A stretch of DNA of 64,000 nt from contig CAJXNL010000003.1 of NCBI GenBank assembly GCA_913057195.1, forward strand, positions 62,001-126,000. Direction: 5' to 3'. The notes under the pieces were generated by a model that had not been told where the DNA came from, did no database searches, and saw nothing but the letters and a program-made list of their open reading frames with translations. The first letter of the stretch is position 1; each line of letters opens with the position of its first letter. The stretch comes from an uncultured Wenzhouxiangella sp. (lineage in GTDB: Bacteria > Pseudomonadota > Gammaproteobacteria > Xanthomonadales > Wenzhouxiangellaceae). The position numbers were made by a program, and so were the translations under genes. Shown in pieces: positions 1 to 64,000 of the stretch.

Positions 1-112
1 CAATGACGGCAACCAGCACGCCCACCAAGCCAGCGCGCCGCCACCTTGGCCGCCGCTTTGGCGATGTTGAGTCCGATGAACTCATTGCTTTGGGGGTTGA
101 CTCATCACTCAT
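1..112 (-). CDS. N-terminus of a membrane protein, cut by the window edge
   Basis: A minus-strand frame starts at ATG 112-110 and stays open to the window edge, giving 37 residues. The start is preceded by AAGGA at suitable spacing. The peptide begins with an acidic, Ser/Thr/Pro-rich stretch (MSDESTPKAMSSS), then a basic run (KRRPRWRR), then the beginning of a hydrophobic segment (GLVGVLVAVI). This is the pattern of a short cytoplasmic tail followed by a membrane anchor. The family cannot be decided from this fragment. HemX-like proteins have such N-termini and lie in the same chromosomal neighbourhood in some relatives, but that is only a guess. Confidence 0.5.
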   Translation of the reverse strand, partial: MSDESTPKAMSSSDSTSPKRRPRWRRAGLVGVLVAVI

Positions 113-172
113 CCAACGGTCCTTATCGAATCCATGGGCCGATTGCGACAAACGCCCAAGGCACGATGATAC

Positions 173-886
173 TCACGGCTTGGCTTCATCCCATCGAGCG
201 TGTTCAGCACTCGATACACACTCGTCCAAAAAATGATCCACGGCCTGGATTTCATCCAAACACACCTCGTGGCCCATGGGCCACGTCTGCCAGCGAACCG
301 AGACACCGGCATTCATCAGCGTTTGGTGGCTCGACTGCCCCAGACTCATCGGCACAATTGGATCCGACTGGCCGTGACCCATGAAAACAGGCACCGCCTG
401 TTGCACCGGTGAGCACCAATCACTGAGCTGAGGGGCGTCCAACAAGTAGGTCGACAAGGCCACGATGCCCCTCAACCGGTGGGGGCCACTCAACCCCGCG
501 CGCAACGCAATGGCACCGCCTTGGGAGAACCCCGCCAGAACCACGCCGTCGGTCTCGGCCCGATTCAGTTCATCGGATATCAGGTGGTGGACCTTGCTCA
601 CCGAGGCCATGATGCCCGACTGATCTTGGTCTCGAGACACATCGAAGCCGACAATGTCATACCACGCCGGCATCACCGCGCCTTGATTGATGGTCACGGG
701 AATCTTGGGCGCGTTCGGGAAAACAAACCGCATCGGCACGCGCTTGGCGATCGTCAGCTGCGGTACAATCGGGACAAAGTCGTGTGCGTCCGCGCCCAGA
801 CCGTGTAGCCAAATCACGCTCACCTGTGGCGCCGGGCTGGTCTCAATAACGACACAATCCATGCCGGCCAAGGTCTCTTCTTTCAT
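173..886 (-). CDS. Carboxylesterase / lysophospholipase-like alpha/beta hydrolase
   Basis: This 237-residue protein belongs to the Abhydrolase_2 (carboxylesterase/phospholipase) family, which hydrolyses short acyl esters and lysophospholipids in the cytoplasm. Visible marks are an early HGLG oxyanion motif (WLHGLGADAHDF), the nucleophile elbow GFSQGG, the acid within GHGQSDPIVP, and the catalytic histidine in MGHEVC near the C-terminus. Length is usual for the family (about 220). The start chosen is ATG 886; a second ATG at 862 is possible. The ATG at 886-884 overlaps the start of the divergent lptM on the palindrome CATG. The true substrate is unknown. Confidence 0.85.
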   Translation of the reverse strand: MKEETLAGMDCVVIETSPAPQVSVIWLHGLGADAHDFVPIVPQLTIAKRVPMRFVFPNAPKIPVTINQGAVMPAWYDIVGFDVSRDQDQSGIMASVSKVHHLISDELNRAETDGVVLAGFSQGGAIALRAGLSGPHRLRGIVALSTYLLDAPQLSDWCSPVQQAVPVFMGHGQSDPIVPMSLGQSSHQTLMNAGVSVRWQTWPMGHEVCLDEIQAVDHFLDECVSSAEHARWDEAKP

Positions 887-1052
887 GTCTTACAGTTTAA
901 CCCCTTATCTGATTGATCAGGCAAAAAAGGGGGCCCGAGCGTTGACGGCCTGTTGGGTGGCGGGCGCGCTGGTGGGATGCGGTCTCAAAGATGATCTGAT
1001 CTTGCCCGAGCCCGATCGCCCCGAAGCCCAGACATCCATTGAGCCCACATGA
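885..1052 (+). CDS. lptM: LptM (YifL-type) LPS-assembly lipoprotein
   Basis: A 55-residue lipoprotein. A basic n-region (QAKKGAR) and a hydrophobic segment end in the lipobox LVGC, followed directly by GLKDDLILPEPDR. This GLK..L.LPE pattern just after the lipidated cysteine is the LptM signature. LptM helps the LptD/LptE translocon fold and form the right disulfides. The gene overlaps the next start by ATGA, and the run towards dapF fits the usual lptM neighbourhood. The start is uncertain: ATG 885 has no Shine-Dalgarno sequence. An in-frame TTG at 942 lies after a purine-rich stretch but would lose the basic n-region. Confidence 0.8.
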   Translation: MSYSLTPYLIDQAKKGARALTACWVAGALVGCGLKDDLILPEPDRPEAQTSIEPT

Positions 1053-1717
1053 AACGCGTGCCAGAACCGGAGCTGATGGATTCGGTTGAACAAACCACCG
1101 CGTATGCGGCCGCTGACTTTTCTGAACCCAACGGATTGTTTTGTGAGCACCTGCGCTCGACTTTGACCTCCAGGCCGCCAGGGCGTTTGCTGGATTTGGG
1201 ATGTGGTTCGGGGGGATTGCTTGTCGACATGGCGCATGCCCTCGATGAATGGACGCTCATTGGAACCGACGCCGGCCCAAACATGCTGTCACTGGCCGCA
1301 GAGCTCATTGAGACCCAAGCCCTGGCATCGCGAATCGAGCTGATCAAAGCCCACTTGCCTGGCGATATTGGTGCGCTTCAAGCCCAAGGCCATTTTGCCG
1401 CCATCACCTCGAACAGCCTGCTCCATCATTTGGCTGACCCCATGACCCTGTGGCAAAGCGTGGCAACATTGGGGGCGCCCAAGACCCAGGTGGTGGTCAT
1501 GGATCTTAGCCGCCCTTCCAGCATCGAAGCGGCCGAAGCATTGGTGGAGGCGCATACCGAGGGCGCTGATGATGTCTTAAAACAGGACTTTCTCAACAGC
1601 CTATGCGCCGCGTGGCGTGCTGATGAAGTGCTGGATCAATTGCAACAGATGGGATGGCACGATTGGACACTGACTGAGCCATCCAATCGCCATTGGTTGG
1701 TGACCGGCCAACTGTAA
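1049..1717 (+). CDS. Class I SAM-dependent methyltransferase, substrate unknown
   Basis: A 222-residue protein with a Rossmann-fold methyltransferase core. Motif I is LLDLGCGSGG, the acidic residue that binds the SAM ribose follows strand 2 (LIGTDAGPNM), and a post-II region reads ITSNSLLHHLADP. No extra domain is present. It starts on the ATGA that ends lptM and is followed three bases later by dapF, so it is co-transcribed with both. In many gammaproteobacteria this slot holds lysA, which is absent here. The sequence does not reveal the methyl acceptor; RNA, protein and small molecules all remain possible. Confidence 0.8.
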   Translation: MKRVPEPELMDSVEQTTAYAAADFSEPNGLFCEHLRSTLTSRPPGRLLDLGCGSGGLLVDMAHALDEWTLIGTDAGPNMLSLAAELIETQALASRIELIKAHLPGDIGALQAQGHFAAITSNSLLHHLADPMTLWQSVATLGAPKTQVVVMDLSRPSSIEAAEALVEAHTEGADDVLKQDFLNSLCAAWRADEVLDQLQQMGWHDWTLTEPSNRHWLVTGQL

Positions 1718-1720
1718 CGG

Positions 1721-2590
1721 GTGCATCAAATGTCTGTCCGATCTGCCATCCCCTTTGATCGACTCAGCGCCCAAGGCAATGTGTTTTGTGTGGTTGGGGC
1801 ATCCACATTGTCCAGACCCATCGAATCGATTGATGTCATCCGCTGGGCGGGCATGAGCAAGTTCCGTGACGAGCGGCCGCGCGTCGGCCCTAAACGGTTG
1901 TTTGATCAGTTGCTCGTCATCGACCCCGCTGGGTCATCCCACGAACACCATACGGTGCGCATATACAACGCGGATGGCTCAGCCGCGGAACAGTGTGGCA
2001 ATGGCGTGCGGGCATTGGCGTTTTGGCTCAAACGGCGTGGCCTGGACACGAGCCTGCCCTTGAGACCGCCCGCCGGTCCGGTCGAGATTGTCACCATCGC
2101 CGACGATGCAACGCGCGTCGATCACGCACATGTTTCAGTGCGCTTGCCTGGGGTTCAATCGCATCAACGACAATCTCTGTGGGGCGAGACCGATGCCACA
2201 GCGGCCATGTCTGTGTCGCTGGGCAACCCGCACTTGGTGCTGCACTGGCCTCATCCACCGCGATTGGACGAGTGCATCGACGTCGGGCAGCGACTTCAAC
2301 ATCACCCCAGCTTTTGTCACGGCGTCAATGTCGGGCTGGCCCACCCCGCAAAAGACGCCGTTCACTTGCGCGTCTACGAGCGTGGTGTGGGGCCCACCCA
2401 AGCCTGCGGCAGCGGCGCCTGCGCGGCCGCGACGGCCATGGCAGACTGGGGGTTGAAGCGCGCGCCCGTGACGCTCAATCAGCCAGGCGGATCGCTTGTG
2501 GTAGATTGGTCAGGCGAGGCGCTGGCCGCTCCCCACCTCGAGCTGACCGGCGCGGTCGAGTGGATCGAACAAGGCCAATTTCAACCATGA
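1721..2590 (+). CDS. dapF: Diaminopimelate epimerase
   Basis: DapF interconverts LL- and meso-diaminopimelate, the last step before meso-DAP is used for peptidoglycan or decarboxylated to lysine. Both catalytic cysteines are visible: C92 in AEQCGNGVRA and C229 in TQACGSGACAA. Length (289) is slightly above the usual 275. The N-terminal motif is altered to FDRLSAQGNVF from the common KMHGLGNDF. The annotated start is GTG 1721; ATG 1730 has a better placed GGGTG and may be the real one. The stop overlaps the next gene by ATGA, in the conserved order dapF-DUF484-xerC. Confidence 0.95.
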   Translation: MHQMSVRSAIPFDRLSAQGNVFCVVGASTLSRPIESIDVIRWAGMSKFRDERPRVGPKRLFDQLLVIDPAGSSHEHHTVRIYNADGSAAEQCGNGVRALAFWLKRRGLDTSLPLRPPAGPVEIVTIADDATRVDHAHVSVRLPGVQSHQRQSLWGETDATAAMSVSLGNPHLVLHWPHPPRLDECIDVGQRLQHHPSFCHGVNVGLAHPAKDAVHLRVYERGVGPTQACGSGACAAATAMADWGLKRAPVTLNQPGGSLVVDWSGEALAAPHLELTGAVEWIEQGQFQP

Positions 2591-3294
2591 ACTCAAAAGA
2601 CACCGCCTCCGTGGCAGCGCTTTCAAAAGACGACGTCATTGCCTGGATTCGAGCCCATCCCAATTGCCTGATCGATCACCCGGAACTGGTCGCCATTTTG
2701 GAGTGGCCCGACGATGCCCAAGATCGCAGCGGCACGACCTCTTTGGCCGACTTTCAAGCGCGTCGTTTGCGTCAGCAGGTCAGCCAGTTGCAAGATCAAC
2801 TGAAAACGCTCACCCAGATTGCGGTTGATAATGAAGCACTCATGCACCGGCTCCATCAAGTCACGTTGTCGTTGATGTCCATTGATGCGCTCGACGACTT
2901 CATTGCCGAGCTGATTGCCAAACTAAAATCTGAATTTAACGCCACAGTGGTGTGCTTGCATCTCAAGACCCCACCCCCCGATTTTGAACACCAACCGGGC
3001 ATCGTTCATTTGGACGACGAACGCTTGTCTTGGCTCATGCACGATGGCCCATTGACCCGACCGCAGTGCGGCCGATTCACCCAAGAGAAACTCAAATCGC
3101 TCTTGCCCATCCCACATGATCCAAAGTGTCAGTCCGCTGCCGTGGTCCCAATGGCCGACCTGGGCGTGTTGGTCATCGGTGCGGTGGATCAGGGCAAGTT
3201 TCAGCCTCATATGGGCACCTTGTTTCTTGAGCTGCTTGCGGCAACCATTGCCCACCGCCTCCTTCCCGCCTCGCCAGAATCGGCCAGCGAATGA
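2587..3294 (+). CDS. DUF484 family protein
   Basis: A 235-residue cytoplasmic protein of the DUF484 family, recognised by its position between dapF and xerC and by its architecture. A short N-terminal helical region contains the typical phrase about a residue being in a position of the type PxxLIDHPELV. A coiled-coil-like stretch follows (ARRLRQQVSQLQDQLKTL, about residues 56-75), and then a GAF-like domain to the C-terminus. The function of the family is not established. It starts on the ATGA closing dapF and ends on the ATGA opening xerC, so the three are translationally coupled. Confidence 0.85.
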   Translation: MNSKDTASVAALSKDDVIAWIRAHPNCLIDHPELVAILEWPDDAQDRSGTTSLADFQARRLRQQVSQLQDQLKTLTQIAVDNEALMHRLHQVTLSLMSIDALDDFIAELIAKLKSEFNATVVCLHLKTPPPDFEHQPGIVHLDDERLSWLMHDGPLTRPQCGRFTQEKLKSLLPIPHDPKCQSAAVVPMADLGVLVIGAVDQGKFQPHMGTLFLELLAATIAHRLLPASPESASE

Positions 3295-4190
3295 CCGCCC
3301 CATCCATGTCAATCCGAGACGCCATTGAACACTTCCTCGAACAGCTGGCCCAGCAGCAAGCACTTGGAGTGGCCACACAACAGGCCTACCGACGCGACCT
3401 CCTGGCCTTTGCTCAGTGGGGACACGCCCAGCAGATGACCGCGCTGGACGACGTCGACGTGGCGGCCGTTCGGGCTTTTGCTGCGGCCGAACACCGTCGA
3501 GGCCTGAGCCCTCGCTCCATTGCGCGGCGGCTCTCCGCACTTCGGCGGTTTTTTAAACACGCTCGGCGACAAGGGTGGAGCGATCGCGATCCGACCCAAG
3601 GCGTTCAGGCGCCCAAAATTCAGCGTAAACTGCCCGAGACGCTGGACATGGATCAGGTGCTGGCGCTTCTGGATTTACCGACAGACACCCCACTGGCCAT
3701 CCGCGATCGAGCCATGCTGGAGATGTTTTATGCCAGCGGGCTGAGGGTAAGCGAGTTGGCTCAGCTGTGTTGGCGGGACCTTGACCAGGCGCAAGGCTTG
3801 GTCCGCGTGTTAGGCAAAGGACAAAAACAACGCCTGGTGCCCGTCGGGCGACACGCACTCAAGGCACTGGCCCAATGGCAAGCACACCAAGCGCCGCAGG
3901 CCGAACGCGTCTTCACCAACTTGGCTGGCCGGCCATTAACCACACGCGCTTTGCAAAAACGCGTGGCGCATTGGTCACAGCGCCAAGGCCTGGACCAGCG
4001 GGTCCATCCCCATCAACTTCGTCATTCATTTGCATCTCACATTTTGCAATCATCGGGTGACTTGCGGGCGGTTCAAGAGCTTTTGGGACACGCCAACCTA
4101 TCCACCACTCAGATCTATACCCATCTCGACTATCAACACTTGGCGAAGGTCTACGATCAGGCCCATCCCCGCGCCAAAAAATCCACCTAA
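3291..4190 (+). CDS. xerC: Tyrosine recombinase XerC
   Basis: XerC acts with XerD at the dif site to resolve chromosome dimers before cell division. This 299-residue protein has the N-terminal SAM-like core-binding domain and a C-terminal catalytic domain. Visible catalytic residues are the first Arg in ASGLRVSEL, the HxxR box in HQLRHSF, the later His in LLGHANLS, and the nucleophile Tyr276 in TQIYTHLD. The start overlaps the previous stop (ATGA); ATG 3306 is an alternative. XerD and dif are not in this window. Confidence 0.95.
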
Positions 4191-4320
4191 ACAAGATACA
4201 ATGGACAGGTTCGGGTCGACGCTTGCCCCAAGGTGGGGTGGGGTTGTGCCCGATACGGTGCGCTTCCAGATAGCGCGCACCACAGGCGTCAACCATTCAC
4301 CTCACGTTAAGGGCATTTGC
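4191..4320 (+). promoter_or_regulatory. xerC-hslV intergenic region, probable hslV leader
   Basis: A 130-base gap between xerC and hslV. It contains TACAAT at 4196-4201, which could serve as a -10 element but has no convincing -35. It also holds a small GC-rich inverted repeat, CCCC-AAGGT-GGGG, at 4227-4239. A clear AAGGG lies seven bases before the hslV ATG. I searched for a heat-shock (sigma-32) promoter: CTTGCC at 4222 and CCCGAT at 4249 resemble its halves, but the 21-base spacing is too long. Confidence 0.3.
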
Positions 4321-4863
4321 ATGGACCAATTCCACGGCACCACGATCGTCTCAGTGCGCCGCGGCAATGACGTTGTTGTCGCCGGTGATGGCCAGGTCAC
4401 GCTAGGACAAACGGTGATGAAGTCGACTGCACGAAAGGTACGCAAGCTTTATCACAATCAGGTGATCGGCGGATTCGCCGGCGCGACCGCCGATGCGTTC
4501 ACTTTGTTCGAGCGCTTTGAAACCAAACTTGAAATGCACTCGGGGCATTTGACACGCGCGGCGGTGGAGTTGGCCAAGGATTGGCGAACTGATCGCCTGC
4601 TGCGGCGACTCGAGGCGCTGCTCGTGGTGGCAGACCCAACCGCGTCTTTGATCATTTCAGGCACCGGCGATGTGATTGAACCTGAAAACAGCTTAATTGC
4701 CATTGGCTCGGGCGGGCCATTCGCTCAAGCCGCGGCCAGCGCACTGATTAACCACACTGAACTCGATGCTCGAACCATTTGCGAACAAGCGTTGTCCACC
4801 GCAGCCGACATTTGCATCTATACGAACCACCATTTCACCGTTGAGACGTTAACCCTGGATTGA
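4321..4863 (+). CDS. hslV: ATP-dependent protease proteolytic subunit HslV
   Basis: HslV forms the two stacked rings of the HslUV protease and uses an N-terminal threonine as nucleophile. The 180-residue protein begins MDQFHG then TTIVSVRR, so the catalytic Thr is residue 7 and a six-residue propeptide must be removed. Many gammaproteobacterial HslV proteins have only the initiator Met there, while other lineages carry a similar MEQYHG leader. AGDGQVTLG and [11 protein letters not shown] are typical family segments. hslU follows four bases later. The reading frame is open for 120 bases upstream, but that extension has no similarity to HslV. Confidence 0.95.
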
Positions 4864-4867
4864 ATCG

Positions 4868-6208
4868 ATGTCAGACCTCACACCCCAAGCCATTGTCGAG
4901 GCGCTCGACAAACACATTGTTGGTCAAGCCAACGCCAAAAAAGCGGTCGCGATCGCGCTCCGAAACCGCTGGCGACGGATGCAAGTCGACGAACCGTTGC
5001 AGCGTGAGATCACGCCCAAAAACATCCTCATGATTGGGCCCACTGGTGTGGGGAAAACAGAGATCGCCCGGCGCTTGGCGGGCTTGGCAAAGTCGCCGTT
5101 TATCAAGGTCGAGGCCACTAAATTCACCGAGGTCGGCTATGTCGGCAAGGACGTTGAGGCCATCATCAGAGATCTGGTTGAAACCGCGGTCAAAATGGCC
5201 AAAGAGCAAGCCATGGCCGATGTCCGCGCGAAAGCAGAGGATGCCGCCATTGAGCGCGTTGTCGACATCATGCTGCCCAAACGCCAATCCTCGGGCTTTG
5301 CCAATGCCCCAGAAGAGCCCGATGGTCGTGGCGAAGCGACACGCCAAAAATTACTGGATCGCCTGTTGGCGGGCGAATTTAATGACAAAGACATTGAGAT
5401 TGATGTGGCGCTCAATATGGGTGTTGAAATCATGGCGCCTCCGGGCATGGAGGAGATGACAAGCCAACTCCAGCAGATGTTTTCGAATTTTTCTGGTGAC
5501 AAAAAACAAAAGCGCACACTCAAAGTCAAAGATGCCATTCCCGTGCTGATTGAAGAAGAGGCCCAAAAGCTCATCAACGATGAAGAAGTGAAACAGCACG
5601 CCATCGACATGGCTGAAAACAATGGCATCGTATTCATCGATGAGATTGATAAAGTGGCGCGCCGTGCTGAGGGCGGAGGCAGCGGCGAAGTTTCACGAGA
5701 GGGCGTCCAGCGCGACCTTTTGCCTCTGGTTGAAGGGTGCACGGTGAACACCCGCTACGGCGCCATCAAGACAGATCACATCTTGTTCATTGCCTCAGGC
5801 GCGTTTCATGTCTCTAAACCGGCCGATTTGGTGCCCGAATTACAAGGCAGGTTGCCCATCCGTGTTGAGCTTCGGGCGCTGAACGTGGACGACTTTAAGC
5901 GCATTCTCACCGAGCCTGACGCTTCCTTGATCGCTCAATATACCGCCCTACTCAAGACCGAGGGCATTGAGGTTAATTTTAGCCCTGAGGCCATTACTCG
6001 GATTGCTGAAATTGCCTACTCCGTCAATGAGTCCACCGAAAATATCGGTGCCAGGCGCTTGCACACCCTCATGGAGCGCCTGCTTGAAGAGATCTCCTAT
6101 CAAGCGCCCACATTGGCCGAGTCCAACGTGATGATTGACGCGGCCTATGTTGATCAACATCTCAAAGCTTTGGCAGCTGATGAGGACCTCAGTCGGTATA
6201 TCCTATAG
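4868..6208 (+). CDS. hslU: HslU, ATPase subunit of the HslUV protease
   Basis: A 446-residue AAA+ unfoldase that feeds substrates to HslV. The Walker A motif is GPTGVGKTE near residue 60 and the Walker B motif is VFIDEIDK near residue 255. The intermediate (I) domain lies between them, and the sensor-2 region [15 protein letters not shown] lies near the C-terminus. The pore loop is within [13 protein letters not shown]. The C-terminus ends in DLSRYIL, the conserved tail that docks into HslV. Length matches the family (about 440). mlaF begins two bases after the stop, so hslVU and mla are probably read together. Confidence 0.97.
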
Positions 6209-6210
6209 CC

Positions 6211-7041
6211 ATGACCTCTGACCGTCACGACACTGGCCACTTTATTGAATTTGACAAGGTTCACCTGTCACTGGGCGGACGAACCATCCTGGATGAGCTC
6301 AACTTGTCCATCCCACACGGACAGGTCACCGCCATCATGGGTCCCAGCGGCGCTGGAAAGACAACCCTGCTTCGCTTGATCACGGGCCAACTCAAGCCCG
6401 ACAGTGGACGTGTGGTGGTCAATGGCGAGGTTGTCAGCGACATGTCCACGAAAGCCTTGAACCAGTATCGAAAAAACGTGGGCGTGCTTCTCCAAAACGG
6501 TGCGCTGTTTACGGATCTGACCTGCTTTGACAATATTGCCCTGCCCCTTCGAGAGCACACAAAACTGCCCGAGCGATTAATTCGCAAAATTGTATTAATG
6601 AAACTTCATACTGTCGGTTTGCGTGGTGCCGCCCAGATGTATCCGCGCGAGCTGTCAGGGGGAATGAACCGGCGCATCGCCATGGCCCGCGCGATGGCCA
6701 TGGATCCGAGGCTCATGCTGTACGACGAACCTTTTGCGGGCCTTGACCCCATCTCGATGGGCATTTCGCTGCGATTGATCAGACAAGTCAACGAAGCGCT
6801 CAACATGACAAGCCTTGTGGTCACTCATGACATCAATGAGGTGGTTAAGTTGGCGCACTTGGCGTGCATCATTGCCCACGGCAACGTGATTGCCGCTGCC
6901 AGCCCCGATGAATTGTTTCAATCTCAAGAGCCTCTCGTCGCGCAGTTTATGCAGGGGCTGCCTGATGGTCCTGTGGCATTCCACTATCCAGCACCCGATT
7001 TGGCGAACGATCTACTGAGTGGGCCCAGCCGGCATGCGTGA
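6211..7041 (+). CDS. mlaF: MlaF, ATPase of the Mla phospholipid transporter
   Basis: The ATP-binding subunit of the inner-membrane MlaFEDB complex, which moves phospholipids between the inner and outer membranes and keeps the outer leaflet free of them. The Walker A motif is GPSGAGKTTLL, the signature motif LSGGMNRRIAMARA is the Mla-type variant with Met-Asn, and Walker B is MLYDEPFAGLDP. At 276 residues it is of normal length. Its end overlaps mlaE by eight bases, and mlaDCB follow in order. Confidence 0.95.
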   Translation: MTSDRHDTGHFIEFDKVHLSLGGRTILDELNLSIPHGQVTAIMGPSGAGKTTLLRLITGQLKPDSGRVVVNGEVVSDMSTKALNQYRKNVGVLLQNGALFTDLTCFDNIALPLREHTKLPERLIRKIVLMKLHTVGLRGAAQMYPRELSGGMNRRIAMARAMAMDPRLMLYDEPFAGLDPISMGISLRLIRQVNEALNMTSLVVTHDINEVVKLAHLACIIAHGNVIAAASPDELFQSQEPLVAQFMQGLPDGPVAFHYPAPDLANDLLSGPSRHA

Positions 7042-7774
7042 AGGCCTGGTTAAAATCGGCCGCGCGGTGGTTTTCTTAGGCCAGCTGTTCAGTCGCGTGC
7101 GCGCAACGCCGTTGCAGGCGCGCGAAACACTCCGTCAGATTTATTACGCGGGCGCGCGCTCATTGGTCATTATCGTCACCTGCGGGTTCTTTGTCGGTCT
7201 GGTGCTGACCTTGCAAACATACGATACCTTGACTCGGTTCGGAGCCGCCGATGCCGCCAGCACCGTGCTTGCACTGTCACTGTTTCGAGAACTTGGACCC
7301 GTTCTCACGGCCATCTTATTTGCCGGTCGCGCGGGCACATCCATCACTGCAGAAATCGGTCTCATGCGAGCAACCGAGCAACTCGATGCCATGGATTTGA
7401 TGGCCATCGACCCGATGGAGCGCATCGTTCAACCTCGCTTCCTGGCCAGTCTGATTGCCGTGCCTGCCTTGACGGTTATATTTAATTTGATGGCTTTGCT
7501 CGGCGGCATATTTTTTGCGGTCTTTGTCATGGGCAACGACGTGATTTCTTTTTGGGGGAACATGCAGGCCTCTGTTGAGCTTGGCCGAGACTTTCTGCAT
7601 GGCATGGGCAAAGCAGTGGGCTTTGGGTTTTTAGCCGCATGGCTGGCAGTTTACTTCGGCTGGTCGGCCCGAGCGACCAGTGAGGGCGTGGCTTTGGCAA
7701 CCACACAAACCGTGATCGCAACAGCCATCGCGGTTCTCATTCTTGACTTTGTCTTGTCAGCATTCATGCTGTAA
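7034..7774 (+). CDS. mlaE: MlaE, permease of the Mla transporter
   Basis: The membrane subunit of the Mla complex (MlaE/YrbE family, 246 residues). It shows several hydrophobic helices and the conserved block FRELGPVLTAILFAGRAG followed by EIGLMRATEQLDAM, which is diagnostic of the family. ATG 7034 is chosen because GTG 7019 lies deeper inside mlaF. The protein is expected to bind MlaF on the cytoplasmic side and the MlaD ring on the periplasmic side. Confidence 0.95.
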   Translation: MREGLVKIGRAVVFLGQLFSRVRATPLQARETLRQIYYAGARSLVIIVTCGFFVGLVLTLQTYDTLTRFGAADAASTVLALSLFRELGPVLTAILFAGRAGTSITAEIGLMRATEQLDAMDLMAIDPMERIVQPRFLASLIAVPALTVIFNLMALLGGIFFAVFVMGNDVISFWGNMQASVELGRDFLHGMGKAVGFGFLAAWLAVYFGWSARATSEGVALATTQTVIATAIAVLILDFVLSAFML

Positions 7775-7788
7775 TTGGAGTCAGCATC

Positions 7789-8253
7789 ATGAAATCAACA
7801 AATCAAATTGAATTGACCGCGGGCGTGTTTCTGGCTTTGGCCATCGCGGCTTTGATTTTTTTGGCTTTGCAAGCCACAGACCGTGGCGTTGTCTCCGGCG
7901 GCAGCTACGAAATCACCGCCACATTCACGAACGTCGGTGGCTTGAAACCCAAAGCCGAGGTGAGCCTGGGCGGCGTGACCATCGGATTGGTTGAACGCAT
8001 CGAGCTCGATCCGGTGACTTTCGATGCCAGAGTGCATATGCAGATTTCTGAGCAATACAATGACCTCCCGGAAGACACATCCGCCGCCATCTTGACCGCG
8101 GGGATTTTGGGAGATCAGTATGTGGGTCTGGAACCGGGTGGCTCACCCGTTGCATTGGAAGACGGCGACGAGTTGATGATCACGAACTCGGCGATGGTCT
8201 TAGAACAATTGATCACAAAATACCTGCTTAACGGAGATGACGCACAGCAATGA
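7789..8253 (+). CDS. mlaD: MlaD, MCE-domain subunit of the Mla transporter
   Basis: A 154-residue protein with one N-terminal transmembrane helix (about residues 10-27) and a periplasmic MCE domain that forms the hexameric lipid channel. MCE hallmarks are FTNVGGLKPKAEVSLGGV and the later AAILTAGILGDQYVGLEPG. The C-terminal helix expected to line the channel is present (AMVLEQLITKYL). GGAGT-type spacing before ATG 7789 is good, and the stop overlaps the mlaC start by ATGA. Confidence 0.95.
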   Translation: MKSTNQIELTAGVFLALAIAALIFLALQATDRGVVSGGSYEITATFTNVGGLKPKAEVSLGGVTIGLVERIELDPVTFDARVHMQISEQYNDLPEDTSAAILTAGILGDQYVGLEPGGSPVALEDGDELMITNSAMVLEQLITKYLLNGDDAQQ

Positions 8254-8924
8254 GGGGCAATCGTTTCTTTTCTTGCCAGTGTTTGAAGCCACCCGCCTTG
8301 GCGGTCGCGGCTACGCTCGGGGCGATTGTCCTCGGCACTTTCAGCCTGGTCTCAGCTTCGGTGCAGGCACAAACACCGCCCGATCGCTTAGTGATTGAAC
8401 TGACCGAAGACTTCCATGAAACGCTTGAAGCCAATCGTGAGCACTATCGCAACAACCCCGAAGCTCTGAAGTTAGAAATTAACGAGCGAATGCGCAAGCA
8501 CATGGATGTTGAATATGCCGCGCGACTCGTGCTGGGTCGGCACGGCCGGGGGCGCAGCCGTGATGAAATCCAACGTTTCGCTGACGCCTTGGCCAGCAAT
8601 TTGATGAACCAATATGCCAGTCGGGTCCTTGAATTTGACACCCAAAATACGGTCAAGGTCTTGCCGATCGCACCCGATCAAGATCCCCGGAGAACCCGAG
8701 TGCGCACCCGACTCCGCTTAGACAACGGCTCGATCATGCCGATTGACTTTGTGCTGCGCTTGCAAGGCGAGACGTGGCTTTTCTTTGACGTCATTGTCGA
8801 GGGCATTTCGTATGTGGCCACGTACCGAACCCAGATTGGTGAGCAGATCAACCAATTGGGGTTTGAACAGATGGTGGAAGGTTTAGAGCAAGGTGACGTG
8901 GCGCTCGAGGCAGGTCCGTCATGA
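8250..8924 (+). CDS. mlaC: MlaC, periplasmic phospholipid-binding protein
   Basis: MlaC shuttles phospholipids across the periplasm between MlaA and MlaFEDB. The 224-residue protein has a long Sec signal peptide (hydrophobic core about residues 17-36, cleavage likely after VQA) and then the MlaC/Ttg2D domain. The family segment RFADALASNLMNQYASRV and the C-terminal WLFFDVIVEGISYVATYR are visible. It starts on the ATGA ending mlaD and ends on the ATGA opening mlaB. Confidence 0.93.
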   Translation: MRGNRFFSCQCLKPPALAVAATLGAIVLGTFSLVSASVQAQTPPDRLVIELTEDFHETLEANREHYRNNPEALKLEINERMRKHMDVEYAARLVLGRHGRGRSRDEIQRFADALASNLMNQYASRVLEFDTQNTVKVLPIAPDQDPRRTRVRTRLRLDNGSIMPIDFVLRLQGETWLFFDVIVEGISYVATYRTQIGEQINQLGFEQMVEGLEQGDVALEAGPS

Positions 8925-9253
8925 GTCAGCTCAGATCAGAAGCGTTGCACCACGCGCTGACCATGGCTGATGTGCCGGAGGTCTTCGCTGAGCACACCCG
9001 GCTGCCGGCCACCGAGCGACCAGCGGTCTTGGATTTAACCGATGTCGAGCGCGCTGACTCCAGCGCTTTGGCGATGCTTTTGGCGCTCAAAGCGGACGCG
9101 ACAGCGGCCAGCAGGACCTTCTCTGCAATCAACCCGCCGGCAAACTTAATCACCTTGGCCGAGCTTATGGGGGTCAGCGCACTGCTGGATTGGCCCAGCA
9201 GCATTGATGCCTCGTCTGAAAATAAGGACGAAAACGATGAATCTGAGCAGTGA
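8921..9253 (+). CDS. mlaB: MlaB, STAS-domain subunit of the Mla transporter
   Basis: A 110-residue cytoplasmic STAS-domain protein that binds MlaF and is needed for activity of the complex. The core LDLTDVERADSSALAMLLALK is the STAS loop-helix motif, with the conserved DSS. The C-terminus is an acidic tail ([13 protein letters not shown]), which also encodes the ribosome-binding site of mlaA. It overlaps mlaC by four bases and mlaA by 17. Confidence 0.88.
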   Translation: MSQLRSEALHHALTMADVPEVFAEHTRLPATERPAVLDLTDVERADSSALAMLLALKADATAASRTFSAINPPANLITLAELMGVSALLDWPSSIDASSENKDENDESEQ

Positions 9254-10028
9254 TCTCAAACAAAAAATCCGGAATCTGGCCGTCATCACGGCCTGTGCCG
9301 CCCTGGTGGGGTGTGCAACCACCGCGCCCCGAGAACTCAGCGCACCCTCGCCCAGCGACCCTTGGGAGTCTGTTAACCGGTCAGTGTTTGCTTTTAACAA
9401 GCAAATCGATGCGGCCGTTTTACGCCCCACGGCGGTGGCGTATGCTGAGATCACCCCAGACCCCGCCCAGCGCGGCATCAGCAACTTTTTCACCAACCTT
9501 AAATCCCCATGGGTTGTCAGTCAGCTTCTACTTCAAGGGCGCTTTCAAGCCAGTTCTGAACAGTTTGGCCGGTTTGTGATCAACACCGTCTACGGCATTG
9601 GCGGCTTATTTGATGTCGCCGACAGCGCGAACTTCGCAGAATACGATGCGGATCTGGGCAGCACCCTGGCACGCTGGGGTTGGGCCGACTCCCGCTTTGT
9701 GATGCTGCCCCTCCTTGGCCCCTCCACCGTCCGGGATGGGCTTGGCCAAATCACAGAGATTGTCGCTGAACCTGTGGATCAAGAGCTGCAGCGGCGAACG
9801 CACTCGACGATCACGGCCTTTGACGTCATCCAAACGCGCGCTGCTTTCCTCGAATTCGATGACAACTTCGACAACGCGTTTGATGAGTACGCGATGGTGC
9901 GCGACAGCTGGCTACAGCGGCGGCAGTATGAGCTCTACGGAGAAGCCTCTGAGCTGCCTGATTACGACGCTTTCATCGAAGAAACCACAGAGGACAACGA
10001 TGGCACACGCAACCCCCAAAGCCAGTGA
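9237..10028 (+). CDS. mlaA: MlaA (VacJ), outer-membrane lipoprotein of the Mla system
   Basis: MlaA sits in the outer membrane with porins and removes phospholipids from the outer leaflet. The 263-residue protein has a lipoprotein signal ending in LVGC (cysteine near residue 21). The VacJ blocks [30 protein letters not shown] and [22 protein letters not shown] follow. ATG 9237 is selected because AAGGACG precedes it. mlaA lies away from mlaFEDCB in E. coli but is joined to it here. It overlaps kbl by 29 bases. Confidence 0.95.
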
Positions 10029-11199
10029 ACAGCACTGGCAGCAGACGCTGGACCAAATTCATACCGATGGACTCTTCAAGCGCGAGCGCCAGCTGACGAC
10101 GCCACAACGCATTGAGATTGAAACAGACCAAGGCCAATCGGTTCTCAATTTCTGCGCAAACAACTACCTCGGCCTGGCTGACCACCCTGCCCTCATCGCT
10201 TCGGCCAAAGAAGCGTTGGATGAGTATGGCTTTGGCTTGGCCTCGGTGCGCTTTATCTGCGGGACACAGACGCCGCATCGCAAGCTCGAGCACACCATCG
10301 CTCGTTTTTGCCATCAAGAAGACAGCATTTTGTATGCGGCGTGCTTCGATGCCAATGGCGGACTGTTTGAGCCTTTGCTTGGTGCTGAGGATGCCATCAT
10401 CTCGGATCAGCTCAATCATGCATCAATCATTGATGGCATCCGGCTGTGTAAAGCCGAACGCCATCGTTATCCCAATGCTGATATGAATGCGCTGGAGGAT
10501 GCCTTAAAAAAGACTCAACACGCCCGCACTCGCATGATCGCCACCGACGGTGTTTTCTCCATGGACGGCACCATCGCTCCGCTCGATGAGATCACTCAAT
10601 TGGCTGAACGCTATGATGCGCTCGTCATGGTCGATGATTGCCACGCCACCGGCTTTTTAGGGCCCACCGGGAAAGGCTCTGGTGAGCATCACGGTGTGAT
10701 GGACAAGATTGACATTGTCACGTCGACCCTGGGCAAAGCGATGGGTGGCGGCATGGGTGGGTTCACCGCAGCGTCAGCTCAAGTGGTGGAGCTTTTGCGT
10801 CAACGTTCTCGGCCTTATCTGTTCTCAAATTCACTGACACCCTCGCTGGTCAGTGCCACACAAACGGCGTTCGAATTGGTCACCGAGTCCGACGAGCTTC
10901 GGCAGCGGTTGGCGGACAACACCCTTTTCTTTCGTCAGGCCATGAAAGCGGCCGGATTTGAGATCAAAGGTGAAGAACACCCCATTGTCCCAGTGATGCT
11001 GTATGACGCTGAATTGGCACAGACCATGGCCCAAGCGCTTCTCGATGAGGGCATCTATGTCATTGGGTTTTTCTACCCAGTGGTACCTCAGGGTCAGGCG
11101 CGGATACGAACTCAGATCTCTGCCGCGCATACTCGAGCGCACTTGGAGCAGGCCGTGGCCGCCTTCACCCGTGTCGGTCAGCGCCTGGGCGTGGTGTGA
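10000..11199 (+). CDS. kbl: Glycine C-acetyltransferase (2-amino-3-ketobutyrate CoA ligase)
   Basis: A PLP enzyme that cleaves 2-amino-3-ketobutyrate with CoA to glycine and acetyl-CoA, the second step of threonine breakdown by the Tdh/Kbl route. At 399 residues it matches the family. [13 protein letters not shown] opens the fold, [11 protein letters not shown] carries the PLP-ring Asp and His, and the Schiff-base lysine is K246 in STLGKAMGG. The usual partner gene tdh is not adjacent. The start lies 29 bases inside mlaA and the stop overlaps the next gene by four bases. Confidence 0.93.
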
Positions 11200-12662
11200 A
11201 ACCTGAGTATGATGTGCTCATCATCGGTGCCGGCTTTGCCGGCATTGCGATGGCCTCTGAACTCAAACGATCCCCATCAAAACGCTTTATCGTCCTGGAA
11301 GCCGAAGCTGGCATTGGCGGGACGTGGTGGCTGAACCGCTATCCCGGGGCCGCCTGTGACGTCCAGTCACACCTTTATTCGTTGGTCGGCGCACCCAATG
11401 CGAACTGGTCGAGCGAATTTGCTCGACGAGGTGAAATCCAAGCCTATCTAGAGGACATTGCTCAACGTGAGGCGCTGTGGCCGCATATCCTTCTCCAACG
11501 CCGTGTCGAGTCTGGGCATTGGGACGAGGAGGCCAAGCATTGGTCCGTCACTGACAGCGCGGGTGTGACCTACACCACCCGGTGCCTGGTCAGTGCCGTC
11601 GGCGGTCTGGCGCGCCCGCAGTGGCCAGACATACCCGGTCTTGGCAACTTCCGTGGCCAAACGGTGCACTCACAGCAATGGCCCAATGACCTTGTGCTGA
11701 CCAATAAGCGTGTTGGCGTGATTGGCACTGGGGCATCCGCCGTCCAGTTCATCCCACACGTGGCCAAACAGGCACAATCGCTGACCGTGTTCCAGCGAAC
11801 GCCCAACTGGATTCTTCCAAAACCGGACCGTTCGATCGGCCCAGCTCGTCGCTGGGCGTATCGAACCCTTCCCTGGCTCCGGCATATAAAGCGACTGGGC
11901 CTTTTTTTACTGCATGAGGCGCGCCTGCCCGCGTTTACACGCTGGCCTGCGCTGTCTGTCTTGCATCGCCACCGCGCCTTGCGTCATCTGAGAAAAACCA
12001 TTCAAGATCCGACATTGCGACAAAAACTCACACCCAGCTACGCCATGGGCTGCAAACGGGTGTTGATGTCCAATGACTATTACCCCGCGTTGAATCAGTC
12101 CCACGTCGCTCTGGTGACAGCGCCGATTGCGCAAGTGACGCCTGACGGCATTGTTGATGCATCCGGCCGCCATCATCCACTGGATGTGTTGATTTTGGGC
12201 ACGGGTTTTCAAGCCACCTCGCCGGTGCCTCATGGGCTTGTGATCGGGCGCAAAGGTCAGGACTTGGCTGCGGTGTGGGAGGCCGGGCCCAGCGCTTACA
12301 AGGGCACCACTGTGGCCGGCTTTCCCAATTTTTTTACGCTGCTGGGACCCAACACCGCCTTGGGTCACAACTCAGTGCTGTTGATGATCGAAAGCCAAGT
12401 TCGCTATGTGAGGGCAGCACTGACCGCCATGGACGCCCAGACACTGCAATCGATTGAAGTGCGCGCCGAGGCTCAACAAGACTGGCAAGAAAAACTGGAG
12501 AAAAAGCTGCAGCGCACGGTGTGGAGCCAAGGAGGCTGCCAAAGTTGGTACCTTCACCCCAAAAGTGGGAAAAACACCACCCTGTGGCCAGGGACCACGC
12601 TTAGATTTAAAAAACAAACGCGCCACTTTGACCGCGCCGCCTATCGATGCGAACAATGCTAG
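11196..12662 (+). CDS. Flavin-containing, Baeyer-Villiger-type monooxygenase
   Basis: A 488-residue class B flavoprotein monooxygenase that should use FAD, NADPH and oxygen. The FAD-binding motif GAGFAG is at residues 11-16, and a second Rossmann motif for NADPH, GTGASA, lies near residue 175. Between them [12 protein letters not shown] fits the Baeyer-Villiger fingerprint FxGxxxHxxxW(P/D). Such enzymes insert oxygen next to ketones or oxidise heteroatoms; the substrate is not predictable. The GTG start overlaps the kbl stop, so expression is coupled to kbl. It may be a lineage-specific insertion between the mla and ccm regions. Confidence 0.85.
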
Positions 12663-12720
12663 GATAAGCCGCTCATCACGCGGTTCAAAGTCTCAGATCA
12701 TCATCCACCCAAAACGCGCC

Positions 12721-13332
12721 ATGGACTCTGTTATACACGCCCAGCAGATCAGTTTTCATCGCCACGGTGAGCGCGTGTTTGTGCCCACCAATGTTGCCCT
12801 GATGCCGGGTCAACTGTGCTTAATCCGCGGCCAAAACGGCTCAGGCAAAACCACTTTGTTGCGGCTATTGGCCGGCATCGTTCACCCCAGCGAAGGCACC
12901 ATCGCGCGGCACGGGAGCGTGGCGTTTATTGGTCATCGTCCAGGGGTCAAAAAGGACCTCACTGCGCTCGATGTGCTCAAATTCTACGCCGAGTTTGCAG
13001 GCGCGGACCCGCTTTATGGCGCCATGTCACCGCAGGCGGCACTCCACGCAGCAGGCCTGGCGCGTCAGGCCCGACAGCGGGCTGGCCAACTCTCAGCCGG
13101 GCAGCGGCAGCGGTTGGGACTGGCCCGATTGTTGGTGGCACCAAAAACCATTTGGTTGCTTGATGAACCCTATACCAGCCTGGATGCCGACGGGTGCGCA
13201 TGGGTTGATGGTTTGCTTGATCAACATCTGGCCCTGAACGGGAGCGTGGCCGTGGCAGCACATGTGTACCAGCCCAAGCTCAACGCTCCAACCGATGTCC
13301 TTGACGTCCAACCCGGCGCGCAGCACGCATGA
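12721..13332 (+). CDS. ccmA: CcmA, ATPase of the haem-chaperone release transporter
   Basis: The ATP-binding subunit of CcmABCD, which uses ATP to release holo-CcmE from the CcmC-haem complex in System I cytochrome c maturation. The Walker A motif is GQNGSGKTTLLR, the signature is QLSAGQRQRLGLARL, and Walker B is IWLLDEPYTSLD. The 203-residue length is typical. ATG 12721 is the only start matching the family; the frame is open further upstream without similarity. It overlaps ccmB by ATGA and opens a nine-gene operon. Confidence 0.95.
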   Translation: MDSVIHAQQISFHRHGERVFVPTNVALMPGQLCLIRGQNGSGKTTLLRLLAGIVHPSEGTIARHGSVAFIGHRPGVKKDLTALDVLKFYAEFAGADPLYGAMSPQAALHAAGLARQARQRAGQLSAGQRQRLGLARLLVAPKTIWLLDEPYTSLDADGCAWVDGLLDQHLALNGSVAVAAHVYQPKLNAPTDVLDVQPGAQHA

Positions 13333-14003
13333 CCAAGCGCCATCCTCTCCGCGCACTGCTGCGCCAAGACTTACAACGCGCCTGGCAGCATGGCGGTCAA
13401 TCTTTATTGCCTTTGATTTTTTTATTCGCCGTCATTGCGATGATTCCTCTGGGTTTGGGGCCTGGCCCGAATTTGTTGGCCATGATTGCACCCGGGATGA
13501 TCTGGGTCGCTGCGCTGTTGGCCAGCCTACTGGCGTTGGAGGGTGTGTTTCGGCCAGACTTGGATGACGGCACCCTCGAGCAGTGGTGGGTGGATGACCA
13601 GCCTGTCCTCGCCTTGATTTGTATTCGCCTTGGCTCCCACTGGCTGATCAGCGCACTGCCGATCATTGTTGCGACCCCCATTGCCGGCGAGATGCTCTAT
13701 CTCCCAGCAGAGGCGCTTGGGCTCTTGATGCTCACCTTGCTCATTGGGACACCCATTTTGTCTTTGATTGGTGCGCTGGCCGCCGCTTTGACCATTCAAG
13801 CCCGTCAAGGCAGTGCACTTTTAGGCCTTTTAATCTTTCCGCTGACAGTGCCCGTGCTAATCTTTGCCACGGGTGCGGTGTCCGCCCATCTGGATGGCTT
13901 AACAGCCCGCCCCTATGTGCTTTTGTTGATTTCGCTTTTTGTGCTGGCGGCCACCTTGGTGCCGCTGGCGATCAAAAAGGCGTTGCAATTGAATCTCGAA
14001 TAG
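13329..14003 (+). CDS. ccmB: CcmB, membrane subunit of the haem-chaperone release transporter
   Basis: A 224-residue protein with about six transmembrane helices. The CcmB features are a basic N-terminus (LRQDLQRAWQHGGQSLLPL), the cytoplasmic segment DLDDGTLEQWW, and LPLTVPVLIFA-type helices in the second half. It pairs with CcmA and CcmC. It is coupled to ccmA through the overlapping ATGA, and ccmC begins two bases after its stop. Confidence 0.93.
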   Translation: MTKRHPLRALLRQDLQRAWQHGGQSLLPLIFLFAVIAMIPLGLGPGPNLLAMIAPGMIWVAALLASLLALEGVFRPDLDDGTLEQWWVDDQPVLALICIRLGSHWLISALPIIVATPIAGEMLYLPAEALGLLMLTLLIGTPILSLIGALAAALTIQARQGSALLGLLIFPLTVPVLIFATGAVSAHLDGLTARPYVLLLISLFVLAATLVPLAIKKALQLNLE

Positions 14004-14005
14004 CG

Positions 14006-14761
14006 ATGTGGAAACGACTGAAACTTGCATTTCATAAACTGGGGTCACCACCGATTTTTTATCGGTTCGCGCAAACCCTCATCCCTTGGCTGTGGTCACT
14101 CACAGGTGTGGGACTCGCGGTGGGTCTTTATCAGGCGTTGTATGTGGTCCCGCCTGACTATCAGCAAGGTGACAGTTATCGTATTTTGTATGTCCACGTC
14201 CCGGCTGCATGGCAAGCCATGGCAACGTATTTGATCATGGCCATCCTTGCGATCATTGCACTTGTGTGGCGCATCAGAACCGCTGAGATCATGGCGATGG
14301 TTGCGGCCCCGATTGGAGCCGGCTTCACTTTGATCTGCCTGGTGACCGGCGCCATTTGGGGTGAGCCCATGTGGGGCACTTGGTGGGCTTGGGACGCGCG
14401 CCTGACATCGATGCTGATTTTGCTGTTCATCTATCTTGGCATCATGGGGTTATATGCGGCATTTGACGACCACCGCCAGGGGGCCAAAATGGCCAGTGTT
14501 TTGGTGTTGGTTGGTGTGGTGAACATCCCGATCATTCACTTCTCAGTCGACTGGTGGACCACCCTACACCAGGGTTCGACCATCAATCTTTTTGGGCCCT
14601 CCAGCATGGATCCGACCATGCTCCCACCCCTCATTTGGATGACAGTTGCGGTAAAATTCATGTTCGCAGCCATGCTCCTTCAACGCGCCCGGAATGAGCT
14701 TTTGGCGCAAGACCAACGAAAACAGTGGACCAAACGCCTGATTGGAGACCTGATCGAGTGA
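14006..14761 (+). CDS. ccmC: CcmC, haem delivery protein to CcmE
   Basis: A 251-residue, six-helix membrane protein of the haem-handling family. The tryptophan-rich WWD domain reads GEPMWGTWWAWDARLTSM, and flanking histidines that ligate haem are in YVHVPAAW and in NIPIIHFSVDWW. CcmC attaches haem to CcmE. The start ATG 14006 gives the expected length. The stop TGA overlaps the GTG start of ccmD. Confidence 0.95.
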   Translation: MWKRLKLAFHKLGSPPIFYRFAQTLIPWLWSLTGVGLAVGLYQALYVVPPDYQQGDSYRILYVHVPAAWQAMATYLIMAILAIIALVWRIRTAEIMAMVAAPIGAGFTLICLVTGAIWGEPMWGTWWAWDARLTSMLILLFIYLGIMGLYAAFDDHRQGAKMASVLVLVGVVNIPIIHFSVDWWTTLHQGSTINLFGPSSMDPTMLPPLIWMTVAVKFMFAAMLLQRARNELLAQDQRKQWTKRLIGDLIE

Positions 14762-14949
14762 TTCCTGAATTCAGCTATGCCAACTACGTATGGTCAAGCT
14801 ACGCCATTGCCATGGCGGTGGTCTTGTGGCAGGCACTCGGGCCCATGTTCAAACACCGTCGTCTGCTTTGGCAACTGCGCGAGGATCAGCTCTTGGAGGC
14901 TGATCAGGGCAACACCGCAAAGTCGAATCACACACGGGAGCACGCATGA
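14758..14949 (+). CDS. ccmD: CcmD, small membrane subunit of CcmABCD
   Basis: A 63-residue protein with one transmembrane helix. FSYANYVWSSYAIAMAVV is the characteristic CcmD start, with conserved aromatic residues before the helix, followed by a basic cytoplasmic tail (KHRRLLWQLR). It helps release haem-loaded CcmE from CcmC. The GTG start shares bases with the ccmC stop (GTGA), and the gene ends on the ATGA of ccmE. Confidence 0.88.
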   Translation: MIPEFSYANYVWSSYAIAMAVVLWQALGPMFKHRRLLWQLREDQLLEADQGNTAKSNHTREHA

Positions 14950-15392
14950 CGCCACGACGCCGCAAGCGTTTAACCATGATTGTGGTGCTGGTCGTTGGCA
15001 TCGGCACGGCGGCTGCCATCGCCATCTCGGCGTTGCAGGAGAACATGCTTTACTTTATCGCCCCCAGCGATGTCCAAGCACAGCCGTTGCCCGCCGATCG
15101 AAACTTTCGCCTGGGTGGCTTGGTGGAAGCCGGCAGCATTGAGCGAGATGCTGATTCACTCCACGTTCAGTTTGTGGTGACCGATGGTGTTCACCAGGTG
15201 CCTGTGACCTACGCCGGGATTCTTCCTGACCTATTTCGCGAGGGTCAAGGCGTGATCGCGCAGGGCCGACTGGATGAATCCGGCGTGTTTCACGCACGAG
15301 AGGTGCTGGCGCGTCACGATGAGACCTACATGCCCCCCGAAGTCGCCGCCGCGCTCGAGCGCTCTGGTGCGCCTCACGGAGTGGTGGAATGA
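14946..15392 (+). CDS. ccmE: CcmE, periplasmic haem chaperone
   Basis: CcmE carries haem covalently from CcmC to the CcmFH ligase. The 148-residue protein has an N-terminal anchor helix after RRRKR, a periplasmic OB-fold beginning FRLGGLVEAGS, and the haem-binding HxxxY motif as H-DET-Y in VLARHDETYMPP. The presence of His (not Cys) in this motif marks the standard type. It overlaps both neighbours by four bases. Confidence 0.95.
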   Translation: MTPRRRKRLTMIVVLVVGIGTAAAIAISALQENMLYFIAPSDVQAQPLPADRNFRLGGLVEAGSIERDADSLHVQFVVTDGVHQVPVTYAGILPDLFREGQGVIAQGRLDESGVFHAREVLARHDETYMPPEVAAALERSGAPHGVVE

Positions 15393-17353
15393 TCGCTGAA
15401 CTTGGCCAAGTGTTCCTGAGCCTGGCTTTGATCCTGTCGCTGGTTTTGGCGACGGTTCCCCTCTACGGCGCCCACCAGAACAAACCTGAACTGATGCGCA
15501 TGGCGCACACTTTGGTCATCGGGCATTTTGTGTTCGCCCTTGCAGCCTACTTGGCCCTGACAGCGGCGTTCTTAAATCACGATTTCACCGTGGCCTATGT
15601 CGCCACCAACTCAAACCTGCTTTTGCCGTGGTTTTATCGAGTCTCTGCCGTTTGGGGTGGGCACGAGGGTTCACTGTTGCTGTGGATCTTGATGCTCGCT
15701 GGCTGGATGGTATTGGTCAGTGTCTTCTCAAAAAACCTGCCGCGCGCTTTTGTCGCTCGCGTCCTTTCGGTGATGGGCATGATCGCGGTGGGGTTTTTGT
15801 TGTTCACGCTGCTGACCTCCAATCCGTTTGATCGGCTGTTGCCCGGTCCACTCGATGGCCAAGATCTGAATCCCCTGCTCCAAGACCCCGGAATGATTTT
15901 CCACCCGCCCCTGCTCTACATGGGCTATGTGGGTTTCGCGGTGGCCTTTGGCTTTGCCATCGCCGGATTGTTGGGCGGGCGAGTTGAAAGCCAATGGGTG
16001 AAGTGGTCTCGGCCCTGGACACTCATGGCGTGGGCTTTTCTCACTGTCGGCATCGCCTTGGGCTCTTGGTGGGCCTATTACGAGCTCGGCTGGGGCGGCT
16101 GGTGGTTTTGGGACCCCGTTGAAAATGCCTCCTTCATTCCCTGGCTGATTGGCACCGCGTTAATTCATTCCCAAGCGGTGACTGAAAAGCGGGGGGCATT
16201 CCCCGCCTGGACTGTGTTGCTCGCCATCGCGGCTTTTTCAATGTCGCTGTTGGGCACGTTCTTGGTACGTTCAGGGGTGCTGACATCTGTCCATGCATTT
16301 GCCAATGATCCAGAAAGAGGCATGTTCATTCTGGGCTTTATGGTCGTGGTTACAGGGGGCGCCCTGTTGCTGTATGCCCTGCGAGCTCCTAGGATCATGA
16401 CCGGCAAGGGTTTTGACTTCATGAGCAAAGAGACCATGTTGCTCCTCAACAATGTCTTTTTTGCGGTGTCGGCTGCGATGGTTTTATTGGGCACGCTCTA
16501 CCCTCTGGTTATCGATCTGATGGGCTGGGGCCAAATCTCGGTGGGGCCTCCCTACTTTGGTGCCATGTTCATCTTGCTCATGACCCCAGTGGTGATGCTG
16601 ATGCCATTGGGGCCATTCTCTCGATGGGGACAAGACAACCTCTGGCGCGTGATGTTTCCCATGCTTGCAACGCTCGCCGGCGCTTTGCTGGCGGCGCTCG
16701 TCATTGTGGCCTGGCTTGACGCGTGGAGTTGGCGCGCAGTCACCGGCTGGATGGGCGGTTTGTGGTTGATCGCAGGCTCAGCTCATTTCTTGTTTGATCG
16801 CCACAGATCGTCTCGATTCGGTGTGCCAAGGCACCAGTTGGGCATGGCACTGGCGCATGCAGGCGTGGGTGTGTTTGTCATTGGGGTGGCCATGGTGGAA
16901 TCGGCAACCTATGAACGAGATGTCCGCCTCGAGCCCGGGCAGACTGTGGAGGTGGCGGGTTTGGCCTTCACACTGGATGAGGTGGTGTCAGTCAAAGGCC
17001 CCAACTGGATCGCCGAAGAGGCGCGCTTTTCTGTTAGGCGAGATGGTGCGCTGATCGAGAAGATGACACCGCAAAAACGCCGCTACCATCAAAGTGGCCA
17101 GACCATGACACAGGTGGCGCTGCGCCCCGGCTTGTTCCAAGACCTCTATGTTGCCATGGGTGAACAGATGGATGAGCAAACCAATGCCTGGAGCATGCGA
17201 ATCCACATCAAACCTTTCATCCGCTGGATCTGGGGGGGCGCCCTGATGCTGGCAATCGGTGCAACACTGGCCGCCTCCGATAAACGGTATCGGTTGGCCC
17301 GCAAACAGCAAGCTGCGGCCGTTGATGTGAACGCCGCCCCCTCTCGCCCATGA
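15389..17353 (+). CDS. ccmF: CcmF, core of the cytochrome c haem lyase
   Basis: A 654-residue polytopic membrane protein that attaches haem to apocytochromes with CcmH and CcmI. The WWD haem-binding domain is ELGWGGWWFWDPVENASF, near residues 232-249. Conserved periplasmic histidines and LLGTFLVRSGVLTSVHAFA are also visible. A large C-terminal periplasmic loop precedes the final helix. Length agrees with the family (about 650). It is translationally coupled to ccmE and ccmG. Confidence 0.96.
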   Translation: MIAELGQVFLSLALILSLVLATVPLYGAHQNKPELMRMAHTLVIGHFVFALAAYLALTAAFLNHDFTVAYVATNSNLLLPWFYRVSAVWGGHEGSLLLWILMLAGWMVLVSVFSKNLPRAFVARVLSVMGMIAVGFLLFTLLTSNPFDRLLPGPLDGQDLNPLLQDPGMIFHPPLLYMGYVGFAVAFGFAIAGLLGGRVESQWVKWSRPWTLMAWAFLTVGIALGSWWAYYELGWGGWWFWDPVENASFIPWLIGTALIHSQAVTEKRGAFPAWTVLLAIAAFSMSLLGTFLVRSGVLTSVHAFANDPERGMFILGFMVVVTGGALLLYALRAPRIMTGKGFDFMSKETMLLLNNVFFAVSAAMVLLGTLYPLVIDLMGWGQISVGPPYFGAMFILLMTPVVMLMPLGPFSRWGQDNLWRVMFPMLATLAGALLAALVIVAWLDAWSWRAVTGWMGGLWLIAGSAHFLFDRHRSSRFGVPRHQLGMALAHAGVGVFVIGVAMVESATYERDVRLEPGQTVEVAGLAFTLDEVVSVKGPNWIAEEARFSVRRDGALIEKMTPQKRRYHQSGQTMTQVALRPGLFQDLYVAMGEQMDEQTNAWSMRIHIKPFIRWIWGGALMLAIGATLAASDKRYRLARKQQAAAVDVNAAPSRP

Positions 17354-17889
17354 TTCGATTGTTGACGCCGTTGGTCGTTTTTATCGGCCTGATCGCGCTA
17401 TTGATTGTCGGAATGCAAAGTGCCGAAGAGCGCAAGCGCGTTGACTCGCCTCTGCTCGGACGCCCAATCCCGAACCTCGAACTGCCCCGACTGCATGAGC
17501 CCGACAACAAAGCCCGCACCGATGAGCGACTGGGTGAACCATGGGTGCTCAATGTTTGGGGGAGCTGGTGTCAGTCTTGTCGGGTTGAGCATCCCTATAT
17601 CCTCAAACTCAGTGAAAATGCCGGCGTGCCTGTGGTCGGGTTCAATTGGAAAGATGAGCGTGCCGATGCCCTTCGGTGGCTTCGGCAATTCGGTGACGCT
17701 TGGGCCTATCACATGGTCGACTTTGAAGGCCGTGCTGCGATTGATCTGGGTGTGTATGGCGCGCCAGAGACTTTTTTAATTGACCATCGCGGCATTATTC
17801 GTCACAAGCACATTGGGCCCATCGATGAGCAAAGCTATGCCGACTTGATGGTGCGCATTGGCACTTTACGAGACGAGGCCAGCCAATGA
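17350..17889 (+). CDS. ccmG: CcmG (DsbE), membrane-anchored thiol reductase
   Basis: A thioredoxin-fold protein of 179 residues anchored by an N-terminal helix. It keeps the cysteines of apocytochrome CXXCH motifs reduced. The active site is WCQSC within NVWGSWCQSCRVEHP; the residue after the first cysteine is Gln, where E. coli CcmG has Pro. The family segment GVYGAPETFLIDHRGIIRHKHIG, with the cis-proline, is intact in two short conserved blocks. It overlaps ccmF and ccmH by four bases each. Confidence 0.93.
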   Translation: MIRLLTPLVVFIGLIALLIVGMQSAEERKRVDSPLLGRPIPNLELPRLHEPDNKARTDERLGEPWVLNVWGSWCQSCRVEHPYILKLSENAGVPVVGFNWKDERADALRWLRQFGDAWAYHMVDFEGRAAIDLGVYGAPETFLIDHRGIIRHKHIGPIDEQSYADLMVRIGTLRDEASQ

Positions 17890-18296
17890 AGCTGCGTTTT
17901 TTGTGCTGGGCATGGTGTGTCTGGATTCTGTCTGGCCATGTTTTGGCGTCCGCCATTGAGCCTTTGCCCTTTCGGTCTGAACTTGAAGAAATCCGTTTTA
18001 AATCGCTGGCGGAAGAGATTCGGTGCACGGTCTGTCAGAACCAGTCGCTGGCGGACTCCGACGCACCGTTGGCCCAAGATCTTCGCCAAGAGCTGTTTGC
18101 GATGATCCAAGACGGTCGGTCCGATCAAGAAATTCGCAACTTTATGGTTGAGCGCTACGGTGATTTTGTCTTATACAAGCCACCGCTGGCCTCTCACACA
18201 CTCCTGCTTTGGGGCGGGCCCGGCGTGTTGCTGCTGATTGGCTTGGTCGCATCGTGGCGAGTGGTTCGCCAACGGCGCCGGCTGCTGCAATCGTGA
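17886..18296 (+). CDS. ccmH: CcmH, apocytochrome thiol-handling subunit
   Basis: A 136-residue periplasmic protein with a signal peptide or anchor, the redox motif IRCTVCQNQSLADSDA (family LRCxxCQNQ), and a C-terminal transmembrane helix (LLLWGGPGVLLLIGLVA). It works with CcmG and CcmF in the lyase. It corresponds to the N-terminal half of the longer E. coli CcmH; the second half is the separate ccmI that follows. Confidence 0.94.
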   Translation: MKLRFLCWAWCVWILSGHVLASAIEPLPFRSELEEIRFKSLAEEIRCTVCQNQSLADSDAPLAQDLRQELFAMIQDGRSDQEIRNFMVERYGDFVLYKPPLASHTLLLWGGPGVLLLIGLVASWRVVRQRRRLLQS

Positions 18297-19279
18297 CGGC
18301 CTTTTTGATCATTGCCCTCGTGGCCACACTGCTGGCCGTGGCCACGCTGGTCACGCCACTGTGGAGCAGGGAAACACGCAATGGTCATCTTATATCGGGC
18401 ATCGTCGCTCTGTTCGGGCTTCCCAGCGCTTTGGTTGCGCTGTACATGCTCGTTGGCGAGCCCAGCGCGATTGATCGGCCAGCAACGGCCACGGATGATC
18501 TTCGGGCGCAGCTGATTGACATTGCTGATGATCTGGAAGACAACCCCGACAACGCCACCGGCTGGCTTGCCTTGGGGATGGCCTACAAGAACATTGAAGC
18601 CTTCTCATCAGCTGAGCACGCGCTGCGCCGAGCGCTGTATGTCGATGCGAATAACGCCACTGTCCAAGTCGAGCTGGCCGAGACTCTGATTTTGGGTGCT
18701 GCCGAGCCCGCACCAGCTGAGGCTGACGCGCTTTTAGATCGCGCCTTGGAACTGAACCCAGCCAGCCAAAAAGCCATTTGGCTCAAAGGCGTAAGTGCCT
18801 TCAGCCAAAATCGATTCCAAGAGGCGATCGCAGCCTGGGAAGGGCTGCTCGCCTCGTTGCCAGAAGACGCCTCCATCCGAGGGGCGGTCCAACGCCAGGT
18901 TGATCTGGCCCGGCAGCAAGTCAATCCCCGCACCCGCAATCGGGTCATCGAACTGACCGTGCGCTTAGACCCCAAGTTCGCTGACCTGACCACGGGCAGC
19001 GAAACCATTTTTGTCATTGCTCAAGCGGTCAATGGACCCAACACGCCTCTGGCGGCACGAAAACTGTCCGTCGACGCACTGCCGACCACCGTCACGCTCT
19101 CAGATCAAGATGCCATGGTCGATGGATTGACGGTCTCGCAGTTTGGGGAATTGGCACTGACCGCCAGAGTGTCATTCAGTGGAGACGTTGCACCTCAGGC
19201 CGGTGATCTCGAAGGCCGGACTCGAGTGGGCCCAAGGACCCAGGCGACGCTTGTCATTGACACGCGGCTGACTGAATGA
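18293..19279 (+). CDS. ccmI: CcmI, TPR protein that delivers apocytochromes
   Basis: The last gene of the ccm operon, 328 residues. Two N-terminal transmembrane helices (about residues 3-20 and 30-50) are followed by TPR repeats beginning near WLALGMAYKNIEAFSSAEHALRR-like blocks, and then by a beta-rich CycH-type C-terminal domain. CcmI binds the C-terminal helix of apocytochromes and presents them to CcmFH. The GTG start 18293 overlaps the ccmH stop (GTGA). Its stop is only three bases from the end of the convergent epimerase gene, leaving no room for a terminator. Confidence 0.88.
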   Translation: MTAFLIIALVATLLAVATLVTPLWSRETRNGHLISGIVALFGLPSALVALYMLVGEPSAIDRPATATDDLRAQLIDIADDLEDNPDNATGWLALGMAYKNIEAFSSAEHALRRALYVDANNATVQVELAETLILGAAEPAPAEADALLDRALELNPASQKAIWLKGVSAFSQNRFQEAIAAWEGLLASLPEDASIRGAVQRQVDLARQQVNPRTRNRVIELTVRLDPKFADLTTGSETIFVIAQAVNGPNTPLAARKLSVDALPTTVTLSDQDAMVDGLTVSQFGELALTARVSFSGDVAPQAGDLEGRTRVGPRTQATLVIDTRLTE

Positions 19280-19282
19280 CCA

Positions 19283-20182
19283 TCAACGATTGGGGAAGAT
19301 CTGAACCAACGCCGATTCGAGGTCCGGGTATTCAAATTCAAATCCCGCCTCCAAAAGCTTTTGGGGCACCATGCGCGCCCCATTGACCAAAAGGTCTGCC
19401 ATTTCTCCAAACATCACACGCAAGACAGGCTCTGGCAATCGGAGCACCATGGGCCGATGGAAGTGCTGGGCAAGGGCCTTTGAAAATGTGCGATTATCAA
19501 CAGGCGTCGGCGCCGAGAGATTGACAGCGCCATGAAGCGTCTCGTGACGAATTAAAAACTCAATGGCGCGCACCACATCAATGCGATGAATCCACGGCAT
19601 AAACTGCTTGCCCGAGCCCATAGGCGCGCCCAGACCCAACTTAAACGGTGGGACGACTCGATCCAGCATGCCCCCGGGCTGGTCAAACACCAGTCCAATC
19701 CGAAGCCGAATCAATCGCTGAACGTGGGGCGCTCCTCGCTGTGCAGCACGCTCCCATTGAGCACACAGCTCATGCGAAAAATCATCACCTCCCGGGCTGT
19801 CTTCGGTCACCTTCTCAGCACCACAGCGGCCGTAGTAGCCCACCGCAGACGCTGAAACAAATGCCTTAGGCGGGGTCTGCTGGGACGCCATCAGGGCCAC
19901 CAAAGCGTCGGTGGTCTCCGTTCGAGAAGCGATCAGCTGTTTTTTGCGCTGCGGCGTCCAACGCCGTGCCGCGATCGGCTCTCCGGCCAGATTGACCACG
20001 GCCTCAGGCTCAAAACCCTCGAACGCCGCCACCGACGCGCGTCGATCCACCGCCTCGGGCAGAACCCGCGCTGACCGATCGGGCGATCGAGTCACCACGC
20101 CCACGGTGTGGCCTTGTTCGACCAGCGATGGGCACAGCGCCTGCCCAATAAAACCGCTGCCGCCGGTAATTAAAATCCGCAT
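19283..20182 (-). CDS. TIGR01777-family NAD(P)-dependent epimerase (YfcH-like)
   Basis: A 299-residue extended short-chain dehydrogenase. The N-terminal Rossmann motif is ITGGSGFIGQAL, VVNLAGEPIAARRW is a strongly conserved family block, and SASAVGYYGRCG supplies the Tyr of the active site. A DUF1731-type C-terminal segment (LPEPVLRVMFGEMADLL...) is present. The family substrate is unknown. GGAGGAG lies just before the ATG. The gene runs against ccmI. Confidence 0.88.
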   Translation of the reverse strand: MRILITGGSGFIGQALCPSLVEQGHTVGVVTRSPDRSARVLPEAVDRRASVAAFEGFEPEAVVNLAGEPIAARRWTPQRKKQLIASRTETTDALVALMASQQTPPKAFVSASAVGYYGRCGAEKVTEDSPGGDDFSHELCAQWERAAQRGAPHVQRLIRLRIGLVFDQPGGMLDRVVPPFKLGLGAPMGSGKQFMPWIHRIDVVRAIEFLIRHETLHGAVNLSAPTPVDNRTFSKALAQHFHRPMVLRLPEPVLRVMFGEMADLLVNGARMVPQKLLEAGFEFEYPDLESALVQIFPNR

Positions 20183-20225
20183 AACGCTCCTCCACTCACA
20201 CAGAGTGAGGGTACACCATGGTCAT

Positions 20226-22460
20226 TCAGACCGCGTCAATGGCTCGGGGCGGCTTCAACAGGCCCTCGGCCGCCTCGCGGATATCGTCTTCAGTCACCAT
20301 CACGACCTCGGCCGCCTTTCCCAGGGGGATATAACAGTCACCGCTGGTGACCGACGCCACTCGACACTGAGGCTGGGATTCACCCAGCGCAGCCACAATG
20401 GCTTCTCGCATTCCGCCATCAGGACGCCCTTCATCCACAACAAGCACAGTGCCAACCTCACCTGCCTGATCCAAGATTTGTTCGCGCGGCCAAGGCTTGA
20501 GCCAGCGAAGATCCAGCACCCGCAGACTGTGTCCCTGTGTTTTTAGCGCGCGGGCGACCCGAAGGGCCATCGGCACACCGTTGCCATAGGTGATCACCAA
20601 AAGGTCATTGGCCTCGGGGTGATACACACGACCCTCAAAAACAGGCAGTGGCGCATCGATCGCGGGATAGTCAAAACACCAGCCTCGATCCTCAGGCTCA
20701 TACAAATCTTTGGTCATGTATAGCGCAATCGGCTCAATCATCGCGCAAACGCGACCGTCGGTTTGAGCCAGTGCCATCAACGCGCGAAGCATCAACACCG
20801 CGTCATCGCCTCGGCTGGGACACCCCAGCACGAGGCCGGGGATATCTCGAAGCGCGGCGACGGAATTGTCGTTGTGGAAGTGCCCCCCGAAACCTTTTTG
20901 ATAACCCAAGCCGGCAATTCGCATGACCATGGGGTTTTTAAAGCGGTTGTTTGAAAAAAACTGCAGCGAGGCGGCCTCCCCTCGAATTTGGTCACAGGCA
21001 TTGTGAAAATACGCCAGGTACTGGATCTCTGGAATGGGCAAAAAGCCCATATTCGCGTATCCCTGTGCCAATCCCAAGATGGTCGTCTCATCCAAAAGGG
21101 TGTTGAATACCCGGCGGCCACCGAAGGCAGACCACAGCCCTTTGGTCACCGTATACACCCCACCTTTTTTCGCAACATCTTCACCAAATACAAGGGCTTG
21201 TGGATACTTTATGAGAAGGTCTCTCAAGGCATAATTGATCAACACTGCCATGTGCTTGGGCCCGCCGCTTTCCGGTAAGCGATCAGACCAGAGCGCTTGG
21301 CGATGCGCATGCTCGGCCTCACCCAAGGTCGATTCAACCGCCAGCGCCTGGCGCCCAGAAAAAGGCGCCAGTGGTGCTGTTATGGCCTCAAACGTGCGCA
21401 AACGCCCCTGGCTGTCTGCCCAATCGGCCTTGTCTAGACACATTTGGTGAAGGCCTCGGTAGCGCTCGAGCACCGCCTCAGAGGTCATCAGACCGCGCGA
21501 CATCACCGCTTTGGCGGTGACCAAGAGTGGATCCTGGGCTTCTGCTTGAGTCAATTCTGCTTCGTCCCGATACTCGATTTCAAAGTCAGTACCGGCATGC
21601 CCCATCAGGCGGATGGTCCGAAGATGCAAAAAGACAGGCGCTTGAGTGCGCCGAGCATGATCGACGGCCTGACCTACGATCTCGTAGGCGGTCTCGACGT
21701 CTCGGCCATCGGCATAAAAATACGCCAAACCGTGGCGAGCGCGCATGCTTTGGGCCACCCAATCTGTCGGCGTGGGCACCGATATCCCCCAACCATTATC
21801 CTCACAGACCAAGACCAAAGGCACCCGCAGCTGCTGGTGCCGCGCCCAAGCAGCGGCATTGAAGGTGGCTTGAGCGGCCGCGTGATTGAGACTGGCGTCA
21901 CCAAAACTGCAGATGACGAGAGAATCATCAGGCACCGGGAGGACATGTTGGCTGGCCGCTCCTGAGCCCACTGCCAACGCCGTGCCCAAGGCCTTGGGAA
22001 GATGAGACGCAATCGTTGAAGTTTGCGGCAAAACCCACAGGTCAGGGTGCCCCCACACCTTATGGCGACCGCCCGAGGCCGGATCGTCAGAAGACGCAGC
22101 CAGTGACAGGCAAGTGTCTCTTATAAAGTCAAGATTCGGCCGCTGTCGGTAGCGCTCAGCCATAAACGGTCCCGATCGATAGTGCAAAAACGCAGGATCG
22201 GTTGGTCGCGTCCAGTGGGCGACCAAGGCATTGCCCTCGTGGCCGGATGAGCCAATGGTGTAGAAGACTTTGTTTTCTTGACGTTTGATCCGGGCCACAA
22301 GGTCCAGCTGTCGAGACTGAAGCTGGCTTTCAAACAGGCCCAGCAAGGCCGGATCGCTCAATTGGGTTGCCGGCCCCGACGCTGCCTGATCAGGTTTGAA
22401 GCGTTGGACCTCGTCGATGAACTGCTGATCGATTCGGGCCGCGCGATCGATGCGACTCAT
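20226..22460 (-). CDS. Fused alpha-beta E1 component of a 2-oxoacid dehydrogenase
   Basis: A 744-residue thiamine diphosphate enzyme combining the E1-alpha domain (about residues 40-360) and the E1-beta pyrimidine-binding and C-terminal domains (about 405-735). The ThDP motif runs from GDASLNHAA to CEDNGWGIS. The beta half contains FGEDVAKKGGVYTVT and the C-terminal VVDEGRPDGGM. Closest in type are the branched-chain 2-oxoacid (2-oxoisovalerate) dehydrogenases. No E2 or E3 gene is nearby, so it must borrow partners or work alone. The next gene upstream is gcdH, with a gap of only 23 bases, suggesting co-transcription and a role in amino-acid or acyl-CoA catabolism. Confidence 0.85.
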   Translation of the reverse strand: MSRIDRAARIDQQFIDEVQRFKPDQAASGPATQLSDPALLGLFESQLQSRQLDLVARIKRQENKVFYTIGSSGHEGNALVAHWTRPTDPAFLHYRSGPFMAERYRQRPNLDFIRDTCLSLAASSDDPASGGRHKVWGHPDLWVLPQTSTIASHLPKALGTALAVGSGAASQHVLPVPDDSLVICSFGDASLNHAAAQATFNAAAWARHQQLRVPLVLVCEDNGWGISVPTPTDWVAQSMRARHGLAYFYADGRDVETAYEIVGQAVDHARRTQAPVFLHLRTIRLMGHAGTDFEIEYRDEAELTQAEAQDPLLVTAKAVMSRGLMTSEAVLERYRGLHQMCLDKADWADSQGRLRTFEAITAPLAPFSGRQALAVESTLGEAEHAHRQALWSDRLPESGGPKHMAVLINYALRDLLIKYPQALVFGEDVAKKGGVYTVTKGLWSAFGGRRVFNTLLDETTILGLAQGYANMGFLPIPEIQYLAYFHNACDQIRGEAASLQFFSNNRFKNPMVMRIAGLGYQKGFGGHFHNDNSVAALRDIPGLVLGCPSRGDDAVLMLRALMALAQTDGRVCAMIEPIALYMTKDLYEPEDRGWCFDYPAIDAPLPVFEGRVYHPEANDLLVITYGNGVPMALRVARALKTQGHSLRVLDLRWLKPWPREQILDQAGEVGTVLVVDEGRPDGGMREAIVAALGESQPQCRVASVTSGDCYIPLGKAAEVVMVTEDDIREAAEGLLKPPRAIDAV

Positions 22461-22483
22461 GGCCTTTCAGACCCCAGCGCCCG

Positions 22484-23647
22484 TTAAAAAGCGTTGTGGC
22501 CCGTCAACTCCCGGCCCACCACCAATTGGTGGACTGTCTCCGTGCCCTCATAGGTGATGACTGACTCCAGGTTCAGCAGGTGTCGGATCGCGGCGTATTC
22601 CAGCGTGATGCCTGAACCACCCAGCACGTCCCGGCACTCTCTGGCGACATCCAAAGCCATGCGCACATTGTTCCATTTCGCCAAGGAAATCTGCGTAGGA
22701 TGTGCCTCACCCGCATCCTTCAGACGGCCCAGTCGCAGAGACAGCAGCTGCGCGGTTGTGATGCGTCGGGACATGTCCGCCAACCGAATTTGAATGGCTT
22801 GATTGGCCGACAGCGCTCGCTCAAACAGCTCGCGGTCGCCGGCATAGTCCAACGCCTCCTTCAAGCAGGCCTGAGCTGAGCCGATCGGGCCCCAAGTGAT
22901 GCCAAAGCGCGCCTGCGATAGACAAGACAGCGGGCCCTTGAGGCCTTTGACATTGGGCAGGCGGTTTTCATCAGGGACGCGAACGTTGTCAAAGTACAGC
23001 TCAGAGGTGACAGAGGCCCGCAACGACATCTTGGCATGAATGTCCCTGGCTTCGAACCCTGGGCTGTCGGTTTCCACGATAAACCCTTGAATTCCCTCGT
23101 CTGTCATTGCCCAGACGATGGCCACGTGGGCCAATCCGCCATTGGTGATCCACATCTTCGCACCATTGAGCACCCAGTCGTCCCCGTCGCGCTTGGCGTG
23201 GGTCTTCATGTTGCTCGGATCTGAGCCACCGTGTGGCTCGGTCAGCCCGAAACAGCCAATCACCTCGCCGCGCGCCATGGGCGGCAGCCAGCGCTGTTTT
23301 TGCTCATCCGATCCAAAGGCGTGGATGGGATACATACAAAGCGATGACTGAACGGACACAAAGCTTCTTAAGCCTGAATCGCCGCGCTCAAGTTCTTGGC
23401 AGATCAGCCCATAACTGACTGCATTGAGACCCGCGCAACCATAGCCTTCCAGGCTGGAGCCCAACAGCCCCATCTCAGCGATTTCCGGAATCAGCTCGGT
23501 GGGGAAACGCCCCTGATCAAAACACGCCGGCATGAGCGGCAGCGCTTTTTCATCAACAAAGCGGCCCACGGCCTCTTTGATCATCCGCTCTGACTCATCG
23601 AGCTCAGCATTAATGTCAAATAAATCAAGTGGATTGAGAGAACGCAT
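22484..23647 (-). CDS. gcdH: Glutaryl-CoA dehydrogenase (acyl-CoA dehydrogenase family)
   Basis: A FAD enzyme that oxidises and decarboxylates glutaryl-CoA to crotonyl-CoA in lysine and tryptophan breakdown. The 387-residue protein shows the ACAD blocks CFGLTEPHGGSDPSNM and WITNGG. The catalytic glutamate lies in ITYEGTETVHQLVVGREL, with the glutaryl-CoA dehydrogenase style ending LTGHNAF. The frame extends to TTG 23665, but ATG 23647 gives the conserved MRSLNPLDLFD start. The assignment to glutaryl-CoA, rather than another short acyl-CoA, rests on overall resemblance. Confidence 0.85.
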   Translation of the reverse strand: MRSLNPLDLFDINAELDESERMIKEAVGRFVDEKALPLMPACFDQGRFPTELIPEIAEMGLLGSSLEGYGCAGLNAVSYGLICQELERGDSGLRSFVSVQSSLCMYPIHAFGSDEQKQRWLPPMARGEVIGCFGLTEPHGGSDPSNMKTHAKRDGDDWVLNGAKMWITNGGLAHVAIVWAMTDEGIQGFIVETDSPGFEARDIHAKMSLRASVTSELYFDNVRVPDENRLPNVKGLKGPLSCLSQARFGITWGPIGSAQACLKEALDYAGDRELFERALSANQAIQIRLADMSRRITTAQLLSLRLGRLKDAGEAHPTQISLAKWNNVRMALDVARECRDVLGGSGITLEYAAIRHLLNLESVITYEGTETVHQLVVGRELTGHNAF

Positions 23648-23727
23648 GGGCAACACCAGAAGCAACCAAACTGTATTTTAAAGCATTTTTTCCCAGGATA
23701 CGGCACCCCATCCCCTGGCCCAACGCC

Positions 23728-23738
23728 GTTATAATAAG
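23728..23738 (+). promoter_or_regulatory. Candidate -10 element shared by gcdH and cytochrome c promoters
   Basis: In the 115-base divergent gap, TATAAT occurs at 23730-23735 on the plus strand. The overlapping TATTAT reads on the minus strand at 23736-23731. Either could direct transcription away from the other. No good -35 hexamer is visible on either strand, so the evidence is only the near-consensus -10 and its position. Confidence 0.35.
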
Positions 23739-23762
23739 GCCTTGGATGATTTGGAGCGATCA

Positions 23763-24152
23763 GTGTTCACCTCGACCATGCGATCTTTATTTTCGGCGTT
23801 GTGTTTTCTGGCGGCGGCCTGGCTGGCCTCAGCTGCCGCAGCTCAGCAAGGCGACCCAGACAAAGGCAAAGTCATTGCGTATACCTGTAACGGCTGTCAC
23901 GGGATTCCCTTTCAACAAAATGTGTATCCCACGTATTCCGTGCCCAGGATTGGTGGCCAAAACTATGGCTATATCGTATCTTCACTCCAGGCCTATCGCG
24001 AGGGCACTCGCAAGCACGCCACAATGAATGCTCAAGCGCACACGCTGAGTGATGAGGACATCCATGATGTGGCCGCCTACTTTGTCAGCCTCGCGCCCGA
24101 GGATGCTCCGTCAGAGGGCGCCGAAAACGCCGCCGAGGGGAGCGCCCCATGA
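23763..24152 (+). CDS. Small periplasmic c-type cytochrome (first of a pair)
   Basis: A 129-residue Sec-exported monohaem cytochrome c of class I. After a signal peptide (hydrophobic core then AAAAQQ), the haem site is CNGCH and the distal methionine probably lies in ATMNAQAHTLSDEDI. GTG 23763 is chosen because GGAG lies six bases before it; ATG 23778 and TTG 23742 are alternatives. An acidic Ala-rich C-terminal tail is unusual. It overlaps the next cytochrome gene by ATGA. The c4/c5-like features suggest an electron carrier between the bc1 complex and an oxidase or other acceptor. Confidence 0.85.
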   Translation: MFTSTMRSLFSALCFLAAAWLASAAAAQQGDPDKGKVIAYTCNGCHGIPFQQNVYPTYSVPRIGGQNYGYIVSSLQAYREGTRKHATMNAQAHTLSDEDIHDVAAYFVSLAPEDAPSEGAENAAEGSAP

Positions 24153-24502
24153 TCAGCACCCATCACCCTCGGACCATGCTCACAACGCTGGCCTTCCTGT
24201 TGGCGCTGCTCGGCGCCCACAGCGCAGCCGCAGCAGGCAATCCACAGCGCGGGTTGGAAAAGTCCACCGTATGCCAAAGCTGTCACGGCGTTGATGGCAA
24301 CCTGTCGCTCCAGGATGATTACCCCAAGTTGGGCGGTCAGCACTATGATTACTTGGTGCATGCCTTGAAAGCCTACCGCTCAGGTGACCGTGAGAATGCG
24401 ATTATGGCGGGGTTTGCTTCAGGACTGTCTGATCAAGACATTGAAGATTTGGCTGCCTGGTATGCCAGTCAAGATGGCTTGGTTGATCTGAGTGTCGACT
24501 AG
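24149..24502 (+). CDS. Small periplasmic c-type cytochrome (second of a pair)
   Basis: A 117-residue exported monohaem cytochrome with signal peptide ending near AHSAAAAG, haem motif CQSCHG and the axial methionine in the region ENAIMAGFASGLSDQDI. It resembles one half of a dihaem cytochrome c4. The gene overlaps the previous one by ATGA, so the two are made together and could form a heterodimer equivalent to a c4 dihaem protein. Maturation depends on the ccm operon of this window. Confidence 0.87.
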   Translation: MISTHHPRTMLTTLAFLLALLGAHSAAAAGNPQRGLEKSTVCQSCHGVDGNLSLQDDYPKLGGQHYDYLVHALKAYRSGDRENAIMAGFASGLSDQDIEDLAAWYASQDGLVDLSVD

Positions 24503-24542
24503 TTTGAAGTGACGGGGAAATTTGACCCGCCCACTCAGCGTT

Positions 24543-24557
24543 CAGCGTCAAACGCTG
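24543..24557. terminator. Short hairpin between convergent cytochrome and nfuA genes
   Basis: A perfect inverted repeat CAGCGT-CAA-ACGCTG lies in the 76-base convergent gap. It is not followed by a T-run on either strand, so it would be at best a weak or factor-assisted terminator. Confidence 0.25.
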
Positions 24558-24578
24558 TCTCTCGAGCTTGGCTAAGCG

Positions 24579-25163
24579 TCAGTAATACGGGTTTTCGCCG
24601 CTGGCGTGGTCGGTGGCGTCAATGACGCCTCTGACTTCTGGCACTTCCTGTTTGAGGGTGGTCTCAACCCCTTGCTTGAGAGTGACATCAATCATTCCGC
24701 AGCCTTGACACCCCCCACCAAACTGCAAAACCACGTCATTGTCTGCCGTGACCTCCACCAAACCGACCACCCCACCGTGTGAGGCCACCATGGGATTGAT
24801 GCGAGCCTCCAGCACCCAGCCCACGCGCTCTTCGATGGGCGCAGACGGATCAGGCCGCTGACCTTTCAGCCCGGGCGCTCGAATTGACAGATCGCCGCCG
24901 GTGGCGTGGCGCTCAAAGTCAATCATCGCGCCATCAAGCACATCCAGACTGCTCTGAGCCACATACAAATAAAACGCCCCGCAGTCGATTTCATGATCGC
25001 TGGAGGCATGCTCATCTTTAGGGCAAAACGTCAAGTCCACCTCAGCACGGGGGGTGCCAGGATGCAAGACTTGAATACGCAAGTTTGTGCCGTCGGGCTG
25101 CTGTTCCACCAGGCCCTGAAAATAGTCTCTCGCACTGGGTGTCACTGTCAGCATGGCGTCCAT
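24579..25163 (-). CDS. nfuA: NfuA, iron-sulfur cluster carrier
   Basis: NfuA receives [4Fe-4S] clusters and passes them to apoproteins. The 194-residue protein has a degenerate A-type N-terminal domain (about 1-100) and a C-terminal NifU-like domain with the cluster-binding CxxC as GGGCQGCGMIDVTLKQGVE. The end IDATDHASGENPYY is the conserved tail. A second Met (residue 4) is possible as start. It ends opposite the cytochrome genes and is preceded by an esterase on the opposite side. Confidence 0.95.
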   Translation of the reverse strand: MDAMLTVTPSARDYFQGLVEQQPDGTNLRIQVLHPGTPRAEVDLTFCPKDEHASSDHEIDCGAFYLYVAQSSLDVLDGAMIDFERHATGGDLSIRAPGLKGQRPDPSAPIEERVGWVLEARINPMVASHGGVVGLVEVTADNDVVLQFGGGCQGCGMIDVTLKQGVETTLKQEVPEVRGVIDATDHASGENPYY

Positions 25164-25170
25164 TCTAACG

Positions 25171-26205
25171 TCATTCGTGACTGAGTCGCTCGGCCAAGTA
25201 TGTCATCGACAGATCCAAACGCCAATCAATGCCCGAGTGGGTGCCATCAAACTCCTCATAGGCATGCTCAATGCCTGAGTCTTGCAATGCCTGATGTAAT
25301 GAGCGCGCCCCGTAGTGCATAAAATACTGATCTCGAAAGCCCACGTCGATCCACAGACCCGCCAGAGCCTTAAGCACTGGCGCGGCGTCTTGAATGCGGT
25401 TGACGGGGTCAAACCGCATCCAGCGCGCCCAAACGTCATCCACGCGCTCACAGGTGCGCCAATCAAATGGCAGCGCCAGCCCCAAGGGCTTGTCTGCCTC
25501 TGGCGAATAGCTCGCCGCCAAACAAAGCACCATCATGGCGTGAAACTCTGCATGCCCTGGCCGCTTAGACCGCCAGAATTTCCGAACCAACTGAGCCAGG
25601 TCACCTTGGTGTCGACCAATCACATCACACGCCACGGGGAAATCCCGTGGGTAGATCCGATCAAAACCACAATCACCTGCATGAGAGGCCACACCGGAAA
25701 ACACCCCTGGATGACTCATCGCCAAATGCAGGGCGCCAAAACCCCCGGAAGACTTGCCCAACACTGCCCTTGCTGAGGGAGATGCCAATGTTTGAAACTC
25801 GGCATCAACGGCTGGAATCAGCTCGTCAACGATGTGTTTGGCATAGGGACCCAGAGCCGGTGAATCCACGTACTGATTGCCCCCAAGGCTGGTGTAGCAG
25901 TCGGGGAAAACCGCCATCATGGGTGGAATCGCCCCATCAGCGATCAACCGATCCAAGCGCTGAGGCACCGTCTCACCGTGATTACGCCAGGCCACTTGTC
26001 CAGGCCCCGCATTGGTATAGGCGGCCAATACCCACAAAACGGGATAGCGCTTAGAGGGATCTGTGCCATAGCCAGGCGGCAGATAGATGGGGTGCGCCCG
26101 GATCGCGGGATCGCCAAGCGGATTGTCAGCCAGCAGCGCCGACTCGAAGGTCCAATTCACCACCTGGCCGGTGGGATAATCAACAGCGGGGCGAAGCGAG
26201 TCCAT
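25171..26205 (-). CDS. Putative esterase (esterase D-like alpha/beta hydrolase)
   Basis: A 344-residue protein of the PF00756-type esterase family. Its nucleophile elbow is GKSSGGFGAL near residue 150, preceded by an oxyanion/lid region AWRNHGETVPQRLD and YPVLWVLAAY. The catalytic His is probably in FDGTHSGIDWR near the C-terminus. There is no signal peptide, so it is probably cytoplasmic. It lies seven bases from nfuA and six from the WbpM-like gene on the same strand, so it may share their transcript. The substrate is unknown. Confidence 0.78.
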   Translation of the reverse strand: MDSLRPAVDYPTGQVVNWTFESALLADNPLGDPAIRAHPIYLPPGYGTDPSKRYPVLWVLAAYTNAGPGQVAWRNHGETVPQRLDRLIADGAIPPMMAVFPDCYTSLGGNQYVDSPALGPYAKHIVDELIPAVDAEFQTLASPSARAVLGKSSGGFGALHLAMSHPGVFSGVASHAGDCGFDRIYPRDFPVACDVIGRHQGDLAQLVRKFWRSKRPGHAEFHAMMVLCLAASYSPEADKPLGLALPFDWRTCERVDDVWARWMRFDPVNRIQDAAPVLKALAGLWIDVGFRDQYFMHYGARSLHQALQDSGIEHAYEEFDGTHSGIDWRLDLSMTYLAERLSHE

Positions 26206-26210
26206 GCCGA

Positions 26211-28094
26211 TCAGCCCACCAGACGAACCACCTTGTCTTGAGCATCATCATGACGCTTCGCCAGCTGCGGCACCATGGTCAACAGCAAGCCTGACAACGC
26301 TTCGGTGTCATAACTCTGACATGCCCGCTCGGCAGCCCCCATGTGCTCCACAATGGTGGCCAAGCGCTGTGGCTTGAGGTTCGCGCGCGATAAAAAGATT
26401 TTTTCGTGCTGCGTTTTAGCGTGTGGCTCGTGCGCATGGAACAACTCTTCAAACAGCTTCTCACCCGGTCGCAGGCCGGTATAGACAATCTCGATGTCTT
26501 GCCCGGGCTCTTTGCCGGCCAGGCGAATCAACTGCTCTGCAAGATAACTGATGCGCACAGGTTCCCCCATATCCAGCACAAAGACCTCACCGCCCTCGCC
26601 CAAAACACCCGCCTGTAGAATCAATTGCCCGGCTTCGGCAATGGTCATGAAATATCGCGTGATATCGGGGTGTGTGACTGTCACTGGCCCGCCTTGACGA
26701 ATTTGTTCATTGAATAGGGGGACAACTGAGCCAGTCGAATTCAGCACATTGCCAAATCTGACCGTGATGAAACGCGTCGCCGAGGCTTGATTGACATGCT
26801 GGCAATACAGCTCAGCGATACGCTTGGTGGCGCCCATCACATTCGACGGATTGACCGCTTTATCGGTGGATATCAGAACAAAGGTATCCACCCCATGAGC
26901 AATGGCCGCATCTGCAAGGCGTTTGGTGCCCAATACGTTATTTCTAAACGCCTCTCGCGCTTGATTTTGAAGCATGGGCAGATGTTTATACGCCGCCGCG
27001 TGAAACACCACATCGGGCTGCCCCTTTTGCATCACCCGGTTTAGGGTGGCTGAATCACAGACATCACCGAGGACCGTCTCAACAATCAAATCTTGAAATT
27101 CACTCTGCAATCGGTAATCCACCCGATAGAGGTTGTACTCGCAACTGTCCAGGATCACGAGCGCCGCGGGATCCAGTCGGGCAATCTGCCGACACAGCTC
27201 CGCGCCGATGGATCCGCCACCTCCGGTGACCAACACACGCCGACCGGCCAGCCCCGCACGCAGCCCATCCCAGTCCAGAGAAATAGGATCTCGACCCAAT
27301 AAGTCTTCAATGGCCACTGGCTTGAGGTCATCAAAACGAGTGAGGGTGGCACCCAGTTGCTTCAACGTTGGCAGTGTCTTGAAGTCAACACCTGCCGCCT
27401 CGCAGTGAGAGACGATGCGTTGCATTTGCACATTGGTGGCCGATGGAATCGCAATGACCACCAGATCAATGGCAGCCTCACGGCAGACTCTCGGGAGGCG
27501 AGTGATTCGACCGAGCACGGGCAAGTCCGACACAAGCTTGCCTTGGAGCGCCTCGTCATCATCCAAATAGCCCACGACATCGTATTCCCCCCGGCGCCGC
27601 AGCTCAGGAAGGAGCCGCTGGCCCGATCGACCTGCACCCAGAATCAGGGTGCGCTGCGTGACCCGGCGCTGATGAACTTCCGAGCGCATGTCCTTGAGCA
27701 TTCGGTAAGTCAGCCGCGGCAAGCTCAGCAACAGCAGCAGTAAGGCTGGGAAGGCCCAAACCACCAGCAGCATGGTCTCGAGCGACACGTCTAAGAGCAA
27801 CATTACGCTGATGCCTGCCACCGCACCCAGAATCGACGCTCTGAGTAGATTCCCCAAATCAGGAAGCGACGCGAAGCGCCACACACCCCGGTATAGGCCT
27901 GCGCGCCACTGCAAAAACCCCTGAATAATCAAAATCAGATTCACTTCAACGGCAAGCTGCTGCCAACTGAAGTCGGCCCCACCAATCAAAGACGCAGACA
28001 AATAGCGGGCGGTCACCCAAGCCGCCACGAGCACTAGGAAATCGTGAGCGATCACCCAGACCCGTCTATTCAGTCCCATTCCAGAATTTCCCAT
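26211..28094 (-). CDS. UDP-sugar 4,6-dehydratase, WbpM/CapD family
   Basis: A membrane-bound nucleoside-diphosphate sugar dehydratase of 627 residues. Four N-terminal transmembrane helices are followed by a CoA-binding-like Rossmann domain (LILGAGRSGQRLLPEL) and a catalytic SDR domain with GGGGSIGAELCRQI. VLISTDKAVNPSNVMG carries the conserved Asp-Lys of this family, in which the usual active-site Tyr is replaced. It makes UDP-4-keto-6-deoxy sugars for O-antigen, glycan or flagellin modification. ATG 28094 is chosen over an earlier start because it follows the upstream stop by seven bases. A WecA/WbpL-like initiator gene lies directly upstream. Confidence 0.88.
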   Translation of the reverse strand: MGNSGMGLNRRVWVIAHDFLVLVAAWVTARYLSASLIGGADFSWQQLAVEVNLILIIQGFLQWRAGLYRGVWRFASLPDLGNLLRASILGAVAGISVMLLLDVSLETMLLVVWAFPALLLLLLSLPRLTYRMLKDMRSEVHQRRVTQRTLILGAGRSGQRLLPELRRRGEYDVVGYLDDDEALQGKLVSDLPVLGRITRLPRVCREAAIDLVVIAIPSATNVQMQRIVSHCEAAGVDFKTLPTLKQLGATLTRFDDLKPVAIEDLLGRDPISLDWDGLRAGLAGRRVLVTGGGGSIGAELCRQIARLDPAALVILDSCEYNLYRVDYRLQSEFQDLIVETVLGDVCDSATLNRVMQKGQPDVVFHAAAYKHLPMLQNQAREAFRNNVLGTKRLADAAIAHGVDTFVLISTDKAVNPSNVMGATKRIAELYCQHVNQASATRFITVRFGNVLNSTGSVVPLFNEQIRQGGPVTVTHPDITRYFMTIAEAGQLILQAGVLGEGGEVFVLDMGEPVRISYLAEQLIRLAGKEPGQDIEIVYTGLRPGEKLFEELFHAHEPHAKTQHEKIFLSRANLKPQRLATIVEHMGAAERACQSYDTEALSGLLLTMVPQLAKRHDDAQDKVVRLVG

Positions 28095-28101
28095 TGCTGC
28101 C

Positions 28102-29130
28102 CTAGCCTTTCTGTTTTGGCATGCCTGCCTGTTGTTGTGTTTGCCACCACCCAAATGAAATCGTGGCGTACACCATTGCCCCAAACCAAGCCTCCAGGTG
28201 TGGCCACCTTATTGCGGCAGCGACCATCGGCAACACCCAAATCACGTTGATGCCGATGAACACCATCAACAGTTGAGCATGGCTCAAGCCCCCTGCAATC
28301 AAGCGTTGAAAAGCATGAGATGCATGCGGAGTATACCATCTGTGCCCCAATATCACCCGGCGGAGAAGCGTTGCCGTCGCATCCACCACAAACAAAGCGG
28401 TCAACATCATGCAAATCACAATGGAGATTTGGCCACTGGCCACGGCCTGATAAGCCAAAAGCGCCACGGCGCCACCAACCACATACGATCCAGTATCGCC
28501 CATGAATACGGATGCGATGGGCCGGTTCCAAACCAAGAAGCCCCCGCAAGCCCCCGCCAGTCCAGCCGCCCACCATGCCCAAATCAACTCACCCTGGAGG
28601 GCAAACAGCACCGAAAATCCGAGACCCATCCAGATCCCCTGGCACGCCGCCAGGCCATCTGAACCGTCCATGAAATTGTGCAGATTCATCAACCACACCA
28701 CCGCAATGCAACCCAGGGTGGTCCAAACCCACTGACCCGGGACTACCACTGACCCCACCGAAACCCCATCGATGGGCCCAAGAGCCAACACCAGCAATAA
28801 GCCTGCAGCGAATTGGCCCGCCAAGCGCCACCGAATCGGGCGCGGCTGACGGTCCTCTAACCAACCCAAACCGGCCGCCATGGCCAAAAACGCCAGCAGC
28901 ATCACCCCTTGGATTTCAGTCTCGAAGACCGGCAACTGAGAGGCCCCTAAGCCCAGTAGCGCCAGGGCAATAAGCGCCCCGCCGCCTCGGGGTGTCGGTT
29001 GGCTGTGCAAGCGTCGGCTCGGGCCGGGCTGGTCAACCATGCCCTGGCGCTCAAGCCAACCCATCCATGGGCGCATCCCGAGGGCGACCGCAGCCGCACC
29101 GATGACGCCCGCCCACCACCACGGCATCAT
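28102..29130 (-). CDS. Undecaprenyl-phosphate sugar-1-phosphate transferase, WecA/WbpL-like
   Basis: A 342-residue polytopic protein of glycosyltransferase family 4 (MraY/WecA type). It starts glycan synthesis by moving a HexNAc-1-phosphate onto undecaprenyl phosphate. Visible motifs are RRLHSQPTPRGGG near residue 40, the Mg-binding NFMDGSDGLAA, and VFMGDTGSYVVG. The frame extends further upstream, but ATG 29130 just after the lapB stop is the natural start. Together with the WbpM-like dehydratase downstream it forms the two-gene end typical of O-antigen loci. Confidence 0.88.
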   Translation of the reverse strand: MMPWWWAGVIGAAAVALGMRPWMGWLERQGMVDQPGPSRRLHSQPTPRGGGALIALALLGLGASQLPVFETEIQGVMLLAFLAMAAGLGWLEDRQPRPIRWRLAGQFAAGLLLVLALGPIDGVSVGSVVVPGQWVWTTLGCIAVVWLMNLHNFMDGSDGLAACQGIWMGLGFSVLFALQGELIWAWWAAGLAGACGGFLVWNRPIASVFMGDTGSYVVGGAVALLAYQAVASGQISIVICMMLTALFVVDATATLLRRVILGHRWYTPHASHAFQRLIAGGLSHAQLLMVFIGINVIWVLPMVAAAIRWPHLEAWFGAMVYATISFGWWQTQQQAGMPKQKG

Positions 29131-29131
29131 C

Positions 29132-30340
29132 TCAATCGCCCCAAGGTCCAGCCACCAGGCGCGTGCTGCCCCACTGCCGACAGCTTGGGCAGCACCAATG
29201 ATGCTGACTGCTGCTGTAGCCACATTCTTTACACCGATATCGAGGCTGCGCCTCGCGCAATCGGGCCATCAGTTGACCAATCATTCCCGGATCCACCGAA
29301 GCCAGAGTGCGTCCGTGTTGCGCCAAAAGGTCCACAAGCGCCTCCAAGCCACGGATGGTGGGATGATTCTCCAGGCCCTTGACCAAAACCGACACGCCCT
29401 CATCCACGTCGGATCGGGCCCGTAGGTTGGCCAGCATGATGGTGGCACTGGACAGGCTGTTTAGATCAACAAACTGCTCAAGCCAAGCTTGCAGCGCTTG
29501 TAAGGTGCCTTGGTTTTGGTGACAAGCCATGAGGTGCTCTGAGATCAACACAAAGCTTTGCGGGTCTTTTTCGCAGGCCTGCTGGAAATGCGCGATGGCC
29601 TTATCGGGCTCATCATTGGATTGAGCCATGTGGCCAGCCACAATGTGGGCTCTGGGATGATCAGACTGATACCGCCTGGCCTGCCGCAATGCCTTCTGTG
29701 CCTGTGCGGCATCGTTCTGGCGCAGTGCTTGCTCGGCCAGTTCACAATAGAACTGAGCCAGCAAGGCACCGGTCTGGTCGGGTGCCTCGGCGTGGAGATG
29801 CTGGGCTTGCTCTATGGCCTGTGGCCAGTCTTTTTCTTGCTGGTAGATGTCCAGAAGCTGTTGAGCGGGCTGATTGTCCCCCGGCTGTCGCTCAACCAGC
29901 TGGCTGAACAAACGCTCGGCTCGATCAAGCAGGCCCGCTTTAAGATAATCTCGGCCCAATGCTTTGAGCGCCTGCGTCCTTTGTTCTTCGGTCAAATTGG
30001 GCTGGGCAATGATGTGTTTGTGAAAGCGGATGGCCTTGTCCATCTCACCGCGTCGACGAAACAGACTGCCCAACGCCAAGTGGGTATCAATCACTTCATG
30101 ATTAATGTGCCTGCGACGCGAGGGCCCCCCGTTCGACTTTCGTTCAGCCAACTCCAAAAAAATATCGATGGCTTTGTCAGGCTCCTCATTGAGCAGGTAG
30201 TTAAGCCCCCGAAAGTAATGATTGGAGACCCGTTCCTCGCGCCGCCGCTCGCGACGAAACTGCCACCGCGCCAACGCCCAGCCCAAGCCCAAGGCAAAAA
30301 ACAGCAGCAAGAATAAGGCAATCCCCTCAGCCATCGGCAT
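29132..30340 (-). CDS. lapB: LapB (YciM), regulator of LPS synthesis
   Basis: LapB is an inner-membrane TPR protein that recruits LpxC to FtsH for degradation and so sets LPS levels. The 402-residue protein has an N-terminal membrane helix (IALFLLLFFALGLGWALA) and about nine TPR repeats. A C-terminal rubredoxin-like zinc site follows, with CKECG and CPSC near residues 375-392. It is preceded by lapA, as in other gammaproteobacteria. Confidence 0.95.
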   Translation of the reverse strand: MPMAEGIALFLLLFFALGLGWALARWQFRRERRREERVSNHYFRGLNYLLNEEPDKAIDIFLELAERKSNGGPSRRRHINHEVIDTHLALGSLFRRRGEMDKAIRFHKHIIAQPNLTEEQRTQALKALGRDYLKAGLLDRAERLFSQLVERQPGDNQPAQQLLDIYQQEKDWPQAIEQAQHLHAEAPDQTGALLAQFYCELAEQALRQNDAAQAQKALRQARRYQSDHPRAHIVAGHMAQSNDEPDKAIAHFQQACEKDPQSFVLISEHLMACHQNQGTLQALQAWLEQFVDLNSLSSATIMLANLRARSDVDEGVSVLVKGLENHPTIRGLEALVDLLAQHGRTLASVDPGMIGQLMARLREAQPRYRCKECGYSSSQHHWCCPSCRQWGSTRLVAGPWGD

Positions 30341-30349
30341 GCCCCACGA

Positions 30350-30568
30350 TTACCGACGCTTTTTGAGACGCATCCAGCGAGTGAGCACGCTCAACACCCA
30401 CATCACCGTCCCACCGGCAGCAAATGCAGCCACCAACAAAGCGCCAAGCGGGCCTTGACCCTGCACCCAATAAAGATCGAAACTGACCTCGTCAGGATTG
30501 AGAACGCCCACCAACAGGCCAAACGCCAGCGCCACAAACACCAGCACAAGCAACAGCCACCGAAACAC
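30350..30568 (-). CDS. lapA: LapA family inner-membrane protein
   Basis: A 72-residue protein with two transmembrane helices and a basic cytoplasmic C-terminus (MRLKKRR). NPDEVSFDLYWVQGQGPLG between the helices is the conserved LapA loop. It is thought to work with LapB in LPS assembly. The start is GTG 30568 with GGTGAG just upstream. Nine bases separate it from lapB. Confidence 0.9.
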   Translation of the reverse strand: MFRWLLLVLVFVALAFGLLVGVLNPDEVSFDLYWVQGQGPLGALLVAAFAAGGTVMWVLSVLTRWMRLKKRR

Positions 30569-30597
30569 GACTCACCGCCCCCAGTTGGGTGACTCAA

Positions 30598-30627
30598 ACC
30601 GCCCGTGCTTCGATACTGTCGGGCGGT
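30598..30627 (-). terminator. Hairpin between ihfB and lapA
   Basis: An eight-base perfect inverted repeat, ACCGCCCG (30598-30605) and CGGGCGGT (30620-30627), has a 14-base loop. It touches the ihfB stop codon. Only three T follow in the direction of transcription, so it probably attenuates or protects the 3' end of the ihfB message and does not fully stop transcription into lapAB. Confidence 0.4.
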
Positions 30628-30944
30628 CAGCCATCATTGCATGATGGGTCGCTGCTGGCCTGACTGGGCTGGTCGACGCGGATTCTCAATGCCTTGCCGG
30701 GCTTAAAATGCGGCACATACTTCGCCGGCAAGGCCACGGCCTCACCGGTTTTGGGGTTGCGTCCAACGCGCGGCGGGCGGTGATGGAGCGCAAAACTGCC
30801 AAAGCCACGGATCTCAATGCGATGTCCACCTGACAACGCGCCGCTGAGCTCATCAATGATCGCTCTGACAGCAAGCTCAACGTCGGCATGGCTCAAATGC
30901 GTTTGATTTGAAGCCAGTTTTTCGATGAGCTCAGATCGGGTCAT
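30627..30944 (-). CDS. ihfB: Integration host factor subunit beta
   Basis: A 105-residue HU/IHF-fold protein. With IhfA it bends DNA at specific sites for transcription, replication and recombination. The beta-arm segment [20 protein letters not shown] carries the intercalating proline in GRNP. The N-terminus [11 protein letters not shown] is typical of IhfB. It lies ten bases downstream of rpsA, the conserved arrangement in the class. Confidence 0.96.
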
Positions 30945-30954
30945 TCAAGACACC

Positions 30955-32625
30955 TCAGTCTTTATCGAGCTGCTCTTTGAGCAGGTCACCCAAAGACGTG
31001 CCCGAGCTCGTGGATCGACTTTGATATTGATCAATGACCCCCGCCAACTCATCATCATCTTTGGCTCGGACAGACAACGTCAGCTGCCGGGTCTTGCGGT
31101 CGATGGAGACAAACTTGGCCTCGATCTCGTCGCCCACAGACACCACTTTCGACGCGTCGTCAACCCGATCAATGGATAAGTCATTGGCCTTGATATAACC
31201 TTGAACGCCCTCAGCGATATCAATCACTGCACCCTTAGCATCCACCTCACTGACTTTGCCTTTGATCACGGAACCTTTCGGGTGATCAGCCATGAAACTG
31301 GCGAAGGGGTCTTGGTCCATCTGTTTGATGCCGAGCGAAATGCGCTCGCGCTCGGGATCCACCGCCAACACCACCGCTTCAATCTCATCGCCTTTTTTGT
31401 AATCGCGAGCGGCTTCCTCGCCACTGTCCATCCAAGACACATCAGATAAATGAATCAACCCATCAATCCCCCCTTCGAGACCAATAAAGATCCCAAAGTC
31501 GGTGATTGACTTAATCGCGCCAGTGACTTTGTCGCCTTTGTTGTACTGTGCCGCGAAAGCCTCCCACGGATTGGGCTGGCATTGCTTCATGCCCAGCGAA
31601 ATCCGGCGACGTTCTTCGTCTACATCCAGCACCATGACTTCAACTTCCTGGCCGACGTGGACCACTTTGGCCGGATTGACGTTTTTGTTGGTCCAATCCA
31701 TTTCAGAAACGTGCACCAGCCCTTCTACGCCGTCTTCAATCTCGACAAAACACCCATAGTCAGTGATGTTGGTGACTTTGCCAAACAGCCGCGCGGTGGG
31801 CGGATAGCGCCGATCGATATCGCTCCAGGGATCTTCGCCCAGCTGTTTTAAGCCAAGCGATACGCGCATCCGCTCACGATCAAACCGCAAGACACGCACT
31901 TCCAGCTCATCGCCAACATCAACAATTTCCGATGGATGCCGCACGCGCTTCCAGGCCATATCGGTAATGTGAAGCAGGCCATCAACACCACCCAGATCCA
32001 AAAACGCGCCGTAGTCGGTGAGGTTTTTGACAACGCCTTTGACCACAGCCCCTTCAGCCAGGCGATCCAGCAAGTCATCACGTTCTGCCGCGTACTCATG
32101 CTCAACCACAGCGCGGCGACTGACCACCAGGTTGTTGCGACGGCGATCCAACTTTATGATCTTAAATTCCAGATCCTTGCCTTCCAAATAGCCAGGATCG
32201 CGGACCGGTCTCACATCCACCAACGACCCTGGCAAGAAGGCGCGGATCGAATCGATGTTGACCGTGAATCCGCCTTTGACCTTGCCCGAGATTTGTCCAA
32301 CCACTGTCTCATCGGCCTCATGCGCCGCTTCCAAGGTTGTCCAGACGCGCGAACGTTTGGCTTTCTCCCGCGACAGCCGCGTCTCGCCGAACCCATCTTC
32401 GATGGCATCAAGGGCCACCTCAACCTCGTCGCCCACGCTCACTTCCAGCTCGCCATCGCGCTGCTGGAACTGGGAGATTGGCACGATGCCTTCAGATTTC
32501 AGGCCCGCATTGATCACCACAACGTCGTCCCGGATATCAACCACCAGTCCATTGACGATGGTCCCAGGGCGAAGTTCACGCTCGGTTAGACTCTGTTCAA
32601 ATAACTCAGCAAAAGATTCACTCAT
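30955..32625 (-). CDS. rpsA: 30S ribosomal protein S1
   Basis: S1 binds mRNA at the ribosome and helps start translation. The 556-residue protein has six S1 (OB-fold) repeats. The first two bind the ribosome ([13 protein letters not shown]...) and the later four carry conserved blocks such as [20 protein letters not shown] and [21 protein letters not shown]. The start ATG 32625 gives [10 protein letters not shown], the standard N-terminus. A frame extension upstream is ignored. No strong Shine-Dalgarno is seen within ten bases, as is known for E. coli rpsA. Confidence 0.97.
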
Positions 32626-32799
32626 GTAACTGCATTTTTCCCGGTGGGCCGTCGCCTGCCTCACGCTCAAAGCGAATGGGCAGAAGCCGACTCTTTCATC
32701 CGCAAAGCCTGGCGGCTTCACTCGTTTAACATCCAAAACAACGCATTGGCCACAGGCCGCTCTACTGCTTTGGTCCTTGTATTCCCTGGCGGTAATTCC
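32626..32799 (-). promoter_or_regulatory. rpsA leader region
   Basis: A 174-base gap between cmk and rpsA. On the minus strand it contains the hairpin AAGCC-GCCA-GGCTT and a purine run GGGAAAAA about 13 bases before the rpsA ATG. It has no clear promoter hexamers. In E. coli the equivalent leader folds and allows S1 to repress its own synthesis. A similar role here is inferred from position only. Confidence 0.35.
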
Positions 32800-33495
32800 T
32801 CAGCTGCGACCCAGGCCTTTTGCCTCGACGTGCGCCATCGCCCGCTCAATCACAGCATCCAGTGACATCGACGTTGAATCAATCACGATGGCGTCGTCGG
32901 CGGGTACCGTCGGCGACACTGACCGCTCTCGGTCGCGCCGATCGCGTTCAGCGATATCACTGAATAAGCGCTCTAGAATAACATCTTCCCCCTTATCCTT
33001 CAACTGCTTGTAGCGTCTGTTCGCCCGCTCCTCAGGGCTGGCGGTGAGGAAAATTTTCAGCTGCGCATCGGGGAAAACCACCGTCCCCATGTCGCGACCA
33101 TCGGCAATGAGACCCGGGGGTTGCCGGAAACTTCTCTGCAACGCCAACAGCGCGTGGCGAACCTGAGCAATGGCGGCGACTTTGGATGCCGTGCGACTCA
33201 CCGCCTCAGACCGAAGTCGATCGTCGACCACCGCACCATCAACCAACACAGATATGCCGCCGCTGTGCGCACGAAAGTGCAGATCCAGATTGCCGCACAA
33301 CGCCACCAGTGGCTCGGCATTCTCCGCACCGAGCCCTCGGTCTTCAGCGGCCAGCGCCACCGCTCGATAGACCGCTCCAGAATCCAACAGATGCCAGCCC
33401 AACGACCCGGCCAAAGCCGCCGACACCGCGCCTTTGCCAACGCCTGAGGGGCCATCGATCGCAATCACCGGCGCGCTTGAGGTGCACTCAGTCAT
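32800..33495 (-). CDS. cmk: Cytidylate kinase
   Basis: Cmk phosphorylates CMP and dCMP. The 231-residue protein begins with the P-loop IAIDGPSGVGKG, carries the CMP-binding LLDSGAVYRA near residue 38, and DGRDMGTVVFPDA in the middle, followed by the lid RANRRYKQLKDKG. ATG 33495 overlaps the aroA stop by four bases, which decides the start against a longer frame. The order aroA-cmk-rpsA is conserved. Confidence 0.96.
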   Translation of the reverse strand: MTECTSSAPVIAIDGPSGVGKGAVSAALAGSLGWHLLDSGAVYRAVALAAEDRGLGAENAEPLVALCGNLDLHFRAHSGGISVLVDGAVVDDRLRSEAVSRTASKVAAIAQVRHALLALQRSFRQPPGLIADGRDMGTVVFPDAQLKIFLTASPEERANRRYKQLKDKGEDVILERLFSDIAERDRRDRERSVSPTVPADDAIVIDSTSMSLDAVIERAMAHVEAKGLGRS

Positions 33496-34814
33496 GCCAG
33501 CCATTCCAAGCGCGCGCCCAAGGCATTCATATCCTCCACAAAGCCCGGGTAGCTGGTTTGCATCCAGTGGGCGTTGCGAATCACGATCGGCGCTTTGGCC
33601 ACCAAACCCAAGACGGCAAACGTCATGGCAATGCGGTGGTCGCCCCCACAATCCACCTCCCCCCCGTCAATCTCACCACCCTGAATCACCGCGCCATCGG
33701 GTCGTTCGATGACATTGACGCCCAGCCGCTCAAGTTGGCTGCACATCTGCGCCAATCGGTCGGACTCCTTGACTCTGAGTTCCTCGGCTTGAGAGAGGGT
33801 GGTCGTCCCGGATGCGGCCGCGGCCAACCCCATGATGATGGGAAACTCATCGATCGCCAGCGGCACCCACTCAGGCGCAATGGTCGCGCCCACGAGCGAG
33901 CCGCCCTGAACATCAACCCGCCCCACCGGCTCGTCACCAACTCGGCGATCAATCGTCGCTTGATAAGTCGCACCCATGGCCCGACAAATGGTCAAAAAAC
34001 CATCGCGGGTGGGATTGAGCCCCACCTGAGTGATCTCAAGCCGAGCACCCGGAACCAGCAGCCCGGCTGCCATGACAAAAGCCGCAGAGCTGATGTCTCC
34101 AGGGACCTCATGGTGCCCCGCACGCAACGCCTGCCCGCCCTCGACACTGACTTGGGTCGGACCATGACGGATCACTTCGACCCCGAATGCCGGCAACAAT
34201 CGCTCGGTGTGGTCTCGGCTCGGTGCTGGCTCTTCAACGGTCGTGGTGCCCTTAGCCGACAAACCGGCCAGCAACAAGGCCGACTTGACTTGGGCGCTGG
34301 CCAGGTTCAACACGTGACGCTTCGCCCGCAGCCGCTGTGGCATCACCGTGACCGGGGCATGTCCATCCGAGGACTCAATCACCGCCCCTTGGGCTGAGAG
34401 CGGATCAATCACCCGAGCCATGGGCCGGCAAGACAACGACCGATCGCCGATCAGGCGAATGGACGCCCCAGCCCAGCCTGCCTCCCCTCCCAGCGCCGAC
34501 AACACCCCCATCATGAGTCGATAGCCCGTGCCAGAGTTTCCAAAATCAAGCGGACCCTCCGGCGGGTGCAAGTCTCCCCCGTGAACCTCGAGATCCCAGC
34601 CATGGTCTCCGCGTGTCCAGTCGATGGTCGCCCCCAGCGCCACCATTGCGCGAGCCGTATTGAGGGTGTCCTCACTGTCTAAAAAGCCCCGAATCGATGA
34701 CTGCCCACGGGCCAAGCCCGTCAACATGGCCAGACGGTGTGAAACCGACTTATCGCCCGGCGGACGGTAAGTGCCGGCCAAAGGTGTGTCAATGGGCGTG
34801 GATTTAAGATCCAT
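33492..34814 (-). CDS. aroA: 3-phosphoshikimate 1-carboxyvinyltransferase (EPSP synthase)
   Basis: AroA joins shikimate-3-phosphate and PEP in the aromatic amino-acid pathway. The 440-residue protein shows PGDKSVSHRLAML at the N-terminus, NSGTGYRLMMG near residue 94, and LRVKESDRLAQM late in the chain. The NSGT/SVSHR pattern is closer to the non-E. coli class of EPSP synthases. ATG 34814 lies two bases past the hisC stop and is preferred to GTG 34829. Confidence 0.95.
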   Translation of the reverse strand: MDLKSTPIDTPLAGTYRPPGDKSVSHRLAMLTGLARGQSSIRGFLDSEDTLNTARAMVALGATIDWTRGDHGWDLEVHGGDLHPPEGPLDFGNSGTGYRLMMGVLSALGGEAGWAGASIRLIGDRSLSCRPMARVIDPLSAQGAVIESSDGHAPVTVMPQRLRAKRHVLNLASAQVKSALLLAGLSAKGTTTVEEPAPSRDHTERLLPAFGVEVIRHGPTQVSVEGGQALRAGHHEVPGDISSAAFVMAAGLLVPGARLEITQVGLNPTRDGFLTICRAMGATYQATIDRRVGDEPVGRVDVQGGSLVGATIAPEWVPLAIDEFPIIMGLAAAASGTTTLSQAEELRVKESDRLAQMCSQLERLGVNVIERPDGAVIQGGEIDGGEVDCGGDHRIAMTFAVLGLVAKAPIVIRNAHWMQTSYPGFVEDMNALGARLEWLA

Positions 34815-34816
34815 GA

Positions 34817-35938
34817 TCACGCCAGACACTGACCCAGGGCATCAAGACAGCGGCTGTTTTGTTCTTGCGTGCCCACGCTGATCCGCAAGGCATTGGGCAA
34901 GCCATAGTTCGCCACCGGCCGGACAATGACACCGAAATGAGCGAGCCGATCAGCCAGCCCTTGGGCGGGCCGATCAAAATGAGTGAGGACAAAGTTGGCC
35001 CTTGAGGGGGTGTAGGCCAAGCCAAGCGCTTTGAGCCCTTCTTCAAGCTGGGCCAAGCCCGCCCGATTGATGTTTTTGCTTTGGATGAGAAAGTCATCAT
35101 CGTCAAGCGCTGCGCGCGCCGCGACAAGCCCCAAGGCATTGACATTAAAAGTGGGTCGAACGCGATTGAGCATATCAGCCACCCCAGGGTTTGACAGCGC
35201 GTAACCAATGCGCAACCCCGCTAAGCCATAGGCTTTAGAAAAGGTGCGGGTGACCACCAAATTCGGAAAAGAAGGCACCCATGAGGCGGCATCACCCACC
35301 TCTTCAGGCTCACAATACTCAGTGTATGCCTCATCCACCACGCAGATCACCTGCGGTGGCAGCGACGCAATAAAATCATGCAGCCGATCGCGTTGCAACC
35401 ATGTGCCTGTGGGATTGTTGGGATTGGCCACAAACACCACGCGAGTGGTCGGCTCGATCGCGGCATACATTGCACGCAGGTCATGACCCAAAGCCATGGG
35501 ATGATCAAGATTGTGGGCAGGCACCACCAGCGCATTGGCGCCCATCATTTGCGTCACAATGGGATAGACGGCAAACCCATACTGTGAAAACACCGCGCTG
35601 GTCTGCTCACTGAGAAAGACCTGTGCCAATAAGATCAACAGCTCATTCGAGCCATTCCCTAAGGTGATGCACTCAGGAGGCAAACCATGTCGCTGTGCCA
35701 AGCGTTGTTTAAGCTCGAACCCATCGGCATCGGGGTAGACATTGAGCGTGTCTAGGTGATGCTCCATGGCGGCACGCGCTTTGGGGCTGGGGCCCAACGG
35801 GTTTTCATTGGAGGCCAGTTTAATCGCATCACTGATCCCCAAAGTTCGCTCAAGCTGCTCGATCGGCTGACCCGGCGTGTAGGGGACCAAACCAGCCACC
35901 CCGGGTCTGATCAAATCACTGTAGTCATGATGCTTCAC
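34817..35938 (-). CDS. hisC: Histidinol-phosphate aminotransferase
   Basis: A PLP fold-type I aminotransferase of 373 residues. SNENPLGPSPKARAAM is the typical N-terminal motif, VANPNNPTGT and VVDEAYTEY bind PLP, and the lysine is in TRTFSKAYGLAGLRIGY. The GTG start at 35938 overlaps the pheA stop as GTGA; the longer frame to 35974 is rejected. Its position in the serC-pheA-hisC-aroA operon suggests it may also act on aromatic amino acids, a known side activity of some HisC2 enzymes. Confidence 0.9.
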   Translation of the reverse strand: MKHHDYSDLIRPGVAGLVPYTPGQPIEQLERTLGISDAIKLASNENPLGPSPKARAAMEHHLDTLNVYPDADGFELKQRLAQRHGLPPECITLGNGSNELLILLAQVFLSEQTSAVFSQYGFAVYPIVTQMMGANALVVPAHNLDHPMALGHDLRAMYAAIEPTTRVVFVANPNNPTGTWLQRDRLHDFIASLPPQVICVVDEAYTEYCEPEEVGDAASWVPSFPNLVVTRTFSKAYGLAGLRIGYALSNPGVADMLNRVRPTFNVNALGLVAARAALDDDDFLIQSKNINRAGLAQLEEGLKALGLAYTPSRANFVLTHFDRPAQGLADRLAHFGVIVRPVANYGLPNALRISVGTQEQNSRCLDALGQCLA

Positions 35939-37041
35939 GCGCCCACCTGCGGCTCGATCGCGCGGGGATAGCAACCCAAGACTTTGACCAGGCGAGCCTC
36001 ACCTTCCAACGCTTCAATCGCAGCTGCCAGGGGCTTTTCGCTCACGTGCCCATCGACATCAATGAAAAAGACATAGTCCCAGCGGCCTTGCCGAGAAGGA
36101 CGAGACTCGATGCGACTCATGTTAATGCCGTGCTTTGACAGCGGCTCAATCATTTTAAACAGCGCCCCCGGGCCATCGCTGCCGGCAACCAACAAAGTGG
36201 TCTTATCATCGCCAGAAGCCGGCAGTAAAGCACGCCCTAAGACCAAAAAGCGCGTGGTGTTATCAACGTGATCTTCAATATTGCCAAAAAGAATCGCCAG
36301 CCCATAAACCTCAGAGGCATGCTGGCCTGCAATGGCAGCGGCATCGTCCATCACCCGAACGCGACGTGCGGCCTCGGCATTGCTTGAAACACTGATCAGC
36401 TCAGCGTTGGGTAGATGGGCTTGCAACCAATGCTTACACTGCGCCAAAGATTGCTGATGTGCATAAACACGCTCAACCTGAGCCAGCGACTTGGCTTGAG
36501 TCAATAAGTGCTGATGAATTCGAAGCTCCACCTCAGCGGCAATTTTGATGTCCGAGTTTAGAAACATGTCCAAGGTATGAGAAACGATGCCTTGGGTCGA
36601 GTTTTCCACGGGCACCACGCCAAAGTCTGCTTCTCCGGCCTGGACCTGCAAGAACACATCTTCAATGGACGGCTGTGCGATGGCGCTGACCGAGTGTCCA
36701 AACTGCTTGTACACAGCTTGCTGAGTGAATGTGCCCTCAGGACCCAAAAAAGCAATGCGCATTGGTTCTTGTTGGGCCAGACAGGCCGACATGATTTCCC
36801 GAAACACCCGAAGCATCACCGAATCGGTGAGCGCCGAGGTCTGATTGGCGTTGCGTTCGATGACTTTCCGCAACACCTGCGCCTCGCGATCGGGACGATA
36901 ATACGCCCCCGGGCCCTCCAGCTGACCTTTCACCTCGCGCACCTGCCCTGCCAGGGCCGCACGCCGATTCAGCAACGCCTGAATTTGCTCGTCGACCTCA
37001 TCAATTTGCTGGCGAATGTGATCCAGAGAATCTTTATCCAT
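35935..37041 (-). CDS. pheA: P-protein: chorismate mutase and prephenate dehydratase
   Basis: A bifunctional enzyme of phenylalanine synthesis, 368 residues. The AroQ chorismate mutase domain (about 1-90) begins DHIRQQIDEVDEQIQALLNRR. The prephenate dehydratase domain follows, with FLGPEGTFTQQA and VPVENSTQGIV. A C-terminal ACT regulatory domain carries GALFKMIEPLSKHGINMSRIESRP, where phenylalanine would bind. ATG 37041 overlaps the serC end by eight bases. Confidence 0.95.
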   Translation of the reverse strand: MDKDSLDHIRQQIDEVDEQIQALLNRRAALAGQVREVKGQLEGPGAYYRPDREAQVLRKVIERNANQTSALTDSVMLRVFREIMSACLAQQEPMRIAFLGPEGTFTQQAVYKQFGHSVSAIAQPSIEDVFLQVQAGEADFGVVPVENSTQGIVSHTLDMFLNSDIKIAAEVELRIHQHLLTQAKSLAQVERVYAHQQSLAQCKHWLQAHLPNAELISVSSNAEAARRVRVMDDAAAIAGQHASEVYGLAILFGNIEDHVDNTTRFLVLGRALLPASGDDKTTLLVAGSDGPGALFKMIEPLSKHGINMSRIESRPSRQGRWDYVFFIDVDGHVSEKPLAAAIEALEGEARLVKVLGCYPRAIEPQVGA

Positions 37042-38137
37042 GACGGCGCTCAAACTCTTGCATAAAAGCAATCAAGGCCTCAACCGCCTCAATCTCAATG
37101 GCATTATAGAGGCTGGCACGCAGGCCGCCCACCGCTCGATGACCTTTCAGGCCCAACAACCCGGCATCCTCAGCCTGCGCCAAGAACCCATCATGCAAGT
37201 GCGGATCGGCTAAAGCAAACACGACATTCATTTGTGAACGGGCGACGGGGTCAACAGGGTTATAAAAGAGGTCGCTATCATCAATGCAGGCATACAGACG
37301 TTGTGCTTTCTGGCGATTGCGAAGTTCGAGCGCCGCCAGCCCACCTTGAGCCTCAATCCAGCGCAGCATCAGCAAAGCCGCATACCAAGCAACCGTCGAG
37401 GGCGTGTTGAACATCGAGCCGGCCTCAATCCAGGCTTGATAGTCCAAATACTTCGCAAGCCGGTGCCCACGCCCCCTGGCCACCCTCGCCCACCAGTCTT
37501 TATCAAGACCGACCACCGTCAACCCTGCCACCCCTAAATTCTTTTGCGTGCCCGCGTAAAAACCGGCCAACGACGCGTAGGGGTAAGGCCGAGATAAAAA
37601 TTCTGATGACAAATCAGCCACCACCGGCACGGCTTGACCCGAGGCATCATTGAGCGTAGGGGGGTGATCGAACTGAACGCCATGAACGGTCTCATTACCG
37701 GTGACGTGCGCATAAGCCACAGGGGCATGGCACTTCAACTCGCCAGGGAGCGTTGTGAACCCAGAGGCTTCGGTAGAAGCGATCACATGCGTCTGGGCAA
37801 CGCGCTCGGCCTCGGCCAGCGCCTTAACGCCCCAGTGACCGGTCACAATGAACCCCGCTGGCGCGGCTTGGGCCAGGTTAAGCGGCAGCTGCGCAAACTG
37901 AAGGTTCGCCCCGCCTTGCAACAACAGCACATGATGCGAATCGGCCACGCCCATCGTGTTGGCCAAACGGTCGGCAAGCTCCTCGGCGACGCGGGCAAAC
38001 ATTGGCCCTCGATGAGAGACCTCCACAATGCTCGGGCTTGCATCTGCTTGCGGAAGCAGTTCTTCAGCCATGGCTTGTCGAACCGATCGCGGCAGTGCCG
38101 AGGGTCCGGCACTGAAATTGGCGATCACTTCAGCCAT
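37034..38137 (-). CDS. serC: Phosphoserine aminotransferase
   Basis: SerC makes 3-phosphoserine for serine synthesis and takes part in pyridoxal phosphate synthesis. The 367-residue protein starts [11 protein letters not shown], has [18 protein letters not shown] for phosphate binding, and the PLP lysine is in [12 protein letters not shown]. The C-terminal [18 protein letters not shown] is highly conserved. It overlaps serS by eight bases and pheA by eight bases. Confidence 0.96.
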
Positions 38138-39413
38138 CGACCGAGATCAAAACTTGACCGCCCATATATGGTCTCAAAGGGTCTGGAATGGTCACTGAGC
38201 CATCTGCATTTTGATGGTTTTCGAGCACCGCCGCCAGCGCGCGGCCAACCGCCAAGCCGGACCCATTGATGGTGTGCACCCATTGCGGCTTGTTGGTTTC
38301 GGGGTTTCGCCAGCGGGCTTTCATGCGCCGCGCCTGAAAATCGGAAAAATGCGAGCAGCTTGAGATTTCCCGATACGCCTGCTGCCCGGGGAACCAAACC
38401 TCCAGGTCATAAGTTCGGTGGGCTGAAAACCCGAGATCACCCGCACACAATGCGCTGACCTGATAGGGCAAATCCAGCGCTTTCAAGACCGCTTCGGCAT
38501 GTGTTGTCAGTGACTCAAAGGCCTGATCGGCCTGATCGGGTCGAACAATCTGAACCAATTCAACTTTGTCAAACTGATGCTGTCGAATCATGCCGCGTGT
38601 GTCTTTGCCATACGCCCCCGCCTCAGATCGAAAGCACGGCGTGTGCGCCACAAATTTCAAAGGCAACTCGCCGGCATCCAAGATGTCACCGGCCACAAGA
38701 TTGGTCACGGGAACTTCAGCGGTGGGAATCAAAAACCGCTGGTGGTCGCCTTGAATCTCAAAGGCATCGTCTGCAAATTTTGGCAGCTGGCCCGTGCCTT
38801 GCATGGCCTCAGACAAGACCATGTATGGCACATACACTTCTCGATAGCCGTGATCGGCCGTGTGCATGTCCAACATAAATTGGCTCAGTGCCCGGTGGAG
38901 CCTGGCCAAGGCGCCTGCGAGGACCACAAACCGTGAGCCAGCGATTTTGGCAGCATCAGCGAAGTTCATCCCCTCGAACCGCTCACCAATGTCGACGTGA
39001 TCTCGGGGTTGAAAATCAAATTCACGGATTGTGCCGACTTGTCGAACAATGACATTGCTGGCCTCATCCGCACCGTCTGGGACGCCCTCATGAACCAAAT
39101 TGGGCATGTTCAACATCAACTCATCGAGCTTGTGCTGTAACTCATCCAAGGCTTGGCTTTTGTCTTTAATGGAGCGGCCAATCTCGGCACTGGCCTCGAG
39201 CAATTCAGTCACATCATCGCCCCGGGCCTTGGCCTGGCCAATGGCTTTGGCTTGGGTGTTTCGCTTGGCTTGGAGCTGCTCGGTCTCAACCTGAAGCGCT
39301 TTTCGGCGGGTCTCCATCGCCGCGAAGCTCTCCAAGTCGAGGTGATAACCCCGTCTTGCTAAATTGGCGGCGACGGCCTCGGTGTTTTGGCGCAGCTGGC
39401 TGGGGTCGATCAT
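38130..39413 (-). CDS. serS: Seryl-tRNA synthetase
   Basis: A class II aminoacyl-tRNA synthetase of 427 residues. The N-terminal long coiled coil (about residues 30-100, rich in Lys, Gln and Glu) binds the tRNA variable arm. The catalytic domain has motif 2 [23 protein letters not shown] and motif 3 [14 protein letters not shown]. It lies five bases from purA and overlaps serC. Confidence 0.97.
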
Positions 39414-39418
39414 CGCCG

Positions 39419-41589
<2,171 letters not shown>

Positions 41590-41590
41590 C

Positions 41591-42757
41591 TCAACGGCCC
41601 TCCCGACCTGTTCTGGCTCGTGGATCGCTGCTGCTGTTGGCGGAGCGCTCCGACGGGCTCATCAACGGCGGCGGTGGCATGGTGCTCGAGCCAACGGTGC
41701 CTTGGCCACCGAGCATCCGATCCAATGGTAAATACAAGACGTTGTTTTGATCCGACATGTCCATCAAGACCTTGGCTGATCGGCCATACACCTTCTCAAG
41801 GGTCTCTAAATACAGCCGCTCGCGGGTCACTTCCGGTGCCAGCGCGTACTCGGTGTAGATTGAGTTGAACCGAGCGGCCTCACCCGTGGCCTTTGCGATA
41901 ACAGTCTCACGATAGCCCTCTGCCTCTTCGAGAATCCGCGCGGCCTGACCACGCGCTTCTGGGACGACCTGATTTGCGTAGGCTTGGGCCTCATTGGCGA
42001 ATCGAATTTGATCCTCTCGCGCCCGAACCACATCATCGAAGGCTGAACGGACCTGGCTGGGCGGGCGAACCTCTTGCAGGTTAAATGATGTAATCTCAAT
42101 TCCAGGCTCATAGCTGGCCAGGATTTCTTCCAACAAAGCTTGGGTGTCCAGCGCGATCTGACCCCGCCCGATCTCAAGGATGTAATCCATGGTGTTGGTG
42201 CCGACCACCTCGCGAATCGCACTGTCTGCCGCCTGCGCCAGAGATTCTTCAGGTATCGCCACGTTAAACAAGAATTTCTCAGGCTCATTGATGCGGTACT
42301 GAATCGCAAACGCCAGATCAATGAGGTTCTCATCACCGGTCAGCATTCGGCTGGCGCCTTCAATTGAGCGCACGGCCGAGACATTCACCGTGGTCACCTC
42401 CTCAATGGGTCGTGGCAATGTGAAGTTGAGACCGGGGCTTAGGGTTCGCGTGTATTCCCCGAATCGCAGCACCACGCCACGCTCAGACTCGTCGATGACA
42501 TGAATTGAATTCCAAAGCACCCAACCGGCTGCCAAAAGCCCCACCACAAAGACGATCCCGATGCTGGAGGCGCCACCGCCCCCACCCGCGCTTTGACGCT
42601 TCTGACCGCCGCCTTTGTCTTGGCCGCCCATGATTTTCTTAAGCCGTCGCTGGACGTTGGAAAAGACCTCATCGAGATCCGGTGGCTGATCGCCATTCCC
42701 GCCCTTCCAAGGATCTTTGTCGTCCCCATTTGAACGACCTGGTTCATTCCACGGCAT
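41591..42757 (-). CDS. hflK: HflK, regulator of the FtsH protease
   Basis: The partner of HflC, 388 residues. It opens with a glycine-rich cytoplasmic region containing PPDLDEVFSNVQRRLKKIMGG, typical of HflK. A transmembrane helix (IGIVFVVGLLAAGWVLW) follows, then the SPFH domain with DESERGVVLRFGEYTRTLSPGLNF, and a Ser/Pro-rich C-terminus. GGAGA precedes ATG. A run of seven T on the coding strand at 42772-42778 lies upstream without a clear hairpin. Confidence 0.95.
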   Translation of the reverse strand: MPWNEPGRSNGDDKDPWKGGNGDQPPDLDEVFSNVQRRLKKIMGGQDKGGGQKRQSAGGGGGASSIGIVFVVGLLAAGWVLWNSIHVIDESERGVVLRFGEYTRTLSPGLNFTLPRPIEEVTTVNVSAVRSIEGASRMLTGDENLIDLAFAIQYRINEPEKFLFNVAIPEESLAQAADSAIREVVGTNTMDYILEIGRGQIALDTQALLEEILASYEPGIEITSFNLQEVRPPSQVRSAFDDVVRAREDQIRFANEAQAYANQVVPEARGQAARILEEAEGYRETVIAKATGEAARFNSIYTEYALAPEVTRERLYLETLEKVYGRSAKVLMDMSDQNNVLYLPLDRMLGGQGTVGSSTMPPPPLMSPSERSANSSSDPRARTGREGR

Positions 42758-42804
42758 GCTTGTCTCCGAATAAAAAAACAGTCAGTTGCGCCATCTCAGA
42801 ACGC

Positions 42805-44064
42805 CTAGTTTAACAGGAGTTGCTCGGCCATTTGACCATCCAAACCGCCCAGGCGCTGAAGTCGTTGCACGTCGCGCTTGTCGAGTTCGATCGACAAAAC
42901 ACTCGCCCCGTCGGGCTGGAACCGCTCCGCTTTCACCGCACCCAAATCAAACAATTTGGCTCGCAGGCGCTGACCCGCGACGGGCACGGTAATGTCTCGT
43001 TGAATCCGGCCTTGGCTGAGCGCTGCTTTGAGCACCTCTTTGAGCGCATCCAGGCCCTCGCCCGTCAATGCCGACACCACGACCGACGCCACCTGACCGC
43101 TCAGGTCGTACTCGACCCTCACCGGCCGGTCAGCCAAGTCGGCTTTGTTGACAACCTGGATCACGGGCACATCACCCGCGCCAATATCATCCAAGACGTC
43201 TTCCACCACGGCTTGATAAGTCAGTCGGTCTGGATCAGCGCCATCGATGACATGCAACACCAGATCAGCCTCGGCGGTCTCCTCAAGGGTTGATCGAAAC
43301 GCCGCCACCAACTCGTGGGGAAGATCGCGCACAAAGCCCACCGTGTCACTGACCAAGATGTCCCCCACGGCATCATCTTGCAGCCGGCGCACGGTGGGAT
43401 CCAAGGTCGCAAACAGTTGGTCTTTGACCAACACCTCAGCATCGGTCAGGCGATTGAACAATGTGGACTTGCCGGCATTGGTGTAGCCCACCAACGCCAC
43501 CATCGGGACCTCAGCGCGCTGTCTTGATCGCCGCCCTTGCGCCCGCCGGCGCTCGACACGCGCCAACCGTTGGGTGAGCTGACGAATGCGCTCACCCACC
43601 AAACGGCGGTCGGTCTCAAGCTGCGTCTCACCGGGTCCGCGCATGCCAATCCCACCGCGCTGGCGCTCCAAGTGTGTCCAGCCACGGATCAATCGGGTCG
43701 CCAGGTGCTTTTGCTGCGCCAGCTCAACCTGCAACTTCCCCTCGTGCGATCGGGCGCGCTGAGCAAAAATATCCAGAATCAGGGTGGTTCGGTCGAGCAC
43801 GGGGCACTGCAATCGCCTGGATAGATTGCGCTCTTGAACAGGTGTGAGGGCGGCGTTGACCAACACCAGGCCGGCCTGGTGCTGCTGGCGCGTCTCGCTG
43901 AGCGCATCCACTTTGCCTGAACCCACCAAAGTGCCCGGATCGGCCCGGTGGCGATTCGCCGCCACCTCAGCAACCACCTCCAGGCCCGCCGCTTTCGCCA
44001 GCAGCTTAAACTCTTCTTTAGCCTCCCGGCTTAAAGGCGCCCCGAGCTCTGGATGCAACAACAC
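42805..44064 (-). CDS. hflX: GTPase HflX
   Basis: HflX is a GTPase that splits stalled ribosomes under stress. The protein has the N-terminal nucleotide-binding domain, a basic coiled-coil linker, and a G domain with GYTNAGKSTLF (G1), DTVGF (G3) and NKAD (G4). The conserved GIGMRGPGETQLETDRR is present. From GTG 44064 it is 419 residues. The coding match appears to continue upstream to ATT 44115 (436 residues), where MFK... would align with the usual MFxR HflX start. The conservative start is given here. hfq is directly upstream. Confidence 0.93.
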   Translation of the reverse strand: MLLHPELGAPLSREAKEEFKLLAKAAGLEVVAEVAANRHRADPGTLVGSGKVDALSETRQQHQAGLVLVNAALTPVQERNLSRRLQCPVLDRTTLILDIFAQRARSHEGKLQVELAQQKHLATRLIRGWTHLERQRGGIGMRGPGETQLETDRRLVGERIRQLTQRLARVERRRAQGRRSRQRAEVPMVALVGYTNAGKSTLFNRLTDAEVLVKDQLFATLDPTVRRLQDDAVGDILVSDTVGFVRDLPHELVAAFRSTLEETAEADLVLHVIDGADPDRLTYQAVVEDVLDDIGAGDVPVIQVVNKADLADRPVRVEYDLSGQVASVVVSALTGEGLDALKEVLKAALSQGRIQRDITVPVAGQRLRAKLFDLGAVKAERFQPDGASVLSIELDKRDVQRLQRLGGLDGQMAEQLLLN

Positions 44065-44114
44065 GCACGTGGCCGTTTCGACAGCGACCGGGTCGTGCTC
44101 GATGCCTTTAAAAA

Positions 44115-44354
44115 TTAGTCGCTCTCCCCATCGGCCACAGCGCCATAGTCAACGTGCCGAGCCGGCACAATCGTGGAGATGGCATGTTTGTAGATCATTT
44201 GGCTGACGGTGTTTTTGAGCAAAATAGCAAAGCTGTCGAACGACTCAATTTGGCCTTGCAGCTTGATGCCACTGACCAAGTAGATCGACACTGGCACTTT
44301 GTCACGCCTCAACACATTGAGAAATGGATCCTGAAGCGACTGCCCTTTAGACAT
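44115..44354 (-). CDS. hfq: RNA chaperone Hfq
   Basis: Hfq forms hexameric rings that pair small RNAs with messages. The 79-residue protein contains [29 protein letters not shown] in short conserved blocks (Sm1) and YKHAIST (Sm2), with the proximal-site residues intact. The C-terminal tail is short and acidic (ADGESD) compared with the 102-residue E. coli protein. A strong AAGGAG lies upstream of ATG. The order miaA-hfq-hflX is conserved. Confidence 0.97.
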
Positions 44355-44369
44355 TCTTTCTGTTTCTCC

Positions 44370-45332
44370 TTAATTGATCTCGTTTGAGGCCCGATTTGCA
44401 CCCATTGCTTTGGCCATGAACTCGCTCACACGGCGCCCAATGCCGTCCGCCACGTTGCGATGATTAGGATCATACCAGAGGGCATGCGAAAGTTTACGCA
44501 ACGCCGTCAGTTGCCGCTTGGCGAGCTGGCGCGTGGCCGCCAAGGTTTGGGCCTTGACCTCTTCGAACCCGCCCTCCCCAGTCGCCAGCCAGTGCCACAT
44601 CTGGCGATACCCCACGCTTTTCATCGCAGGATGCTCAGCCGTGAGGCCCGCGCGAGCCATCAAACTTTCCACCTCTTGGATGAAACCCGCATCAATCATG
44701 TCGTCAAAACGCTGCGCGATGCGCGCATGCAGACGGGCACGATCGGCGGGCGTGATGACCACTCGAAATGCGCGATAGCGCGGAATGCGATTCCCATGCA
44801 TTAATTCGCTTGGGGGCTGCCCGCTCAGCGCATGAATTTCCAACGCGCGTTGAATGCGCTGGGCGTCAGTTGGCCGAATGCGAGACGCGAGCATGGGGTC
44901 GATGGTCATCAACCGCGCGTGCAATTCGGGCCAGCCCACCGTCTGTGCCTGGCGGGCAATGTTTCTTCGAACCTCGGGATCTTTTTCTGGCAGTGGGTCC
45001 AAGCCATACAGCACAGATTGAAGATAGAGCGGGGTCCCGCCCACAAGCACCGGCCAGAGCCCCTGCTGGGTGGCTGTTTCAATTTCACGGTCGGCATCGG
45101 CGACAAACGCCGCCACCGAGTAGTCTTCTTCAGGGTCACGGATATCCATCAGCCGATGTGGATAGCGCGATTGAAGGGCCGGACTGAGCTTGGCCGCACC
45201 AATGTTCAACCCTCGATAGACCTGCGCAGAATCGGCATTGATCAATCGGATGGGGTACCGATCGGCCAACGCCAACGCCAGGGCCGTTTTTCCGGCGGCC
45301 GTTGGCCCAGTGATCATCACAATTGGACTCAT
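44370..45332 (-). CDS. miaA: tRNA dimethylallyltransferase
   Basis: MiaA adds a dimethylallyl group to A37 of tRNAs reading UNN codons. The 320-residue protein has the P-loop ITGPTAAGKTALA, DSAQVYRGLNIGAAK, and the substrate region LVGGTPLYLQSVLYGLDPLPE. ATG 45332 overlaps the mutL stop by ATGA, which fixes the start against the longer open frame. Confidence 0.96.
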   Translation of the reverse strand: MSPIVMITGPTAAGKTALALALADRYPIRLINADSAQVYRGLNIGAAKLSPALQSRYPHRLMDIRDPEEDYSVAAFVADADREIETATQQGLWPVLVGGTPLYLQSVLYGLDPLPEKDPEVRRNIARQAQTVGWPELHARLMTIDPMLASRIRPTDAQRIQRALEIHALSGQPPSELMHGNRIPRYRAFRVVITPADRARLHARIAQRFDDMIDAGFIQEVESLMARAGLTAEHPAMKSVGYRQMWHWLATGEGGFEEVKAQTLAATRQLAKRQLTALRKLSHALWYDPNHRNVADGIGRRVSEFMAKAMGANRASNEIN

Positions 45333-47128
45333 TGACCGCGCAAAAACAATCGATCCAGCGCCCCCATTCCCAGCTCGACCCATGTGGGTCGGCCATGGTT
45401 GCACTGATCCGCGCGCTCGGTGGTTTCCATGGCCCTCAACAAAGCATTCATCTCATCGAGGGTCAGACGCCGATTGGCCCGCACGGAGCCGTAGCATGCC
45501 ATGGTCGCCAGCAGGTGATCCAGGGCACTCTCCACCTTGTTGGACGCCCCCAGCTGGGACAGCTCCTCCAGCACCTCGCTGATCAACGACTGATGATCAG
45601 CATGCGCCAGCAAACTGGGCACCGCCCGGACCATTGCGGCGTGCTCGCTGGCCAGATCCAACTCAAACCCCAGCGCTCGCAGCGCCTCATCAAATGGCTC
45701 GATCGCGCTGGCTTGCGTTGGGGTCACCTGAACCGTGGTGGGCACCAACAGTCGCTGCGACTGAATCTTCGCCTCTTGCCACGCCGTTTTCATCCGCTCG
45801 TAAACGACTCGCTCGTGGGCGGCATGCATGTCCACCAGCACCAAACCTTGCGCATTTTCGGCCACGATGTAGACGCCGTGCAGCTGGGCTCTGGCAAACC
45901 CCAGCGGCGGAATGTGTCCATCGGCTTGCCCCGCTTCGCCGTTTTGGGCCTCGCGAACGGGCGTCGACGTGTCTGTGACAGCGTCGGGCGATTGCCCCAC
46001 CAGGCGCTCGTAGTTTGCCATCGATTCACCCACGCCCAACTTCAAGCCCCGTTGTTGATCGGCCTGCCCTCGCGTGTGAGCGGCCGTCCCCTCCATCCCC
46101 TGGCGGGAAGTCGATGCCGACACCTCACTCGTCGGTGTTTGTGCCAACGACCGGTGAATGACTGAAAACAAAAAATCATGAACCCAGCGCGAATCGCGAA
46201 ACCTCACCTCGGTCTTTTGGGGATGCACATTGACATCGACCAGCGCCGGATCGATGGCCAAGCGCAACACAAACGCTGGGTGACGCCCATGAAATAAAAC
46301 GTCCCGGTAAGCCTGGCGAATGGCGTGCGCCACCAAACGGTCTTTGATCAAACGACCGTTGACAAAGAAAAACTGCATGTCCGCCTGCGAGCGAGAAAAC
46401 GTGGGCCGCGCAATCCAGCCGCTCAAGTGCATGCTGTCTTGGTGCTGCCCCACCTCGATGGCGTGTTCAATGAAGTCATCTGAGCAGACCTGGCGCATGC
46501 GCCTGATTTCGTCAGAGGGCGAGTGCGCGCCTTTAAAATGCCGAACCACCTTGTCATTGTGGTGAAGCTCAAAGCTTACCTGCGTGTGCGCCAAAGCCAT
46601 TCGCCGCACGATTTCATCAATATGAGAAAACTCAGTCCTTTCGGTTTTTAAGAACTTGCGCCGGGCCGGCGTGTTGAAAAACAGATCCCCCACCTCCACG
46701 ACCGAACCAGGGTTCAGGCCTTTGGGCACGGGTGGGCTGACCGTGCCTTCATGGACTTTGACTTCATGTCCGCTGTCTTGTCCGTGGGGTCTGGAGGCCA
46801 ACCTCAGTCTTGATACCGACGCGATCGAGGCCAAGGCCTCGCCGCGAAACCCCAAACTGGCCACGGCCTCGAGATCGTCCAAAGAATTGATTTTGCTTGT
46901 CGCGTGCGGCGACACGGCCAATTGAAGCTCTTCAGCCGGGATGCCCGAGCCATTGTCCTGGATCTGGATGCGCCGCATCCCTCCACCTTCGACAATGATT
47001 TGAATGTGGGTGGCGCCGGCATCCAGGCTGTTTTCGAGAAGTTCTTTCACCACCGATGCGGGCCGCTCAACCACCTCGCCGGCCGCAATCTGGTTGATCA
47101 GGTGTTGATCAAGCGCGTGTATGGGCAT
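45329..47128 (-). CDS. mutL: DNA mismatch repair protein MutL
   Basis: MutL links MutS mismatch recognition to strand incision. The 599-residue protein has the GHKL ATPase N-terminal domain with NQIAAGEVVERPASVVKELLENSLDAG and DNGSGIPAEEL, a variable Gln/Ala-rich linker (about 330-420), and a C-terminal dimerisation domain. The endonuclease motif DQHAxxERx(4)E of methyl-independent MutL proteins is replaced by DMHAAHERVVYERMK, which retains a partial match. Whether it has nuclease activity cannot be judged here. Confidence 0.95.
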   Translation of the reverse strand: MPIHALDQHLINQIAAGEVVERPASVVKELLENSLDAGATHIQIIVEGGGMRRIQIQDNGSGIPAEELQLAVSPHATSKINSLDDLEAVASLGFRGEALASIASVSRLRLASRPHGQDSGHEVKVHEGTVSPPVPKGLNPGSVVEVGDLFFNTPARRKFLKTERTEFSHIDEIVRRMALAHTQVSFELHHNDKVVRHFKGAHSPSDEIRRMRQVCSDDFIEHAIEVGQHQDSMHLSGWIARPTFSRSQADMQFFFVNGRLIKDRLVAHAIRQAYRDVLFHGRHPAFVLRLAIDPALVDVNVHPQKTEVRFRDSRWVHDFLFSVIHRSLAQTPTSEVSASTSRQGMEGTAAHTRGQADQQRGLKLGVGESMANYERLVGQSPDAVTDTSTPVREAQNGEAGQADGHIPPLGFARAQLHGVYIVAENAQGLVLVDMHAAHERVVYERMKTAWQEAKIQSQRLLVPTTVQVTPTQASAIEPFDEALRALGFELDLASEHAAMVRAVPSLLAHADHQSLISEVLEELSQLGASNKVESALDHLLATMACYGSVRANRRLTLDEMNALLRAMETTERADQCNHGRPTWVELGMGALDRLFLRGQ

Positions 47129-47157
47129 GGCCCAAAGTGTACCTGGTTTGGCGCGTG

Positions 47158-48492
47158 TTAGGAGCCTGCGGGGATGACCAAAACCGCACCGGGGCGAATC
47201 AAGTCGCCGTCGATGTTGTTCGTTTGTCGCAGCTCATTCAAGCTGACTTGGTGGCGCTGGGCAATCAGGCCCAGGGTGTCGCCATTTTGGACCACATACT
47301 CCTGGCTGGAGCGGTTGGCCGCATACCAGCTGCCCTGCGGCGCGGTCTTAATGAAGTGCCGGTGCACCCCCTGGGCGATGGCCTCGGCGACCTGATCACG
47401 GTGCTTGGCGGTATTGAGTTTTTTCTCATCTTGCGGATTGCTGATGAACCCCACTTCAATCAACACGCTGGGGACATCCGGTGAGCGAAGGACAACAAAG
47501 TTGGCGCTTTCAACGCGCTTGCGGTGGCGTCGGCCCACGCGACCGAGCTGATTTAACAACTGCTCAGCAGCATGCTGGCTGTAATCCATGGTGACACTTT
47601 GCGACAAATCCAACAGCACCGAGCTTAAGACTTCATCGCCCCGGTCAAGCCGAACCCCGCCGATCAAGTCCGCCTCATTCTCATTTTGAGCCAGCATGCG
47701 GGCCGCCTCACTGGAAGCGCCACGCCTCGACAACACATAGACCGAGCTGCCGCGAACACGAAAGTCACGAAACGCATCGGCATGAATCGACACAAACAAA
47801 TCGGCTCTGGCCTGGCGGGCACGCTGATAGCGTTCTTTCAGTGGAATGAAATAGTCGTCGGTGCGAAGCAACACACCACGAACGCCCGGCATCTGATCGA
47901 GCTTGTTTTTCAAGGCTCGGGCGATTGCCAACACCACGGTTTTTTCATAGGTCCCGCTGGGACCGATGGCGCCGGGGTCTTCACCGCCGTGGCCGGCGTC
48001 AATGGCCACGATCATGTCCCGCTCCCCACTGGTCATCGCACGCGTCGCCTCGCGCACACGCTCGGCCGCGGGAACAACGTCGTCGGGCACGAGATCAATC
48101 ACCAAGCGGTGGCCATATTTGCCCGCCGGTGGCAGTAAGAAGCTCTGCGGCTGGGCGCGTTGATGGAGATCCAACACCACCCGAAGATCATTCCCGGCTC
48201 GGATGCCATGGCGAACCCCTCGGACCACGCCGCTGCGCTCAGCGTCGAGTTTGAGGTTTTGTCTAAGCTGGGTGTCTTCCAGATCAATCACCACCCGCGC
48301 AGGGTCATCAAGCTCGATCAGGCGGTGCTCGACCGCGTCATCTAAATCCAACACCACCCGGGTGCCGTCTGGACCGGCCCACACTCGCAGGTTTTCGACC
48401 ACCTCTGCCCACGCGTTCATCCCTCCGCTGCCCAAAAGGATCACAGCAAGCAGCGAACGTTGGACGATCACGGATGGCCTAAAACAAAGCAT
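47158..48492 (-). CDS. amiB: N-acetylmuramoyl-L-alanine amidase, AmiB/AmiC type, with LysM
   Basis: A periplasmic zinc amidase that cleaves septal peptidoglycan during cell separation. The 444-residue protein has a signal peptide ending near AWAEV and an AMIN domain (about 30-135) that targets the septum. The Amidase_3 domain (about 160-385) carries the zinc ligands in IDAGHGGEDPGA, EKTVVL, SIHADAFRD and LIEVGFISN. A C-terminal LysM (YVVQNGDTLGLIAQRHQVSL) ends the chain. Enzymes of this type are switched on by NlpD or EnvC. An NlpD-type gene lies immediately upstream on the same strand. Confidence 0.94.
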   Translation of the reverse strand: MLCFRPSVIVQRSLLAVILLGSGGMNAWAEVVENLRVWAGPDGTRVVLDLDDAVEHRLIELDDPARVVIDLEDTQLRQNLKLDAERSGVVRGVRHGIRAGNDLRVVLDLHQRAQPQSFLLPPAGKYGHRLVIDLVPDDVVPAAERVREATRAMTSGERDMIVAIDAGHGGEDPGAIGPSGTYEKTVVLAIARALKNKLDQMPGVRGVLLRTDDYFIPLKERYQRARQARADLFVSIHADAFRDFRVRGSSVYVLSRRGASSEAARMLAQNENEADLIGGVRLDRGDEVLSSVLLDLSQSVTMDYSQHAAEQLLNQLGRVGRRHRKRVESANFVVLRSPDVPSVLIEVGFISNPQDEKKLNTAKHRDQVAEAIAQGVHRHFIKTAPQGSWYAANRSSQEYVVQNGDTLGLIAQRHQVSLNELRQTNNIDGDLIRPGAVLVIPAGS

Positions 48493-48513
48493 GGCTCATT
48501 GCACCGACTGAAG

Positions 48514-48527
48514 GTTTGTACGCAAAC
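48514..48527. promoter_or_regulatory. Inverted repeat GTTTG-TACG-CAAAC in the amiB leader
   Basis: A perfect five-base inverted repeat with a four-base centre lies 22 to 35 bases upstream of the amiB ATG. It falls just past the predicted transcription start. It could be an operator or a small RNA stem; no known regulator is recognised. Confidence 0.3.
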
Positions 48528-48535
48528 ACGGCGCC

Positions 48536-48564
48536 ATCATGACAAAGAAAACAAAAAAAGTCAA
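48536..48564 (-). promoter_or_regulatory. Candidate amiB promoter
   Basis: On the minus strand, TTGACT (48564-48559) and CATGAT (48541-48536) are separated by exactly 17 bases. That matches five of six and four of six positions of the sigma-70 consensus. The start of transcription would fall near 48529, about 37 bases before the amiB ATG. The spacer is T-rich. Confidence 0.5.
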
Positions 48565-48598
48565 CAATCCCCGAGACATAGCACACATTCCCAGAGAC
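48564..48598. repeat. Two 14-bp direct repeats with a 21-bp period upstream of amiB
   Basis: ACAATCCCCGAGAC (48564-48577) and ACATTCCCAGAGAC (48585-48598) agree at 12 of 14 positions and are 21 bp apart start to start, which is two turns of the helix. The inner copy abuts the -35 element of the candidate amiB promoter. Such spacing is usual for tandem binding of an activator on one face of DNA. The regulator is unknown. Confidence 0.4.
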
Positions 48599-48623
48599 CA
48601 CTTTTATCAGACCGCTCAAGCCC

Positions 48624-49988
48624 TTAATTCACGGGCGGCAGGTACGCGCGGGGATCCACGGCGGTGCCATCCTTTCGGACCTCGAAATGGAGCTGCCAAT
48701 CGCCATCGATGTTTTGTCCGATCTCTGCAATCGGGGCCCCTGCTTCAACGCGCATGCCTTCATCGACCAAGCGCTTTGAGTTGTAGCCATACGCTGACAG
48801 CAATTGATCGGAGTGCTTGATGATCAGCAGCTCGCCATAGCCAATGAGCGCTGTGCCACTGTAAACCACTTCGCCCGCCGCACTGGCCACGATGACATCG
48901 CCGCGCTCGCCATTAATGCCCAAACCTTGGCGAGAGGCGCCGGGATTGAATGGCCTGGCCACCGGGCCGTTCAATGGCCATCGCCAATCAATGCCGGCCA
49001 CCTGGCGCGTGCTCACATCCGTGCTTGTCCGCGGTGCGCGAACGGTGGCGACCGGTTGTTTAACCGCCGGGGTTTCTGGGGCAGATGATTCGCGCCTGGC
49101 CGTTGGGGGTGGCGATATGGCGCGGGTCTCAGGCAGCGCCCGAGTGGTGGTTCTTGTTGGGCGCTGACGGACCGCTGAGCGAGGTCCGACCGGCCGTCGA
49201 AGTCGAATTGAGTCGCCGGTTTGGATGGTATACGGCGGCTCGATGTCATTCCAACGGGCCACATCGCGCCAATCCAGCCCGAACCGAAAGGCGATCGAGT
49301 ACAGCGTGTCGTTCGCGCGCACCGCGTATGTGGCCGGCGCGATCCCCACCGGCGCAGCGGTGAGCCCTGAGCGGTGCTCCACCGGGGCCGGTGTCGTTGC
49401 ACGACACCCCGCCAGCAGCACCACCGCGAGGATCACCGCAACCACCACCACGGCCCATCCAATCCGATCAACCCAAGTTCGCAGGTGCTCTGCCGCCCTC
49501 GCGCCACCGGCATAAATGATCCCTGCAACCAGATAAAAGCGCGCGCCGCGACCGACAACGCAGCCGACAACAAAACCCAGCCACGGCATGGCCAATGCCC
49601 CAGCAGCGACCGTGATGAGCTTAAATGGGATGGGCGAAAAGCCCGCCAAGATCACAAACCAAATTCCAAAGCGGTTGAAGGCATCCACCGCTGAGGCGTA
49701 AGCGTCTGCGTAGCCGGCGCGCTCGATGATGGGCAGCACAAGCTCCAAGGCCCAAAAGCCCAAAAGATAGCCGACCAATCCACCCAGCACGGAGGCCAAG
49801 GTGGTCACCAGCGCCAGCCGCCACGCTTTGGCTCGATTGGCCAACACCATGGGGGCCAGCATGACATCGGGCGGAATGGGGAAAAATATCGCCTCGATGG
49901 TGGTGACCACGATCAGGTAAGTTTGCGCCTTGGGGTGCTGAGCCCACAACAGCACACGGTCATACATCGCGCTGAAAATTGAACCCAC
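48624..49988 (-). CDS. Fusion of a YqaA/DedA-family membrane protein with NlpD-type amidase activator
   Basis: A 454-residue protein encoded by one uninterrupted frame. Residues 1-195 are a YqaA/VTT-type membrane domain (IEAIFFPIPPDVMLAPMV, GFSPIPFKLITVAAG, GRGARFYLVAGI). Residues 219-264 are a LysM domain (YAVRANDTLYSIAFRFGL), 265-330 a Pro/Thr/Arg-rich linker, and 333-451 a LytM domain resembling E. coli NlpD (GYGELLIIKHSDQLLSAY, LHFEVR). The zinc ligands are degenerate, as in NlpD, so it should activate an amidase and not cut itself. The last helix (about 177-194) ends LLAGC195, a lipobox. In relatives yqaA and nlpD are separate. GTG 49988 directly follows the pcm stop; ATG 49967 is an alternative. 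Confidence 0.85.
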   Translation of the reverse strand: MGSIFSAMYDRVLLWAQHPKAQTYLIVVTTIEAIFFPIPPDVMLAPMVLANRAKAWRLALVTTLASVLGGLVGYLLGFWALELVLPIIERAGYADAYASAVDAFNRFGIWFVILAGFSPIPFKLITVAAGALAMPWLGFVVGCVVGRGARFYLVAGIIYAGGARAAEHLRTWVDRIGWAVVVVAVILAVVLLAGCRATTPAPVEHRSGLTAAPVGIAPATYAVRANDTLYSIAFRFGLDWRDVARWNDIEPPYTIQTGDSIRLRRPVGPRSAVRQRPTRTTTRALPETRAISPPPTARRESSAPETPAVKQPVATVRAPRTSTDVSTRQVAGIDWRWPLNGPVARPFNPGASRQGLGINGERGDVIVASAAGEVVYSGTALIGYGELLIIKHSDQLLSAYGYNSKRLVDEGMRVEAGAPIAEIGQNIDGDWQLHFEVRKDGTAVDPRAYLPPVN

Positions 49989-50657
49989 TTAGGCGACTCC
50001 CTCCAGCAAGGGCACAAAACTCACCTCGCCCAACACACGGCGCTGCCACTGCCCGCCGGATCGGGTGATGCACACCAACTCCTGGTGGTCATTCACCTGC
50101 TCAGGGGCCACCAATACCCCGCCCTCAGCCAGCTGATCAAACAACACCTCGGGCAAGGCCCCACCCGCTGTGACCACAATGGCATCAAACGGCGCTTGAG
50201 CCGGCCAGCCACCCAATCCGTCTTGGTGACGCGCCCAGATGTTGTGCAGCCCCGCCCGATGGAAGCGCTGCTTGGCCAAGCGGCACAGCTCGCCAATGCG
50301 CTCGGTGGTGAAGACTTTCTGGGCCACGTGTGCCAATACCGCCGCTTGATACCCAGAGCCTGTGCCAATTTCTAAGACCTTGTTGAGATGACCCGCGGCG
50401 CAAGCCGCCTCAGTCATCAGCGCGACGATGTAGGGCTGGGAGATGGTTTGCCCGCGACCAATGGGCAAGGCAGAGTTCTCATAGGCACGCGACGACAGCG
50501 CCTCATCCACAAAGGCGTGTCTGGGCACCGACGCCATCGCCTCCAATACATGCTCATTTTGAATGCCCTGGGCACGCAGCCGATCGATCAGCCGAGCTCG
50601 GGTGGTGTCGGATGTCATGCCACTGCCCGCAGACGGTGTCATGGATGGGGCAGTCAT
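49989..50657 (-). CDS. pcm: Protein-L-isoaspartate O-methyltransferase
   Basis: Pcm methylates isoaspartyl residues in aged proteins so that they can be repaired. The 222-residue protein contains the SAM motif VLEIGTGSGYQAAVLA and the pre-motif ENSALPIGRGQTISQPYIVALM. The family N-terminus (TSDTTRARLIDRLR) suggests that ATG 50618 may be the true start. The surE-pcm order is conserved. Its stop codon abuts the next gene. Confidence 0.94.
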   Translation of the reverse strand: MTAPSMTPSAGSGMTSDTTRARLIDRLRAQGIQNEHVLEAMASVPRHAFVDEALSSRAYENSALPIGRGQTISQPYIVALMTEAACAAGHLNKVLEIGTGSGYQAAVLAHVAQKVFTTERIGELCRLAKQRFHRAGLHNIWARHQDGLGGWPAQAPFDAIVVTAGGALPEVLFDQLAEGGVLVAPEQVNDHQELVCITRSGGQWQRRVLGEVSFVPLLEGVA

Positions 50658-50662
50658 CCCAC

Positions 50663-51439
50663 TCAGCCCAGCTCAGAGACCGCGTTGAGACTTTCCACCC
50701 AGCCGCTGATTTGGTCCAGGGCTTGATAGCGGGTCAAGTCCACATGAATCGGGGTCACCGACACGAACCGCTGCCGGATGGCATTGAAGTCAGTCCCGGG
50801 GCCATTGTCCTGTTCGCCACCGGGTGGACCCACCCAAAAAAACTGGCGCCCTCTGGGGTCTTGGACCGGGATCACATCCTCAGACCGGTGTCGATGACCC
50901 AAGCGAGTGGTCTCGAAACCTTGAATCTCAGCCCACGGAACGTCGGGCACATTGACATTTAAAATCGTATCGGCCGGCAGGGGCTCTGATTCAAGCTGTC
51001 GCATCAATATGCCGGCCGCTTTCGCTGCCGTGTCATAGTGAGAGGGGCCCTCAGGCCCGTAGACGAGCGACACCGCCATCGCGGGCAAGCCCAAAAACCG
51101 ACCCTCCATCGCGGCCGCGACCGTTCCCGAGTAAAGCACATCATCGCCCATGTTCGCGCCGGCGTTGATGCCCGAAATCACCATGTCAGGCTCGTCGTCA
51201 AGCAACCCTGTTATGGCAATGTGCACGCAGTCAGTGGGGGTGCCAAACACCTTGTACCGCCCATCGTCTAGGGTCGCCACACGAATGGGCTGATCGAGCG
51301 TCAGCGAGTTGCTCGCCCCCGAGCGGTCTCGATCAGGGGCCACCACGGTGACCTGGTCGCAGTGCTGGCTGATTTCATCGGCCAGCATACGAATGCCGCG
51401 CGCGTAGAGACCATCGTCGTTGGAAATGAGAATGTGCAT
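50663..51439 (-). CDS. surE: 5'/3'-nucleotidase SurE
   Basis: A metal-dependent phosphatase of nucleoside monophosphates, 258 residues. The N-terminal metal site ILISNDDG and the loop [19 protein letters not shown] are intact. SurE is linked to survival in stationary phase and to pcm, which follows after five bases. It starts 73 bases from the divergent smrB gene, with a candidate shared promoter between them. Confidence 0.95.
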
Positions 51440-51465
51440 GTTGTCATTGCCTTGCCAAAACAGAC

Positions 51466-51473
51466 ACTATAAT
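51466..51473. promoter_or_regulatory. Symmetric -10 region between surE and smrB
   Basis: TATAAT reads at 51468-51473 on the plus strand towards smrB. TATAGT reads at 51471-51466 on the minus strand towards surE. For smrB, TTGCCT at 51447-51452 gives a 15-base spacer. For surE the -35 (CTGTTT, 17-base spacer) is poor. Predicted leaders are about 33 bases on the smrB side. Confidence 0.4.
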
Positions 51474-51512
51474 TGATCTTAGACAGCCAAACAGCAGCGC
51501 GAGGGGCAAATC

Positions 51513-52049
51513 ATGGCCGCAGATGACGTCGACGACACTGATCGCGCCCTGTTCCGAGCCGCCGTGGGCCCGGTGCAGCGCGTGCGCCATCAGCGAGACC
51601 GCTCCAAACCAAAATCCCCACCGCCCCGAGCGCGCCAACATGAGCTGGATGAGCGGGCCGTGATGGATGAACTGGCGGCCGGTCGCTTTGACTTCTCTGA
51701 GATCGAGAGCGGTGAGGAGATCAGTTACCTGCACCCCGGGTTGGGCCCCAAAATACTTAAGCAGCTGCGACGCGGGCACTGGCGGATTCAAGAAGAGCTT
51801 GATTTGCATCAAATGACAGTGGCCGCCGCCACCGCGTCGATTCGCGAGTTCCTGGCAGAGGCGCAGGCCCGTGGGCTGACCGCGGTCAAAATCATCCATG
51901 GCAAAGGCCTTCGCTCTGGGCCTGACGGCCCCAAACTCAAGCGCGCAGCCGCCGGGGTGCTGGCTCGCCACGCCCGGGTACTGGCCTTTGCCTCGGCCCC
52001 ACCCACCGATGGGGGCACCGGGGCGGTGCACGTTCTGTTGAAGCGCTAG
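51513..52049 (+). CDS. smrB: Smr-domain endonuclease, SmrB-like
   Basis: A 178-residue protein with an N-terminal extension rich in Asp, Arg and Pro and a C-terminal Smr domain (about 90-178). The Smr marks are ELDLHQMTV (DxH), IIHGKGLRS, and the terminal GGTGAVHVLLKR. SmrB of E. coli cuts mRNA at collided ribosomes to start rescue. The N-terminal helix that would contact the ribosome resembles the start MAADDVDDTDRALFRAAVG. GAGGGG is well placed upstream. Confidence 0.9.
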   Translation: MAADDVDDTDRALFRAAVGPVQRVRHQRDRSKPKSPPPRARQHELDERAVMDELAAGRFDFSEIESGEEISYLHPGLGPKILKQLRRGHWRIQEELDLHQMTVAAATASIREFLAEAQARGLTAVKIIHGKGLRSGPDGPKLKRAAAGVLARHARVLAFASAPPTDGGTGAVHVLLKR

Positions 52050-52065
52050 CGCCGGCACCTCAACG

Positions 52066-52383
52066 ATGTTGTCCAACGAATCTGTTGTCTTGTTCTTACT
52101 GCTGGGGCTCGCCGTCGCCTGGTGGGTCAGCGCGAATCGCGCCCGCGAACACGCCTGCCATCTCGCCGGCCGATTTTGTGCCAGCCACGCCTGGCAGCTT
52201 CTGGATCAGACGGTCGCGCTGCAGTCGCTTTGGCCTCAGCGTGGCGAGCGCGGGTGGCAATGGGTTCGGATTTACGGGTTTGAATTCAGCTCAGATGGGG
52301 GCAACCGTCACCGAGGCTGGCTGCGGGTGGTGAACCGGCAAGCACAAAGCATTCGCACCGATTTAGATGACCCCCTCACTTAA
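52066..52383 (+). CDS. DUF3301 family membrane-anchored protein
   Basis: A 105-residue protein with one N-terminal transmembrane helix (VVLFLLLGLAVAWWVSA) and a small soluble domain ending in the family block RIYGFEFSSDGGNRHRGWL. DUF3301 proteins have no known function. It starts 16 bases after smrB on the same strand and overlaps the end of the convergent sspB by eight bases. Confidence 0.8.
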   Translation: MLSNESVVLFLLLGLAVAWWVSANRAREHACHLAGRFCASHAWQLLDQTVALQSLWPQRGERGWQWVRIYGFEFSSDGGNRHRGWLRVVNRQAQSIRTDLDDPLT

Positions 52384-52780
52384 CGACGCGAAGCCCCGGA
52401 CGTTTGGCTTTAGACGGCTCACTGTCGTCCTCGCTTGCCGACTCAGCCTCTGAGTCAGACGCATTTCCAGGCGGGGGTGGATCAAACATCATCCCCTGGC
52501 CAGTTTCTTTGGCCACAATCCCCTCGATCGAGGGCACAGGCAACCAAACCGCTTGGGACACGCCACCAAAGCGCGCCACAAAGCTCACCCCATCATCATC
52601 GATCACCAAATCGCGCACCGCTTCGGGGTCGATATTGAGCACCACTTTCCCGTCGCTGATTGCATGCGGTGGGACCGACACATCAGCCCGCGAGACATCG
52701 ACAATGACATGCGGTGTGCAGTCATTGTCCAGAATCCACTCGTTAAGGGCGCGCAGCAAATAAGGCGTGCTCGAGCGCAT
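52376..52780 (-). CDS. sspB: SspB, ClpXP specificity-enhancing factor
   Basis: SspB brings ssrA-tagged proteins to ClpXP. The 134-residue protein begins MRSSTPYLLRALNEWILDN, has HVIVDVS and the substrate-binding SFVARFGGVSQAVWLPVPSI. A flexible acidic linker leads to the C-terminal ClpX-docking peptide RPGLRVVK. It is downstream of sspA as in E. coli and overlaps the convergent DUF3301 gene. Confidence 0.95.
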   Translation of the reverse strand: MRSSTPYLLRALNEWILDNDCTPHVIVDVSRADVSVPPHAISDGKVVLNIDPEAVRDLVIDDDGVSFVARFGGVSQAVWLPVPSIEGIVAKETGQGMMFDPPPPGNASDSEAESASEDDSEPSKAKRPGLRVVK

Positions 52781-52825
52781 CCGCCCTACACCACCGACGT
52801 GTTCAATCCGACAATATGCATGCCT

Positions 52826-53443
52826 TTATTGGCCACCCAGTCGAAGGTCGCGCTCAACGGCTGTAAGGCTTCTTCGGAAAGCATCGAGCTTGAACATCCG
52901 CTCCATGTATTTGTTCAAGTTCGGGCATTGACGAACCGTCAAGCGGACATCGTAGGCGGGCAAGCGCCACAGCAATGGCACCAGCGCACAGTCGACCAAG
53001 GTCAACTCATCATGCAACACGTAAGGGGCCAGCGCGAACAGGCCATCGGCTTCGATCAGCGCATCGCTCAAATGCTGACGCGCATTGGCAACGCGCTTCT
53101 CACCCGTCGAGGTCTCGATCACTTTCCCCATTTCAATCATGTCTCGGGCAATGCGATACATGCCCAGCCGAAGCCTGGACCGCGACACCGGGTCAATCGG
53201 CATCAAGGGTGGATGCGGATAGCGTTCATCAAGATAGTCAGCCACCACCCATGTGCCATACAGCACCATGTCTCGATCCACCAAGGTGGGGGTTTCGCCA
53301 TACGGGTTGAGCTCTGCCAGGTCCGCTGTGGCCGCGCGGTCCTGTTCAACATGGATAATTTCCACATTGATCCCCTTGACCGCCAGCACAAAGCGGATGC
53401 GGTGGCAGTCCAAGCAGTTCTCCGAAGAATACAATGCCATCAT
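52826..53443 (-). CDS. sspA: Stringent starvation protein A
   Basis: A 205-residue glutathione S-transferase-fold protein that binds RNA polymerase. The N-terminal thioredoxin-like domain includes SSENCLDCHRIRFVLAVKG, and the SspA surface segment ENCLDCHRIR is followed by NPYGETPTLVDRDMVLYGT. The C-terminal domain is helical. It lies between petC and sspB. In E. coli SspA needs the conserved PHP loop; here the equivalent position reads YPHPPLMP. Confidence 0.93.
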   Translation of the reverse strand: MMALYSSENCLDCHRIRFVLAVKGINVEIIHVEQDRAATADLAELNPYGETPTLVDRDMVLYGTWVVADYLDERYPHPPLMPIDPVSRSRLRLGMYRIARDMIEMGKVIETSTGEKRVANARQHLSDALIEADGLFALAPYVLHDELTLVDCALVPLLWRLPAYDVRLTVRQCPNLNKYMERMFKLDAFRRSLTAVERDLRLGGQ

Positions 53444-53512
53444 AGAAAATTGTCTCCGCTCAACATGGACGCCAGGGGACTGATTGCAACCCGAATCGAC
53501 GACGCATCAAGC

Positions 53513-54307
53513 TTATTTTTTGATGTCTTTCCAATACTCGCGGTACAGAAGATACGCCAAGAAGGTAAATAATGCCAGAAACAGCAACACCCACACCCCC
53601 AGCCGCTCACGCTTCAACTTGGCAGGCTCGGCAATGTATTCCATAAAGGCCACAATGTCACGCACGGTTTTGTCGTAGGCGTCAGGGTCCATTTGCCCGG
53701 CCACATCCAGCTCCAAACTGGCGACTTTCACCTCGGTCGAGCCGTCTTGTGCTTCCACTGTCTCCATGACCGGGCGCTGGATGCCCTGCAATTCCCAAAG
53801 CACGTGCGGCATCGCAGGATTTTCGAGGACCTTATTGTTCCACCCATCCTCGGTCAGGTAATAGCTTCGCAAAAACGTGTAGATCCAATCGGGTCCACGC
53901 GAGCGAGCGGTCAAACTCAAATCAGGCGGCGCCTTGCCGAACCAGTCAGCGGATTGCTCATAAGGCATCGATGACATCATGTAATCGCCCGCCTCCAAGC
54001 CTGCAGGGACCAAAAACGACTCGATTTCTTCTTCGGTCAAGTCAAGATCTTCTTCCATTCGCTTAAAGCGCATGTACTTGGCCGAGTGACACGCCAAACA
54101 GTAGTTGCTAAACAGCGCCGCACCGCGCTGTAAAGAGGCGGTGTCAAAGATGTTGGTCCCGGCGGCATCAAGATCGCCCTTCGGTGCGGCCAGCGTGGGC
54201 CATGCCGGCAAGATCGAAGCGATCAAAATCCCCGCGACGACGCCAATCCGTAGGCGCTTAAGCGCGCTTTTCGCGCCGTTGGTTTCGGCCATGCTTGCCT
54301 CACTCAT
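53513..54307 (-). CDS. petC: Cytochrome c1 subunit of the bc1 complex
   Basis: A 264-residue protein with an N-terminal signal/anchor (LRIGVVAGILIASILPAWPTLA), the haem site CLACHSAKYMRF, and a C-terminal membrane helix (VLLFLALFTFLAYLLY). It passes electrons from the Rieske protein to soluble cytochromes. The ATG overlaps the petB stop as ATGA. Haem attachment depends on the ccm genes. Confidence 0.95.
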   Translation of the reverse strand: MSEASMAETNGAKSALKRLRIGVVAGILIASILPAWPTLAAPKGDLDAAGTNIFDTASLQRGAALFSNYCLACHSAKYMRFKRMEEDLDLTEEEIESFLVPAGLEAGDYMMSSMPYEQSADWFGKAPPDLSLTARSRGPDWIYTFLRSYYLTEDGWNNKVLENPAMPHVLWELQGIQRPVMETVEAQDGSTEVKVASLELDVAGQMDPDAYDKTVRDIVAFMEYIAEPAKLKRERLGVWVLLFLALFTFLAYLLYREYWKDIKK

Positions 54308-55524
54308 GCTGAACTCACCCGCTCTGGCACTGCCTTGGTGGGCTCAAGCCGCGTCCAAATGGGCATCAAGATGAAAAATGCGAAATACACAAACGTCCAA
54401 AGCCTCAGCTCAAGCGTGCTGGAGTCTTGCGACAGCCCCAGCATCCCCAATCGGATAAAGGCCACCGCGAAAATCGCCAAAGCCACCTTCGATGGCCAAC
54501 TTCGGTACCGAATGGACCTCACCGGCGAGCGGTCGAGCCAAGGCACGATGTACAAAATCAGCACCGACACGCCCATCAAAATCACCCCCATCAGCTTGTC
54601 AGGCACCGCCTGCAAAATGGCATAAAACGGGGTGAAATACCACACCGGTGGAATGTGGTCTGGTGTGACCAAAGGATTGGCTTGGACAAAGTTGTCCGGC
54701 TTTAAAAACTTGCCGCCAAACTCGGGCGCAAAAAAGACAATAAAGGCCGCGATAAATAAGAAAAAGCCCGCTCCAAAAATGTCTTTGATGGTGTAGTACG
54801 GGTGAAACGGAATGCCATCCAGCGGGCGGCCTTCGGCATCTTTCTTTTTCTTAATGTCCACCCCTTCTGGGTTGTTCGATCCCACCTCGTGGAGCGCGGC
54901 CAAATGCAGCACAACAAGCCCCACCAACACCAATGGGAGCGCCACCACATGCAGGGCAAAAAAGCGATTCAGCGTGGCGTCTGCCACGAAGTAGTCGCCC
55001 CGAATCCATTCAACCAACGCCTCACCCACATAGGGCACCGCACCGAACAGCGAGATGATCACCTGCGCCCCCCAGTACGACATCTGGCCCCAGGGTAAGA
55101 CGTACCCCATGAACGATTCAGCCATCAGCACCAAATAAATGGTGACCCCCAAGATCCATACAATCTCTCTGGGCTTTTGATAAGAGCCATACATCAGCGC
55201 GCGGAACATGTGCAGATAGACCACCACGAAGAAAAGCGACGCGCCGGTCGAGTGCATGTATCGAATCAACCAGCCCCACTCCACGTCGCGCATGATGTAT
55301 TCGACAGAAGCAAACGCCGTTTCGGCGCCGGGTTTGTAGTGCATGGTCAAGAAAATGCCCGTCAACAGCTGATTGACCAACACCAACATGGACAACGAGC
55401 CGAAGAAGTACCACAGATTAAAGTTCTTCGGCGCGTAGTACTCGCTGATGTGTTTTTTCCAAAACTCGCTGACCGGGACGCGCTCGTCCACCCAGTTGCC
55501 CACGGATGTGATCAGGTTGTTCAT
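54304..55524 (-). CDS. petB: Cytochrome b subunit of the bc1 complex
   Basis: A 406-residue polytopic protein with eight predicted helices. Haem-ligating histidines are in RYMHSTGASLFF with HMFRALMYGS and in FFALHVVALPLVLVGLVVLHLAALHEVGSNNPEG-type helices. The Qo-site motif is the PEWY equivalent in the loop IPPVWYFTPFYAIL, changed here to PPVW. It lies four bases from petA and overlaps petC by four. Confidence 0.94.
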   Translation of the reverse strand: MNNLITSVGNWVDERVPVSEFWKKHISEYYAPKNFNLWYFFGSLSMLVLVNQLLTGIFLTMHYKPGAETAFASVEYIMRDVEWGWLIRYMHSTGASLFFVVVYLHMFRALMYGSYQKPREIVWILGVTIYLVLMAESFMGYVLPWGQMSYWGAQVIISLFGAVPYVGEALVEWIRGDYFVADATLNRFFALHVVALPLVLVGLVVLHLAALHEVGSNNPEGVDIKKKKDAEGRPLDGIPFHPYYTIKDIFGAGFFLFIAAFIVFFAPEFGGKFLKPDNFVQANPLVTPDHIPPVWYFTPFYAILQAVPDKLMGVILMGVSVLILYIVPWLDRSPVRSIRYRSWPSKVALAIFAVAFIRLGMLGLSQDSSTLELRLWTFVYFAFFILMPIWTRLEPTKAVPERVSSA

Positions 55525-55528
55525 GAGA

Positions 55529-56152
55529 CTACGCAGCTCCTTGGGGGTCGACCCCGATTAATACGTGTTCATCGTCAGGGAAAGAGTAAGGCGGCACAAG
55601 CAAGTTCAACACCGCGGGCACGCCGCTGTACACCCGCCCGGCCAGGTCAAACATCGATCGGTGGCAAGGGCAAAAGAACCCGCCTTTCCAATTCTCGTCG
55701 AAAGGCTGAGCACCCACCTCGGGGATCATTCTTGGGATGCACCCCAAGTGGGTGCAATGAACGTTCAAGACCAAAATATCCGGCCGGATGGAGCGGTGTT
55801 CATTTTGAGCATAGCTGGGCTGTTGGCTGGTGGTGTCGCTTGCGGGGTCCCGAAGCCGATCGGTCATCTCTGGCAACTGCGCCAGCATCTGCTCGGTGCG
55901 ACGCATGATGCCGATGGTCTGGCCTCGCCACTGAACGCGTGTCATTTGCCCTGGCGCCAAGCTGCCGATAAACACCTCAACTGGTGCACCAATCACCTTG
56001 GCTTTATCACTCGGGCGGAGGGTGGCCAAAAAAGGCCATGCGGCCGCCCCGGCACCCACGGCACCCATCACACCTGTGGCTGCACCCAACAAACGGCGCC
56101 TGGACAAATCAGTCGGCTCTTCGACAGACGCCAAAGGTTGCGTATCAGACAT
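55529..56152 (-). CDS. petA: Rieske iron-sulfur subunit of the bc1 complex
   Basis: A 207-residue protein with a twin-arginine signal (SRRRLLGAATG) that stays as an anchor. The [2Fe-2S] ligands are C133 and H135 in CTHLGC and C161 and H164 in CPCHRS; C138 and C163 form the disulfide. ATG 56152 has GGAGTG just upstream and is preferred to the longer frame. It is the first gene of petABC. Confidence 0.96.
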   Translation of the reverse strand: MSDTQPLASVEEPTDLSRRRLLGAATGVMGAVGAGAAAWPFLATLRPSDKAKVIGAPVEVFIGSLAPGQMTRVQWRGQTIGIMRRTEQMLAQLPEMTDRLRDPASDTTSQQPSYAQNEHRSIRPDILVLNVHCTHLGCIPRMIPEVGAQPFDENWKGGFFCPCHRSMFDLAGRVYSGVPAVLNLLVPPYSFPDDEHVLIGVDPQGAA

Positions 56153-56170
56153 CAAACACTCCAACAACGG

Positions 56171-56219
56171 TTGATCGAATCGATTCAGCAATTATACTGC
56201 CATGAGCTTATTTTGTAAC
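56171..56219. promoter_or_regulatory. Divergent promoters of petABC and the DegS-like gene
   Basis: Towards the DegS-like gene, TTGATC (56171-56176) and TATACT (56193-56198) have a 16-base spacer. Towards petA, TATAAT reads at 56196-56191 on the minus strand with GTTACA (56219-56214) 17 bases upstream. The two -10 elements overlap by four bases. The petA leader would be about 33 bases. The plus-strand start of transcription would fall at about 56205, at or past the first ATG of the protease gene. Confidence 0.55.
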
Positions 56220-57329
56220 CTTTCACGCCAAAAACCCGGGATCTGTGCCGTGTCACGACTGTTCGCCTTCATCGCCCAATTCGTCGTTCTCGGTTTGGCG
56301 CTGGCCTTTGTTGCCGTTTGGATCCGCCCTGAATGGTTGCCCACCGCCCCACCCCAGCCAGCCAGCCACGCCACCGCGGTCAGCCGCGCTGCGCCAGCGG
56401 TGGTCAGCGTCTATACCCGAACGCTGATTCAAGAATCTCTGGGCCTTCGAAGTTCCAACCCTTTATTTCGAGCGCTTTACCGCGATCGCATGATCACGCG
56501 CCCCCAAAGTGGGTTGGGCTCAGGCGTGATCTTAGACGAGCAGGGGCATGTGGTCACCACCCGCCATGTGATCGATGGGGTCGATGACATCGCCGTGGCC
56601 CTGTGGGATGGCCGCGTTGCGCCCGCCGAGGTGGTGGGCACCGATGCCGATACCGATTTGGCGGTCTTAAAAGTCAGCCTCGATGGCCTCCCGCCGGCCC
56701 GTTTTGCACTGGATACGCCACCCAAAGTCGGTGACGTGGCGTTGGCCATCGGCAACCCTTTCGGTCTGAATCACACGGTCACCAGCGGCATTGTCAGCGC
56801 GCTGGGGCGTGGACAGCTGAACCTCACAAGCCTGGAGAATTTCATTCAAACCGACGCTGCGATCAACGCGGGCAACAGCGGTGGCGCGCTGATCAACACG
56901 CTCGGCTCGGTGATCGGCATCAACAGTGCCTCCATCAACGAAACGCAAGGCGCCGAGGGCATTGGGTTTGCGATCCCGGCCCCGATTGCATTGGCCGTGG
57001 CCAGCCAGCTGATCGAGTATGGCCAGGTGCGTCGAGGCTGGATTGGCGCCCAGTTTATCGACCCCCAGTTGAGGGCGCCGTATGTGGAAACCACCCCGCC
57101 GGCGGGCGCCGAGGTTGAGAGCGTGCAGCGACCAAGCCCCGCTTATGACGTGGGACTCATGGCCGGGGATCGAATCGTGGCAATCAACGGAGAGCCCATC
57201 GAGGATGCGCGCGCTCTGAGCTTTGCCATCGCCCAAACCCCACCGGGGGCCACCTTGAGGTTCGAGTTGATCCGCAATGGTCAGCGCTTTGTCACGCGCA
57301 TCAACATCCAGCAGCAGCCCGCCCGGTAA
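56202..57329 (+). CDS. degS: Membrane-anchored serine protease, DegS/AlgW-like
   Basis: A trypsin-like protease with one N-terminal transmembrane helix (FIAQFVVLGLALAFVAVW), a protease domain and one C-terminal PDZ domain. The catalytic triad is H122 (TTRHVIDG), D152 (DADTDLAVL) and S226 (AGNSGG). This layout is that of DegS/AlgW, which senses misfolded porins and starts the sigma-E response by cutting the anti-sigma factor. The frame starts at ATG 56202 (375 residues). GTG 56250 (MSRLFAFIAQ, 359 residues) fits the promoter better. It is divergent from petA. Confidence 0.88.
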   Translation: MSLFCNLSRQKPGICAVSRLFAFIAQFVVLGLALAFVAVWIRPEWLPTAPPQPASHATAVSRAAPAVVSVYTRTLIQESLGLRSSNPLFRALYRDRMITRPQSGLGSGVILDEQGHVVTTRHVIDGVDDIAVALWDGRVAPAEVVGTDADTDLAVLKVSLDGLPPARFALDTPPKVGDVALAIGNPFGLNHTVTSGIVSALGRGQLNLTSLENFIQTDAAINAGNSGGALINTLGSVIGINSASINETQGAEGIGFAIPAPIALAVASQLIEYGQVRRGWIGAQFIDPQLRAPYVETTPPAGAEVESVQRPSPAYDVGLMAGDRIVAINGEPIEDARALSFAIAQTPPGATLRFELIRNGQRFVTRINIQQQPAR

Positions 57330-57345
57330 TTGACGCCGGTTCACA

Positions 57346-57368
57346 CACCCCGAAATCGGTGCTTTTTT
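57346..57368 (+). terminator. Rho-independent terminator after the DegS-like gene
   Basis: CACC (57346-57349) pairs with GGTG (57358-57361), with an inner CCGA/TCGG alternative pairing, and is followed by six T at 57363-57368. It lies 17 bases after the stop. The T-run overlaps the stop codon of the convergent dcd gene. Confidence 0.5.
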
Positions 57369-57936
57369 AAGTGCGTGGCAACGTCACGCCGCGCTGGCCC
57401 ATGTACTTGCCGGCTCGATCAGCGTATGAGGTCTCGCAGACCTCATCAGAGGCCAAAAACAAAAATTGGGCCACCCCTTCATTGGCATAAATTCTGGCGG
57501 GCAGCGGTGTGGTGTTGGAAAACTCCAAGGTCACATGGCCCTCCCACTCAGGTTCCAACGGCGTGACATTTACAATGATGCCGCAGCGCGCGTAGGTGGA
57601 TTTGCCCAAACAGATCGTCAGGACATTGCGAGGGATTCGAAAGTACTCAACGGTTCGAGCCAGCGCGAACGAGTTGGGAGGAATGATGCACTCATCGCCT
57701 TGGATGTCCACGAAGCTGTTTTGATCAAACGCCTTGGGATCCACCACGGCAGAGTTGATGTTGGTAAACACCTTAAACTCATCCGCGCAGCGCCCGTCAT
57801 AACCATAGCTCGACGTGCCGTAGGAGACCAGCCGTTGGCCGTCTCCACCTTGTTTAATTTGGCCAGGTTCGAACGGCTCAATCATGCCATGCTCCTCGGC
57901 CATTCGACGGATCCAGCGGTCTGATTTGATACTCAC
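57367..57936 (-). CDS. dcd: dCTP deaminase
   Basis: Dcd converts dCTP to dUTP, supplying dTMP synthesis. The 189-residue protein contains [37 protein letters not shown] and the catalytic glutamate in [16 protein letters not shown]. It lies 71 bases downstream of apbC on the same strand and converges on the protease gene. The dcd-apbC-metG grouping is common in relatives. Confidence 0.96.
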
Positions 57937-58007
57937 GCGGCAATGTCCTTCAAGTGATGGGCAGGTTTAATGTCAAAACGTTTGGATGCAGCGATGGAGG
58001 CATCCCA

Positions 58008-59090
58008 CTACTCCACAATTTTAATCTTTGGCATCCGCACCGTGCGATTTTGTGATTGCATGGCCAATCGCGCCGCCACCCGGCACGCAATCTCACCCAA
58101 GCGGTGACTCACGGGGTGGTCGGGCTGCGCCACCATCAGCGCCTGGCCCCCATCGATGGTTCGACCCAGCTGGGCATCTAAGGGCACTTGCCCCAACAGC
58201 GGAATGTTCATCTCTTCGGCGATGCGCTCACCGCCACCTGAACCGAAAATCGCATCCTCGTGCCCACACTGAGAGCAGATGTGCGTGCTCATGTTCTCAA
58301 CCACCCCCAACACCGGCACTTTCACCTTGCCAAACATCGCCACCGCGCGACGAACATCGTCAATCGCGACAGCTTGGGGCGTGGTCACCGTCACCACCCC
58401 GGCCACCGGCACTTTTTGTGCCAGCGTCAGCTGAATGTCTCCGGTGCCCGGGGGCAGGTCCAAAATCAAATAATCCAGGCCTTGCCACTGGGTTTGGTTG
58501 AGCATCTGTTGCAGCGCCTGCGTGGCAATCGGTCCGCGCCAGATCATCGCCTGGTCGACCTCGACCAGCACCCCGATCGACATGGCCTGCAGCCCCAGCG
58601 CTTCCATGGGAACGATGCGTTGCTCGCCGGCCGTCTGCGGCCGCCCAGACAAGCCCAACATTCTCGGAATGCTCGGGCCATAAATGTCGGCATCCAGTAT
58701 CCCAACCCGCGCGCCTTGAGCTTGAAGCGCCAGCGCCAAACTCACCGCGACGGTTGATTTTCCCACACCGCCTTTGCCTGAGGCCACGGCAATGATGTTG
58801 CCCACGCCATCGAGTGGAGCGAGCCCGTCTTGCACCGCATGCGGCACAATCGCGTGGCTGATCTCAACACTGACCGCCTGCACCCGCTCATCCGCCATCA
58901 ACGTCGAGCGGATGGCGGCCTCAAGCGGCGCACGGGTCTGCTGACAGGGGTATCCCAGCACCACATCCAAAGCCACGCGCCCATCGCGCTCGACCAAATC
59001 CCGAACCGCTGAACCCAATGGCGCTTGGTTGTTGGGATCGATGACCGCCGAGGCCTTGGCCTTTAACTCTTTGTCTACGCTGCCAGACAC
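58008..59090 (-). CDS. apbC: ApbC (Mrp), iron-sulfur cluster carrier ATPase
   Basis: A 360-residue Mrp/NBP35-type P-loop protein. The N-terminal DUF59-like domain (about 1-85) is followed by the deviant Walker A ASGKGGVGKSTVA. The cluster-binding cysteines are in CSQCG, and family blocks ILDLPPGTGDIQLTLAQ and GVVENMS are present. It moves [4Fe-4S] clusters to apoproteins. AAGGAGCAG precedes ATG. It is divergent from metG. Confidence 0.94.
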   Translation of the reverse strand: MSGSVDKELKAKASAVIDPNNQAPLGSAVRDLVERDGRVALDVVLGYPCQQTRAPLEAAIRSTLMADERVQAVSVEISHAIVPHAVQDGLAPLDGVGNIIAVASGKGGVGKSTVAVSLALALQAQGARVGILDADIYGPSIPRMLGLSGRPQTAGEQRIVPMEALGLQAMSIGVLVEVDQAMIWRGPIATQALQQMLNQTQWQGLDYLILDLPPGTGDIQLTLAQKVPVAGVVTVTTPQAVAIDDVRRAVAMFGKVKVPVLGVVENMSTHICSQCGHEDAIFGSGGGERIAEEMNIPLLGQVPLDAQLGRTIDGGQALMVAQPDHPVSHRLGEIACRVAARLAMQSQNRTVRMPKIKIVE

Positions 59091-59215
59091 ATCTGCTCCT
59101 TAGCAATCGCTGCGCTCGGCCGTCCCAGGCGTTGCCCACCCACCCAATGACCCCCAAAATTGCGCGCCTTTCATTGTAGCGAACCACACCAGACGTTGAG
59201 CATCAACATGCGATA

Positions 59216-60874
59216 ATGTCGAACATGACTCAACGACGCATTTTGGTCACCGCTGCTTTGCCCTACGCCAATGGCGCCATCCATTTGGGGCACATGCTCG
59301 AATACGTTCAAACCGACATTTGGGCTCGGTTCCAACGCGCCATGGGCCATGAGGTGTGGTTTGCCTGGGCCGATGATGCCCACGGCACGCCCATCATGCT
59401 CCACGCTCAAAAACAAGGCATCTCGCCAGAACAACTCATTGAACAAATGGCTGCAGAACATCAGCGCGACTTCGAGGACTTTGGGTTGAGCTACGACGCC
59501 TATGGCTCCACCCACTCCGAGACCAACCGGGCGCTGGTGGAGTTGATTTGGTCGCGATTAAATGACGCCGGCGCCGTCACCCGGCGCACCATTGCGCAGT
59601 ATTTTGACCCCGACGAGGGCATGTTTCTGCCCGATCGATTCATTCGCGGCACCTGCCCGAAATGTCACACCTCCGATCAGGCCGGCGATTCGTGTGATGC
59701 CTGCGGAGCCAGCTACGACCCCACCGACCTCATCGAGCCGCACTCGGCCGTCTCAGGCGCCGAACCGGTCCTTAAAGACACCGAGCACTTCTTTGTATCT
59801 TTGGATGCGTTTCAACAGGCCCTGAGCGAATGGATTCACTCCGGCGCGGTGCAAACCGAAGTGGCCAACAAACTCAATGAATGGCTCGGAGACCGTCTTC
59901 GAGATTGGGATGTCACGCGCGATGCACCGTATTTTGGCTTTGCCATTCCCGGCCAACCAGACAAGTATTTTTATGTTTGGTTGGATGCCCCGGTGGGTTA
60001 TCTGGCCAGCTTTCAATCCATCTGCGAGCGCGAAGGATTGGATTTTGATGAATGGATGGCGCCGACGACCAACACCGAAATGCACCACTTTATTGGCAAG
60101 GACATCATTTATTTTCACTGCCTGTTTTGGCCGGCGATGCTCGAAGGCGCGGGCTTTCGAAAACCCACCGCAGTGCACGCGCATGGATTTTTGACCGTCA
60201 ATGGCGCAAAAATGTCGAAATCCCGCGGCACTTTTATTAAAGCGCGCACGTGGCTGGACCACATCAACCCCGATGCGCTTCGATACTACTTCGCCGCCAA
60301 ACTCACCCCGAGTCTGGCCGACATTGACCTGTCTTTGGATGACTTTAAGGCCCGGGTGGATGCCGATCTCGTGGGCAAGCTGGTCAACATTGCCTCGCGC
60401 TCGTCGGGCTTTGTCCACAAACTGGGCGATGGTCGGTTGAGCGAGGCCCTGCGCGATCCTGACCTGTATGCCCACTTTCTGGCACAAAAGTCAGCGGTCG
60501 CTGAAGATTACGACAACAGAAACTTTGCCGGTGCGGTGCGCCGAATCATGACGCTGGCCGATGAGGCCAATCAATACGTCGACCAACACAAGCCCTGGCA
60601 AATGGCCAAAGAGGCCGGGCGGGAGGCCGAAGTGTTGGCGGTGTGCACCCAGGCGCTCAATCTATTTCGGGTCATGATGACCTGGCTGGCACCGGTGATT
60701 CCAACCACCGCCGCCCGCGCCGGTGAATTTTTAAATGCCCCAATGGATGACTTCCACGGCCCTGACACGCCACTGCTCGATCACCGCATCGAGGCCTTTC
60801 AACCGCTGATGCGCCGGATCGATCCGGCCCAGCTCGAGCAAGTCATCGAGGCCAGCAAAGCGTCCCTCGGCTGA
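59216..60874 (+). CDS. metG: Methionyl-tRNA synthetase, short form
   Basis: A class I synthetase of 552 residues. The HIGH motif is HLGH near residue 24 and KMSKS is near residue 332 ([12 protein letters not shown]). The zinc knuckle has CPKC and CDAC near residues 145-162. The anticodon-binding helical domain ends the protein. The extra C-terminal tRNA-binding (Trbp111-like) dimerisation domain of the 677-residue E. coli enzyme is absent. ATG 59225 (MTQRR) is an alternative start. rsxA follows after 22 bases. Confidence 0.95.
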
Positions 60875-60896
60875 TGGGGTAGGAGACGCACACGCC

Positions 60897-61475
60897 ATGG
60901 ACTGGGTCTTTATCTTGGTGTCTGCTGCATTGGTCAATAACTTTGTGTTGATCAAGTTCTTGGGGCTTTGTCCGTTTATGGGGGTCTCCGCCCGGCTCGA
61001 ATCGGCCATCGGCATGGCGATGGCCACGGCATTTGTATTGACCCTGGCCTCGGTGAGCAGCCATTTGGTGATGACGTATGTCTTGGTGCCGCTGTCGCTG
61101 GAGTATCTGTCCACGGTGGCCTTTATCGTCATCATTGCCGGCTTGGTGCAGCTGACCGAGCAATTCATGCGCCACACGGCGCCGGTCTTGCACCGCGTGC
61201 TGGGGATTTATTTGCCACTGATCACCAGCAACTGCGCCGTGCTCGGCGTGGCGCTTTTAAATGCCCGCCAGCACCACTCCCTGGTCGAGTCGGCGCTGTA
61301 CGGATTCGGCGCCGCCCTTGGCTTTGGGTTGGTGTTGGTCGCGTTGGCCGCGATGCGCCAGCGCCTCACCCTGGCCGACGTGCCGAAAAGCTTCCAAGGC
61401 GCCCCGATTGGGTTGGTGACCGCCGGTTTGATGGCGCTTGCGTTCATGGGCTTTACGGGCTTTGCCAAACTATGA
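60897..61475 (+). CDS. rsxA: RsxA (RnfA) membrane subunit
   Basis: A 192-residue, six-helix membrane subunit of the Rnf/Rsx ion-pumping electron transfer complex. The N-terminus [19 protein letters not shown] and the central [14 protein letters not shown] are highly conserved; the cysteines of these blocks are thought to hold a membrane [2Fe-2S] cluster with RsxE. It opens the rsx operon and overlaps rsxB by ATGA. Confidence 0.96.
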
Positions 61476-62035
61476 GCATGGGGCTGGGTGTGGTGGTGCT
61501 GGTGGCGATGGTGGCGATCATCGTGGGGCTTTTGGCTTGGCTGGGTCAGCGCTTTCAAGCCAACGACACCACCCTCGCCGATGAGATTGATGCGCTGCTG
61601 CCCCAAACCCAGTGCGCGCAGTGCGGCTACCCAGGCTGTCGACCTTACGCCGAGGCCATTGCCCAAGGCGAGGCGGCCATCAATCAGTGCCCCCCGGGGG
61701 GACAGGCCGGGGTCGACGCTTTGGCGCACCTATTGGGGGTGGAGAGCCTGCCTTTGAATGAAGACCACGGCGAGCACAAACCACCGATGGTGGCCGTCAT
61801 TGATGAAGACCGCTGCATTGGGTGCACGCTGTGCATCAACGCCTGCCCAGTGGATGCGATCTTGGGCGCCCAAAAGCAGATGCATACCGTCATCGCTGAT
61901 GAATGCACGGGCTGCGAGCTGTGCTTGGCCCCCTGCCCGGTCGACTGCATTGATTTGATCCCTGCGCCGCGACCTTCGATCCGCCCGCGGCCCACCACCG
62001 ATCCATCGATTCCCATTCGGGTGGCTGGGGCATGA
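61472..62035 (+). CDS. rsxB: RsxB (RnfB) iron-sulfur subunit
   Basis: A 187-residue protein with an N-terminal anchor helix, a Fe-S domain with [16 protein letters not shown], and two ferredoxin-type [4Fe-4S] sites ([13 protein letters not shown] and [13 protein letters not shown]). RsxB passes electrons within the Rnf complex. The start is fixed by the ATGA shared with rsxA. The C-terminal Pro/Arg-rich tail is variable in the family. Confidence 0.95.
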
Positions 62036-63669
62036 ACGCAGCGCCGGCGCCGTTTCCGGGTGGACGCACGTTGGCACACCACAAAGCAGCGCCGTTGGCC
62101 CAACCAATCGTGCCCGCCCCGCGGCCTCGCGCACTGAATCTGCCGCTCCACGGCTACGCCGGCGAACCTGAGCCCGATCTTGAGGCCCGCTTACAGGTTC
62201 AACCCGGACAGCGCGTGGTCGCCGGCGAGCTGCTGCTTGCCCACCAAGACGATGCCCACCCGGCGTTGCACGCGCCCCTGGCGGGCGTGTTTACGGGCCT
62301 CCATCGATGCGCGGCGCCCACCGATCCATGGGCGGCTGCCCAACACTTGCAGATTGAGGTGGCCACCGACGCCGAGCCTGTGCAACCCCCTGACGATGCC
62401 CCGGCCGATCTCGATCTCACGGGCGTCTCGGCGACGGACGTCATCGAAGCGCTCAAACGCTGCGGCGTGGTGGGCTTGGGCGGCGCGCGGTTCCCGACGG
62501 CCGAAAAAGTTCGCCACGGCCAAGGCGCAGTGGAGACTTTGATTATCAATGGGGTGGGCTGCGAGCCCTACATCGCGTGCGATGAAGCTTTAATGTATGC
62601 CCGACCCCGCGCCATCATTTTGGGCGCGCGGTTGCTGGCACGCGCATTGGCGGCCCGCCGCATTGTGATCGCGCTGGAAGACCCAGTGGCTGATGCCCAC
62701 GGGTCGCTGGTCACCCGCTTGAATGACGACCTGCAGGCCCTCGGTCCGGTGGACGTGGAGATTGATGTCGTCCAAGTCCCCGAACGCTATCCGCAAGGCG
62801 CCGAGCGCCAGCTCATTCAAACGCTGACAGGCCAGGCCATCCCCCATCATCAGCTGCCTCAATCGTTCGGGCTGTTGGTCAGCAACGTGGCGACCGCCGC
62901 CAGCGCGTTCGATGCCACGATTCATCAACGCCCCCTCACCCATCGCGTGGTGACGGTGACCGGACCGGCGATGGCTCAGCCAATGAATGTCTATGCCCCC
63001 ATCGGCAGCGCGGTGGCAGACCTGATTGAGCTGGCCGGGGGGCGCCCCGATGACAACGCTCGGTGGGTCCTCGGTGGTCCGCTGTCAGGTCAACCCATCC
63101 ACAACTTGGCCGCCAGCATTGATAAAGGCAGCCTGTGCGTGTTGGGATTGCCCGAAGAATCTTCTTCGGCCCGCCAATCACCCTTGCCATGCATCAACTG
63201 CGGGTTTTGTGTGTCGGTGTGCCCCGCCCAGCTGCTGCCCCAGCAGCTGTTTAAACTCGCACAGCACGGTCAACACACCGAGGCCCAGGCCCTGGGCATG
63301 ATGGACTGCATTGAGTGTGGCTTGTGCGCGGAGGTGTGCCCCAGCCACCTGCCTTTGGTCGACGCCTACCGCCACAGCAAAGATTGGCTGCGCGCCCAGC
63401 AACGCGATGAGCGCGCCCAACAGCGCGCCAAGCGTCGGTTTGATGCCCGCCAGGCGCGCATTGAAAAGCAGCAAAGCGCCGATCAAGCCCGCCGCCAAGC
63501 GCGTGCCGAGCGGTTGCAATCACAAGCCGCGGCGCAATCGGAGATCGAGGCCGCGCTGGCCCGGGCGCGCGCGAAAAAGACAGGGCCCCACTCCCCAACC
63601 GAATCAGGCAAAACGGGCAAAACGGGCGAGTCGGGCGACAAGGGCAACGGCGGAGATCCTGCAACGTGA
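62032..63669 (+). CDS. rsxC: RsxC (RnfC) NADH-binding subunit
   Basis: A 545-residue peripheral subunit. It has an N-terminal barrel-sandwich domain, a flavin/NADH-binding Rossmann-like domain with [13 protein letters not shown] and [16 protein letters not shown], an SLBB domain, and two [4Fe-4S] sites starting at C387 ([12 protein letters not shown]) and C426 ([12 protein letters not shown]). The last 90 residues are Arg/Gln/Ala-rich and then Gly/Lys-rich ([10 protein letters not shown]). It overlaps rsxB and rsxD by four bases each. Confidence 0.95.
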
Positions 63670-64000
63670 GCGTCACCACCGGCCCCCACCGACCCAGCCG
63701 CGTCCGTGTCAGCACCGTCATGGGTCGGGTGGTGATCGCCTTGATCCCCGCCGTGGCGGTTCATACTTGGGTGTTTGGCACCGGGGTGTTGGTCCAGATG
63801 GCGCTGGCCGTGGGTTGGGCTTACCTGTTTGAGGGGGTGATGCTGTGGGCACGCGGGCGTGCCCTTGGCCCATTCATCAGCGATCACAGCGCGGCGCTGG
63901 CCGGGGTGTTGTTGGCGCTGTGCCTGCCCCCACTCGCGCCCTGGTATGTGGGTGCGACGGGCATGCTGTTTGCCATTGTGGTGGCCAAACACCTCTATGG
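63666..64000 (+). CDS. rsxD: RsxD (RnfD) membrane subunit, N-terminal part
   Basis: The start of the fourth rsx gene, 111 codons before the window edge. GTG 63666 shares bases with the rsxC stop (GTGA). The peptide contains RVVIALIPAVAVHTWVFG and following hydrophobic helices typical of RnfD (NqrB family), which carries a covalently bound FMN further on, beyond the window. rsxG and rsxE are expected downstream but are not visible. Confidence 0.92.
   Translation, partial: MSVTTGPHRPSRVRVSTVMGRVVIALIPAVAVHTWVFGTGVLVQMALAVGWAYLFEGVMLWARGRALGPFISDHSAALAGVLLALCLPPLAPWYVGATGMLFAIVVAKHLY

Follow-up and report, generated by a model that had tools for sequence, protein, structure and literature searches.

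A 64,000-nucleotide stretch of DNA from an uncultured Wenzhouxiangella species (the window) contains a reading frame in which a YqaA-like membrane protein runs directly into a protein resembling the lipoprotein NlpD. This raises the question of whether two genes have truly been merged and, if they have, how one chain could serve as both an inner-membrane YqaA and an outer-membrane NlpD.

One reading frame with two sets of domains

The initial annotation described a single 454-codon frame with YqaA-like, LysM and degenerate LytM domains. Its coordinates were right and three Pfam domains were recovered (Table 1); the strand, which had been left unstated, is minus, and the frame reads from 49988 to 48624, beginning with GTG. 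This start codon lies directly behind the pcm stop codon, with 0 shared bases, and its Shine-Dalgarno pairing (-9.8 kcal/mol) is matched by no codon position within the gene. The gene order is surE-pcm-[fusion]-amidase-mutL, with 131 bases between the fusion and the amidase gene, and it agrees with the order surE-pcm-(yqaA)-nlpD. The mutL gene was assigned by eye from its sequence. From its place beside mutL, as in the E. coli gene order, the amidase is presumably of the AmiB type.

Table 1. Features of the fused gene and its neighbors, in window positions
Feature	Position	Strand	Basis or remark
Fused reading frame, YqaA-like VTT + NlpD-like LysM/degenerate LytM, 454 aa	48624..49988	minus	ORF and domain calls; same architecture in G007
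Shine-Dalgarno GGAGGG upstream of GTG start	49999..50004	minus	inside end of pcm
YqaA-like moiety, residues 1-194	49407..49988	minus	ends of 31 unfused YqaA (192-198, mode 194)
VTT domain PF09335, residues 40-159	49512..49871	minus	Pfam, E 2.3e-10, 41.5 bits, cut-off 33.9
Last YqaA helix, residues ~176-194, apparently doubling as signal-peptide h-region	49407..49463	minus	hydropathy and alignment
Lipobox L192-A-G-C195 (G007: L-T-G-C), predicted signal peptidase II site between 194 and 195	49404..49415	minus	sequence comparison
LysM domain PF01476, residues 221-263	49200..49328	minus	Pfam, above cut-off
Degenerate LytM, Peptidase_M23 PF01551, residues 353-446	48651..48932	minus	Pfam, above cut-off; zinc ligands H, D and first H of HxH replaced
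Context: amidase, AMIN + Amidase_3 + LysM, candidate partner of NlpD part	47158..48492	minus	domain calls; same neighbor in G007
Context: pcm	49989..50657	minus	family match
Context: surE	50663..51439	minus	family match

A second species with the same fusion

A second species of the genus (G007) carries these three domains together in a 457-aa frame that has no stop codon, is 67% identical to the frame of the window genome (G000), and lies in the same gene order. Its VTT domain scores 47.9 bits, and thus both proteins pass the cut-off of the DedA/VTT family. In both, LysM is followed by LytM/M23 in one chain, which is the domain order of NlpD. The Shine-Dalgarno value of the G007 start is -8.4, which is equalled at 3.1% of its codon positions.

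In a tree built on SurE, Pcm, YqaA and NlpD from 14 genomes, G000 and G007 form one clade (100% support), and G020 is placed next to them (72% support). G020 has separate genes, with the nlpD ATG lying 10 bases past the yqaA stop codon and the same amidase and mutL genes behind. The simplest reading is that a single fusion event would have occurred in the common ancestor of G000 and G007. Separate genes in the same lineage, which the initial annotation had named as grounds for rejecting the fusion, do occur, but only outside this two-species clade, and both of its members are fused.

Both genomes are multi-contig drafts, a circumstance in which an assembly or sequencing artefact might have erased a stop codon. 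However, the G007 copy comes from a separate genome, is only 67% identical, and has the same junction with no stop, so a lost stop or a frameshift is very unlikely. The synonymous divergence between the two is also too high for them to be one sequence. We therefore regard an artefact as scarcely conceivable, and the initial annotation's concern about an assembly error is answered by the independent genome. Over residues 3-176, dN is 0.19 versus a dS of 1.6, indicating strong constraint on the YqaA half; because synonymous sites are near saturation at this dS, the fusion appears to be long-lived. The second re-entrant segment of the YqaA half is 93% identical between the two species, and residues 178-191, the helix before the lipobox, are only 43% identical.

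Affiliation of the two parts

The YqaA part shares with the COG1238/YqaA subfamily a VTT domain with two proline-containing segments where the re-entrant loops would lie. Passages of Todor et al. (2023, PMC10127716) give 99% of COG1238 proteins as single-domain. The E. coli YqaA (L076) differs in that it has 142 aa, ends before the last helix, and is only 23% identical to the YqaA part of the fusion. A profile built here matches it in a one-sequence search with 28.5 bits (E 5.8e-11), and BLASTP with E. coli YqaA gives 23% identity and E 0.03 for G000, and E 5.9e-05 for G007. Other DedA proteins have reportedly been linked to Tat export of amidases (Sikdar and Doerrler 2010).

Compared with L001, an M23 protein of the same genome, the LytM domain retains just one of four zinc ligands (H is replaced by R, D by G, and the first H of HxH by Q). 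This loss is as expected of an activator, and the NlpD part may accordingly be read as a putative amidase activator. It shares with E. coli NlpD (L077, NP_417222.1) LysM and degenerate LytM domains, a lipobox, and a location downstream of pcm, and is 38% identical to it over 259 aligned columns. E. coli NlpD differs in having its own short signal peptide, no membrane domain, and rpoS behind it. The protein scores 150.3 bits against the NCBIfam NlpD equivalog PRK10871.1 (NF008123; cut-off 311) and 162.5 bits against ActS (cut-off 375); because it is below the NlpD cut-off, we call it NlpD-like and not an equivalog. None of the three other M23 proteins of G000 resembles NlpD, which leaves the fusion as the sole NlpD-like gene found in this genome. 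In L001 (578 aa), M23 is accompanied by Csd3_N2 and an OapA-type LysM, and the zinc ligands are intact. L002 (294 aa) matches only M23, as does L004 (389 aa) above the cut-off, where one further family match is sub-threshold.

Behind nlpD in G000, G007, G020 and G026 is the amidase gene, not rpoS. None of the five genus genomes tested (these four and G019) has an RpoS over the TIGR02394 cut-off; each has two or three lower-scoring genes of the sigma-70 family.

The junction

In unfused congeners, YqaA ends in a helix of the type GWxxxxxAxxxLxWWLW followed by a stop codon, and NlpD opens with its own signal peptide, which ends, for example, in LLTAC-APWQP. At the junction, the fused chain reads VDRIGWAVVVVAVILAVVLLAGC-RATTPAPV in G000 and VDRIGWAVVGLALVVALLWLTGC-ASTTPAPV in G007. 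The comparison with congeners implies that the helix at the junction is that of YqaA, and that the lipobox and everything downstream are those of NlpD. A deletion removed the yqaA stop codon, the n-region of NlpD and most of its hydrophobic stretch. The initial annotation proposed that two genes had merged and that the final helix of one had replaced the signal peptide of the other, and the separate neighboring genes of relatives support this proposal.

The boundary itself needs a small correction. The YqaA part had been given as residues 1-195, one residue too many: the stretch derived from YqaA runs to about 191-194, and C195 is the predicted lipid-attachment cysteine of NlpD. Among all distinct sequences up to L073, 31 unfused YqaA proteins end at positions 192-198 in window numbering, which can be shifted by indels (194 in 12, 195 in 10, 193 in 4, 192 in 2, 197 in 2 and 198 in 1). 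In 12 further loci (L082-L093), YqaA ends at 190-202, with the stop itself at 191-203. Within the last 30 residues, a cysteine occurs in only 1 of the 31 unfused YqaA, and at another place than C195.

The predicted lipobox ending at C195 (LLAGC) holds up under comparison, with LTGC in G007. In each fused protein the cysteine follows a hydrophobic stretch, as in lipoproteins. The pattern [LVI][ASTVI][GAS]C has eight matches within the 68 ORFs of at least 180 aa in the window (23,366 residues, spurious ORFs included), and LAGC195 is preceded by the most hydrophobic stretch of them all (15-residue mean 3.35, next 1.71). A loose lipobox pattern fits 38 of 39 NlpD N-termini, the two fused ones included; the exception, L026, reads HAC. 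The mature N-terminus C-x4-PAPV-x2-RS is common to the fused chain and the unfused L008 and L009, and C-x3-7-PAPV is present in 21 of the 39. Because the lipobox lies 194 residues into the chain and there is no N-terminal signal peptide, the fusion is not filed as an ordinary lipoprotein. A second lipobox-like sequence, VVGC, ends at C143, within a hydrophobic segment that comes earlier in the window protein; the G007 protein lacks this cysteine.

Distribution

Of 30 genomes surveyed in the genus, 25 have a match at 1e-20; the other five, which are 63-84% complete, do not. The matched genomes comprise 2 with the fusion, 11 with separate yqaA and nlpD, 10 with nlpD only, 1 with yqaA only (G022, at a contig end) and 1 with nlpD fragments (G013). 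At all ten nlpD-only loci (L014, L016, L019, L020, L021 and L047-L051), pcm is directly upstream of nlpD in the order surE-pcm-nlpD, and no YqaA match at 1e-20 was found elsewhere in these ten genomes, several of which are drafts. One genus thus exhibits three states of yqaA and nlpD: separate, fused and missing. With yqaA gone from the operon of 10 of 25 genomes, the gene cannot be essential to every member of the genus.

These absences, and the small size of the genome (1.78 Mb), are what might be expected if the fusion were a neutral consequence of the operon becoming more compact while the genome shrinks and YqaA is being lost. We give this explanation little credence, since the YqaA half is under the strong constraint noted above. 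It concerns the origin of the fusion and is compatible with cleavage of the product.

Wider surveys used strict cut-offs (1e-55, 1e-50, 1e-62 and 1e-70) on overlapping samples, and those of the order, class and phylum were samples of larger groups. The fusion was seen in 2 of 61 relatives, among the matches listed, and in 2 of 250 genomes sampled in the order. It was seen only in the window's own genome among 229 genomes sampled in the class and 249 sampled in the phylum, and in 0 of 47 genomes of another order. No fusion outside the two species was seen in these wider samples of the order, class, phylum and another order, and no relatives were found among viral contigs. With cut-offs and samples of this kind, the surveys might have overlooked a fusion whose linker is long and diverged.

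Orientation of the last helix

The LysM and LytM domains would be outside the cell membrane only if the last helix of YqaA runs outward. Mean charges over 33 YqaA sequences (K+R versus D+E) are 4.2/1.4 at the N-terminus, 2.2/0.5 at residues 50-57 and 1.6/3.4 at residues 84-108, which fits an N-terminus inside and a central loop outside. Averaged over the family, the loop preceding the last helix carries no net charge (2.8/2.8), so the orientation of this helix depends on the re-entrant-loop model. In the window protein, this loop has three arginines and one histidine versus one glutamate and one aspartate. Passages of PMC7818093 predict two re-entrant loops for the family. If both PxP segments are such loops, then two core helices and one further helix would put the C-terminus outside. 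According to passages of Todor et al. (2023, PMC10127716), the orientation of the termini varies across the DedA family and is conserved within each subfamily. An AlphaFold model from three sequences had a mean pLDDT of 46.9, too poor to judge topology, and the predicted structure had no fold match at E 0.001, the best being LysM domains at E 0.085.

Fate of the fused chain

The fusion is probably a natural two-protein precursor that signal peptidase II splits, and not a tether to the inner membrane. A single message would be translated from the GTG codon, and its first 194 residues would form a complete YqaA-like membrane protein. The last YqaA helix would run from the cytoplasm to the outside like a lipoprotein signal peptide, and end in the lipobox. 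Lgt would then add a diacylglyceryl group to C195, and signal peptidase II (LspA) would cut before it, leaving YqaA of native length in the inner membrane and releasing a mature NlpD-type lipoprotein for the Lol system to carry to the outer membrane. There, LysM may bind the septal wall and the degenerate LytM domain may activate an amidase, perhaps the one encoded by the neighboring gene. In its fuller form, the proposal is that an entire polytopic membrane protein serves a lipoprotein as its cleavable signal peptide, and that the cut separates an inner-membrane, VTT-family protein (putatively lipid-transporting) from an outer-membrane amidase activator in a fixed one-to-one ratio; we find this somewhat likely.

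Several observations favor a precursor that is cut. LspA is encoded in G000, and Lgt in G000, G007, G020 and G026. The lipobox is kept in both fused genes, although the helix before it is so poorly conserved, and the residue after the cysteine is R in G000 and A in G007, not aspartate. In passages of PMC5533458, aspartate at this position is the signal used for inner-membrane retention. Because C195 falls where unfused YqaA stops, a cut before it would restore both a YqaA of native length and a native mature NlpD. At 67% identity, however, there would be a chance of about 45% that the G and C were both identical in the two species, and their retention could reflect shared ancestry.

Alternatively, the chain might stay whole, with the last helix of YqaA permanently anchoring a LysM-LytM arm that works from the inner membrane, like E. 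coli EnvC. Both species have one open chain, and the roughly 140-155 residues between C195 and LytM, LysM included, could reach the wall. A tether needs just one outward helix, which would also explain the loss of NlpD's own hydrophobic stretch. However, the lipobox is kept in both species with the junction exactly there, and LspA should act on a lipobox located at the outer end of a helix running outward. Moreover, NlpD of E. coli has to reach the outer membrane: a form that is retained in the inner membrane does not rescue chaining, and a soluble periplasmic form does so only partly (passages of PMC5533458). A permanent tether should therefore be harmful, and we consider it unlikely. Were the chain uncut, this NlpD would be active at the inner membrane, contrary to what is seen in E. 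coli. Only cutting, or a second start codon, would supply both YqaA in the inner membrane and NlpD in the outer.

A second start is improbable. In this case the full fusion would be accompanied by an NlpD translated from just before the helix. The initial annotation had pointed to internal GTG codons before the lipobox, and these are present with fair ribosome-binding sites: in-frame GTG codons occur at residues 180-190 of G000, with a site energy of -6.0 at 180-182 versus a gene mean of -3.1. But they leave no positive n-region, which makes the option weak, and G000 has no ATG, GTG or TTG from 141 to 179. In-frame starts in G007 at 144, 153, 154 and 169 would keep a charged n-region, but their sites are weak (-1.9 to -2.6), and TTG169 is CTG in G000. 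Several unfused relatives have possible nlpD starts that overlap the end of yqaA.

Precedents and implications

No literature naming both NlpD and YqaA was found in open-licence PubMed Central. Among the titles listed from the same collection, none on NlpD and DedA concerned a fusion, and none on signal peptidase II, internal signal peptides or lipoboxes described such a case. The initial annotation's view that the architecture is undescribed is consistent with this absence and with the predominance of single-domain COG1238 proteins (in passages of PMC10127716).

The nearest known precedent is the fbcH cytochrome b/c1 precursor of Bradyrhizobium, in which a polytopic membrane protein is fused to a secreted one and cut at the internal signal peptide of the latter. 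That case involves a type I site with a signal peptide of its own, whereas the fusion described here has a lipobox and one shared helix. In OpuA and GlnPQ, substrate-binding domains that are often lipoproteins are fused behind the membrane domain of an ABC permease and stay tethered; the fusion to a membrane domain is alike, but here the lipobox is kept.

If the precursor is cut, lipoprotein maturation acts on a signal peptide at the end of a 194-residue membrane protein, and such signal peptides would be missed by prediction that is limited to N-termini. The shared helix also suggests a simple evolutionary route by which neighboring genes for a membrane protein and a lipoprotein may merge with neither product lost.

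Apparent fusions elsewhere

The search for the same architecture found it in one further species, and the look-alikes checked elsewhere turned out to be two genes. G039 and G050 appeared fused by open-frame length and have a stop between the two genes. Each of nine matches spanning query residues 3-4 to 450-452 (L065-L073) contains a stop in frame as well as a separate signal peptide, and so does each of three matches from another order (L080, L081 and L066, which is already among the nine). In twelve look-alikes (L082-L093) that run past the junction, or whose NlpD begins before it, the YqaA stop precedes nlpD in every case. Shorter matches extending a few residues past the junction (for example, G419, G312, G337 and G341) each have a stop counted inside. 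L025, from a Methylophaga MAG, is unfused, with a YqaA of 191 aa and then a stop. YqaA-containing frames of 825-836 aa in another family (G049 and G058) probably reflect chance lengthening of the frame in GC-rich DNA; at L045 (2828-5305) and L046 (651-3161), YqaA is near the C-terminal end of open frames of this length.

In L065-L073, L080 and L081, several distant families have yqaA and nlpD in the same frame, parted by a stop and a few codons. Loss of the stop in such families would place two helices in a row and thereby leave NlpD on the wrong side of the membrane.
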